A stretch of DNA of 64,000 nucleotides from Mesaphorura yosii (lineage: Eukaryota; Arthropoda; Collembola; Poduromorpha; Tullbergiidae), in assembly GCA_009869945.1 (NCBI GenBank), contig WIXG01000362.1, positions 1-64,000 of the forward strand, read 5' to 3'. The notes beneath the pieces are model-generated. The model saw only the letters and a program-made list of their open reading frames with translations. It did no database searches and had not been told where the DNA came from. Positions 1 to 64,000 of this stretch are shown here, one piece after another (position 1 is the stretch's first letter; the number at the start of each line of letters is the position of its first letter). Made by a program: the position numbers and the translations under genes.

Positions 1-432
1 AAAAGTCGTTTTGTTTTAACATTTATGATACAATTTGATTGCCCTCGAAGTTTGTTTCTTTCTTTACATAACAAAAAGTCTGAACAAAGGAAGCTCAATT
101 TCATTAACATTGATCTACATATCTCGCAAATGTTAAGGTTGGGGGACTCGGTGGGAAGGATTTTGGTAGAACACAACCCACACTATTCAACGATAGTATT
201 GGCTTTTCCTGGATGCGCGAAAATCTGCGGAAATATTAAACTTTGTAAAGGGCCATTACCTCCAATGGAAATTCAAGCATTCGCATGACAATAACTCAGG
301 CACCCGTTTATGAAATTTGATGAAACTTTTATCATGGACGGCCCATGACATTTAGAATTTATTATAATTAATTTCAAATCGCTCCTCGGTTGACCACTTT
401 ATTCGTTTTTACTATTACCTTATCCCATAGTG
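1..432 (-). mobile_element. Transib-like DNA transposon, copy 1 (one end only)
   Basis: The block ends at 432 with CCCATAGTG, the inverse of a terminus starting CACTATGGG. Positions 1-432 match 45,445-45,887 in inverted orientation with only a few percent difference, so this is a second copy of the same family, cut by the window start. The CACTATGG-type terminus and GC-rich flank (CAGCG follows) fit the Transib superfamily, whose termini resemble CACWATGG. An open frame at 25-288 is shared with copy 2, but I recognise no transposase motif in it. The copy lies upstream of CUB exon 554-883, so presumably in an intron. The superfamily assignment rests on the terminus only. Confidence 0.7.
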
Positions 433-553
433 CAGCGGTCGTCTTCACTTCGGCTTCGGCTCGGACTCATTATTATCATTACAAAGACGAGCTGATTACG
501 ACTACGACTACGACGTGGACATGACTTTTACTTCTTCTTACCATCCTTTTCAG

Positions 554-1458
554 TGTATGTGGACGCCGGACCGTCGTCAGGCAATATAAAAATCAATATT
601 GTCACGTCCGGCGACTCGTTTGCCCGAAAATGGAAGATTAAGATCTCTCAAATCCCTTGCAACGCGCAATACCGAGCTGGGGACAGCTGCCTCCAACATT
701 TCACGGGCATGTCAGGCCGAATAAAGTCCTTCAACTACGGAGACCCGGCCATCATGAACATGGGACCAGAATTCTCTGGCGGGCTCCAGCTATCGGCGCA
801 GGAGTACTCAATTTGTATGCGGGCGGAGGAGGGATTCTGTGGAATTGTATACGTGCCGTGCAAAGATTCAGCAGAATTCAGAGGTAAATTCAAAATTCGC
901 GCGGGAAAATTCAAATCCTTTATAGTTGTAAGCGGAATTAATGCCTTTCGTCAATTACAGAATCATTCCAACTCTCGTCCACGTCCCAAAACCAAACCAT
1001 CGAGCAGCGAACGCTAACTGGAGCAGAGCAATGCCCTTCTGACTGGATTGGGATCAATTGCGCGACGGACACCGGTCGCGAGACGCAGACTGACGGCTCT
1101 TCGTGTGTGGACCGCATCTGTGGCGGGACGTTCACGAGCCTGAGTGGTTCCACGGCGCATTCACCTGTCTATAGTAAATCTTTGGAAGATGATTGTATGA
1201 AACTCAAAAATGCTTCCGCCTTACGCGTTTTGTTTGTTGTTTTCAGGCTTCAGCCGCCCGTTCACAGTGCGTGTTCACTTCAACGACTTTGAAATGTCCG
1301 ACCCGCGAGCGCCTGACGAGCTAAACCGCGGCATGTGCTTAGGTTTGTGTCTTCTATGATAAGATTTAGAAATTTAATTGTTCATTTGTTTAAAATCTAA
1401 ATTGTGAGTTTTGTTTTGTTTAGATTGGATTCAACAGCCCTGCCCACAGTCTGGATAA
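554..1458 (+). CDS. CUB-domain secreted protein, C-terminal part (partial)
   Basis: Four exons (554-883, 961-1173, 1247-1342, 1424-1458) join in frame to give 223 residues and a TAA stop. Earlier exons lie outside the window. The first exon carries the arthropod CUB signature: a cysteine pair around SCLQHFTG, then GRIKSFNYGDP, YSICMRAEEGFCGI and VPC. The second has CPSDWIGINC, CVDRICGG and a short linker. The last two give a beta-rich stretch, FTVRVHFNDFE, and the ending MCLDWIQQPC. Arthropods have many such extracellular proteins of unknown role; the alternating cysteines imply disulphides and secretion. All three internal introns are 73-81 bases and phase 1. An AATAAA at 1723-1728 could end the transcript. 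Family is clear; function is not. Confidence 0.85.
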
Positions 1459-4400
1459 CATATTTTAATAGTAAAATTAGTATATTACGGATTTTAACTC
1501 AATTCGGTCCCAGAAAGGGTCCGGCGTTTTGTTCTTGTTGAAGGTTCGGAAGGACAGACCATCAGTGGTAAAGGCTAACAATTAAATTCACGTTCACCTT
1601 CACGAGGACGTGCGCACAAAACTCCGTGCGGGCATCGAATCCGAATCCCAATTTTCCGTTGTAGAACTGCTGTATTTGCTCCTGTCGTTGTCATTAATTT
1701 TAATTGTCATTGTAATTTATTAAATAAACGCACTTTGCTGTTGCCAAATGCGAGACGCCAATTAAAAGCGAGTCAGGACAAAATTTTGACCGTTCACCGT
1801 ACAAGTAAATTGAGGAAATCAGGTCAAGACAAGCCCCAGCTATGAAGACAAAATAGAACGAAGAACTGGCAATTATTAATTACAGGACACGCTGAACTGC
1901 GAGCAAAATTTACATACAACGCGCACGCGTACGAGTACGCGGAAACATTCGCAATTCACAGGCAGAACAGAAGGACAATCGACATGAATAAAAGAGTTTC
2001 TTGAACGCGAACGCAGGACACGGAAGCCGCCCACCCACGACCCATTAAATAAATTCAGACGCGGACACGGACGCGACTACGACTACGACTATGATTATTG
2101 CTATTACATAACCTATAACCATGCAGCTTATTTCTGCTTGGAGTGGACCTACTTTCCTTCTCCTTTCTTTTATATGCCGTGTCTGCCTTTTGCTACCTTT
2201 CAGTAAATTACTCCATTAGGCGTGTATGGCATAGTTTTGATCGGCTCGGTGAAAGTAGACTGGAGACTAGTCAAGTCATTGGTTTTCTCTGTGTGCGCTA
2301 CGCATTCTTTGTGTATGAGTAAGAGAAAAGACCTCCATGCCATGCCAGGAATGGTAATGGTAATGATATTGAGGTAGGAAACCTTCTCCACGCTTTCAGG
2401 CCAGGCCATGGCACGGTGAGATGCCATGCGATTACGATACGACGAATTGGGGCCAAGCGGCACGAGTACGAATACTGCAAAAACCTAGAAATTCGACTCT
2501 GCTTCTGTTTACAAGTTTAGGCCTGCTACTTTTTATCGATGACAGGCAGTGGCGGGCGGACACTGACACGGGAATTCCATTTTCTGATTACTGCTAATTA
2601 AAAAGGGACGTTCGACAGGACAGGTCAACAAGGTAACAAACGAACAAAACAATACGTTACACGAAAAACAGGAGAAACACGGCACACAGGAGAAAAAACC
2701 ACATACAACAGTGTACGAATTTTAAGCGCTCTGCGTGCGTGCGGTGAAGCTAAGCAGAAATCCACAATAGAGAGAAGAGTCGAGCAAAAATGTGTCTGCA
2801 AAAATTCAGGACAGTGTTCTGGAAGTTGTAGTAATTCTTGTTCGCAGCTAGCGTTTTTCACGTATCGCGTATCTCCTTCGTTCGTTCGCACTGTGTACGT
2901 GCGTCTATTGAATGTCTTTGCATTTCAGCCCGGTCGTGTTTGCTTGCATGCTCGTCGGTGAGAGGCGCGTACGCGTACAGACGAAGATACGAAGCGAGAG
3001 TACAACAAACTCTCGTGCCATGCGAGTACACAAAACGAAGACGAAGAGCAAAGTACAATACACTTTTGGCCCAGGAAGGCGAACGGGAAAGGAAAGCGTT
3101 CGGGCTCGAGCACTGAAATGCAAGAGCAAAGCATATGAGTAAAAGAAGTAAAAGTAGATTGGGAGAAAATAGAGAAAGTTGGTAATGTTGGTACGGCACA
3201 TCCACACGCTTTCCACAAAGGAATACTATTCGACTCGATTCTCTTTCACTTTCTTTCGTGCAGACGGTCGTCGACTACAACCGTGTCGTGCTTCTGCTTG
3301 TCCCACTCCAAATATAAATACATATAAAGCCCGAATACTCCGAATTTGCGTTTAGTAGAGCGCAACTCTTTGAGCCAAACACATCGTGCGTGGAGCGCCG
3401 AAAGAGAACGAAAACGTGGACGTGGACAACTGAAGTTGTGAATTGTGATTGGAATCGTGCTGTGCTGCGGATGGTTCTTGTTATCATTGCCATTGCCGAT
3501 TGCCATTATTGGATTGACTGATCAATTAAGCGGGTCGGCCGTGCGAGTTCGGCAAAAGTGGACGTTGACTTGGATGGCTGGCAGTGGCGGTGCGGTGACT
3601 TGTTAACGGCACGAACGACGCAATCAATCTTCATCTATTCTCTTCTGTTTTCATTTTCATGTCTTCTCTTCTCTTGTCTTGACTTTGGCTGCATTTACAT
3701 TTTTATCTGCACAGGCAGAACACAAAAAGACATTATGTTAATGAACTCTTGAGTCCAGTTCCTGGTCTATTCAATTTACCTTCGTTGACTTCAGTTGTTC
3801 AGTGAGCAGAGCTGAAAGCTGAGCTTATGAATTGTGAACCCAAATTCTGCTGGTTTTGTTCGTCGATGTCGAATTCTAATTTCACAGTGAAAAATGTATC
3901 GGGACCTAATTTCGATTGTTTAGCGGTTGCGCCAAGTCCGCTCAAATAGAACCGGAATCTAAGTGGAGCCAATTCCGGCAGGCGCGAAAGCGAAGACGAC
4001 CCGCGCCGCGGCTTGGAATGGACGTCACACAGAGCTAAATACAAACGTAAGATATTTAAGTGCAGGTGTAAAACTCCCCCATGCTGGAGGCGGGCGTACG
4101 CATTTATTTACCTACTGTCAATAATAACTGTGACGATTTCCATACCAATTCCACTTCCACTGTCGATTTTCGGCGGCTTGAATGACGAACGAGTGAATCT
4201 CCTCTGGAACGAACGCAAACAGTGAATTCCAGTTCCTCGTTTCTGTTCCCGCATGCATTGTCGCATGGGCTTCTTGCGTCACAGCCTGGCCGCCTGGCTT
4301 TGGTTCCCGCTCCTGCTCCTCTTCTTCCGTTCTCGTTTTCGTTTCGGTCGTCGGTCAACGCATCCCGGCATAGCGAATTCCGTGCATACCTTCCTACTGT

Positions 4401-7400
4401 GCTGCTATCGATTGATTTACCTATTCTTCCGTGCATGCACTCCGTTGCCTGGTAGATAGAAGATAGGTCAGGCCAGATATTCTGCCAACTGCCAACTTTC
4501 TGCACCCAACGTGGTAAGGTAAACATGATGGTCATTTATTATTCATGAAACTTACCAACGTCAAACGCTGCGCTGCACGCGGTCGCGAACAGCGTGTTCG
4601 TGTCCGTGTCGGTGTTCCAAGTGCGTAATTACCAGTGGGTACGGCGGCAGGGCTTCCGCAGGCGGATCTACGCCACGCGTATAAAGTTACAGAAGCTATC
4701 AGCATAATAAGTCTAATGTACACAAGCACTTTTAATATTATTTCAACAATTTACCTGCGCTTTCATCTCCCTACGAGCAGGCGACGCGACGCTGGTGGAG
4801 ATCCTTTGACGAGATTAGATCCAATTACGTCTATTATGTTTACGCTTGCCGTCGAAATTGGGTCAACCAAGAATGTAGCTGCTTCTAGATTAAAGGGTGC
4901 TAGTCAGTTTATTGTCTGCGTCTAGCGTAATTGCGCTAATAATTGTCGATTGCGTGTATCATTGCACATCACTTCATCACGTGACGTGTCACCACCGTGC
5001 GTGGTTTCACGCCGACGTCAGTTCATAATCGGCACGTGGGCTCCAAAATGTAATGTAATCATCTCAGTTAATCGTGGGATGTAGAGTATTGAGTATGGTC
5101 ACGTCCGTCCACGCCGCCTTGTTTTGTCCTCCAATTTAGTCCCACGACATGATCTATGAAATTTAATGACACAGCAGTAATAACACTTAAATTAATCAGC
5201 CAAGAACCCACAAACGTCAAGGAGATTCGCTACTGGTGATCTTGAGTCCTTGAGACTCCCATCCGCGAGCGACAACGACAAGCTCGAAGTAATCAATTAA
5301 GCGATAAAGATAAAGAAAAGATTCAAGTCACATTCGCATCGTAAATAAGTCAACTCGAGCAAATGTCCGGGCGAGTAAACAAAAGTTGGTGGAAACAAGC
5401 CTGCAAAGTGCAAAACCCGAACCATGACCAGGCTCAACGCAAGAGGCGACAGGCAAGCACCTCCGCATCGCATCGCGCCGGGCCCGCAGTGCATATTTTT
5501 ATTACGGTGCACTGCGCAGTTTGCAGTTTTATTTGCGTACTACGTCGTTGTAATTTTCCGTGTTAGCGTAGAGTAGACGTGACCGTGCCGGGATTCCGGT
5601 TTCGGTATGCTTAGCCTCCTGAGTGTTTTCGTTTGTGGTGCGGTGCGAAAGTCCATGAACGTTTAGTGGCCTAGGTTAGGAGTAGACAAAATTTTTGCAA
5701 CTGTACTGCTCCGTGCGGCAGCACAGCCGTGCTGTGAAGTGGAGAAGGTCAGTAGAAGTCCGTGTCGGGAGATGCTAATCTAATCTAATCACTATTTACT
5801 ATTTACACTATTACGAAGCAGTCACGCTGCTAATCAAGCCAATCAATCATTGAGCACTCGTTCGCATTTCGCATGAATTGCATTGCATGGCCAATTATGA
5901 CATGGCTGAGGCCAAAAAGGCTCCAGATTGTCCAGGTCTTTGGTCGAATTCAGACGGGAATGGGAAAATTCCTTCCTTCGCCATGCTTTTTCTTGTGTCG
6001 CCTTGTCGTAGGTGGATCCAGTTCAGGCGCCTGGCTTCAGGCGCGAATGTGAACGCGTCGTGTCAAGTAAATTCTCGTGGGAGCCAAACACGAAGAGGAA
6101 CGACGGAGTTCGCGAATCGGGAATCACTCTGGGATTCGCGAATCGATCGCCTTTGCCATTTTGAGAATCGGGATTCCACGAGTGGAAAGCAGCTAATTCG
6201 CGTGTGTGAATTTCTTTTGCTGCGCGGGCGTCCCGACGCACGCACTGCGTGTGTTAAATTATTCAGGAGGCCAGGCTCGGCTGGTAATACGCAGGTCACA
6301 GGCGTTATTTATTACATTGACGGGTCGGGTCGTCCGTCGCCGGGCAGTGCAAATTTCCAAAGAGGGCCACGCCAGGCCAGGATCTTTATTTACACAGCCG
6401 GAAAGTGAAAGTCGCTCTTTACCGATGGAAATGGATGCATTATGGAAATAAATTCAATTCATTCAGGGATATTATTTCGTTGTCTCGTTTCCTGCCGTTT
6501 GCTGTTTACGAATTCTCAATTTTATTCGCATTCTCCCCTACCGCGCTCCATTCACATTTCGCGTTTCGTAAAGTAGGCTAATACTCGTCTGCTTTCTCTC
6601 ATCTTCATCTTCACCCGCATCCTTATCCTTTCATCTTCATCCTCCTCCGACAATTCAAAGATCATTCAAGCGCGTACGCGATTTCACGTCTTCTCCGTCT
6701 GTGTGCTGATGCCCCGTGAGCGAATAAAGTCAATAGTTGAGCCGAGAAAGACATGGGAAAATATAAACAAGCACACGCGATCTGCAAAAGAAAGTCATTA
6801 TTCGAGCAAACGCAGGCAAACAAAAGAAGATCGGGTTAAAAGAATAACAAAATCGAGCCGAGGCGGGTTTTATGAATTTTCTATATAAAACTGGCAATGA
6901 AATGGCAATTGTGACTGCTAAATGCGAATTTAAATTCATATTTTTTTGCAGAACTCCAATTTTCGCAGATAAGTTCGTGTTGTATCTTTTTTTGTCTCGA
7001 GACGTAAATCAAATTTTATGGAGTACTTTTGTGTTGCTATCTTTGTTAATGGTTTCCCAACGCGCTATGCACGGCCAGGCCATAAATGTACTCTCATTTT
7101 TATTACTGTCAATAAAACCTGCGCTTGAATACGCACGAGTTTGGGTCGTCACACATTTTTCCACGCATTTACGACCAAAACCGGGTAAAATGCTTCGTGG
7201 CTCTTCATTTTTTAGCTGTGGCACCTGGCACAGATCGCCATTCGCGAGTTCGCAATTAATTTGCACACTACATCCCTTCTGCACGACTTTTGCACTTTTT
7301 TGTAAACAAGGCTCTTAAATTTTAATGATCCAATAACCAATTGCGATTTCCGGCGTAGATTTCGCGATTCTGCGCTGGAGCCTTGAAATTGCGAAAAATT

Positions 7401-8024
7401 CGAGGTCAAAGTTCATGAGCGGGTTTAAAATTCACGAAGGTAATTAATTAATTACTCAATAATACCATTGAAATGTGTGGGAAACTGCTCACTGTCCAAA
7501 AATCGCGTTCCAGGGATCTGAATCCGACGTTTACTGGATAGCTTGGCCGGATCGAACTGGCAGATATTTCAATCCTTTAGGCTAAACTTTTGCTTGCCTT
7601 TTGTGGTTAAACTTATAACTCTTTCATAAGGCTTCTGGCAAATCTGAATTACGCGACCGCGATTTTAGAACTTCGAGCAGGATTTCGGCGACTTATCTCA
7701 GAATTCGACAGACTAATCGACAAAACAAAAGTAGTATATGGAAATTAATTTACGCTCCTGTGATGTGATCGCGATCAAAAGCGGCTTATTGATTTATTAA
7801 TAACTTTCGAGCCCGATTTTGTGCTTTGTGCGTGGTTCCGGTTCGTGGGAAATGAAGCCAATCAAATACATTTTAAGGTTCAAAAACTTCGGTTTCGAGA
7901 CTCGATGCTTTCATTAATTAATATAATATAAACCACAACAAAGGCAAACCTGGCCAAGATAAGATTTTCTGCTGATGCTGATTTTCCTATTTTCATACTC
8001 TCTTCTTCTTTTGTATTTGCACAG
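1459..8024. other. Non-coding stretch between CUB gene and first possible PDE7 exon
   Basis: After the CUB stop and its AATAAA, I find no exon chain with matching splice sites and no recognisable protein. Short open frames occur on both strands but have no conserved motif and drift in composition. The sequence is moderately AT-rich, with scattered simple repeats such as TACGAC near 2,080-2,095. It may hold the promoter and untranslated first exon of the phosphodiesterase gene, but I cannot place them. Confidence 0.5.
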
Positions 8025-8157
8025 GAACGCGAAAGCGAAGGCAACGCACGACGCAGCCGAAATGATTCCGTTCACTTCCTCGATGCTCTGGACACGACGG
8101 GCTGGACGACCGGACGGCTCGCAGCAGAATGTCAATGTCATCATCATCGAGCCAGCC
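8025..8157 (+). CDS. Possible 5' exon of PDE7 long isoform
   Basis: A pyrimidine tract and CACAG acceptor precede 8025, and a perfect donor (GTAAGT) follows 8157. Read from the ATG at 8062 it encodes 32 residues starting MIPFTSSMLW and ending in phase 0. This matches the phase-0 start of the exon at 25,469-25,553, which ends in phase 1 and joins the PDE7 exon at 31,818. The chain therefore keeps one open frame through two splices. A second frame is also open through the first two exons but hits a stop in the third, so it is disfavoured. I do not recognise the residues, and N-termini of this family are poorly conserved. The upstream exon that supplies the leader was not found. Confidence 0.5.
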
Positions 8158-11100
8158 GTAAGTCAATACAATTTTTGATTGCAAATTCGATAGTGAACTC
8201 GATTTGGCATTGAAACCCCGAAATTGCGAAAAACGAGCAGTCGAGCAAGCAGGCGTTTTTCTTGAAAGTTGAAACTGAGGCCTTGAAACGCAATTTTGCG
8301 GATTACAGGAATTTCGTGGCCGTGTCTGGCCGGGCCGCACCAGAATTAAAGGCTAAGTGAAATCTTTCGTGTCTCGAGTACATAATTTTAGACCGGGCCG
8401 GTGAAAGTCAAGCCGCACGCCGCAGCCAGTCGCGTAATCAAACAAAATGGTGAAATCCGACTCGATTAAACTCCTGCTGCCTGCCTGTAAAAGAAAAAGT
8501 CAACAGTATTAAGTGTTTGGCGAATGGCGATGGAAAACGAGACCGCGCACAGCAATGATTCAATTTTAACACATTAGAAACACGAACACGAACCACAAAT
8601 AATCTGAATAGCAAAAAACGATAAGCAATTCTACATCAACATCAACAACGCCAACGAGACGCAAGGCGGCAGGCCGTAATTTAGACAGACCGATGGAGGC
8701 AAGGCATTTACGGACCAATTTCCTGGCTCACTGAACAAAATCGGGCTGCCTGCATCTGAAGATTTGTGGAATCGTTGAGGTGTCGCACTTTTCTTTTAAG
8801 CTGCTTAAGCCTTTCTTTCCTTTGCGTCGCTTTGTGCCCGCGCCGAGCCCACATTGCGTTTCGGATTTCGATTCCAGTTCTCAAATACTAAAATCCGCCA
8901 ATCGCCAATTGGCAATTGGAACTAGCGAAAGTGAATTAGGATGACAGGGTGGCAATGAATGCCAAAGTGCTCATGACTGCTCGGTCGTGAATCCTTTGAA
9001 GTTGGCAGGCAGGGCATGGAAATGGAGGGGTTCTTTTATTTTTCTGTCTCCATCCACTCCACTCACGCGCTTTTGGCACGAAATGATCATTTTGCATTTC
9101 ACGACGACGGCGACGACGCGACGGTTACGACTACGACGTTCTTCGTTTTCGTTTTTGCCTTTGATCCTAGTCCGAGTCTCGTCTTTCCAGTCTCGACTTT
9201 CAAGGTGTGAATTTGCACTCCTCATCTTCAAAGAAATACCAAAACCCATGTCAGTCAGTGCTAGGCTAAGCTTCTTTCTTCCGTTTCGGGTTACGACGGA
9301 GGCTGTGAACCGCGGATGCGAATTTCGAATTTATTCGCGAATTATTCAAGACTCCAATTTCTCGCGGAGTTGTAAATACTCGTTCACAGTAATTGTAAAA
9401 CTTTTACAGACCACAAACGGGAGGACGAGCACGAATGAATGTCTTGACAAAATTTAGTGCTGCTGCGAGCTGCGCTGCTCGAAACGACTGGCTCGTGGGT
9501 GGCAATCTCCAGACAAGGCGATGGGCACTAAAGAAAACCGCAGATGAGCTCATTTCTTTCGAGTTGCCGAATTTTGTAGGCTTAGCCGGCCCTCATCTTT
9601 CGAATTTCTGCTTTCTTCTTTCTTGTTCTTGGCCTTGCTCGCGGTCGTCGGCAGAGACTACAGACTGGAGAATTAACTTGCTAAAAAGTTTGTAGGAACC
9701 ATAAAATTGTGGGTTGGAGTCGAATTTCTTGGGCGGGATCCTCAAAACGCGTCGAAAAAGGCGAAACAGCTGATCGCGTCGACAGTTCGCAGGTGTCTTC
9801 GTCGTTTTAATGGAATTGGTTTATAGGAATTCGTGGAACTTCATTTTTTCAAGTTGTGTCACGAGTAATTTGGTTAAAAACAACAGGGCGGGCGTGTCAC
9901 AAAGGAAAAAGTCGTTCGTGTCGTCATTTTGGCGTTTGTCATGTTGATTCATGATTCCGCGCCACCGCCGCCCTTTGAATTCTGCAAGATTAAAAAGAGA
10001 ATACAGAAGAATCAATCAAAAGTTGTTTTACGGCTTTTGTGACGGTGAAGCAAAACTAAATAATCTTATTTCGTTTGAATAATAACAGCCAGCAAGTTTT
10101 AACCCAATTTTAAAACTTTTGTTTCTTGTGCTTAGCTGCAATTTATCTTTTTGTAGTTGCATATTTCTTTTGAACTCGTTAATTTATATTTATTGTGTGT
10201 CGCGTCTCGTGCGTGCAAGACTCCAGACTCCAAATAGCCAAGAACCCGTCGGAGTCGAAGCGTCGGAAGTCAGCATTATGCTGGATAAAAAGCAATTAAT
10301 TTGGAGTTGGAGTGGAGTTTTCTTTTCATTGCCCACACACGGCACGCGGGACCGGGACACCGACGTGACAAAGAACAAAGCAGCCCTCAGCTCGGCGTAG
10401 ATTAATCTTCACTCGGCTCGGCGACAAGGACGAAATACGTAATTCGATTTGGTACTTTTAATTCGGAGAATTCTGCTATACTGCGCTAGAAATTCCTAAT
10501 TTGGAACGTCTCAGCGGAATTCACGCTGGCTGAAACCCTCCGCCAGCGTTAGCTGGAGAAATGACGACGACTCGGCCAAACCGATGAAGACGGTGACCAG
10601 CGACAAAACCTTTTAAAGAGTCCTTGCGAACATGCGAACATTTTAAACGTAAACATTAATCAAAATGGGATTTGTAATGCTGCAGACTTCAAAATCGAAT
10701 GAATGCGAGTGTACGAGGCCTACGAGGATTTCGAGTACGATGAAAGAAGCAAGAAGGTACTTGACCCAGATTTGGACGGACTCGATGGGAAACCTTTCAA
10801 GAATGTGTTAATCGGTCGGGAACTACGAATTTGATGGACACTTGAAAAGCAGCGCAGCGCAGGTTGACAATGATTGAGTGATTGAGTCATAAGTGCTGCC
10901 GATGGAGTGGAGGACAGGAAAAGTGCCCCGCGCCAGCCAGGAATTGATCGCCGACGCTTGGGTTATTGACCCCACGCCCGATTCTTGAAGTTTTCGTCTT
11001 CTCTTCACCAATGACAAAATTATCATTGCACGAATGTAGAGTCTCCAGTCACCAATTTCCAGCTCTCCAGCCTCGAAACAGATGAAATTCTCGTGTCGCG

Positions 11101-14100
11101 TCGTCTCTTTCGTCTCTGTTTTGTATCTTTGTCTTTGTCTTTGCGTAACTTAATTTTAAAAATTTACAATTCTGAGCTGAAACTGAAGTGAACACAGCAC
11201 CAGAACACTTCACAATACATGACTGTTCTAAGAAGTTAAGGTAGCGGAAACTTTCTCTTAACTAAATTAAAATAACGTTCTTCCTCCATGCCTTGAACGC
11301 TGGATTGCTGGAACCTCTCATCTTTGTGCCCCGCATCGCTTTGTGCTGAAGAATTAAAGAATCGTCGACGTGCCGTGCGCGTCGAGTGGTGTTTACTTTA
11401 CTGATTAAACTCCTCACTCGCCTCGGTTCTGGAATGGACAACGACCCGCATTTCTCAGCGTGCCATCCTGGAGCCTGCCTTCAGCACGCATTTCTTCCGG
11501 ACAATTTCTTCCAGCTCCGTCGCGAGTCTATTCAAATCTTGGACCGAACGCGAAAGCAAAAGCGAACGTGGACACATCAAATTTTACGAGTAATGACGCT
11601 AATACGCATTAAATTCACTTGGGACAAGATTCTTGGTCATGTCTGCGTGTTTTCTCGTGCAAAATTCCAGTTTCCAGTGTCGTAAATGGAAATGAAGTAC
11701 TGGAAGGGCAAGAAAAGAAAGAAACTGGCTCCAAATCCAAACCAAATCTGGCTCGCCTTCGTTGTCTGCAGTTTGCGGAGCGGATCTCTTCAGTGAAAGC
11801 ACTCAATAAGCACAAGCACTCCTACTTCTCCTTCCACTTCTCCTTCCGCTTCCTTTTTGCATTGAGTCACCAGTCACGCCGAGCCGCGAAGGAGAAGCCA
11901 CCAAAAATAGAAGGACGCGAGTAAGAACAGAAATGTAGGGCAGTAACCGCTGCGCCGAGGCTCGACCGCTTAACGAAGAGAGGAAAGAAAAGAGAAGCTG
12001 CCGTTCCCGTTACGAGTTGCTCGTTTGAAGAAACACAAAAGAAACAGCGAAGAACAGGAAAATGACAGTTATCGATCTCATCTCTTCTTTTGCGGCGTTC
12101 TCACAGCCAAGTCGAAGCCAAGCCAGGCCAGGAATGTGCTCAATGAGAGGATAAATTTGTACACCAGACCAGACCTCCAGCAGCGAGCAGCCGCCCGCAT
12201 CTGTTTCTTATCCCGCGCTGGATGGACTGGAATACTGAAATACTTCATTGATGGGCTTCCAATCCATCTGCTGCCGTGCTGCCGCCGCCGCGTCGAGCCA
12301 CGCCACGCCAACGCCAGCAATAAGGAGCAATGGACTTATGCCCTGATGAGTGAATTGTGAGTAAATACGCGGCACAGCACGCGTGTTGTTGATGAAAATA
12401 TTTCTCCAGAATAATTCCATAACGCAACACCGACGAAGTACGAAGAACTTTCTCCATTGTATCATTTTTCTTTCTTTTTTATTCTTTTTCTTGCCCGAGC
12501 TCCATTTTCGTTTCGTTTTCGCTGAGATACACTTGCGAGGTGCACGCATGGGAAAATATTCTTTTGTTGAATTCGCTTGCCCTGCCCGCCTGCGTGGCCG
12601 CCGTGATGAGTGTAAGTTCACTTACTTTCGTATTCGTCCGTCGAGTCGGAGTAAGTGAAAGTAAAAGTGAAAGCAGGTCGTTCAATTCTGTTCGAACTTA
12701 TCTCCAACTGAGCTGAGCTCATTTTTGTGTTTGTGTACTGTATGTGTATGGAAATTGAAAGCTGGATTGACTGAATGAAATGCGGCAAGGGGCAGGGGCA
12801 CATCTGGCGTGACACGGCAGGCAGGTTGTTGTCTCCTCCCGTTGCCATTTAACGACTCACACGCGATGGTAAGCGACCCGACTCGGTTCGGCAGACTCTT
12901 CGTTATTTTTCCATTTTCCATTTGCATTATTGCGTTATTGAAACGGAGCCTGGAAAAATTCTGAAAAATGGTCCGCATGCGAGCCTTGACGAAGATGAAG
13001 CACAGATTCTTTATTCTTGTTTCTTGCGTCAATGGCGATGTGGCTGTATTTTTCTACATCCTCAATCCACATCCTGGAAATGGCCCGCGGCGAGCAGAGC
13101 AGAGCAGTCGTGTTATTTGTCATATTGTCATCGAATCGTTTGTCGTTCGTTCGCCGTTCGTCATAAATGAATTCTTTTTTATTCGTTTGTTATTCGATTC
13201 TAGTACGACCATTGGAAAATAGTTATTCACCATTTGCCATTTGCCAGTTTCGCTTGCGATTGCGAATTGAAGTTGCCAAATGAAAATTCCTGCGCTGTGC
13301 TAACGCGAACGCCGACGTGGACGCGTCTTAGAAATGGCAATGACAGAAATGTGTCAGCCAGAAATTTGAAGCCGGTGCGAAATGCTAAAAATAAATGATG
13401 TCACTACGACTCTCAAGTTGCAAGCAGACTGCCGCTGCAGCTGTTTGCTTGTCATTGTCACCTAAGCTGAGTCGGGCTTAAATGCAAACTCAAAACTTCG
13501 GGGAATTGGGAAAGATAATGAAATTTGGGTTGGCGCTTCTTTCCTTGAGACGAGGCCTCATTATCTCAGAGCAGCCCAGCAAGGCGAAAGCTAAGCTGAC
13601 AGATGACAAGCTAGCCGAGCCCCAGCCATAAATTAGGTCATGTCGAATTCAAATTCGGAATGAGGATGGGACGCAATTATCAGGCAGCTGCGACCCGTAC
13701 TCGAGTGCCGAACCCGCCGGAGGCGTTTGAGTTTGAGTCTCGTATTTCAATTCCGCGTCCAATTCTAATTTAATTTGAGAACGCAAGACTCAAAATTTCG
13801 CATTCGCAAATTGCTGCAGGGCTCAGCCAATTAAAATGAGATCCATCCAATTTGAATTCGCGAAAATGCGAATTTTGGAAGATGGAAAATTCGCAATTCG
13901 CTTGTTTTTTCAAGGCCTTGGACCGACGTCGTTGAAAATCTTGAGATTTGATGCAAATACGGCATTTATTCACAAAGATGAGATCAGTAAGTTTCTCGCG
14001 TGATTCTCGTTGCCAAAAATGAAGGCACTAAATAAGGGTTTAGGAAGTGTTTCCATTGCTGCTCGTCCATTAAAATCCGTATGTGGTCACAATTTTACTG

Positions 14101-14155
14101 ATTTTACGTACAAGCCAAGTCGGGACGCCGAAACCAAATCAAAGCCGAGCCAAAA
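8158..14155. other. Long non-coding stretch, presumed PDE7 intron
   Basis: Between the donor at 8158 and the acceptor at 25,468 I see no conserved exon. This first part contains scattered short open frames without motif support and simple runs such as TACGAC near 9,126-9,140. No RNA gene or recognisable transposon end was found by eye. Confidence 0.45.
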
Positions 14156-14222
14156 ATGCAGCCAGCAGCCAAGATGAAGATGACGTCCGTCCGCTCGATC
14201 TTCTCTTCTCTTCTACTGCTTG
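14156..14222 (+). CDS. Candidate alternative first exon encoding a hydrophobic N-terminus
   Basis: An ATG at 14,156 opens a 67-base frame that ends at a strong donor (GTAAGA). The product is short and has a signal-like layout: a few basic residues, then SIFSSLLLLG. The donor leaves one base, phase 1, and that base is a G, as required by the PDE7 exon at 31,818. Mammalian PDE7A2 is known to start with a hydrophobic N-terminus, so a membrane-anchored isoform is conceivable. No clear promoter is visible upstream. The exon could instead belong to an unrecognised secreted-protein gene or be chance. Confidence 0.25.
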
Positions 14223-16422
14223 GTAAGAACGAGTTGCGAAGTACGCAACGGCACGGCGACATTTTTGACGGAAACGCGACCAAGTCATAAATATTGTGCT
14301 TTCTCAACTCTCGAACGACAAGCGCGTTGAGTTAAGAAAATGTTTGCGTTCGCTAGGGCCTGCGTAATGGGAAAAACGACGTCTGCCTGTGAATTTTTGG
14401 CAATCCGGTCCAGCCGCTAAGTTTTTTTTCTGCGCTGCGTCCGCCTTGTAATAATATTCATACGCGATCCCGGAGAGTCTCATTTTCTTCTCGAGTGCGT
14501 TAAACAATGCATATTTATTATCACTTGCTGTCTTGTCTTGCCTTTTCTCTTGCTCGCTTTTGCTTTTTGGTGTACGCGGCTTTTTGCTCTCGGAGCCTCC
14601 AAGAAGGGCTGCCGGCTGGCTGTTGGCTCCTTCCGCTTTAGTCACAGTCGAAGCGCACTCGCATTCAAGTCAAGCATCATCAGACCTTGATGTAGTACAA
14701 TAATAAACGACCGAGAAGGATATAAATAATATTATTCATGTGTGCTTAATGCTTAATGCAAGCGTACCAAGAAAAGAATCCTACCCAGAATTCTGTGCTC
14801 TTCGTCAGAGATTTTCGGCCCAGTCCAAGTTTAGAACGTAACCATAATTAATACACAACACGAGACTTACGTTGCAGGCTCCACGATAGCGATAAGGCCT
14901 TTGACGATTTGTTGACCAAGCAGGTTGTTTTCTTTGGTAATTGTTGACGACGAGTCGTCGTGCTCGTCGTTTGTGGTCGACCGACTCCAATCAAGGCCAA
15001 ACTGGCTAACTGGACGCTCGATTCGACTTTTGTCTTCGACTTTTCTCTAATGAAGCTGATGTTTATGTTTATCGTTGATGGAGTTAGATTAGAGTTGACG
15101 TTGAGTTGGGCTGCAGTGCAGCAGTGCATTGCAACTTTTTTTTTATAGCCGTGCGTCGGAGTCGAAGATAAGAAGTTAAGATGATAAAGGAGCTGCTGCT
15201 ACTGCTTGCTGATCGAGTCGAGCTGCTGGAGCCGCGCTTGGTCTGGCTTCTTATGTAGAAAGATTTATGTTTGTTCTTCTTATCTTACGAGCTGTAACTC
15301 TAGCGACCTTAAACTTTTAAACTTCTAGATCGTAAACTTGGTCTCTGCTCGCTGCCTCGTCGCTTGGTTGATTTTTGTAATCTAATCTCTCCAATGAGCA
15401 AATCCTGCTTGCTGCTTGCTTACAGTGTGAATCTTGATCCTCTTTCTTTCTTCGTAACTCAATGAAGTGAAGCACGAACGCGAGCCTTTGCCTTCTGGAC
15501 GTTTGGGGTTGGAGTGGAATGACTGACTCGATGACAATTTTTGTACCTACGGTAAAATCGCCAGGTCAAGTCAATGCAGATGTATTTACAATACCGAGTA
15601 AAAAAAGAAGGGTAGCCCCTAGGGCAAAAAACTTACCAGCTCCAGCATCAAAGACTAGACGAACTTTGGTGTGAAGTTAATAAATCTTTAATGTCCTGCC
15701 ACCAGTCCACTAGCACGGACTAACACCATTTTACCTTTCTCCAGACTCCGGACAGTACTTGCAAGTAAAGTTGTATTAGTTGAAAGTTCTGTTAGCACTT
15801 CGCACTCAGACTCGAGCCATTTCCGGCTTTCCACATCGCACATCCACGCTTCATTTATCGGCGGCCTTAATTCACGTAAGCCAAGCAAGTACGCACACAC
15901 CGACCAAATTCGTCACGATTCATGGAGTGTGACAAAACACACTAAACAATTCATTGCAAAGATAAAGATTTTGGTCCACTTGAAAAAGTTACGATAAGAT
16001 TCTGTTTTCTCAGTCGAGCAGTGAGCTTTTTCTTTTTTTTTCATTTGCGAGATCCAAATTCCTTTGTTCTACATTCTACTTCATAATATTTAACGAATTT
16101 GATCCAGTTTGTCGTCGCATACTGCAATGATGTCAGGCGCCAAGTCGTAATGATTCAGATTACACATTAAAGACGATCATTCCCTGGCACTGCACTGACA
16201 ATGGCATTGGCATCGGATCGAGTTTTATTCACGTGAATTGAATATCACCGTCATTGCACGCCACATTGCGTGCGCAAAATTCGTCAGTGTCTTAGGCCCG
16301 TGCCGTGCTTAATGTGTTTACGGGTGTCAGATGTCATTATGGCCATTATTAAGCTCACACACATAAAAGACGTGTGCCTCACCGCGCACGCCAGTGACAT
16401 TGCGACATTGGTGTTGAGTGGC

Positions 16423-16430
16423 TATAAATA
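16423..16430 (+). promoter_or_regulatory. Possible TATA box (TATAAATA)
   Basis: TATAAATAGG is followed about 30 bases downstream by TTGCAGTG, close to an arthropod initiator, and then by an ATG at 16,479. The spacing is what a focused TATA promoter needs. It lies inside the presumed PDE7 5' region, so it could drive an internal isoform or an unrelated small gene. Confidence 0.35.
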
Positions 16431-16478
16431 GGCGGCTGAAACGAAGCCGAAACTTGCAGTGTTACGCATTCCTTCGCC

Positions 16479-16545
16479 ATGATCTCAGCTATCGGTCGAT
16501 TTAAAATGATGTACGGTCACCTTCAGGCGCAATGCACGTGCGCAG
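16479..16545 (+). CDS. Candidate short first exon after the TATA box
   Basis: The ATG at 16,479 opens 67 bases ending at CAG before GTTCTT, a weak donor, in phase 1 with a G. That would be compatible with the PDE7 exon at 31,818. Without splicing the frame runs on to 16,790 and gives 103 residues with no recognisable domain. I cannot decide between a first exon, a small gene and chance. Confidence 0.18.
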
Positions 16546-19500
16546 GTTCTTACGTAATCAAAATTTTGACTCAGGACTCACGTTACAATTGCGAATCTAC
16601 AGACTTCCGCCGACAACGACCCTTTTCACCGAGACATTGTCTTAGGTCATGTAATTTGCGAGGGCTCCGCCGTCTGCTAAACAGTTTGCTGCAGATTAGA
16701 GACTTTTTGATATTCATTTACATTCGCATTCCCGGCACGTCTGCAAACAAATACAAACTTCCAAGAATTTCACGTTCTGTCGTGTCTTAGCCATTTTCTG
16801 GATTCTCTTTAATATTCTTGGGCGTCTGTAAACTTTTTAATACTCTGCCAACTGCCATAATCTTCGTTCTTGCTCGTATTTCCTCGTCTGATCTTAACCC
16901 CTCGCCGTTCAGAATCTCGCATTTCGCACGTTTCACAGAAATCCTCCGCCAGGCTCCGAGACACGGAGCGCGTGTTTTCCTTTTGTAATTAGTTTGCGAG
17001 AAAGAAAGAGCAAGCAAACTAAACGAATGAGAATTACGTAAAGCTGATCTTCATCTTCATCTTTGTAAGTCTTCCGTCGCGTCGCTGTCGTAAGACTGGA
17101 ACTGAAACTGGAGCCATGCCTGAAGCAGAAGCGAAGATTCCGCTTGCCTGTAGTATAAAATTTCAAGATTCTAAGCTCGGCTGCCTGGATTCCGGCGAAC
17201 GCGATGCTAAAGTCCAAGCCAAGCATAACAACAAATCAGGTCAGGCACGAGGGCGAGCACGAGAGTCATTAAAATCCAGTAATTTTGCAAGCCATGAATA
17301 AATTTTACTTAGGGAAGCTGCCTGGAAGCATGAAAAGCATCATCCGTAGAATAAAATCTTGCGAGGCCAAGGAACTTGACCGACCGACAGTTTATCATTC
17401 ATCTGGCCGAGCTCTGGCGGTGTTTTAAAAGAAACTTTCATTGCGATTGCGAAAATCAATGCGAAAGCTCACGGCATGCTAAATGCTAATTAAGTGAACC
17501 GCGACAGACGAGATCCGAATCTTGCCTGGCGACAAGAAGGCAAACGCCAAAGAAAGTTGAATCCTCGAGCCCGCTGCGCTGTGAAATATTGATTAAAAAC
17601 GAGACAAAACACAAGACATTAAACGCAGAGCAGAGATTAATGCGCTGGGTCGCAACCCAAGTCGTCTTCCTTATCTCTTCGCTACAGAGCAGTACAGAAG
17701 AAGTAATTCGTCGTGCATTAATCGGGAAATGCAAATGAAACTCCAGTCAAGTTTTGTTTTCAGTAATTTTCCACTTGCCTGGCCTGGCAGCTCAGCTTCA
17801 CAAATTCGTAACTGGCTAATCGTTCATCGTAATCGTGATTCATGAATCAGTATCAGCACAACACGCACGTACACTTCGAACTAAATTCGCACGTTCATTC
17901 TGATTCTGCTTAATTAATGACGAGGCGATGATGATTAAGTCTGTCATGTAAAAAGTGAATGACTTGTAGCATGGAAGAAGGTCGTCGAAGAAGGAGCCTG
18001 TAAAAAAAACACACTGGCTGGTCACAAACTTGTTTTCGAGTAGTCTATTGATAAGTATCTTTTGCCAAACCATCATGCACATTGCCAAGCCAGTTAATTA
18101 GCCATGCATGTCATTCAATTCAATGCCGGATTGGCATATTTACATAATAAACTGACGGCCAGGCAAATATAGCCAACCAAGCCACAAGAATTACACTTAT
18201 TTGGCTTTTGGCTGCATGCTGCCACTCGTTGGAAGGATTTCCGATACTTTCGGATCCTCTTCTTTGGTTACCGGTGGTACACGTAACCTAATTTATGCCG
18301 TGCATAAGTGGAGCACTTTTGTTTACAAATGATGTATCTCCAAGAACATCTTCTATCCCATCTTGTCCTGTGCTTGCTGCTGCTGCTAATGGCATTAGTT
18401 CTACAAAACAAAGAAAGTAGGCCAGACCAGGCCAGAACTGAACTGAACCAATACTTAACGTAACGACTAACAGCTAAAGCTAGCTCCTTTGATTTACTTT
18501 TCACACCTTACCTTACCCCGCCTCGCACTGCTCCATGGCCATACGCAAATTAAACACTCGCTGATGAATCTGACGATGACCCAGATTTCGATTTCAGCAC
18601 CACACACGCTGCACTGCAAAATCATTCAAAATCATAGCAGCAAGTCGAGGAGCATTCAGCCACTCCATTTCGGGTGTTCAGTCATCTCAACGTTACGTGC
18701 TTTCAGTTCCATTCCAGCACGTTCCAGTGCACCGGCTTGAATTGATTTATATCTCGGCATTTGTAGCTTGGATCTGGATTGACATTATCAATTCAGGCTG
18801 TCAATTGTGTTCATGTCAAGTCATGTACGCTGTATCAAACAATAATAATTCATTAAGCTCGTAATCGTCCGCGACGCCACACCAAGTCAAAGCAAAGCCA
18901 TTCATTCAATCAGGCATGAGCTCCAGGCAGTGCCAGTAACTTATTCATACGGGTAACGTGTTATCAATTGGCAGGCTGGCAGGATGAAGTCTATATTTAC
19001 ATACGGTCGCGGGCACTGCTCATCGCCTAATCATTCGCCATTCACTACCAAACCACTGCCGCACGCCTGCAAGACAAGCCAAGTAGTCGACTGGCTCTTC
19101 ATAAGAGTAATAATGATAAAAGTTACTTACTGTTCGTGCTGTCAGCCACGGCCACTGCGGCACTCGAACGAGTACCTCGTTGTGGTTGCAATGCTAATGA
19201 TGAGCTAGCCATATAGTTAGATGCTATTGCTATCACAGTTAACACTCTAAGCACGCGTTAAAGTCAAGCACCTAAGCCTTCAATGCACTGACTGGCAAGA
19301 GTTCGTTGAAATTGAATGTTATTATTTTGCAACTGAATTCAGTTGTGTTTTGGCTCTCTTAAACGTGAGATTATTTCCGTTCTCCACGCACACACGCACG
19401 GCGACAGATTCGAGTCGAGGATGCGGATCTTCGTCTTCTCTTCGTGTTCATCTTCATCTTTATCTTATAACTACTGAGCTAAACTTAAAAGTTCTGAGTT

Positions 19501-22500
19501 TTGAGTGCTGCTACGTCAATTCCTCAAATCACGGCCAGGTCTGACGCTTGCTGGCGATAAGTTCAATTACTTGGAATCGGATTCGGGTTCGGAAAGATAA
19601 ACTTTCAGTGTTTACAAAGTTCATTAGTGAATTCTTCGAACTGGAACTGTGAACTGTGAACTCGACCTGAAAACTATGAAGTCGAGTGTTTAAACAAGGA
19701 ATTGAGTTCTTGTGTTTCGTTCGACTGACGCATGCATCGTTCGTTTGGCCACGCCGCACCACCGAGTTGACCTGACTGCTTGACCCGGTTTAGATTTGAG
19801 ATTGCGGTTCACTCGAATGGCAGTGGTTGTGATGAGCCGAAGCCCCAAGCTCGACCCCGAATCAAGCCATTCTCCGACATATCGGCGCTTGAACTCTGAA
19901 ACAGTTGGTGGACAGTTAAATTAGTTGTGTCCTCGTGTCCTGCCCGAATTTGAGCCCTGGAGAATCAGAATTGATCGATCTGCATTCGAATTCAGATTCA
20001 CACTGCTCACGAGCATCCCGAAGGGGTAAGGCTATAGGAATAATAATTTTTTGAGTAAGATCGAAGATCGTGATGATAGCGCACGAACACGGAGCGAGGA
20101 GGAAGCGCACTTCAACAGGCGCGTCGAATGCCGAATAGTTCACTCGATTGACCTCTCGCAAGCAGCGAGCTTCATTTCGTACCGGCTTTGATTACCAAAC
20201 CAAGTGCTAAATACTTGTAGTAATGTGTACGTTTTTACTAAATGTTTGCCCATTAACCTTTTCAGGAAATAACGTGCTGAAGGTCGCTTGCCTTGCCGCT
20301 TGGAGCTGTAATGCTTTATGTCCCATTAGCGAGCACTGATATTGCGAAATGTGATCCGCGTCCGCGAGGTGAGAACGTGAACGAAGTTCTCATTGCTGAG
20401 CTACGTTGGCCGGAATTTGACGGGGGGTTCGCTCTTTAATCTTTGCGAATCGTTGTTCAGTCTTCATACATTCAGTAGTTGTATTTCATATTTCATTTTT
20501 TTTGCATCATGCATGGGAAATTGGCGATTGGAATTCTGGACCGTGCCATAAATGAACCTGAACATAAGGGAATTTTGTAGTCGCGTGACATTGACATTCT
20601 TGAACTTCCTCTTCCATGAATTCATTACAATTGCATTCCAGCATCGAGATCCATGCACTCCAGACCCATTTGTCATAAATACAAAGTTATTTGATCCCAA
20701 ATATTTGATGTTCTGCGAAAACGACGAGAAATTACGAAATTCATTAATCGGACAGGCTCCAAAACGTGTACGGTGAAAGTTCATGAAAGTCAAGACAAAT
20801 AAAGTGTCGTGCAAAGCTGGAATGGAAATGCCTGTCGGAATTTATTGCCTGTCATTCGCATTCCCTGCCTGCCTGCCTGTTGATATATTGACAAAGGTCA
20901 TGTGTCCTGTCTCCTGTGTCTCGTCTCGCAGTTCTTTGATGTTCTTTTCTGGAATCTTCCTGCTCGAATCGGTCAGTCGGTCAGGGAGTAAATTGACGTT
21001 GAATTTCCATTTCCGAGATCTTCGAATCTCGAAGCCTGGTAATTGGGCCCTGTGCTTAATTAACACACACTTTTCATTTATTTTGAGATTTTGCCTTGTC
21101 TTGCCGAATCCGGAAATCTAGTGTACCGTGTATGGCAGGCGCCGGGGTCAAAAATTTGGCGTTGCGCCTCGCGCGCTGGCTCAAGCAGCCAAGCCTGTTC
21201 TCTTGCGACTCGACTCACTTCAAAACACGAGCCGCATACAAATTCTGCGTACTGTAAATAAAAACAAAGCGTGACTTTGCATATATTGCATAAAAATCTT
21301 ATAAAATCTGCACGACTGAAAAGCTTTGTGACTTCTTAACAATATTAGACAAGGCTTTTATGTATTATGATCCAGAGGAATATTTTATGTGACTAGAATA
21401 ATATTTACCACGCACTTTAAGAGTTCTCTATTCGCACAAAATAAATCCAGTCGGTCCCAGGTTTGCATACATCTGGTGGAAAAGTATTCACATTTTCGCA
21501 AATGCAAAAATAAGGAAGCGGCGAACGCCAAAAGACGAAAAAGAGAAGAGATTCCATTTCAAGCCAAGCCAGGCCAATTCAACGTCGCGTCAAAGTCAAA
21601 CCGCGGCCGGCGCGGCTTGGCGTGGCCCGAAGAATTCGGCTCAGAATCCGATTCGCCTTGCGAATTCGAAATGCGAAACGCAAATCCCAAATTTTCCACT
21701 CACGGCCGATACGAAGAATTCAATCTATCCAATTTCATTTCCTGGTCGCGCCGCGTGCAAAAATATTGCGGCCGAGCTTGAAAATTAAATTGAGTTTATT
21801 GCTTTTGTTTTGTCTCCCGTCTGCGCTTTCCTTGCAAAATGAAAATTGCAAACTCAATTATTGCAAAAATTCCTGCGCTGCCCGTACGGCGGCCGTCACA
21901 TTCCAGAATTCCAGCCTCCGGACTTGGAAATCTGCGTTCACGCTGCATATTTCAGCGTCCAGTCTCTTTCTAGACTGTTCAGTGGACTGCTCGTCTTTAT
22001 TTACGAAATCTCGCTTCTTCAGCTCGAGTAGATTTGACTTTGCTCCTGAATCACTGTTGAATTGCATCGCAAATTGTTGAGCACACTTCGTTCATAATTT
22101 AGCAGCCTGAGTACGTACAGTACGGTTTTGGTTCTGTGTGCGCTGAGCAAACAAAACAACGAACAGCAGCATGCAATCGCGCAAGCACGCAGAAGGCCGT
22201 CAAAAGATGAAAATCTTCCGGACGGACGGGCAAGCGGCATAAAAATCCTGAAACAGCTGCAATGAAATTGCTGAAATAGACAACGCGAGTGTTCGCCGTT
22301 AGCGATTTTTGTGAGGCAGCGCAAAGCAAAGCAGAAGGAACTCATTTCTCCAGCTTGGTCGGCCGTCGCCGTTTTTTGGTCTTTTAAATAGGTAAATGGC
22401 ATTGGGAATGGGAAATGGCCAGAATATGTGATATTTCGAAATAACACATGAAAGTAAATATTTGTCGGCTCGGCTGGCACATCGCACATGGCAGGCTGCC

Positions 22501-25468
22501 ATAATATTTCGTCGCTTCCCGTACACATAAAGCAGATAGTAGATCTTATCGCCCAGCGTGCTGTGGCATTTGGCTCCGCTCTTCAGCCTCGTTCCTCTAC
22601 GAATTCGGTGCATTGACATTCGTTTCTGTCACTGTCGTTTTCATTTCAGTGCAGACACAGACACGCTCGAAATTAATGACCGACTTCCACTTCCACTTCA
22701 CTCCGAAATGCGAATTCCTCCCGAAATCTGGCCGGGTCCCCGTTTTGGTGATTTTGGTCATTAAAATGACGTGCCCAGATGTTCTTCGCAATTCAGCTCT
22801 TTTATTATGACACGAGGACAGGAAGTCATTTAAAATTTAATGCACTTGTACACTTGTTCTTGTGGCTGTGGTGTGGAGGCAGCAAAAAGCAGTTTAAAAG
22901 TTAAATTGTGAATATTTTTATTGCTTTAGACTTTTTATGGGCTAAAATACTCGCGCGCGTGTAGTTTTATAGTTTATGGCTTTTATGGGTTATGGCTGGC
23001 AGATGCAAATGTAAAATTGCAAAATGTAAGATTGGGTTGGGAATGAATCTCATTTTGGCCAATTACACGCACCGCACGGTGCTTTGGTTCTTTCCTTCCC
23101 GTACGCTGTGAAAGCAATACAGATTTGTTTAAGGGCTTAATTTATTTGGGCCGCCCGACTTTGAAAAATGAGTTTACAACGAAATACTGCGCGAAATGCG
23201 AAATAAACTCGCGACTCGCCGCAAGCTGCAAACGGCAAACAAACAACAAGGAAAAGTGTCCTCCTGTCCAATAAATTTCGCCAGATGAAATCAGACCCTG
23301 TTTTATGATGTTGTTTCGCTTATTTTTCTCTTCACTGGCTTGGCTTGACCCACATTCACGATTCATGTTAAAATCAAGATTTGTATTGCAAATTACTAAA
23401 ACGTATCAAACAATGCAGGGAAAGCCAAAAATCATATTGCACTCGTGTTAGTTAATGCGCGAATCTTCAAATTTCCTCGGTTCCGCAGCGAAATTTGCTA
23501 ATTGCGAAAATTGTCGAGAAATCATGCGTACAATCGTTAAGGATTCACGGAATTCGTGGTCTGGTGTGGCCTTGTGTTCTGAATTAAGAATTAATCGTCA
23601 TCATAAATACTAAAGACATAAAGATGATTAAGATAATCCGATTCGCAGAGCCAAGCCACGGCCACAGCTGTTCCGCAGCTGATCTCTGTAACGCGTGCAG
23701 AATGGCGAATCGCGATCGTAATTTGCAATTTGCAAATCCAAAGACTCGAACGAAATCCGCACACGCCTGCGACTGGAATTTTAAAGCCTCATGACGCTAA
23801 GCGTTAAATTAGGATTAAGCGTACAGCAAAAGCAAGAGCAAAAGCACGTACTTGAGTTGATGTTTCTGCTCGCAGTCGTATCGCCTATCGCGTATCGCTT
23901 ACGTAACAGATAAGCCACGTACCCACGTCGTGTCGTGTAACACATTCCGATCACACATCATAATTAACGTGCATGCGCGCTTTGGCTGAGCTAATTGATA
24001 AATCCCAGCGATAATCCAGCCAGTGCCTTATACGCAGAATTCAGGTGGCCAGTCAAGTGCCGGTAATTACCGCGAATTGTTGAGTGATATTTGCGAGTTC
24101 CCGTGCCCGTGGCCCTTTGCCCCCGTGTTCGTGGCCGTGGCCATGACTAATGACTTGACTTTGAATGCTGCTGTTGCTTATTGCATAACAAGACGTTAGA
24201 CGAATGCAATCATTAACTTGCCTTAATGGACTTGTCGGCCTTGCGTCTTGTCCGCCGGTAACTTCATTTTTCTACTGCACTGTAATGGTTTAGCGTTTTC
24301 AGTTGCATGGGCTGTGGGATTGAGTGAAAAAGCGAAATACGCTTGGGATGACAGAATCAGCATGTGCTAATTTTTATCGCACCATAAGCTGCAAAACACA
24401 ACAAATGTACTTGAGAGCATGTGCCGTATTTGTGCAACTGATTTATTAATAACTGATAAGTGATCTACGTCAGCAGAGCACACTTTGATTCCAGCACACA
24501 ATTTGCACGTCATGCACGAATTGGCAGCTGACAAATTATGCTGCATTCTTTTGAGTCCAATTCCAATGCGAATGGTGGTTAATGAGGCCGGAAATGAAAT
24601 TCGCTATTGTCATTTCGTAAAATGGACCGGTGCGAAAATATTCAAGGTGCAATTTTGCAAAGCACAGCATCACAAATTGTTAAACAGTTTCAGGGCATTC
24701 GTCTTTTCATTCAGACAGTCAAGTTAATTAACCAGCCTATCGCTTGCTATGTGATTTTAATCACACAGCTGCGCTGTGCCAATTGCAAATTGCCAATGGC
24801 CGATTGACAATTTGAATCATAAACACAGCAATGCAATGCAATCAGCTTCGGGCAAGGCAAAGTGGCTTTCAATGCAAAAACAATGCAAAAGGCCAAGACC
24901 TTCTGCACGCGCTCGCGCCCTCGAAAGGCCATCGCCAGCATCAGCCATCAGCTCAGATCTCGCCAGATGATAAGTGTAAAGCGTAACAGAGATTCATTGT
25001 TGTAAGACAATCGACGGCGCTTGGCAAATAGAAAATTGCCGTTGACGATTGACGAGTGCCATTGCCAATGAATGGGAAAAGAGGGCCCAGCCTTGGCTGC
25101 TGCTGCTGGCTTCTGGCTTTTGGCTCGCCTTATTTGGCATGCCACACCATGGCGATTGGCAATTTGGCCCATTCATGCTTCAGTGCAATTAGCAATTGAC
25201 AATTGAACGCTGCTGCGCTGGCTGAATCAGTCAATTAAGTCAATTTAGCGGTCACGAGTCGTGCTTGTTATTGTAGTCAAGCCAATGACAGCAATTGGCA
25301 AACAATTACACGCATTTATTCAAGTTTTGGGTGCGCAGCGCCTTCGCCTTGATTTGGGGCTGGCTGGGAGCCGTAATTTATTGAAGTTGAGGTGATTTTA
25401 GTGCTAAATTCAAGGCAGCAGCAAAGGACTAACGCTAACGGTCGTTTTCTTGTGTTTTCTTCCTGCAG

Positions 25469-25553
25469 AGTGCCACATTGACGACGACTGGAGCCACAGG
25501 CGGAGCCGGCAATGCTCGAGGACTGAGGCCTGCCTTCACGATTGTCATTCCAG
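25469..25553 (+). CDS. Possible second 5' exon of PDE7 long isoform
   Basis: A clean acceptor (TTCCTGCAG) and donor (GTAAGC) bound 85 bases. Read in phase 0 it gives a Thr/Gly/Ala-rich stretch ending RPAFTIVIPG and leaves a G that completes a glycine codon with the exon at 31,818. It also takes the phase-0 end of the exon at 8,025-8,157. This two-way phase fit, with strong splice sites, is the support. The residues are not recognisable and look like a flexible N-terminal segment. Confidence 0.5.
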
Positions 25554-28500
25554 GTAAGCCCCAACCCAGCGCCAGACACAGAAAAAAATCAACAATGGGC
25601 CCAATTTATCCGCAGAGGCTGCACACTGCAGACTAGACACAATTACCATAATTGGGCATTAGTGCTTAAATTGCGCCTTCAAAGACAGCAAAACTTTGTC
25701 GGGTGATTGAAAATTTACCTGCCAGGGCGCTGAATCGCTGAATGTTAGGGTCTGGAACTGCACAGATCCAAAAGAATTATGATTAGGCTACTTTAAATTG
25801 AGTTGACGACTTGTTATCTGCTATCTGCTTGTTCGAGCCATGTAATTTCGAGTTCGGCAATTTGTCATCGCTGCTGTGCTGTTCAAAGTTGAGATGCTTT
25901 CAAATTGCTAAGTCAGAGTTCGTCTTCATCTTCTTCATCTTCGTCATGTAAGCGACTCGGTTGTCAAGTTCAGAACATCAAAACTCTAAACTGGCAGACT
26001 TGAAATGAGGAAATGAAAGTCAAGTGAATAGGACAGGACAGAACTTTGTCAGACATTTCATCTTCATTTTTTTTTGTGCCCGTGCCCGCCTGCTCTTTGA
26101 TCTTCTTTCTTCGTGTTCGTGTTTCCATTTCCATTCCATCTCCGATGTTCGACTTTTCTCATCTTTTTTGCCTGCCCCGACTGAATTGCTCAATCGACAG
26201 AAAGCAGAACGAACTCTTAGCGACCAGGCAGGCTTACATCGACGTTGCGCGTCGCGATTCGCGAATGGCGTTATTTCTGTCAGGGGACCAGGAATAATTC
26301 TTCAAAGGTTTCCTCATCATCGCCACTCACTCCAATGCACCGTCCGTGCATCAATTAATGTTGATGTGCCAATTACTCGTTTTGCCTCGCCCATTGCCCT
26401 GCGTGCTTTTGCTTGCTGTACTTTGGCGAATAGTGAATTTGGCCATGCCGAATTGAGTGCGAATGCGAACTCAACCATCAGCCGTTCTGTGGTAAATTGT
26501 CCCCAGTGCATCATTTCCGAGATCTTTGACCCATTTCAATGCTTGGCAGCTTGCAGCTTCGAGCCAGCGTACGTGCAAAATGACAATGGCAAATCTGCTT
26601 AATATGGTCGTCGTCGTGCCGAGAGGCTCGAAGTTCGGACGTCAGATTGTTAATGCGAAAAGCGAATGGCGAATTTTCGTGATTACACTCGTTGGTCGTT
26701 CCTCATTAGACAGGATTAATTTGGCTGGCGGCTGGAAATTAGCAGTTTGCAGGAGTTCGTCATGTGTTGTGTCGAGATGTCGACTGTCCTCTTCAAAGAT
26801 TTTTCGCTCGTTCAGGTTCAGGGCGGCTCAGGAATTCGAATTTGGGACAAAAGGCTACCAAGCAACCAAGCAGGAAGGCACTCGAGTTAAATGAAATCGA
26901 GTCCAACAAGACAAAAAGACTTTAGACTTGGCTTGGCCTGGCTTTGGGCTTTAAGTTTACAAGAAAAGTTTGTGTTTTCTGTTTTTGTTCCTTAAACTAA
27001 AAGTTTCGGGTTTTAGACTGGGTTTAGGCTCCTTTTTTGCTTTGCCCGCCTACTGAAATTGAAAAAATGTAGCACGCACACACAAATTGCATTAGCAATC
27101 CGCGTCGAAGATTTTTATCATCGACTGAAATGAGTGAAAAGTGAATGCGACCGAGTGTCTTTCACTTTGTGTCTGTCGCGTCCTACCTTTGTAAAATTGA
27201 AAAGTTTCGGACTAGGCAGTGACTTCTTAGAACTCGAAACTCCAAGGAGTCAATGCCAACTCATGTCCAGGCCAATTCGCCAATGCCAATTTAAGTGGAC
27301 TCCAACTTTTCCTGGTGCTTTTTACCTGTCCAAACACACAAGCAACGAGTTGTCCACTCGAAAGTTTACACGTGCTTATAAATAATTCGAAAATCGCGCG
27401 CGAGCGAGGGTGGGGTGCGGACGGCGACGGCGAAGTTGTTTTCAATTTCTCTGACAGGATCGAATTCGAAATCACACTCAGTAACAGCAAACAAAGCTAA
27501 GCACAAAGGCAAAGGAAACGTGAACTGGAAACTAAAACCGCACGTGCAAAATGAGAACAGCGGAAGGAAACTACAAAATTTGCAGTGATTTATGTTCGAA
27601 ATCAATTTACACTAAAATGAGGACGGCAGAAGGAGAAGAGCGAGAGGAATCCTTCATCCGTGCACCGTGCGAGATTCGCTTTATTCTGGAGTCTGCTTCC
27701 GTTCCGATGAAAGCGAGGTCGAGGTGATTTTACTTTACTTAAGCTTGGCCAAGCCAAGTCGAGTCTGCGTCTGACTCAATTGAGATGGATTTTAACAAGA
27801 TTTGATTCCTGTTCTGATTCGATTTCGTTTGTCATTTCCATTATGCATTCGAGCTCTGCCCTGGCGTGATTTTAAATACGCGACGGGCCAGACCAGGCCA
27901 CCCACATGTGATTTCTCTTCAATCTTCATCTCGTCTCGTGAAAGATGAAGAATGAATGAATGAGGCGAGAGGAGATAAAATTGTGCATGACAAGAAATCC
28001 GTCGTCGTCGCAAATGCAATTACTAATCCAGTGTCCCGTGTTGAGAGTTTTAAGATAAAATCCAATCCACGTACTCGCCGGTCGCTTCTTTCCATTTTGT
28101 CCCACATCAGATTTAATTATGCTTTGATTTTATGCTAATTTTGAGTCCGGCACTCCGAAAATCTGCCCGCTGACGACTTTTCGACGAAATTCGCGTCTCG
28201 AAATGCGTCGCGTACATTTTTAATTAGATCAGAGTTCACTTTGCAGGGAAGATTTTGAGTTTTGAGCGGGGATTTCTGGGAAATACTGACTAGGCACTGC
28301 ATTTGCATAAAGCGACGAGCGACGCGAAAGCGTGTAGCATGTTGCATGTTTCTGCATTCTAATTCGAAAAAAATTCCCAGGCCTTTCAGTTCTTAAGCGG
28401 AAAATTCATGACTAAGCTGCCTGAACGCAAGTCGGTTAGTCATTCAGGTGTCTCAGCATAGAAAACCGTAGAATTTAGGACGCTAACACGGCAGGGCACG

Positions 28501-28997
28501 GTAATTTGCAATGTTGCGAATTGCGAATACTCAGTTCGCAGGCCAGGCAGGCTCAGAAATAGTTCGTTGATAAGCTAATTATGAGTCACCTGTTATCAAA
28601 TTATTACGGATAGGCAGGCGTTTGTATTGTTTTTATTTAAATGAGATGCAAATCAAGAATGAATGGATGACTCAACATGATGAAGGAGAACGAACAACTA
28701 ATCTTGACTTTTGTGTCTTCATTTGACTTGACTTGGTTGCTTCAGATTCAGTTTCAATCTTCGCCTTGGTTCGTTCGGTCGCCAACTACTCGAATTTTAT
28801 TCAAAGGCAATTTTAATTCGCTAAATTGACAGACCGAGTCACAAGCTCGACAAGTGCCCCTGCAATTTGCTGATGAATTTTCCAGTCGAGTTGACAGTTC
28901 TACCTTTTTATTAAATTGACTGTTGAAACGCTAAGTGGAAGGTTTCTGAAGAGATTCTGGTTGTGTTGACCTGAAAAACGAAACGAAGAACGAAAAA

Positions 28998-29220
28998 ATG
29001 GTGCTCGTTACTGTGAAAAGTTCTCGGCTCATCGAAAACGACGAGGAAAGTGAAACTTGCAAATGCAAAAATCCGTGTCGGGCTCGCAGGCGGATGCGCA
29101 CGCCGATGCGGGCGAGATTCTGGAGTGTGGATCTGGACCTGGAGAGAGATTTAAGCCTAAGCTGCTCGCGCTGCTGCTGCTCCTGCGAGAGAGAAGTCGA
29201 AGTCGAGCGAGAGTACAGCG
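28998..29220 (+). CDS. Candidate alternative first exon of PDE7 (Cys/Arg-rich)
   Basis: An ATG at 28,998 opens 223 bases ending at a good donor (GTAAGA), in phase 1 with a G. Joined to 31,818 it reads on in the PDE7 frame. It encodes 74 residues: MVLVTVKSSRL, an acidic stretch, a basic RARRRMRT segment and a cysteine cluster (SCSRCCCSCE) that might be palmitoylated. With this start the protein would be 1,496 residues. It lies 2.6 kb before the common exon, a usual layout for an alternative promoter. No TATA box is obvious. Transcript data would decide. Confidence 0.4.
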
Positions 29221-31817
29221 GTAAGACTTCCGTTTTTCAGTGATATGACAAGTTGTTTACTATTCACGACATCACGTCAGGCTGCACAGCTCAAGTTTTA
29301 TACTTTTACTACTTTTCAACTCGATTCGATTTAGATTGACTTTCCTTTTGTTGCTTTGCTTTTGCTTCTCCTGAAACTGAAAAACTTTCTCGGCTCCGGC
29401 TCAGAGATCGGGTCAAGCGATAGAAACTCAAAAACTCGAAACGAAATCCGTCTCGTCAGACACTTTTTATTCACTTTTAGCAGCCAAGATTCGATCCGGA
29501 CAGAATTTTATGCATTTCGCAGTTCGCATTTATGGGCGCGCTTTCATTGAATTCTATTCAAATTCAGCCCGTCAACGACTGAATGCATGGGGAAACTCGA
29601 GACGATGACGATGATTTTCGTCCTTGACTTGAATTTTGACCTGGGCCGGGCTCGGTCGCTTAATTTAGTGGCATAAACGGTTAATGAGTGCTGGAGGCTA
29701 GATTCATTCTATTTTAAGTCATGCTGGAATTTTAGCCTTTGCAAATTGTTCCCTTGCGAATTTCATATCGAAATCGATGATGCTTTGAAACTTTAGTCTT
29801 TAATCCGCTTTCAGCGTTAAATTACTAAAATTCGGGTCGTCGTCGCTCATCGTGTTTCTTTAAAACTCGTCCGAACACGAACACGAGATGACTGACGAGA
29901 CGACCAGTTTTTGCACTTTGGCTAAATGGCAATGGGAAGATTAAAAGGCTATTTTTATTTAAGATCTTCGCGTCTTCACGGAATTAATCCGAAAAATTAA
30001 GCAGCGCAGCGGCAATTTCCAGTCTTCGACGCGTCTTCGTGTTTCGGGCTGTGCTCAGGCTTGGGTTTCGGAAACTTTTCGCGCAGTGCAGCGCCGAGCA
30101 TCGCAATTTAGTGGATTAATTAAGCCCCATCCGATCCCATAAACATCAATTTATGGAGTTAAGAGTCTCCAGGAACTTTGCTCGTAAATCATATCGGAAA
30201 CCCTCCAAAAATGGCAGCCGGGCTCGACTCAACAAATTTTCTCGAAAACGAATAAGCTAAGCTTCGTCTTGCTGAATTTAAAGTCTTCCCCGCAAATTAA
30301 CCGCAACAGATCGGTTTTGCCTGTTCTTCTTTCTCTTTCTCACATTGAGCCAGGCATTGATTTCTTTTAGTGAGCAGTGAGCACAGTGGCAGTGGAAAAC
30401 GATAACAAAGAATCGCGCCGAGTCTGAAACTAATCCCCGGCGCTAATGGATCATAAAACAAATTAACTCTCTACACTTTCTCTTCCTTCCTTTTCCCGTC
30501 GTAGTCGTGTCGCTTTTCTAGTTGAGTTGAGTTGCGTCGTTGTCGTTGCATGATTCGAGTCACGAGCTCCTTGTTGTGTCGTGCTCCTGCCTGGAGAAAC
30601 TTCAGTTCTGTCTCTGTCGTGCTTTTGCTTTCTCCGTTCAAGCCGTAAGGTCGAAGTCCTGCTTTATTTGCGTAGCGTAGCAGGTGCAGAACCGGCTGCT
30701 GGCTTGACTGAGATTGCCTGCGAATTGTTATTCGGGCTCCAGCTTTCTCTGCTGCTTCTGTTGCTCATGATCTTCGTCTTCGTCATCTCTGCACGGTAAT
30801 AAGACAAATAACAGGTAATACAATACGGACGGCAGACGGCGACAGCAATAACGATGAAGATGATAGCCTGATGACGATGACGATGGCGATGGTGAGATAA
30901 TAACGATAATGAAGACGAGGCGAGGCACAGTCGGCAGTTGGTTGGATGGCAGTTTCAGTTTATTGTGTGAGATCTACCGAGACTTTTGCACACAGGGAAA
31001 GAAGTTTCGAATTTCGAACGGCGAATCTTGAGGCTTGTTTTCTGTTCTCTGCCAGGTGAAATAAGATTTCCCGAAGACGAGGACGGATACGACGTCTTCG
31101 CTGAGCCTGAAATTAATTCGCAATTCGCAGACTCACTCTCACGCTGAAAATATCGTCTTTCTCGTCTGTGTTCGGGCTCGGATTCACCCTCGCTTTCGCA
31201 GTTTGTTGAAGTGTGCTTGTCGACAAAATACGCGTGCAAAATCCCAAGTACGAGTTTTAATTCAGGAAATACGAAAGTCGACTCGACGACTCTTCTTTCT
31301 CTTTTTATTTATAAAACTTGCATAAATCAGATTTCATATTCGCATTTCCCACGCCAAACGAGCCGGAGCAGAGTCGAGCGACTCGAGTGTCAAGTGTCGT
31401 CGAACGAATCAAAAGCATCAGAGAAATGCATGAAAGATGAGAGACTCGTTTTCTTTTCTGGTTTTCATAATGCAACTCAAACGCAACCGGATTTCTAGTA
31501 AAATGTAAAAGTGAAGTGCTTCTGCGGCTCTTCGTCTTGGTTAATATTCCAAATTCGTCCTGACATGAAGACTTGAGAATAAGTGCCCACAGCAGCCAAA
31601 GCCAAAGCCAAAGAATAAATAAATTGATAGGCTGGGCTCTTGAATCTTGTTGACTTGGGTAGGTATTGTATCCGAAATGTAAATAACATCCTTCTTTGCT
31701 CCTTTGCTCCACTCTACCGTGTCCTTCAATACAAAAATAATCCACTGCAGGCATGCGCCCAGGATGCCAGAATTCAAGTGCTCAACGTTCTAATAAGCTC
31801 ACTTTTTTTGTCTACAG

Positions 31818-34800
31818 GTCCAAAAATCCGCAGCGTTGAGGCAGAGGCAGAGATGGAGGAGAAATCCGCCGCGCCCGCGCTTTCGACGTTGGCATCGCTG
31901 AGCACGGCCGACAGCCTGCTGCTCGACTCGCTGGACTGTCGCTCGAACCGTCCGCTCCACGCCGGTCCGTTCCTGACGGTGCAGCGCCGAAGGAGGCGCC
32001 GCAAGTACGTGCGGACGTACCTGTTCAAGGACCCCACGCTCATCGACGACCTGTCCTCGTACCAAACCAACTTTGTGCTCGAACGCATCAACAACTGGCA
32101 GTTCAACGCGTTCATTCTCGACAATGTGACGGGTGGTAAGTTCCAAACACCAAAAACACCTGTGCGAAAAAGCAAAGCAGCCTGATCTGTTTATGTTGTG
32201 CGTGGTGGTGGCCTTGGCCGGCGAGTTTTGCTTGCTTTGCTTTATTTTGGTCGTAAATAGTAAACAAATCTCTTCATCACAACGCATGAAGCATAGATAA
32301 AGAAGTAACGATGATGATAATGATAATGCCAATTATGCAATTGTGCCTCGTACGAAAACAAAGCGAGCGCTGCCGCTGTGGCTACGGCGCAGTAGACTTC
32401 CAGAATTTGCAATGATTGGCAAATGCCAAACAAGTGTTTATTATCATAATTAATAATTCACTGTTTTGCAGCAATTCGATAATTAATGTTAATGAATTCA
32501 ATTAAACCTGGCAAAATTCGGTGTCGGTGTCGATGCCTCCGGCGAGAAGAGAATGCAATTTGCACGAGGACGTTAATTTAATTTTTGCGAAGTGTGAATT
32601 TACTTTGGCAAGTGTAGTTATCTAGCGAATAAGCCATGCATATGCGAATTTATGTTATAGGGAGGAGACAACTGATTATTATGCAAATGCAAATATTTCG
32701 CAAAAATCCTACAGAGCAACTAAGAGCTGGAGACTGAGCTTTGTTTTACGTACAATGCAGGCAGCAGGCATTAGCTATTTAGCGTTTTGTTGTCTGCCTT
32801 TGATTATGAAACGAAACATTTCCAGCAGATTTTAATTTATAATCTCATTCTCAATGCTACATGGCACATGGCTCGGTTGAGTGTGTCCAGCTGTTGTTAT
32901 TTTCCCAGCCTATGCCTGCCTGGAATTTGCATGAGTTTTGTGGCTCACACGCGGAATTATGTGAAATTAACTCAATATAATGGGCTCTCCATTAATTAAC
33001 GTGGAATTACTCCCGGAAGCTGGGTTCCAAGCTCAAAACTAAAACTTCGGCTTAGTCAGCGTAGTGCTAAAAATTCGAATCAAAATTCGAGCGAGCACGA
33101 GCAGAGACTTCTTATCAGAGAATTCCAAATCACACAAAGGCAAAGGCCATGAAACCACCGAAGCGCGAAATTAATGTTTTACTGCGAATACTACGAAATT
33201 ATGCCACACCACGCCACGCCACAGGCAGAGAAGTCAGAGAAATGTGTTTATTTGTATTCCAATGGCTTAATTTGAGGAAAAATTGCTCAAGTGTGCGAAA
33301 TAAAATCGACACCAGCATTTCCAGTGCAAGTAGCAAGCGCAACGAATTCCTGAAGCAGAATTCTATTTACTATGTGCTCGGAATTTGAGTTTTCCATTCC
33401 GAAAAAGTGTAAATTGGATTTCGCATTTCGCAGCGCTGCGAGGCGAAAGAATGCAAATTTACTTAATTTGGTGGTCCAGTTTCTAATTTTCGCGGTTTTT
33501 GTGGTTTGATTTTGCAGGCCGTCCACTCCCCAACTTATGTGTTCATCTCTTCAAATCGTACGGACTCTTTGACCACTTCAAACTGGATCCGGTCATAATT
33601 TGGAAATTATTTTGTAAGTAACTCGGTTCCAGAAATCTGTGCGTTACGCGTAAATTCGGGTATTCGGAGTTGCGTTGCGTTGTCAAAGCCGATTGACGAA
33701 TTTCGGGTTTTAATGGAAAAATGCAGAGCAGACGAGTCGCTTTCACATTCCCAAAGGACCGACTCAATTAGAAATCTGCCAGGAAGAAGAAGTGGAAGTA
33801 GAAGGAGAAACAGAAAAGAAAGAGAAAGAAGACTCGATCAGCAGCACCAGTCAGCAGACTTTGACAAGAGAAAGAAATTGAAACCAAAACCCAAGCCAAG
33901 CAGACAGACAGACACAAATTAAATTGCTTGCTTTTATTCTCCAGTCGTAGTCGTCTACCGTCGTTGAAGATTACGTTCTGTTTTCTTTTCCTGTACTTTT
34001 CGATCACGATCACGAACTTACTTGCAGCGTTGCAGCACACTGGGGTTAAATGCTTGCGTCTTAAATCCCAGAGAGACGGTCGGTGATTGAGGATTTGAGT
34101 CTCTGCCTGCCTGCCTGGAATGAATGAATGAGGAACTTTGCTTGCTGGTTGCTTGCGCTGCGTTTCGATGCGATGCGGGCTCGATCGATGATATTAAATA
34201 TTGCCATTCCCATTTCCATTGCGCTGCGGTCGCGGTTTCGATGGAAGTTCAAGATTTATCCGCCGAGTTCCAAGCACGGCGACGGCTCCTCCATTCATTC
34301 ACTCCTCGTAGGTAGGCAGGCAGTTCACCGTCTGTTTACATTACCGCACACGGTAAATCGGTAAACAAGCAGGCCAGGCAGACGCCAGACTCGGTGTAGA
34401 GTGACAAATGATGGTGACGGTAGCAGACACGTGGAGGCTAAAATCCAGTCCACTACCCGTCGTGTGTCATGTCACGTTACAATTTACAAGATGAATAACT
34501 CAAATAAATGTCTGATGTTCTATTACGGACTGATGGATGAAGTTTTAATACGCTTAATTTGAATTTCTCACCGTGATTTGACATGATTTATGCGAATATG
34601 AACCATTGCATTGACGCGTTTGAATTACGCGCCACGAGTCGTAGCAAGGATGAATTAATCAAGGATCTTATTTTCTCCCGCAGCTATAATCGAAGACGGG
34701 TACCACTGGCGGAATCCGTACCACAACGCCGTGCACGCCGCCGACGTGACGCAGGCGATGCACTGCTTTCTCCAGGAAAAGTTTATCCTCCAGAAACTCA

Positions 34801-37800
34801 CACCGCTGGAAATCTTCTCAGCGATCGTTGCCGCCGTGACCCACGACCTCGACCATCCCGGAGTGAATCAGCCGTTCCTCGTCGCCACGTCCAATCACCT
34901 GGCCTCCTTGTACAAGGTAGGACCGACGCCGACGAAGCACTCGTTAATTTACGCGTGGCACACGTATTTCGTGTCTCGCATCAATTTCGCGTAGAGGAAA
35001 GCCGAAACGGCCGAATGACGTAAACGATTAAATTAGTAAATTTCATAGTCTCAACTTGCATGTAAAATTCATTATGGTTCATTGCCTCCTTCCTTTCCTT
35101 TCCTTGGCCATCCGTGTTCCAGTTTTATTTTTACTTCACCTTTACCTTACACAAGTTTACTTTCTCCGCCCGCCCGTGCTCGCTCTGCTCGTAATTCGTA
35201 CTCATGTCTAATAACAATAATTATTCAAAAGTTGGTCGAAGCGACGAGGCAAGTCAAGTCAAGACGGGCAAAAGTGTAATTGACGTAAAAGGTCGACCTG
35301 GACGCGTCGACGGGCGCTATTTTAATGCCCGTGCCTTGCCGTAGCCGTATGTGGGCCAAGCCAAGCCAGGCGTGCCGCGTGCGTGCGTGACACGCTGCAC
35401 TTCACCTTTTCCCTGCAAACAGCAAAAAGAAAGCAAATTACGTCATCAGATCGCTTTCAGTGATAACGAGCAGCAAATGGATGTTAATAAAGATTAGGCG
35501 AGTCGACTGGCGAGAGAAGAATTAGAGAATCGATGACTTTTGCCCGTTCTCGCTTGGCACTCAGGATTTGGACTAGGGCGAATTTCGGACAAAATCTAAG
35601 GAGAGGACTCAGGATTTCGCGATTCACGAAAAAGTAGTGGCAGAGTTTCGAATTTTGCAGAAGTTTTGCCTCTTTTGTATTGTTCGGATACTTTGATACA
35701 GATTGCCATTCGCTGTTCAGTATTTATCTTCAGTTGGAGTTCTGCTTATTATTATTATGATAATGGCCCAGTTCCTCTTCCTCATTCCTCTGTATCAGAT
35801 TTTTGGCCTGTCTGCCGTGCCGCCGAGCGTAACGGTAACGAGGAGAGAGCGAGGACCTTTCCACCTGCACGTGGCATGCCTGGCGTGCTGCGTGGAGGCC
35901 GATGACGTAATTCGGTATAGCCAAAAACTAGTAACAAAAACTCGAACAACTTGAATGAACTGAACTGCTTAATGCCAGTTGCCAGTGCGTAATGCGAGTA
36001 GCTTTATACATAGAAATAGAGCCCAACCCGAACTTTTGGGTACTGGCTGCGTCGTGCGTGAGCGCCAGCGTGCCTCGACCTCGTGCGTTTCTCGTCTCAC
36101 GTCTTCGTCTTTTGTATAACTTGTCCAAGTCCCTTGCTTTATCCATTGTCATATTCCAAAAATGAAACGAAACCTGAACGCATCTTTGGGCTGGCATAGG
36201 CATGATTTTATGAATTAATCAGCTTATGATTTGGGACGCGGACGACGAACCGCGAAAGTTTTGAGCTCCATTCAAACTCAAACGTCAGGCAGGCACGCGC
36301 CTGCCAGCCGCCAGGCTCTAAGTTTCTTCAATTAAAATTTTCATGGAATTTTCCAAACAAGGTTAAACAAGTACGTACGAGTACAATGCAGGAAAATGTT
36401 GACGAAATTCGATATATTGAAACACGATACTCGATTTTGAATACTTCAAAACTCAACTTCAACTCAAAACTGAGCGGGATATTCAAAATTTAGCGGCGCA
36501 ATAAGGAAAATATTTTTGTTTTGCTCACAGAATTCTTCCGTGCTGGAGAATCACCACTGGCGATCTGCGATGGGGTGCCTGAACGAAAGTGGCGTGTCAG
36601 ACATTCTCGGACCGGAGGTCGTGGCTCAGGTCGAGACGCAAATCAAAGAGCTAGTCCTCGCCACGGACATCACGAGACAGCCAGATTTCCTTGCGCAGCT
36701 TCGGGTAAGAAAACGCAAAACACAATTAAATTAATGGTCGTTGCTCGAGCAATCCTTCCACAAGAACTGTACTGTCATTTTCTCGTTTCATTTTTCGTTC
36801 CAGGATCATTTGGAGCACGACACTCTGGACATGAATTCGCCCGACATTCGCCAGTTTGTCCTACAGATTGCTTTAAAATGCGCAGGTAAGCAATTTTGGA
36901 ATTTTTTACTTTTCTGAGCCTTCTCAGGCTTCAGGCGACAATTTAAGAAATGTGAAATGTGATCTTCACACATCGTGGTCGTATTTCTCGATTCGTTTCT
37001 GACGCTGCGCTGACAGACATTTCAAATCCCGTCCGCCCGTGGGAAATCTCAAGAAAATGGAGTATCAAAGTCTGCGAGGAATTCTTTCGTCAAGGAGATT
37101 ATGAACGACAGCTCAGCCTGCCTGTGACACCATCCTTCGACAGATACACGTCCTCAGTGCCCAAGATCCAAATCGGTAAGCGCGTCTCCGCCTATTTTTA
37201 ATCCTTTTCGCGTACTGTGCCGTGCCGCATCTTTTCCGTAATGCGAATGCGAAGATTGTGGACAATTTCGCGCTTCGCCGAAGCCGAGCGCGCGACTTTC
37301 TTTTTTATGTTTATTGTCCAGCAGGGCTTCATTCATCCAATTCTTTTTATTGCCTTTGCGTTGTGTTCACCGTTCAATTTAATAATCTCGTCATTATTTT
37401 CCTGAATGAAGCTGACGCTTTGAAGCTTTGATCACTTCATCTTTCTTTTCTTTCTCCGGACTGCTAAATCCCATTGCCATTGTGGTCATGTTCATGCTTC
37501 TGCTCTGCTCGGACAAATAACTTAATTAAATACAATGGAGCGTGTCCGGCGTGTTCGTGTTGTATGCTCGATTAAGATGTTTTGTGACGGTGATCGACGA
37601 TGGAAGAGCAGAGTATAAAAGAGAGAAATGATCACAACTAATCACTAATGCGAGTCATTTCGCCGATCCCAACGGCCTTTTGTCCAATTCCAATAAATTC
37701 GACTTCGAATTTCGTGCGAATTTTCTCTTTGATCAGTGAAATGAATTCATTTGACTTGGGCGTATTGCGTATTTGCGCCCAGACGCCAGAATCCGTACGA

Positions 37801-40800
37801 GACAAATCACCATGGAATATTTCCAGGTGATGCTTTCATGCTTTTGTAGAGAATTAATTGAGAGGGCGCCAAGCAACGACGACGACGAACTCGGCTCATT
37901 AATTCCTTCCACTTCACTTGGCATTGGCCAAGCACAAAATAGGAAATTCTGATTACTTGACGTTTTAGCAGCTATTTTTGCGGGCTAGTTTGGGCTGCGT
38001 TGTTTATTTGCTCGCTCGCCCAGAAAAGGATCAAAGCGATTTTGCGTATTTGCGTCGAGTTCCGTCCTGGCCGCCGGTCGGACATTGCCAGCATTAATGA
38101 GCACTCAGTCCTCTTAATTAATGACTTCTTCAACTTACATTTCTTGCATTGCAGGATTTTTCAACTTTATCGTCGAGCCTCTCTTTTTCGAGTGGCACCG
38201 AATGATGGGCACTGCGCTCGCTCAGGACATGATGGACAATCTGAGTGCAAACAAATCAAACTGGGAACGGCTCAAAGTCGAAGAAACGGCGCCACATCCG
38301 GCTGGCGAGAGCGCACAGAGGGAAATCATCGAAATCCCGCAGCATTTGCTCGTGGATGAAGACACGATAAACCTGAACGCGGACATCATCGCGGCTCGCA
38401 AGGCTTTCGACGGAGAAACGGCTCAACAGCAGGCTGGCGTCGGCGTGGCGATGGCGGCAGCGTCGGCGGAGGTCGCGGCTGCAGGAGGCGAGCTTCACCG
38501 CTCTGTCAGGTTCGACACGACAATCACAACGGCTTCCGACTCGGAGAATAGCGAGGGCGACGAGGCGAGCACGGTCTCGAACGCCCTGGACAGGGACTTC
38601 CTTGTGCCACGCCCCGACGGGCGACGTCATTCGATAGCTACAGGGTTGATGGGCTCCAACATCCAAATTCCGGCTCAGTTTCTCTCTCAGGCGATGGCGC
38701 TGCGGTCGCCCACGCACCACGCGCACGGAGGCAGTTCGCGTGACCTCGGCGTCGGCGCATCCGGGGCCGGCGATAGCGGCGGTGGTGATGTCAGCCCGTC
38801 CGTGAGGATGGTCGGCCGAACTGTGATGAGGCGCGAAAGCCTGCCGCTGCCAGGCGCGTTAGGTCCAGGCGGCAAGACGCTCTCCACAAAGACGATTCTG
38901 CACCTGCAAAAGATTAGCGGGGGAAGTGGCAGCAAGCGCAGAGGTTCAGGCGCAGGTGAGGCAGGGACAGGAAGTGACACGGATTCCGAGTCGCAGTCGC
39001 TCTCGCCAATGGGCGTCGCCGGTGAAACTGGTGAATTCGGTTCGCATCACGTTTCCAGTGCTCCAATTCCAGTTTCTCCAGGCAGACTAGCCGAGCGCAG
39101 CTCTTGTTCCAGTTCCACGACAGACGAAATCCTAGACTTTACGTACAGTCTTCCAGAGACCACCGTGGGAGGTCGATCTTCCGGAAGCCCTTCGAGAAGA
39201 CTGCTTCATGAGACGACTGACTTTGACGAGCTTTGTCCCGGCACGAGCATTCTTTCCATGAGCCCGAGTGTGACACAGCTTCAATTGCAGCATGGAATCG
39301 CGGCTGATCTGGAAGAGCAGCGCCGGCATCTGATTCGACAACAGACTTGTCCCGTCGTGAGCCTGAATGCGGACGGCAGCTTTAATCGACCACGGTTCCT
39401 GTCGGCGGCGGCGGCGATCAGTCCAACGACGGCAGCGACGTCTTCGATCATTTCGCAGCGAATGAAAAACAGAAGCCCCGAATCGGGCGGCGGTGGGGAA
39501 GGGCCGCCGCAGGGCGAGGGCCAGGGCCATATTCCAGGCAGGGTCAGTGGCGCGAGTAGTTCGGAGGCACTGCTGTGTTGTGAAGTGATTTCCGAGGAGG
39601 GTGACAGGCAGAGTTCGAGCGGGAGCAGCAGTCGAGATGGGAGTCACGAGGCAAGCCCGCTAGAAATATTTGTGCAGCAATTCCCGCCAGGGTCCGATGA
39701 CAATGACGGAGAGGCCCCGCGTAGGGAAAGTGGCGACACGAGCAGTGATCGCGATCTGCTCTCCAGCTTAACGAACATTAGCAGTTGGCCAAAATCCGCG
39801 TCCGCGGGAACGACGGCGACGGGCACGCGAAATCCGTCGAGTTACTCATCTCCAGACAGCAGCAGCGCGAGTGCGACGAGGCTCTCGCTTGACGAGAGTT
39901 CGGCAGCAGCGCCACCGTCACCGTCAAAGAAATGCAAATCTCAATCAACATCAACGTCAACTCAAGGCGGCTGCACGGAAGCAGGGCACTGCGGGCGCGA
40001 GCCCGAACCCGAAGAATGCAGCAGCAGCTCAAAAGCTCATCAGCAACAGGAAATTGATCCAAGACAACAAAAGACACCGACGACGAAGGAGACGGAGGAA
40101 TCTGACAAATCCAATAATACTCAACGAGATCATATCAAAATGGCTGCTCTAGCATCAAGTACGACGTCAACTGCGAGTAATAAGAAACCTTTAATTACTT
40201 CAAGCACCACGCCGCCCCGCCACGTCTCCACGCAAACTTACGATAATGATGCTCAAGAAGAACAAAACCCGTCTCAACAAACGTCTCCGAAGAAGAAACT
40301 GGACCCCGATTTGAATAAAGTCCCATCGTCATCGTGCTCGTCAGTGTCACCTTCCTCAAGCGCCAGCGCTCAAGCTCGTCTCGCGACGATCCTCATGTGG
40401 CGGAACAACAGGCTTTGGAGGAGCCTCACGGAAGAGGAGGCGGATGAGAATAACTTTGCAGTGCTCTCAAGCCTGGAACTTCAAAGGAGAATGTACGAAA
40501 AACAACTTTTGCCCGAATACTGCACGGAGCGATGGGATCTTCGGTTTTCTCAACAACTCCACGCACAAGTAAGTTATTCTTTTGCACAGATACGATACGC
40601 TTTTCATGCATGCATGATAATAATAGAAAATTAATTTCTTACTTACGTACTTACGATATTCTGAACTGATCTTCTTGAATCTGAGTTCTGAGATAATGAT
40701 GGAAAGAATTTCGAAAGTTATCAAAGTTTAGACTCAGCATAGAGAAGAAAGTGAACGATGAGAATGTTGAACTTTCATGTCTGAACGTGAACGCGGAGGA

Positions 40801-42558
40801 AAGCACGCAAAATTTCTCTTCGCGAACGAGCGTTTTCCCGTTTCCCTGCTTTTCCTTCCTTTTTTTGCAGCAGCGCCTGAGGGCAACTTGTATTGTAATA
40901 ACAAATTCGAGAAGCAAACGAAACGACGCGGGCCGCAAGCAAAAGCAAATAATTTCCGAGAAGCAGAACAAGTAAATAGTTGAACAATGCGCAATGTTTT
41001 CTTTCTTGTATCTTGGCCAATTAAGGACAGGCGTAGGCCTGCGTAGGCATTGTTAGAAGTTAGAAATCCTGGACAAAGAAAAACCTGCTGGAATTGTTCA
41101 AAACAGGCTTAATTGTTAATTAAAATACTAAATTACGTTTCACGTTTACGTGCCTTGCCTACAGCTATTTTTAGTGTAATTTGAATCTGCGCTGCGCCTT
41201 GTTTTTGGATCAATTAACAGCCCTGTGTTGCTGTATTTTGTGTCCTGCAGGGCGTTGTTGGTGGCCGTCTCCAAATTCGGCGCGGATCCGCTCCAACGAC
41301 GACCCCGCTGCCTTCCGGCTGTCGCGGCGCGCAGGATCGACGCTCGGACCCGACGCAGTACCACTCGAGCTCCTGCCTGACGACCTGCCAGAACAATCTG
41401 AACAACACGTTGGGTCTTCCGCACGCTTTTCACGCTCACGCCCACGACACACTCCTCTGTAGCTGTAATTACCCGGTTGGGGCACAGTTGGGGGGAGGCG
41501 GTAGTGGTGGTGGCAGCAACAAGAATCAAGCTCGGAGAGGCTCAATTCCCCTGGAACTCCTCAAACAAAGTAAGTCCAAGTCCGAAAGTGTTCCGTTCGA
41601 GGCAAGGCAAGGCAGAGTCCCGTTTTCCCATTTCTTTCATCTGCACCGCAGTTTAGGCAGAGTTTAATGTGTTCTATTTAAATTTAAGTAAACATTGAAT
41701 ATATTTCCAGGAAGGTCTTTGATGTTTAAGTAGACCAAACTAACACTTTGTGTTTCCTTTCCTTGGCTTGGTTTGACATCATTCACTCATTTCGTTTCAT
41801 TTTCTCTCCACAGCAAACTTGCGTCCAGGCCCTTCCAACAAGAAGCCATCGAATTTGGCAGCAAAAACTGTGCGACGAGGTTCACTGCCTTGTGAGTCGG
41901 CGGCTCCTAATTTAGGTAAAAGCACTCATAAACGGCAAATCCAAGGCTCGTAAACCGAGGGAACGTAGACGTAAATGAATTCTTAATTTTATTGACCATC
42001 TCCTCTTCACTTCTCTGCAGAATCAACGTACGCTTATAAATGGCTTCATGTGTTCCCGTACAACGACGACGAGGAGAAGAACGCGGCCTCCCTGAAAAGA
42101 CGAAGCTCTGGTGGTCCAGAAATATTTGCGGCAGCTCAGCGGAAAGCCTGCTCTTCTGCCGCCTGCAGCACTTCCGCCGCCAACGAAGCCTCGGCCTGGC
42201 GAACGCAAGTTCTAATTGAGCATTTTGATGTTCCTGACTGCACTGCGTCTTCGTCATCGACCGCGACCTCCCAAACCGCCACCTACTGGCAAGGTCCAAG
42301 ACGGGGTTCGCTTCCTGTCGACGTGTACCGGTCGTCGGGTGGTTCTTGCTCGAGCGAGTCAGAGTCATCGGGTAAGAATATCGAGTAAGCAGACGGCTAT
42401 TTTTATCTTGCATGCATTATAAACGTATCATTTGATTTGATACTCTGGTTGTTTTGTCCAGTTTTTGTTGCAATGCTTGAAAATCCTGCTCATTGAGAAT
42501 CTGACGTTGCTTTAATGGAACTTTATTTTATTTCGCAGGCGATGCAAGTGACACATAG
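31818..42558 (+). CDS. PDE7: cAMP-type cyclic nucleotide phosphodiesterase, PDE7 family, with very long C-terminal tail
   Basis: Eleven exons join in frame: 31,818-32,135, 33,518-33,613, 34,684-34,916, 36,531-36,704, 36,804-36,885, 37,017-37,175, 38,155-40,568, 41,251-41,569, 41,814-41,915, 42,021-42,371 and 42,539-42,558 (TAG). The fold and wording match PDE7, which hydrolyses cAMP in the cytosol. Numbering from the start at 8062 (1,482 residues), the catalytic core spans about 165-455. It holds HNAVHAAD (proton-donor His212, metal His216), THDLDHPG (His252, Asp253), the late metal Asp362 and the invariant Gln413 in IQIGFFNF. All key residues are present. PDE8 fits less well. Human PDE7A has about 480 residues; here some 1,000 more follow, rich in Ser, Gly and Ala and mostly in one 2.4-kb exon. 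The tail has nine R-R-x-S sites. Every internal splice after exon 3 is in agreement with homology or phase; tail exons rest on phase alone. Confidence 0.92.
37614..37621 (+). promoter_or_regulatory. TATA-like box inside a PDE7 intron (TATAAAAG)
   Basis: A perfect TATAAAAG lies in the 979-base intron just before the giant tail exon. An ATG at 38,121 is in frame with that exon. An internal promoter could thus give a short product made mainly of the tail. There is no other support, and the match may be chance. Confidence 0.2.
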
Positions 42559-43991
42559 CCAATCAGCATGCCCGTGCCCGTCCGCTGTATTCATCAAAGA
42601 AGGGACGAAGCTGACGTCAATAAAATTCTTCGAAGACTCGAACCAAAATAAAGTCCGGCAGGGCAAGAAAATATCTGACCTCAACTTGTTCAACACTCCA
42701 CAAACGACAAACTTGACTTCTAAGAAGACAACCCTAGAAACTGTAACTGAAGTTCACGCATCACGTTCAAGAATTCGAATTCGAATTCTCGACATCAGTT
42801 GAAGAGATAGCGAGTTTTTTCACATTTTCCAGCTTTGGTTTCATGATTGTCGCACTGTCACTGTCAGATCAGAAGGCCTGCTCGTCGCACGTCAAATTCG
42901 TCGTCTAGTTAATGCTTGTCAAGGCCAGGCCTGACCATGCCAGCCACGAACCACGAACTCTCTACGCTTACAGACTTAGCTAATGCTAATAGCTAATTTA
43001 AGGAGCGGCTAACTTCATTTTTACTGTGGGAGTCGGAATTTCGATGAGCAGCATTGCACGTCGACATCGCACTTGAAGCGTAGTCGTAATTCGTAATAAT
43101 TAAGATTTTGGGCAGTAGGAACGTGGTAGTGATATAATTAGCGACAAAATTAGAAGACAAAGACAGCAGAATTTGCAGTCTAATATTTTATTTCCTTCAT
43201 TTTTAGTTTTTGTAACCAGCAAACCAAGACTACTAAAATTAGACGTGATAGCTAGACTGTGTTTTCTAGAATCGAGACGAGACACGCATAGATTTTAGAT
43301 TTTCAATTCCCTTGCGTAATCTGTGTTCGGTAGTTTTATAGAAACAGCGACATGACAGAATCAGCATCAAGCGATTGAGATTTTAAGTAATTTTATGAAT
43401 ATTAATAGAGAATTATGTTACGCAGCGCAGCAGTTTCAAACATCTGCCTGCCCTGTCGTGTTAGAACAATACGTAAAGCGATTAGCGAGAAGGTAATTTT
43501 CTTTGTTGTCAGTCGGGCACCAGGGAATTCAGATTAGATCAGAATTTTTAGAATACGAGACTTTTGTACTTTGTAATTATTTGCTAAGTAGAAATTCGAG
43601 GCAGGCTAATTTTTAGACTTCTGACGACTCATTGCAATTGAAATGGTTGTGTCCCCTGTAAATACGTGCTTGTTGAGTTAATAATTGAGGACTGCAATCT
43701 GCGATGCGATTATCTCAATTCCCTAGACGCTAGAGCTTGGACGGCGCTAAAAGACTCTCAAGCGGCTAATCTTTATTCGGTAGACAAGTTGATTGTTATT
43801 GAATTCATAAGTTGTTGGTGCTTTTGCTTTATAAACCCACGTCCTTTTAAGTAGGATCTTTCCTGTAATCTGTAATTAAGTTAGTCGTCTATCGTGATTT
43901 TCCGCAGTCGCAGTGATTGGCCATTTTATCGTGTATCGTACCGTGACTTTGGTTCAGTTAATCTTAATTTGTAATGTGTACTTGTGCGTAG
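42559..43991. other. PDE7 3' untranslated region and spacer
   Basis: After the PDE7 stop there is an AATAAA at 42,647-42,652 that may end the transcript, though the untranslated region could be longer. The rest has short open frames without recognisable domains. The upstream exons of the gene ending at 44,232 should lie here or be nested further up, but I could not place them. Confidence 0.45.
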
Positions 43992-44232
43992 GTGGCCGTT
44001 GCCATTCTTAAGAGAAAAGTGCAAGCAGTTGAAGTTGAAAGAAGTCACCAAGCTTTGTCCTGGAAGAAAATACTGGTCACGGAGGAGAAGCAATGCCGAT
44101 AACGAATGGGGAGATCCGACCTTGCTGGATTTCAACAAGATTTGCAATCCGCCATTCCTATCGCCGGTGATAGTGAAGGACAAAGCTCAAGGTGCTAAGG
44201 AAGTCAAAAAAGCGGAGTACACCATCTTCTGA
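43992..44232 (+). CDS. 3' exon of an unidentified gene
   Basis: A pyrimidine-rich tract and TAG acceptor precede 43,992. The open frame WPLPFLREK... runs about 80 residues to a TGA, which is followed directly by AATAAA at 44,233-44,238. Codon use looks like the neighbouring real genes, and the protein is basic with few low-complexity runs (LCPGRKYWSRR, NEWGDPTLLDFNK, PPFLSPVIV). I do not recognise the family. The shorter alternative frame VAVAILKRK is also open but stops 100 bases before the poly(A) signal, so the longer one is preferred. Upstream exons were not found. Confidence 0.5.
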
Positions 44233-44773
44233 AATAAATATACTTCTAGAATCAATCAGTTGAGATTTACTTGCTAACTGTACTGCTGTTAATTAATTCT
44301 GCGTTTTGCGTAATCTGTCCAGGTTATTTGCTTGTAGATAACGTTGATTCAGTGTCAGTATTACGAATTTAGAGCGTGAAAACGCGTAATTAACGACGGA
44401 CGCCATGATTTTAAAAAGAGCTAAGCATAAATGATTAAATGACAATTTTGATAAGTGAGCTGCTTTGTACTCTAACGTTACGTATTTATACGATGACTCC
44501 AAATACTAGAAAAGATCTGTACTACACTACCGTAACTTAAGTTTTGTACTGTTGGTGATCTGCAATAATAAACATGAAATTGTTGGTCTCTTACTGCGGG
44601 CGGCGTGGACAATTTCTTTAACCTGCATGACATTTATTCATCACTTAACTGATCGATGGCCTAAATTACAAAGAACTTTTCTGGAAGAGTCTATTGCATT
44701 GTATTGTACTGAAACTTATCTAGATTATCTACTCGACTGACTAGAAGGTAAGTGGCTTATCTCTTGCTGAAGA

Positions 44774-45263
44774 TCACGAACCTTTTTCTTTTGCCATGTA
44801 TTCCTTCTTAATTTGGTCCCTTTCTTCCGGCCGAGGCAGATCCGGTCTAATTCCAGCTCGCCTCCGGTCCAGTTTCACTTTATCCTGTTACACGGAGCCG
44901 AAAGAATTTAAGCACAAGGGAATTAACGTGTAGAGCTACGCTAACTTAGTGTCCAACTTACCCAAAACTTTTGGCAGTTTTTGTAATTAAGGAAATAGTG
45001 AGCGCACATGTCACGGTCGTAATTATTGTCATCCAGACATTTGTAGGACATCTTCTGCTCCTACAATACAGGCCAGAGCCGGAGAAGGTTCCAAATGATC
45101 AGTAATCTAGTTAGCCAGCCACCGCCAGTTGACTGCCAGTTACACAACTTACCTTAATGCAAGGGTTTTTCAATTCACTGGTTTGCAGCGAGCCCATTTC
45201 CACGAATGTTTTCCGTTCTGCGGCGGTGGTGGGTCGTGGGAGGTCCGCTGGATTTCTGTTCAT
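44774..45263 (-). CDS. CHCHD7: CHCHD7/COX23-like twin CX9C mitochondrial protein
   Basis: Three exons on the minus strand (45,153-45,263, 44,962-45,060, 44,774-44,884), both introns phase 0, give a complete protein of 106 residues. It has a CHCH domain with two CX9C motifs: Cys35-Cys45 and Cys56-Cys66. Between them is [13 protein letters not shown], very close to human CHCHD7 (KCLDENNYDRERC-like). The family is imported into the intermembrane space by the MIA40 oxidative relay and is linked to cytochrome c oxidase assembly (yeast Cox23). The N-terminus is about 20 residues longer than in human. The Transib-like terminus begins only 182 bases upstream of the start codon. A TTTATT (AATAAA on this strand) at 44,633-44,638 could end the message. 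Confidence 0.9.
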
Positions 45264-45444
45264 GGTGATGGTGCAGCAGGGCGAGATGTTGCAGGTAGAG
45301 ATTAGGAACTACTAACGACGTGACTCATTAAGCAAAGTAAATTGAAACATGCTAGGCTTAAATACAACTCGCAGGTGAAATAGGTGAAAATAATTTTGAG
45401 TTCTCTCCCGGCAAGAGCGACGAACTTGCAAAATCTCAGCGGCG

Positions 45445-46118
45445 CACTATGGGATAGGGTAATAGTAAAAAACGAATAAAGTGGTCAACCGAGGAGCGAT
45501 TTGAAATTAATTATAATAAATTCTACATATTATGGTCCGTCCATTATAAAAGTTTCATCAAATTTCATAAACGGGTGCCTGAGTTATTTTCATGCGAATG
45601 CTTGAATTTCCATTGGAGGTAATGGCCCTTTACAAAGTTTAATATTTCCGCAGATTTTCGCGCATCCAAGAAAAGCCAATACTATCATTGAATAGTGTGG
45701 GTTGTGTTCTACCAAAATCCTTCCCACCGCGTCCCCCAACCTTAACATTTGCGAGATGTGTAGATCAATGTTAATGAAATTGAGCTTCCTTTGTTCAGAC
45801 TTTTTGTTATGTAAAGAAAGAAACAAACTTCGAGGGCAATCAAATTAATAAAAAATTAAAAATAAATGTTAAAACAAAACGACTTTTACAAAATAATAAC
45901 GCACATTGAATGCATAGTGTATTTGTGTTCGACCTCTAACAAGTTCGACTTAAGTTCAAGGCTGTGCTGCGTCGCGTCAACGATCTCGTCATCTCCATCT
46001 CGAAAGAATCTCAATAGGATAGTCAAATACACTTGATTTAATGAAAATCCGTCTTTTAAAATTATTTTAAATTGATTTTGAACTTATTCGTTTTTTACTA
46101 TTACCTTATCCCATAGTG
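45445..46118. mobile_element. Transib-like short DNA transposon, copy 2 (both termini)
   Basis: This 674-base unit starts with CACTATGGGATA and ends with the inverse. The terminal inverted repeat is about 35 bases with a single mismatch. The left half (to 45,887) matches copy 1 at 1-432; the right half (45,888-46,118) matches copy 3 at 50,313-50,542. The left flank is CGGCG but the right flank is GACTG, so the short unit alone has no target duplication. The unit is too small for a transposase and is non-autonomous. A minus-strand frame (45,590-45,826) is kept open between copies 1 and 2. Confidence 0.8.
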
Positions 46119-47359
46119 GACTGGCGCAAGCTCAAGCTGGTACTTCGAGACTCACCATTTTAAGGTTCTTAGCCGTCGCCCTCTGGGAGGCGCTTTCCCA
46201 GGTTCGCCCAGGGGATCACGTCTTGTTAGGCAGAAACCGGACGGTTGCAGTTCTTGCAAGACGTTCCGGAAATGTGAAGTGCTACGCACGAGAGCCATTG
46301 GTCAAACGAACACGCATTGCATAAAGTTATGTCCTTTTTAGGCCAGGCGGAAGCCGAAATTTGGTAAAGAAAGTGTCTTGTCAAGAAAACCAGCGGACAT
46401 AAAAACATTTGCTTTCATGTTGAGAACAGATGCCAGACAGATAAGGATTAGCATATTCTTTCAAAGCTCCGACGTCCTTTGAGCAGTGATTAGCTGGTGG
46501 TTGATTTACTCCGAGTCCAGTCAACACACCCGGCTGAGTCCTTCGTGATTTGGAGGTCATTTCAAGCATTGCAATTTTACTTGGAAATCTGTATCCAGCA
46601 GCATCGGACGCTTGGACCAATACAGTCAGCCAACCTGCTTTCTGCCTGTCATTGCGGCGCTACGTCCAGACTTCCTGGGGATTCAGATGAGCTTAGCTTT
46701 TCTGAAAAAGACTTGCTCGAGCCGAGCGTGGGACACAACAGATGCAATGATTATAGTTACGAGCAGAAAAATCTCCGGTGCCGGTGCCCCCGTTATCTCA
46801 CTAAATTTGCACATTTGCTCGTATGCAAAATGGATTCAGGTTCACTTGACATGCCGTTCGATGTTGGTTTTTTCGCTTTCTTGCCGCCTGATACCGATCC
46901 GATTCAACATATGCCATGAGCCATGAACTGAGGATTGTGGACTTACTGAAACTATTTAGCTTAGTTATTTATGAGGTTGCAAAAAGCGTAGTTTTGCATT
47001 CTATGCAAATATTTTGAGTGATTCAGCATTACCAATGTGTCGAATATCACCGGATAATTGTGTCGCGAACAAGTCGTTTGCCGTTAGCCTGCCCACACTT
47101 GTGTGCATGAGCGAAGAGCTTGCTTGCGGTGGATCGGAGTCGTTTCTGTGCTTAAGACGTTAAAAACCTGTAGCATTCGGGGAGCGCGGCATCCGTCGAC
47201 TGGGAACCCTTCAAGTGCACACTTCAGAACCAAGAAGCTAAATTCATTAATTGATCAAGTAAGCTGACATTAAGAAATAACGAAAATACAACGTTTTAAA
47301 ATGGACGTACTAAATTAAACAGAATTGTCTGTCTGATACTTCTAGTACTGCGGAGCAGA
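46119..47359. other. Unassigned stretch inside the transposon-bounded block
   Basis: The segment lies between copy 2 and the SNF2 start. A minus-strand frame at 46,226-46,408 ends with LCNACSFDQWLSC and CKNC, a CxxC-CxxC pattern that resembles a zinc-binding knuckle. An overlapping plus-strand frame (46,497-46,919, 140 residues) is also Cys-rich. I recognise neither. The part nearest 47,360 presumably holds the SNF2 promoter. Confidence 0.3.
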
Positions 47360-49606
47360 ATGCCGAGAAACGCAAAGAATGGTGTAAAGAATGGGCAGAG
47401 GAGGAGCACCGGTGGTCCACAAGTCGGCCCCGACGTGAACGACTCATCGTCTTCGGGCTCAGCAAGTCTCGCTCCAACACCGCCCAAGTTGAGCAGGAAG
47501 GCGGAGCGGGTGGCACTGCAGATCCAGGCGCGCTTGAACCCCGGCTCTGCTCCACTCGGTCCCCTCTACCCGCCAACCCCGAACTCCCTCATTCTCTACG
47601 AGGCGAAGCAGGATAGCTTCCATGCGACCGACAACCCGAACGGCCTGCTTCCCGTCGTCGTGCACCCGCACTTCACCGTCCCCCGCCCGGAAATCAACTT
47701 CAGAGGACTCACCGACGACCAGAAAGACGGCATCAGATTCATGTGGAACTCCCTCGTCAGGGAAGGCCAAGGCTGCATCCTCGGCCACGGAATGGGGCTT
47801 GGCAAGACGCTGAGTGCGCTGAGTCTCATGATGACGCTCCTAGACCAGAAGGAGAACTGCAGGGGTAGAATGAAGCGGGCAGTCGCCAAGATCCTGGTGC
47901 TCACTCCGAAGAGCATTCTCTGCGTGTGGGAGAAGCAGATCAGCGACTGGAGTCCAGGGGACAGGAAGCTGGAGTACGTCGTGATAGAGTCGGGCATGCG
48001 GAGGACAGTGGCGGAAGAGCACATCCGCAGCTTCGAGACTGACAGGAAGGAGGTTCTCCTCTTGTCTTACGACTCCTTCAAGAAGTACCGGAATTTCTTT
48101 CGCGACTACGAGGAACCGCTGGAGCTTGCCATTTGCGATGAAGCCCATTATCTCAAGAACGCCAAGGCGCAGCGGACACTCGCCCTAGGCTCCTACGAGC
48201 TGGACGACGGGAGCGGACGTCAGCGCACGATTAAGACGCTGATCGGTCTCACCGGCACTCCGTACCAGAACAACGAGGACGAGCTTTGCAGCCTCGTTAA
48301 CTTCTTTCGGCCCAACTGCCTGCCTGCAAACACGCCGGATCTGCTGAAAGAGCTGCGCAGTGCCGACAATGCCATGAACACTAAGAAGACGGATGCAGAG
48401 AAGCGAGCCGCGAAGATGCGTGCCCACGACCTTCGTCAGCACCTGCACCCATACTTCAAGCCGGTGATCCACTACCGCTCCACCCAGGTGCGTGGCGTGG
48501 ACAAGCACGAGCTGATCGTCTGCGTCAGGCTGGAGAAGGACACGCAGTACAAAATGTACACGGCGCTGACTGATTCGGTCCAGTTCAAAGAACTCAGCTT
48601 CTACGCGAAGCTTGACATTCTGAGAAAACTCTGCATTCATCCCGAATACGCCTACAAGCAGATACAGAAAACGCCCAGCCTGGCGGCGCTGGAGCAGATG
48701 TTTGCGAAGGAGATCGTGGGCATGCAGGGCATCAATTTCCCGGACGCCGGCAAGCTGCACTTCGTGGCGCAGTTGCTGACCGAAATTTTCGTGAAGAACG
48801 AGGCCAAGGACGAGAAGGTGGTCGTGGTGTCTTACTCCGTGGAGCATTTGGGCCGCATGAAAGGCGCCTGCGACCATTTTGTGGTGGGCCGTGGCCTGCT
48901 CGACTTCAAGTGCATCATGTTAACGGGCACGGACTCCGAGGCGGCCAGGAGGACCACTCTCGCCAAGTTCAACTCCAACGGGGAGGGCATCCGCATTCTG
49001 CTTCTCAGCTCCGAAGCCGGGGGCCAGGGCCTCGACCTCACCGCTGCCAACCACCTGATCCTGATGGACCCTGGCTGGAACCCCGCCATTGACTCCCAGA
49101 TCGTGGCCCGCGTTTACCGGAAGGGGCAGAAGAAACGGAGCTGCTTCGTGTACCGCCTCCTGGCGACGAACACCATCGACGAAGTCATGTTTCTGAACCA
49201 GCTGACCAAGACGGAGATCGACAAGTACTACAAGAGCGAGGAGCCGGAAGTGGAGCCTCAGTCGGGCTACGACACCAAGGACCTCACCAAGTACCACCAC
49301 GCGGACGGCTCACTAACGAAGGACATGCTGGAGAAGATCAACGCGGGTGGAGGGCTGAATGCCGGCGCTGACGCGAAGGAGGACGACTTCTTCGAACGGC
49401 GCTGCTTTGCTGAGGAGCTCGCCAAGTCGAAGCAGTACGCCAACGCGGCTGCCGTTCCTCCTGTGCTGGGCAGTCTGAAAGCGGCCTGGGATCACGGGGT
49501 CACCTTCGCATTCCACAAGTTTGAGGGCGACGACGGGAGCAACGTCTACCGCACCCTCGAGGAAATTCTCGAGGTCAGCGACACCGAGGACGAAAGTGAC
49601 GACTGA
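47360..49606 (+). CDS. SNF2-family ATPase, Rad54/ATRX-like group, intronless
   Basis: One uninterrupted frame encodes 748 residues. Helicase motifs of the SNF2 family appear in order: motif I GHGMGLGKT (142-150), Ia LVLTPKSI (179-186), II DEAH (260-263), III LTGTP (297-301), V SSEAGGQGLDL (550-560) and VI QIVARVYRKGQ (580-590). All are consistent with an ATP-driven DNA translocase in the nucleus. The His before MGLGKT, instead of Asp, is seen in ATRX and ARIP4-type members. No chromatin-reading domain is visible; the last 120 residues end in an acidic tail, DTEDESDD. Every neighbouring cellular gene has introns, this one has none, and its third codon positions look much richer in G and C. An AATAAA lies at 49,787-49,792. 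It may be a retrocopy or transferred gene. The start was chosen as the first ATG of the frame. Confidence 0.88.
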   Translation: MPRNAKNGVKNGQRRSTGGPQVGPDVNDSSSSGSASLAPTPPKLSRKAERVALQIQARLNPGSAPLGPLYPPTPNSLILYEAKQDSFHATDNPNGLLPVVVHPHFTVPRPEINFRGLTDDQKDGIRFMWNSLVREGQGCILGHGMGLGKTLSALSLMMTLLDQKENCRGRMKRAVAKILVLTPKSILCVWEKQISDWSPGDRKLEYVVIESGMRRTVAEEHIRSFETDRKEVLLLSYDSFKKYRNFFRDYEEPLELAICDEAHYLKNAKAQRTLALGSYELDDGSGRQRTIKTLIGLTGTPYQNNEDELCSLVNFFRPNCLPANTPDLLKELRSADNAMNTKKTDAEKRAAKMRAHDLRQHLHPYFKPVIHYRSTQVRGVDKHELIVCVRLEKDTQYKMYTALTDSVQFKELSFYAKLDILRKLCIHPEYAYKQIQKTPSLAALEQMFAKEIVGMQGINFPDAGKLHFVAQLLTEIFVKNEAKDEKVVVVSYSVEHLGRMKGACDHFVVGRGLLDFKCIMLTGTDSEAARRTTLAKFNSNGEGIRILLLSSEAGGQGLDLTAANHLILMDPGWNPAIDSQIVARVYRKGQKKRSCFVYRLLATNTIDEVMFLNQLTKTEIDKYYKSEEPEVEPQSGYDTKDLTKYHHADGSLTKDMLEKINAGGGLNAGADAKEDDFFERRCFAEELAKSKQYANAAAVPPVLGSLKAAWDHGVTFAFHKFEGDDGSNVYRTLEEILEVSDTEDESDD

Positions 49607-50312
49607 AAATTAGGCAAATCATTCAATGACAATAATTTAGCGTAGCAGAACAGATATACTTTTAATCATTTAATCATAATTGACCACCTGCTTGTAGTTG
49701 CCATTATTATTATTAATCCTTGCTTTCGACTGTCGACTCGTGTTCAAACGAATTGTAAATATCCTTGACTGTCGGCTGAATTGTTGAATAAACTGAAACT
49801 TTTGCAGGAATTCCAAACTGAGTACCTTCACTCGACCCATCGCAGGCATCGTCTAATTTGGCAGAGTGCCTAACTTGTGCGCACCACCGCATCGAAGCAT
49901 TACGAAGGTTTCCGGAACTCCAACCCCACCGAGAGCCATATGAATGGGCTTTTTAAGCATGGAGAAACTTGTGAGTCACGCCATCACCCGCACCAGTGCG
50001 ATTTCAATGGAAGTAATTACTCGCCTCGGCACTCTGTCGACGGAGTCGCCTTCTCTTCGGGGTTCAATGTCCGTGAACGGTGAATGAATGAATGTGGGGC
50101 GCCACGAGTCCCAGCTCCAGTCAAGTCCCAAAGCTCCGGTAGCACAGCCAAAGAGGTCAACATGAGTCCCGCAGCCACTAACCCGGTCTCATTGTTCTGT
50201 TATGGCCGCATTCATCAGGGTCGTTGTGGCTAAGGCCACGGGGGACGCGGGCCTCGCCCTGCCCTTCGGCTCTCTGCATGCGTGCACATTCCACCCCGTT
50301 CACAATGCGGAT
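49607..50312. other. SNF2 3' region and GC-rich block
   Basis: The first 190 bases are AT-rich and hold the poly(A) signal of the SNF2 gene. From about 49,860 to 50,310 base composition turns GC-rich, with a 68-residue frame (49,877-50,083) that I do not recognise. The block stops sharply where copy 3 begins. No known repeat family was recognised. Confidence 0.35.
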
Positions 50313-50542
50313 ACAAAATAATAACGCACATTGAATGCATAGTGTATTTGTGTTTGAACTCTAACAAGTTCGACTTAAGTTCGAGGCTGTGCTGCGTCGC
50401 GTCAGCGATCTCGCATCTCTATCTCAAAAGAATCTCAATAGGATAGTCAAATACACTTGATTTAATGAAAATCCGTCTTTTAAAATTATTTTAAATTGAT
50501 TTTGAACTTATTCGTTTTTTTCTATTACCTTATCCCATAGTG
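50313..50542. mobile_element. Transib-like DNA transposon, copy 3 (right half)
   Basis: The 230 bases match 45,888-46,118 in the same orientation with roughly seven substitutions and one gap, about 3 percent. It ends at the terminus CCCATAGTG and is followed by CGGCGGCG. The left half of the family is absent, replaced by unrelated GC-rich sequence. It ends 132 bases beyond the UTP25 stop codon. Confidence 0.75.
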
Positions 50543-50673
50543 CGGCGGCGTCAAAAACAAAGGCAAAAGCAAAAAGTGCAATAAATCGGGAAATGCGCAT
50601 TCGATTCAGTAACAAATCGGTATTTAATTAAAATCTGACAGTTGAACAATTAACAAATTAATAGTGTACATTT

Positions 50674-53502
50674 TCAAGAAGCACTGACAATCGCGTGTAT
50701 TTTCTTATTCGATGTCAGCATGTGATTCGCCCTTTCTCTTCCAACAATTCCCGACAGTCGTGGGGCGTCGTATTTGCAGTAAATCACGTTCACGCTGCTG
50801 TTGTTTCGTTGGCGGACCCTCCGGTTCTGGTTTTCACTCTGAAATAGGTTAGGTCATCTCATACCGGGAAGGCTTGTGTGGTAGGGTGATGCTAAAATAA
50901 GGAACTTACGTGCACCAGATTGCAGAGCTCCGAGTAGAAATGTGGATACTGGGGCAATTGATAGAAAATTATGTGACCAATTCCTTTTAGACGAAATCTC
51001 CGAAAGAAGTGAGCTCGCTCCGTGTATACCAGAAAGTGGTTCTTGCCGTGGAAAAACAAGTCTCGGGCACGAGCGATCTTCTTATCCTTCGTGTATTCGC
51101 AGATTTGGACGAAACTCTTCTCCTCCCGCTTGAAATAATTTCTTAGTCGTACAAAATCGAAGTAAGACGATACAAAAATTAAGGTGTGGCTGAACAGACT
51201 GCCAGTGAAGTCCGGAAGAACCTTCTCGACGAAGTAATTAAATCGAGCGTCAATCGATTCTGCGACGGAGTCGGCCGGAAATTGATGGAAAACCTAGATG
51301 ACGTCAGCAAAGTGAAGTTTCACCAGAAATTCTCAAATTCGCATATTTTTGGGTCCTTACCTGCGGCAAATGAGAAGTGATCTGCATGATCGTCCCTTTC
51401 GAGGAGGGTGGAATAATTTTCGCCAGTCCAGCATAATTTTTGCAATATCTCGCCAGCAGAGCGTTGTGCTCCGGACACATAATTGAGCTTAGCATGATGG
51501 TCTGGCAGTAAAACTTTGACTGTCCCTCAACTGCCCACGGGCGAATTCTTCCAAAGTCTGTGCCGTGCGTCGTGATAGGCTGAAGGTGCATATGCTTCAT
51601 CAAATGGAGGACGTGGTCCCAACTCTACATTAAATGGTCAATTAAGAATTAAACGAGATGACAGCAAAATCCAAAACAGTCATCGCCATCGTGGCGTGGT
51701 AAAGCTTGCCTGCATCAAGAAAACATCTGCTTGATCAATGATGAGCACTTCGATTGATGATAAGAAATCGTAGTCCCGACTCCTGTCAAATCAGTGGTTA
51801 TTAGTAATTATTCAATTAGTAATTCAATTGTTTGCTTGTCACTGGTGCCTACTTTTCTCCTTCAGCTCCAATAATAAGTCTCAAGCCAAGCGGTGACGCG
51901 ATTATAATGTCAGAAGAGTAAAATCCAGTGTAGAGCTACAGAAATAAACCGAACAATGAAAGGAGTGCGAGTGACGGCAAGAAGTCACGCAGAGGTTACG
52001 TACTATCAGAACAGATTACCTTGATGCTCTTCTTCGTAATTGCCAGACCGATTTTAAAGTTATCTTCCACATTTCCGGCAAATGTGGCCATGTAATCTTC
52101 CGGCTTTGGATTAGTCTTGGGCATGAAAAGTGTTTCTCCGCCGAATTCAGTCACAAACCGTCTCTTGTTTTGGACATTTCCCTTTTCTTCTGATAAGAAC
52201 GTGGATATGAGCACCTTCACAATCCTGTGTCACATTATTGCATTAATTAAATTATAATTTAATTAAAAAGCACGCGATGATACGGAGGTACGGTGAATTC
52301 AGCATTCAGCCAGCGAACCTCAAAGCGCTCTCCTTGAAAGGCACCAAAATAAGGACTTTGGGCCTCACAAAGCCTTGATCCCGAAACTCCTCCGGGACTT
52401 CAGTCTTGTTCTGCATTCTGGCGTTGTGGTGAAGTATTCTACCTCGTACTTTGGTTATGTGATTGGCCACGTGATAACAGTACGCCTGAAATTGCCAAGT
52501 AGGAGAATAAGAAATTAATTCTACTGACTGTAAAAGGTCAGCTTACATTTCGGAGCTCGTTCTCATTCGAATATGTTCGTTGTGGAAAGTAAATATCGTG
52601 ATAATTCCCCATTAATGCAAGAAGCTCCGATTGCAAGGGTGTCAACGGGCCTGGTGTTTCCATCTTTTCTGTGAAATCCTGGACGACAATACAAAATTGA
52701 AAACCTGCCTTGAGTTCAACCGAATACTGAATCTTAAGTGAATGATATTTACCTTGTTAGCAGTTAAAATATTATCACGTATTTTGGATTTTATGAACAG
52801 AGATTGCAAAATTTCTTCGGAGTTGGAAGTAGTGCTCGAATTAAAAGTTGAAGAGGTAGCCGTCGGTAGCCGAGGCATCATAGGCGTCAATAGAAACTTC
52901 GGCTTGTGTTTCTCGAGTATCGTCAAAGACATTTCAGGATTGTCAGTGGCGGCGATGGTGAAATTTTCTTCCAAAGCGATGGTGAGGATGAAATTCTCGA
53001 GTGAGGACCAGTTAAATTGGTGTTTTATTCGAGGGCAGCTTGGATCTTCGAACCGCTTCTGCTGCTGAACTGCCATATCTCTCTCAAAATGAAGCCGATA
53101 CGGATCTGCCGACGCATCGGATGCCTCTTCCTGCTGTTCATCCTAAAAGTAGACACAATAATTGAATACAATGAACAGGAAGGGCATCTTTGGTTCGATA
53201 TTTATTTCGATAGCTACCGAATCCGAGAAATCCGAATCCAGTTCTGCCTCGTTGATGACATTTTCTTCAGGGACGTCGACTTCTTCATCTTCTACGTCCA
53301 GCACATTCTCGGCGATGGCGGCTTGACCGGGTATTGTCACTGTGTTGTCTGCCGTCGCATCCTGATCACCATCGAATTCGTTGAGTGCTTTCTTCCTTAA
53401 TGGCATTTCCACATTCTCATGTGCTATACTGTCCTCATCTACATTTTCCTCGTCGTCAGTTAGCTCAACTTCCTCACCTTCGGATAACTTCCTCTTGGAC
53501 AT
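50674..53502 (-). CDS. UTP25: U3 small nucleolar RNA-associated protein 25 (digestive organ expansion factor homologue)
   Basis: Ten coding exons on the minus strand: 53,218-53,502, 52,753-53,142, 52,547-52,678, 52,319-52,485, 52,020-52,224, 51,853-51,935, 51,710-51,782, 51,361-51,624, 50,910-51,293, 50,674-50,838. They give 715 residues (human about 756). An acidic N-terminus with KKRK-like basic bits is followed by [27 protein letters not shown]-type text, [17 protein letters not shown] and FGRIRPW, all typical of UTP25. The protein is a nucleolar SSU-processome factor needed for 18S rRNA maturation. It has a helicase-like fold that has lost ATPase motifs; the DEAD position reads IDQAD here. 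The intron after 51,710 starts with GC instead of GT. A 5' untranslated exon ending at 53,603 (donor GTAAGT) is likely. Confidence 0.93.
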
Positions 53503-54178
53503 CTTGCTCACACCGAATTATTCCAAATGTCAAAACCTTAAATTGTAAGTAAAAGGAATGTCAAGACTGGAACCACAATTTGCAAGAGGCTTACGAACTT
53601 ACCGAGTGTCCTTTTTCGTAGATTTAGCAACCAGATTAGATAGCACAAAACAGATTACGGTCAATCACAGTTCGCAAACTGCACGAGTGCGGATTATACA
53701 GGTGAAAATTCTTCCAGATTATTTCTAGGCAACTTATTCAAGATCATACAGGCGAGAAATTATTGACATCGCATTTTTGTAATCAAGAAATCAAGATTGC
53801 TTTAAAATTCACCACGTGCGGATTGCAAGCCGCTTTCCTTTTTCGTATTATGCCAAGGACTGCGGCGCCAATCTGAGAGTTACGAGTAACGCGAATTTGT
53901 GAGCACGTGAAGTTCTGTGCGAGATGCGAGAGGGTGATTCCGGTGAACGGGAAATGAGAATAGTATATCGTAGTTAATTTCATAATTACAAAACTGGCGA
54001 GCCATTAACTAGCCAGGCAGAAATCTGTTGTGAATTCCGCCGGTGGCTAACCAATCATTTGATTGCCAGCAAGCAGCAAATCAGTGAGCAAAAGGGCTGG
54101 ATTCAAAGAGTTAGCTTGCTATAGATCGTGGAGAATCGATCTGGACTCGTAACTGGAAATCACTGATCTGCTTCGAAA
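53503..54178. promoter_or_regulatory. Divergent promoter region of UTP25 and HEATR1 with two CACGTG E-boxes
   Basis: The 676 bases between the two start codons include the likely UTP25 untranslated exon and intron near 53,537-53,603. Two CACGTG palindromes lie at 53,813-53,818 and 53,904-53,909, in the middle of the gap. CACGTG is the canonical site of Myc-Max and related bHLH factors, which are known to drive ribosome-biogenesis genes. No TATA box is evident. Regulation by Myc is inference. Confidence 0.55.
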
Positions 54179-57100
54179 ATGGCTACATCCCTGCAAAGAC
54201 AATTGGCAGCGTTGGCCACTCCGTCCTCGGCGCTCCTGATCCCTGAAAGGAAAGTCAGCTCGATTCTATTCACTCCACAAGAAGCTGCCAAACATAAGCG
54301 AGAAGTGTTCTACGAAATTGGTAAGTTTTCCTTAAAAATAGGAAAATTATGCTTGATAGGTATCTAATTTGAGCTCATACATGTATGACTGTTCTCCTTC
54401 TTTAGGCTTGGATGGCTTGTACGAGCTTATCAAGGTCAACCCTCGGCTCTTCAAGAAATTCCTCACCTGCCCGCTGTTTGACGAGTCCTCGAAGCGATAC
54501 GAGAGAATCGTGGAGGACAGAGAGGCTAATCAGAAACTAGACGCCATGCTGGAGGAGTTTTTAGTTTCATTGAGTCCGTACTTAATGCTGAAAGCATCGT
54601 TAAAATGTTTGGAATGGATGGTGAACAGGTAAATGGATAAATGGTAAAAAGCTAACTTATCAAAAGTTATCTACTCCGATCTTTGACATTTTTCGTCTTG
54701 CAGGTTCCACATCGAGAAATTCAATGTCGACCTGATTATGGAGTGCATGATGCCTTACTTTGACACGAAAACTTTCAGCTTGGTTGTACAGGTTTGTAAC
54801 AGTCAGTATCGGAAGAAGTACTGGCTTTATTCACTGTGTTGGCATTAATTTCGCAATGATTAACTTCATTAGATCCTGGATGTCAGTAAACAGTCCAATC
54901 CGTGGCACTGGATTCTTCCATATATCAAAACAGGACTACCCGTCAGTAAAGCAGATCTTTACACTCATTGCAATCCCCAATTCATTGTCTGGATGTTTTC
55001 CACATTTTATAAATACATTGAAGTAAGTCTGCGGTTTCCAATTTTCTCGCATTTAAGTAGGACAATTAAATTAATACAATTTTTTTAATCTGGCAGTATC
55101 ATGAAGCGAGACCAGAGAATCTTCGAGTGTTTATCTCTTTCATGACCTCAACATTCAGTGGAGTTCTCACTCGAATAAATACCGACCTCGACAATCTTGA
55201 AAGTGTTAACAAGCCCTCCAAGCTGATAAAAATCGAAAACCGTGCCAAAGCTACGGTTTCCTGCTTGTGGAGCCAGTTGGCCAAATTATCTACACAAATC
55301 AAGAGTCACGATGAGCTAAAATCAAACGAAGAAATACAGGCCATGATTTACATTGTTTGCACTGTGCTGTTCAATACAGTGTCCAGAAGAAAAGATTTGC
55401 GAACGCCCGAAACGCGGTCAGACGTGAAGAAATTGATGGCCAACATTTTGAAGGTTTGAGCGATTGCAAAATTTCGTAGAAAGCTTGAAATAGAAACTTA
55501 TTGAACTCAATAATTTCCTAATCAGAGTCATCCACGGCCACTGAAGACTCAGGCGTACTTGCTCTTGAACCTTTTGTCGTCGATTCCTGGAAATAAGATC
55601 GCCTTGAAAAAGAGGACCCATATGAAGCGGGCACTAAGTGAAATAAGTCTCCTGTCATCTGACTGGGATTTGTGGCACCTGACGTCCAAACTGATATTGA
55701 ATCACGTCTTTAAAGATGAATTTCGAGTGGCACCAAATGTACTTTGGAACATGCTGACTGCCATCAATTTTACCATCCCACAACGAAGCGAATTGCTTAA
55801 GTAAGTTACTCTTCTTTGAAACAGCCATCAGCGTCCTTTGTCTTGATTTGCTGTCGTTTTAAAATTAATTTTTGCTTGCAGGTCTTTGTACCTGAGGTCA
55901 TGCTCTCCAAAGACGCCGAAAGAGTTCCGGAAGAAGAAGAAGGCGTTCCTCACAAGATTTGAACGTGAATACCCAACAGAATTCGAACTGGCGTGCAATG
56001 ACGACCCTGAATTCTCTTCCTGCCTGGCAAATGTCACGAGAGGAAAGAATTTCATTCTTCTTGCTCAACATCCTTCGGTGGAAATTAGGAAAGAAGCTGT
56101 GGGAAAGTTAATTCGCAATTTTAGAGCACAAATGAGCGGAAAAGAAAACCAGGCGTCGGCGTCGACTTCCCCGACGAAAATATCGAAGGCGGGTAAAAAG
56201 GCAAAGGCTGCATCTTTGAAGGTGCAGAAGAAGAAGACTCCGAAGGGATCGAGGCCGATTGTTCCAGACGCGAACAAGACGGCGAAGGCTCTTCTTGCTC
56301 GATTTAAGGACGAAAGCTATGAAATTGTGCAGCTGTTAATTAGGCAAGACATGTCCGTGTTGTGCAAGATGTTTAGCCCTCAAACTCTTGTTGAGCAACT
56401 GAGCTGCATCATCGCAAGAAAAGATTGCGACAAAAACTGCCTGAAGACTGCGGTGGTACAATTATGCAAGGTGGCAGAACAACTGCAGCCCAACGCCGAT
56501 TTAATGTCAGCGGTCTTTACTACTTTGGTTCAATTTTTATTCCCAACTACGTCATACAAATTCAAACTGAGCATGGCAGTGCTGACATCTGAATTTGCAG
56601 AGAAGAACGCGTTTCTTCAAAGTTATTCCAAACGTAAGGCTGAACGCTGAAGTAACAATTAATCTTCCTGCAATTTCTGTGCTGATGTCGATGCCAAATC
56701 TAATTTTCTTTCAGTCTTGCGCAATGCAAGTGTCACACCAGAGGACATTTGCGACTTCTCCTACGACGCGATTACGTCGTCACTTGCACAAGACCTTTTT
56801 TGCAAAGACGAAAGCTGGAATCCAAGCTCGAGCAATGAAGTATCAGTGGTATTTGCAATAATTATGTGGAATTCTGTGACCCGTTTCAATGAATTCATGG
56901 ACTGGGTGGAAAAAGTAAGATTCGTCTTACCACCTTTCGTCCCTTCTTTAACTTTGCAGCAAGAATTTAAATGTTGCGTCGGTTTCTACTATTTTTACTT
57001 TGATTAGACTCCATTCAAACCATTTTCGACGTCTTGGGTCCTGACGAAGGAAAACTTTCCAAAATGCCTTCGACAAGCCTCCGCGAAGCATTCAATGGCT

Positions 57101-60100
57101 TTGGAACTCATTCTGACTACATTGCATCGACTTGCCCTTACAAGCGTCGCTGACATTGAGCGTGTGGTGACGTTCGCCCTTCGTTCCTGCGAGAAGTTGG
57201 AAAATCGAAACATGTGTGCTGCGTTTTTGAAAGCGTTCTTGAATGTGAGTGGAGAATTTGACTAATCAATGCTGCGGGCCTTCATATGCTTACAAAATCT
57301 TACATTTTCTTTATAGAAACATTTTCCAAGCACAACTCAGCAGATACAATTTTGGATTTCGATGACTGTCAACATTAATAAGCAAACTACTTTCAAGTCC
57401 AGGAACGAATTTCTGCAGATCAGAATCCTGCAGTTTCTCTACTTTTCTCTGAAGGAAGCGGCAGCCCGGAAGGCGAGATTCAATCTGAATGAATTGAATT
57501 CAGGAATTGGGATTAGCATGGTCGAAGTGCTTCTCACGCAATGCCTTGACCACGACTCTGGAAGGCTGAGGGAATGGGGATTAAATTGCTTGGAAGCATT
57601 TGGCGAACTGAAGGAAACGCGAGAGCGAGAGGGGGAATTTGCCCTGTTTTTGATTGGATATCGTGGTGAAATAATAGCGGATAAAGAGTAAGTACTTCAA
57701 GCCTGTTCGAGATGGAGATACCTTTTGTAACGTGTATCATATGTGTTGTAAAATTCACTAAACTCAACGGCATCTTTTTCAGGCAACTGCCCGTGGTGGT
57801 AACAAAAGCTCTTCAGACGGACAGTTTCGTGGAAATACGCGACCGATTCATAAAAGTGATTGTCGACGAATCTTCGGATGAAATTGTCGGAACAGGCCTG
57901 CTGAAGATGTTCAAATTCGCCAGTTCAACTGTAAGAATTGCAATACTTCAGGCTTCAATTGATTAATCATTGAATAATTATTAATTGCTTCGGCGGCACA
58001 GATTTTTACGCAATTCTTCCCGATGGCGAAAGAACTCCTGAAAACGGAGCCCAGCTCCAGAAAACTGTTGGCAATCCTAAATTGCTTTGATGGCAGCCTG
58101 GAAGATTCCTCCTCATTTGAAGTTCTGATTGAGGCATTGAGGCACAAACAATCTTGCTTGGTCATGCTGTCAAAAATGACGCCAGCAGTTTTTGAGGCTT
58201 ACGAAGACTCGACAAAGAAGAAGTTAATTGCTCTGTTGATTGACATCGTGCTTTTCAGCAAAGTGCCGGAGGTAACAAAATTATTTCAAAGTGAAGCTCC
58301 TGAGAAGGTACAGGGCGGAATTTAGTATGAGTTGTGTTTGGTTTTTGTGCAGATTAAAGTGATTATCCAGCGGAGGGTTCGGAAATGGATCCTGGAAGCC
58401 ACGATAATTTCAGCCGAATTAGAAAAATGTATTCGCATGGAGAAATTAATGAGCTTCGCCGCAAGCGGTACGACGAGAAAGTCAGCGTCGGCAAGAAAGA
58501 ATTCGGTGTCCGCGTCAGACAGTCATTCTGTGTTTGGCGATGTCGAATGGACGAACCGGACTGAAGTTGTGCTGGAATTTGTGCAGGCGAGGAATAGACT
58601 CACGCAGAGGTCGAAGTTGATCCTCCCGCTCTTCAAGTTACTCAAAACGTATGTCAATATCCGGCTTGCTTCTATCCCAAAACTAAAATTTATACGAAAT
58701 AATAAGAATTCTATTGTGTTCCAGATGCATCGGCCTCGAGGAGCAGTCGCCCGTGGAGTATCTGAAGCAGTTAATTCTTACGACGCTCACTCTCTGCTGC
58801 TGCGAAGAGGACGTTCGAGATAGAACCACCATGGACGGTTAGTTTTTAAGGACGACGAAATCAATTGAAAAATTTTGCAGATTGCTTTAAAATTGGTTTA
58901 TTGCTTAACAGACTGGAGTCACTTCAATGTTGACACTGTGATCGATTGTTTGAGATGCTCAAGAAATCCTCAGACGCACCATCACGCGCTAATCCTGTTA
59001 AATTACGCTGCAAGGAAATACCCGGTAAGTTTGTCAGTACCCCGTCGTGAAAAGCGTTTTCAAACTTTACTATTGCTTTGTGTATTTTATCTTAAGGATC
59101 AAGTTCTTCACGGCGTCATGAGTCTGTTCACGTTTATGGGCAATTCCATCCTGCGCCAAGACGATTCGTACAGCACTCAGCTAATTCAGCAGACAGTGAC
59201 CACAATCATCCCGACTTTGGCCACCGAACGCTCGGCCCGAAAATTCTCTAAGTCGCTGGTATCGGCTGGAATCTTCCGCGTGTTTACGAGCGCCGTGCAA
59301 GACATTCCGATACATCGAAGGTTGCCCGTTTTCATTTCTTTGGTGGAGACTCTCGACCCGAAAGAGACAATGTGGCAGGTCTGCGTCATTATCATTGATA
59401 ATGCACTGACGAGAGATAAGAAGAGGTAACCAGGCAAAGGACACAATTAAAATCTCTCTTGTGGCTTAATTGCTTAATTAATTCGTTGAACTTATGAACA
59501 GGAGTCATTTGAACGCGGACATGGAATTGGCCACTGACATTGTCTGGCATTTTGATGCGGACGACGTTCTCACTGCATTGGCACAAGTGTACACGTATTT
59601 AATGGATTTACCCATTTTTGAAAGTAAGTTCTTATGTTTTTGATTAAAATTGAGCCACATTTTAAATTTCTATTTGCTTGCCCAGAAAATTTTACGGACG
59701 AGACGTTCACCAAAGTTAAGAGCAACCAGGACGCTCATTCTAAAGCCATACTTGATCTTAGTCGAAAGGAGACGCTTCGTGACGCTGAAATTGTGGTCCT
59801 CTTCACCGTAGAATTGCTAAGCAAAATCTGTGATAAGGTAAATCTCTGCCCAGGCTCAATTTCGTTTTCATTTGTTGCGAGCTGCGAGCAAATCTTAAAC
59901 TGACAGCCATATTTTCTTTATCGTACTAGTTTGTTGAGCTCGAAGGAAGCAAAAACCTTTCCCACGACGCTCTGCTACAAAAATGCTTGTCGATGGCACG
60001 ACTCGTGGCGAGCAATCAAGAGGATAAAATAATGCGTCTTATCGGTGTTCGAAACATGGAAGTCATTGAGAAGATCAACGCCGCCTTGGATCCAACCGCC

Positions 60101-61970
60101 TTCATTCGCGTGACAGTCGCAATTCTGACGACGGGCGATAATGCAGTAAAGAAGAAAATGATGGACTTGCTGAATCAGCGAATTTTGCATTCAGCTGAAT
60201 GGGTCGCAGACTTCTCAAAACTTCTTGAACTAATACCGCATCTTGTCCAGCTGGGAAGCGGCGCTCCAGAAACTGAAGACCAAGTCACTTTGGTTCAGAC
60301 GTCACTTCTTTCGCTGAAGTTAATTGCCCGGTACTTGGTCATATTTCACCCCGAAGAATTCGTTCCAGTTTTTGAGCTGGCCTGCGAACACACAAGGCAC
60401 AAGAACAAACTACTTCGAGCATCCGGTCTTCTCTGCCTCGGAGAACTTTTCTCCCTCAAATCGCTCATTCTACCAAAATTGTCCGAAGTTTGCTCGTCGA
60501 TTCTTCGTGCATTCAAAGCGTCCACAAAACTAAACTCGAAAGCCATGAGTTCCATGCTGACCGATGAACACGAGCTGGACCAGGAAGGAGAAATGTCTGT
60601 GTCAACGGCGAACCTGCTTTGCATCAGCGCCATGACGTGCCTGAATAAACTCGTCGAACAGTTGGGCCCTTTTCTGGGCTCCTCCTTCTTGCAAAAAGTT
60701 TTGCTCGCTGTGTTTTCGATCGACGGAATATTTGGCCAAGGAACAAAATCCGAAAATCGAAGAAAAGTTTTCGAGCAGAGGCTCAAGACGCTGCTGAAGA
60801 CAATCAGCACAAAACTTCCTCTGAGAAGTTCGATCGCGACAATTAAGGAAGTGTTTACGAAGCTGGAGCAAGTTGAAGATTATGCCAGCAGGTCAAAGTC
60901 GCTTCTGTTGCTTGTCGGTCTCCTGAAAGAAACGTTGCTTATCACGCCAAAGGCAGATTTCACAACTTTACTTCCTGGTCTTTGTGAAGTGTTTCTAGAG
61001 CAAATTCTGCTGCATCGCGAGAAAGCTGTCTCTGTGGCCGAAGAAAAGGAAGCCGAACCGCTCTTGCCTGTCCCCGCTGAAAAACTAGACGAAGTAGAAA
61101 ATAGTCTTCTGGACTGTCTCGTGACCGGAATGGTGTTAAAAATGTCGGAGGGAGTGTTCAGGCCGTTTTATCACAAAATGTTTGACTGGGCGTCCGACAG
61201 TCTCCCGAGGCTGATCACCTTTTACAGGTTCGTTGTTCGTTGATGCTGGGGACATGTGGCATAATTTAAGACGTTAGACCTTAAAGAGCTTAACTTGTGC
61301 TGTTTTCTGTATTTGGAAAGGTTTAGCACGTTGGCGGCCGAAAAACTGAAAAGTCTCTTCGTCTCTTTCGCTGGGCTCGTGATTCATGAAGGCTCCAAGC
61401 GGCTCGTCGAAGATTCTATGTTGACCCGAGCGATTTTGTCGTATTTCTACCAAATCTTCCTGCACGATCGTGAAGGCTTCATCACAATCGAAAGGTTCAA
61501 CGCTCTGGTGAAACCACTCGTGGACATGGTAACTGCCAGCTCAAAAATACGCATACGACGACGCTTTAATTGGCAGCTGGTTGTGCTAAAAATGGTTGAC
61601 GTATTAATCTTTACAGGTTGAAAGTGACTTTCTGCTCAACGGCGAAATCTCCATCAAACAATTAAATGAAACGTTGATTCAGCTCGCCGTGGCCAGCAAC
61701 GACCTGAATCGATGGCAGCACATGATCGATTTGCTCTCCCTGAAAACACGCCATGAAGACCCAAAAGTGAGACTTTTCATTATTTCCACGATTGAAACGG
61801 CAGCCACCGAGCTTGGAAAAGACTTTTTGCCGCTCCTCCCACCAGCGGTGCCTTTCTTGGCGGAAATGCTGAACGATGACGACGACACGGTTGAGAGAGA
61901 AACGAGGAAGATGCTGCAGAAGCTGGAAGACTTGCTCGGCGAGCCACTGCAGCCTTATTTTACAGTTTAG
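54179..61970 (+). CDS. HEATR1: HEAT repeat-containing protein 1 / U3 snoRNA-associated protein 10
   Basis: Twenty-one exons join in frame to 2,077 residues (human 2,144): 54,179-54,320, 54,406-54,628, 54,704-54,791, 54,873-55,022, 55,097-55,453, 55,526-55,800, 55,882-56,633, 56,715-56,914, 57,008-57,244, 57,317-57,687, 57,783-57,930, 58,002-58,307, 58,353-58,648, 58,725-58,837, 58,912-59,024, 59,097-59,425, 59,502-59,623, 59,686-59,837, 59,930-61,227, 61,321-61,528, 61,617-61,970. Recognisable family text includes LSPYLMLKASLKCLEWMVNRF near the N-terminus, NPQTHHHALILL, VMSLFTFMGNSILRQDDSYS, and the ending LLGEPLQPYF. The protein is an all-helical HEAT solenoid of the t-UTP subcomplex, linking RNA polymerase I transcription to 18S pre-rRNA processing in the nucleolus. 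Introns are about 45-108 bases. An AATAAA stands at 62,014-62,019. Confidence 0.95.
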
Positions 61971-62076
61971 AGATTGCATTTTTATTTAACTGACGAGAAA
62001 TCTAAAATTTATTAATAAATTATCTTTATTGCTAATCAAAAACTGCGTTTATTCACATGTGTCAGTGCGTGTTGAC
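61971..62076. terminator. Overlapping poly(A) signals of convergent HEATR1 and POP4
   Basis: Only 106 bases separate the two stop codons. The plus strand has AATAAA at 62,014-62,019 for HEATR1. The minus strand has AATAAA (TTTATT on the plus strand) at 62,048-62,053, 62,025-62,030 and 61,981-61,986 for POP4. The two messages therefore probably overlap at their 3' ends. Confidence 0.6.
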
Positions 62077-63058
62077 TTAATTGCCAATTCTGCCGTATTT
62101 CAGCTTCGATCTGTAGACTTTTAGACCAACAAAATTCATAAAAGTCTTGATTTTCTTGACCGTTCGCTCCGCTGGCCTCGTTCGAAATGAATTGCCAGCA
62201 ATTCTCATCGTACCGGATGGCTCGTCCAGCTTGACGTCAAAAACATTTTCCGCTTTTGGGATTGCTACAAAAATTATATTTGAAAGTTAAGTGCGGACGT
62301 TCATTTTGCTATCTTTCAAAGGTCGAGCTCTTACTTTTTGTGAAATTTGACTCTGTCACGACTACAAATGTGTTCCTCGTCTCTTTAATTACGATCCCAC
62401 CCACATTCTTGTAACTGTCGCAATTGGCTTGAACCACGCATATAAACGCGCCGTGCAGGTCGACTTTGTTGAGCTTTGTTTGAACGTCTTTCGGTTGGGG
62501 ATTCGGCCTAGTATAAAATTTAGAAACGGATCCAAAAATATTGACTCGACTCAAAAGCGAGGATTTAATGATTCGTTAACGCACCCGCACAAATCTGCCA
62601 CATACGCTTTCCACAATGAGTTCAAATGCTTAAATTGGTCGAACTCCAACTTTTTCGGGACTTGCTCCTGCAATTTGAGTCTCGTTCTGCGATTTAGCAC
62701 GGGTTTGGGTTTGGCGAAGGTGGTAGAAGATTTCTCAGCCTTCTTCGAGGGGTTGAGCTTCCCGAAAATGAAGGTCTACAATTCAGTATCAGAAAGAAAT
62801 CAAATCTGTGCATTCTATGCTCCATGCAATTGTTCGTAAGTTGCTGGTACGCTGGCTAAGCTGACTTACCCGTTTGAGGGAGTCATCAAGCTCCTTTTGT
62901 ACCCGCGCGGCTTTGGGGAAGGTCGTCTGAATAAATTCGGTCACGTTATCAAAATCAGCTTGGCTGAGCGGCGACGGATCGACTGTCCCATCCTTGCGAA
63001 GCTTCTTGTAAAGCGTGTCCGAGACGCATAGTTTTCGTTTGGGGTTTCTTCGCTCCAT
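62077..63058 (-). CDS. POP4: Ribonuclease P/MRP protein subunit p29
   Basis: Four exons on the minus strand (62,870-63,058, 62,585-62,775, 62,335-62,507, 62,077-62,264) give 246 residues; human Rpp29 has 220. The first exon starts MERRNPKRKL and is poorly conserved. The C-terminal Rpp29 fold begins near residue 125: DLCG, PKDVQTKLNKVDLHGAF, then a beta-barrel with VGGIVIKETRNTFVVV and ends with GNSFRTRPAERTVKKIK, matching the human text closely. The protein binds the catalytic RNA in RNase P (tRNA 5' maturation) and RNase MRP (rRNA processing). The start codon lies only 65 bases after the NDUFAF6 stop. The fit of all three introns to frame and homology makes this firm. Confidence 0.93.
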
Positions 63059-63123
63059 GGTAGCCCACGCTCAGGTAATTTGGCTAAAGATAGTATCTTC
63101 TGCTACTGTGGACGAAGGAGAAG

Positions 63124-64000
63124 CTAGAAGTACTTTTTCATTAACTTCCTGTAGTAAAGCTGCCACGGTAGCAAAGAGTTTCGCCTGATCAATTTCCGAT
63201 CGTACGGGTTGAAGTTGTACTTTTCTAGCTTCTGAAGATAAATCTCCGACGGCGCGGCTGATAAAAGCACAGTGAAAGGACTGATTTTCTTTGCGTGTGC
63301 GTGATTTTTCAGGTCTTTTGCGATAACTTCTTTTAAAGATCTCGCCTGAAATCAAATTATTGCTAGTGTCATTTTAGTAAAAGGTATCAACGTTTTAAAT
63401 TGTGGCTTAATTGCCTTTTGGTAGTGAAGATGAGCAGAAGACGCAATGTCGTAAACTACGTCGTAAATTTTGGTTGGTTCATCCAAGCGCACAAAAGTTT
63501 CTTGCGACACTTTGTGCTTGATCATCAATTCTTGGGGAACGAGAACCCGTCGTCTTTTGGAATTGTAAGGCAGTCCACGAAGAAAATTAGTGAGCCCAAT
63601 CGCTTTTCCTAAATGACTTGCACAGTGATCCAAATTCAGACTCTTAATACCTGGGCACAAATTGCGAATCATCAGAATATGAAACCAAACTTGAATTCGT
63701 TATGGCGTAATCGCTTAATCTTACTCATAAGTTCAAATGTCAAGTACAGAACTGGCGTAACTGATTGATCTGCGTATTTTTCTAAATCTGCCAGTGTCTC
63801 GAACGGAGTGTCGTTCATAACTTGCTCGCGACTATCGATTAGGTTATGAAACCATTTCTGGGAAAGGTTGTCCGCAGTAAAAACGGTCTAAGAACAAGAA
63901 AATGCATCTTTTATTAACTGCACAAGAGCAATGATATTTCTGGCAATACCAAACTTACCCTGCCCAGTTCTAAGACAACTGGGTGTCGGGGTAGAGTGCT
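63124..64000 (-). CDS. NDUFAF6: NADH dehydrogenase complex I assembly factor 6 (phytoene-synthase-like), C-terminal part
   Basis: Four exons are visible on the minus strand: 63,959-64,000 (cut by the window), 63,725-63,887, 63,415-63,650 and 63,124-63,345, giving 220 residues and a TAG stop. The text follows human NDUFAF6: HPVVLEL, LADLEKYADQS, LYLTFELM, LDHCASHLGKAIGLTNFLRG, RRRVLVPQELM, YDIASSAHLHYQK, and the tail RRNSLLPWQLYYRKL. The family has a squalene/phytoene-synthase fold without that activity and helps assemble complex I in mitochondria. The intron after 63,415 begins with GC; a GT alternative would break the frame. The true last exon uses a different frame from the longest open frame at this spot. 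The 5' half lies beyond the window. Confidence 0.92.

Follow-up and report, generated by a model that had tools for sequence, protein, structure and literature searches.

Transib elements are recognised by CAC(A/T)ATG at their terminal inverted repeats, a hallmark of the superfamily, and RAD54 is a translocase on double-stranded DNA that acts in recombination. Transib and RAG-like elements are described as making 5-bp duplications, and Transib ends as resembling the RSS heptamer, in the available portions of two reports (PMC8355894, PMC7204232); the available portion of a third gives CGNCG as the Transib target site (PMC4735498). For P elements, an excerpt proposes that two close, possibly partial copies can move en bloc, by 'macrotransposition' (PMC1562414), and an excerpt on Ac/Ds describes the ends of two nearby elements being used together (PMC8225341).

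The locus described here, in which a RAD54-type gene lies between the outer ends of two small transposon copies, would resemble the P and Ac/Ds cases in that the outer ends of neighbouring copies carry the DNA between them. It differs from them in being one locus with one 5-bp match, and in having ends of Transib type, not hAT or P. Its small copies resemble the Transib superfamily and its non-autonomous derivatives in their end sequence, their 5-bp duplications and their C...G sites near CGNCG, whereas they are known here from these ends and duplications, and we found no coding capacity in them. The gene, in turn, resembles the RAD54 family in its SNF2 core with helicase motifs, its nearest solved structure being RAD54 over both the core and the C-terminal tail; it is, however, a divergent paralogue, and a gene on another contig of the same genome (C360) fits the RAD54-like structure 1z3i better.

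Results

Anatomy of the block

The window, meaning the whole stretch of DNA analysed, is the first 64 kb of the 74-kb contig C362, and our genome searches covered the 93-Mb assembly to which it belongs. Its relevant features are as follows.

1..433, minus strand: third element copy, truncated at the contig start; its other end presumably lies at the end of contig C843
44774..45263, minus strand: CHCH-domain gene (CHCHD7 in the initial annotation), exons read by eye
45440..45444, no strand: left outer flank CGGCG, putative target site duplication
45445..46118, plus strand: left copy ('A+B'), a complete 674-bp non-autonomous Transib-type element, from its inverted ends and repeat comparison
45445..45479, plus strand: A end, 35-nt terminal inverted repeat, from an inverted-repeat scan
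46084..46118, minus strand: inner B end, 35-nt terminal inverted repeat, followed by GACTG, which is unlike the left flank
46119..50311, plus strand: segment X (the gene and its flanks), of which 46119-47400 and 49560-50330 match only themselves
47360..49606, plus strand: intact SNF2 translocase gene of RAD54 type, 748 aa, from its open frame, Pfam and PDB
50312..50542, plus strand: second copy, last 231 bp ('B' part) only, of the same element as the left copy
50508..50542, minus strand: outer B end, 35-nt terminal inverted repeat, from an inverted-repeat scan
50543..50547, no strand: right outer flank CGGCG, putative target site duplication
50895..51624, minus strand: UTP25 gene, two exons checked (Utp25_C 1.4e-50, UTP25_NTPase-like 7.8e-23)

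The block thus has the order A-B-X-B and totals ~5.1 kb, of which X, the gene segment, makes up 4193 bp. The initial annotation had reported inverted termini at 45,445 and 50,542 with CGGCG outside each, and both are present as described: the 40-nt arms at 45440-45479 and 50508-50547 are 93% complementary in an inverted-repeat scan, so that the A end and the distal B end stand in the normal inverted arrangement. The same kind of scan pairs 45445-45479 with 46084-46118 at 97% complementarity, the two ends of the left copy, and the 231 bp on the right are 96.6% identical to that copy in direct orientation. The inner end at 46,118 had been said to lack a matching flank, and it is indeed followed by GACTG; TGGCG, one base off CGGCG, sits three bases past this inner end. 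The right flank sequence is CGGCGGCG, and the target context is GC-rich.

With the block at 45445-50542 removed, the reading frames of CHCHD7 and UTP25 would be separated by a few hundred bases. In the former, Pfam finds COX6B at E 1.3e-5 (25.7 bits, just below the 26-bit cut-off) and CHCH at E 0.0016 (18.9 bits against a cut-off of 27.2 bits); the latter may have a further last exon, read by eye, with its end near 50710. An Rfam scan of the window gave 0 matches at gathering score. COX1, used to place the species, likewise had no match, its control matching in 8 of 14 genomes, and runs of TTAGG hint at an arthropod. Elsewhere in the window, an open frame at 38121-40634 encodes a Ser-rich protein of 837 aa, is GC-rich and has no Pfam match at E 0.01.

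The element family and its duplications

The small copies have CACTATGGGATA ends, which start CACTATGG, form inverted repeats of 35 nt and fit a CAC(A/T)ATG start; no gene was found in the small copies of the element. Used as a genome query, the left copy returns at least 30 matching pieces, among them a full copy on contig C643 and partial copies at contig ends. The C643 copy has CACAG on both sides, within one contig. The end of C843 and the start of C362 would together give a second paired copy, with the duplication CAGCG/CAGCG, their pairing being suggested by matching parts and flanks; because both carry element ends, with CAGCG outside each, the two contigs are probably neighbours separated by a gap within the element. 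In the same manner, the end of C232 appears to pair with the start of C301, with the duplication CGATG/CGATG, the terminal C being lost or shared in C232. An exact 5-bp duplication of the form C...G is therefore found in all three paired close copies, two of them across presumed contig joins, and single flanks are available on C93 (CTCCG) and C522 (CAACG).

Two side observations concern the make-up of these copies. The copy split between C232 and C301 is interrupted by a nested insertion with inverted edges of 28 nt (CAGTGTGTTAAAC..., at TA), which we take to resemble a Tc1/mariner insertion. Four other contigs carry, at 89-92%, an inner piece of the element of 82-85 bp (45925-46009 in the window); it is followed by GTGGG in all four, and is apparently part of a different repeat.

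Duplications are less tidy in a related, GACA-type family. Just one of its five paired copies has flanks that are both exact and adjacent (C381, GCATCT, 6 bases); on C103 four of five bases agree, the flanks on C161 and C4 agree only if shifted by one base, and on C331 the right end is lost, CACTT standing on the left and recurring three bases beyond the break.

What would mobilise such elements? A search with PF12940 (RAG1 family) for a Transib transposase gave 0 matches, as did its control, which likewise matched nowhere. Related Transib-type elements have in common a coding tail of ~60-70 aa, present in 8 places in the genome; a 70-aa version has no match better than expected by chance in either PDB (best E 2) or Pfam (best E 0.17). 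One of the 8 places, a weak match on C1084 (44%, E 4.4e-4), lies near a stretch resembling the window element, possibly a relic of an autonomous relative.

One insertion or two

The left copy has CGGCG on one side and GACTG on the other, but the block as a whole has CGGCG on both, and its close relatives are tidy, which together favour a single insertion of the entire block. A macrotransposon is expected to have flanks that match at its two outer ends and not at the inner end, and this is the pattern that we observe; the two outer flanks presumably represent one target site duplication. The duplication had been judged to suit the large block more than the small unit, a judgement supported by the exact 5-bp duplications of the three paired close copies.

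How easily could the two flanks agree by chance? CGGCG accounts for 74 of the 3395 C...G 5-mers of the window, in which two random C...G 5-mers agree with a probability of 0.019, and the probability of CGGCG calculated from five independent flanks of the element family is ~0.018. On the other hand, chance agreement would be ~0.25 were Transib always to choose CGNCG, the site to which the outer flank conforms as given in the available portion of PMC4735498. The initial annotation had left room for coincidence, on account of the right flank and the target preference; our estimates of chance agreement run from 0.02 to 0.25.

Such a coincidence is at the heart of the alternative that we weigh most heavily, although we still consider it unlikely. 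Here the gene would already have stood in the CHCHD7-UTP25 spacer when a complete element landed to its left and a later-truncated one to its right, the left duplication would have decayed, and the match of the two CGGCG flanks would be accidental, helped by a CGNCG-like preference. The gene does resemble an ordinary host gene, and a CGNCG site (PMC4735498, in the portion available) lifts the chance agreement to its upper value. A duplication lost at the left copy alone is possible, since the related GACA-type duplications are often imperfect, with the single exact and adjacent case among five speaking for decay of this kind. Yet the three closer paired copies have all kept theirs exact, agreement by chance as estimated from real flanks is only ~0.02, and two copies would have come to lie ~4.4 kb apart in the same orientation although few were assembled in 93 Mb (counts that are lower bounds).

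To judge by the sequence, then, the block would have arrived in one event, by macrotransposition at about an even chance or by recombination at a considerably smaller one, an estimate that draws on a single 5-bp match calibrated on three close relatives.

Routes to A-B-X-B

Macrotransposition and recombination fit a single event equally. In the recombination account a solo element with its CGGCG duplication came first, and its 231-bp B part then served for homologous recombination that brought in X, for instance from a circle of X and B, to give A-B-X-B. An A-B-X-B order with a direct repeat of 231 bp around X is the product of a single crossover, and exact outer with mismatched inner flanks are explained equally well. 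The B parts of the left copy, the right copy and C843 have variants in common that set them apart from C643 and C301, as this account would have it. Against it stands the missing donor of X: the stretches of the segment beside the gene (46119-47400 and 49560-50330) have no second copy in the assembly, so there is no donor site in it. We rank macrotransposition above recombination, which we regard as distinctly improbable, because the former needs no extra intermediate.

The comparison of the two B parts bears also on the assembly itself. They differ at 8 sites, and the private differences are unequal, at 6 on the right (one also in C693) and 2 on the left (p = 0.29). Over 93 bp the left B part is identical to that of C843, and five contig ends fall in element copies or in the nested insertion (the start of C362, the ends of C843, C93 and C232, and the start of C301). 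Both observations could be accommodated by a misjoin at the repeated element, the true spacer then holding a solo element with the CGGCG duplication, and X coming from elsewhere, between other copies. However, the 8 differing sites mean that the two B parts are not one collapsed copy, and X is not placed anywhere else in the assembly, so that we give a misjoin very little credence. A second copy of either outer flank, as an empty site would provide, was sought in this assembly, and each flank found only itself.

A divergent RAD54 paralogue

An intact SNF2 frame had been reported inside the block, and it holds up well: 748 codons are open at 47360-49606, and Pfam finds both domains (SNF2-rel_dom 3.3e-33, Helicase_C 3.8e-17). 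The protein contains the helicase motifs GMGLGKT (144), DEAH (260), LTGTP (297), SSEAGGQGLDL (550) and QIVARVYRKGQ (580). We placed it by comparison with PDB sequences and with paralogues in its own genome. Its closest PDB match is the RAD54-like 1z3i, which we take to be the zebrafish protein (E 4.4e-52, 180 bits, residues 76-725 of 748, C-terminal tail included), followed by ERCC-6 (1.9e-36) and ATRX (1.2e-31). The description 'chromatin-remodelling ATPase' was therefore right as to an SNF2 ATPase but loose as a label, the best solved relative being RAD54, a protein of recombination repair. The more canonical RAD54 on C360, whose 5' exons were read by eye, reaches 253 bits to 1z3i and is 32% identical to the window gene over 594 columns.

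The sole close relative of the window gene is a decayed 3' fragment on C947, with 50% identity in protein and 70% in DNA. Substitutions between the two fall on codon positions 1, 2 and 3 at 39/222, 34/225 and 78/223 (chi-square p = 3e-7), and this bias towards third positions indicates that the protein was under selection for much of that time, as a host gene. The window gene is probably still in use and, to go by its motifs, may work in recombination like RAD54. As for element ends, scans of C947 (whole, 14.7 kb) and of C360 (4.7 kb) passed none of this family; C947 has four 7-mers like a Transib start (three CACAATG, one CAGTATG), all on the plus strand, which therefore do not form a pair. 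The relic thus shows that the gene family exists apart from the element. At the start of C947 (1-345), inspection by eye also suggests the C terminus of a Tc1/mariner-type transposase in an open frame of 115 aa, for which Pfam returned nothing at E 1.

The gene had further been singled out as GC-rich and intronless. Its GC3 of 0.79 is indeed the highest of 41 long frames, not all of which need be genes, but the next values are 0.78, 0.75, 0.74 and 0.71; with other frames nearly as high, GC richness and the lack of introns are a weak special feature, not unusual enough to carry weight. The frame with a GC3 of 0.71 is a long SNF2 frame on C346, ATRX-like by eye. Horizontal transfer was considered as a source of the high GC and rejected, other long frames being close behind in GC3. 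A pattern search for the SNF2 frame found no matching stretch in viral contigs, and 85 phage records had a match to it, with an identity of at most 25.6% among the ten matches listed.

Could the gene nevertheless belong to the transposon? The initial annotation had proposed that a DNA transposon family took up the ATPase, and in this account the family would bear the SNF2 gene as its own cargo and spread with it. The element ends and the intact ATPase frame do lie in one block. However, no other unit with both termini and an SNF2 frame was found in this assembly (search counts being lower bounds), and among the matches listed only C362 and C19 have both element and SNF2 matches, those on C19 lying more than 300 kb apart. 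The interior of the block is single-copy, and the single-copy stretches beside the gene give no sign of an SNF2-cargo transposon family in the genome as assembled; the relative on C947, for its part, has none of this family's ends on its contig. The proposal is thus not supported, and we find it scarcely credible.

Discussion

The reading that we prefer, and to which we give about an even chance, is a single macrotransposition of a host RAD54 paralogue between the ends of two small elements, the gene being cargo and not a transposon gene. A host RAD54-type gene would at first have been flanked by a complete and a 5'-truncated copy of a small Transib-type element. A Transib transposase, whose involvement we infer, would then have treated the left copy's A end and the right copy's B end as the two ends of a single element, and the whole 5.1-kb block would have been put into the short CHCHD7-UTP25 spacer, with duplication of CGGCG. 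Several points count against this reading: there is one 5-bp match only, its context is GC-rich, TGGCG is a near-match beside the inner end, the B parts differ unequally, and neither a donor site nor an empty allele was found in the assembly. Among the papers listed on Transib with gene capture or SNF2, on Rad54 retrogenes and on arthropod RAD54, none has a title or abstract opening that concerns such a block.

RAD54 takes part in the strand-invasion repair of gaps that a DNA transposon leaves on excision. It is tempting to imagine that a Transib-type element became a vehicle for moving an intact RAD54-type translocase, a cargo that could aid the element in regaining a copy after excision and that would be kept for that; we hold this to be a very faint prospect.

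The RAD54 paralogue, of which there is an intact copy and a decayed one, is in itself a modest observation on a gene family. The locus also counsels caution, as a gene between transposon ends is not necessarily a transposon gene, and it is the comparison of flanks with those of other copies of the same element that separates the evidence of the flanks from the claim about the cargo. If the block did move in one piece, this would be a case in which Transib ends took an intact host gene, in its entirety, to another site, and a move en bloc of this kind would, if true, offer a plain route by which genes change their neighbourhood.
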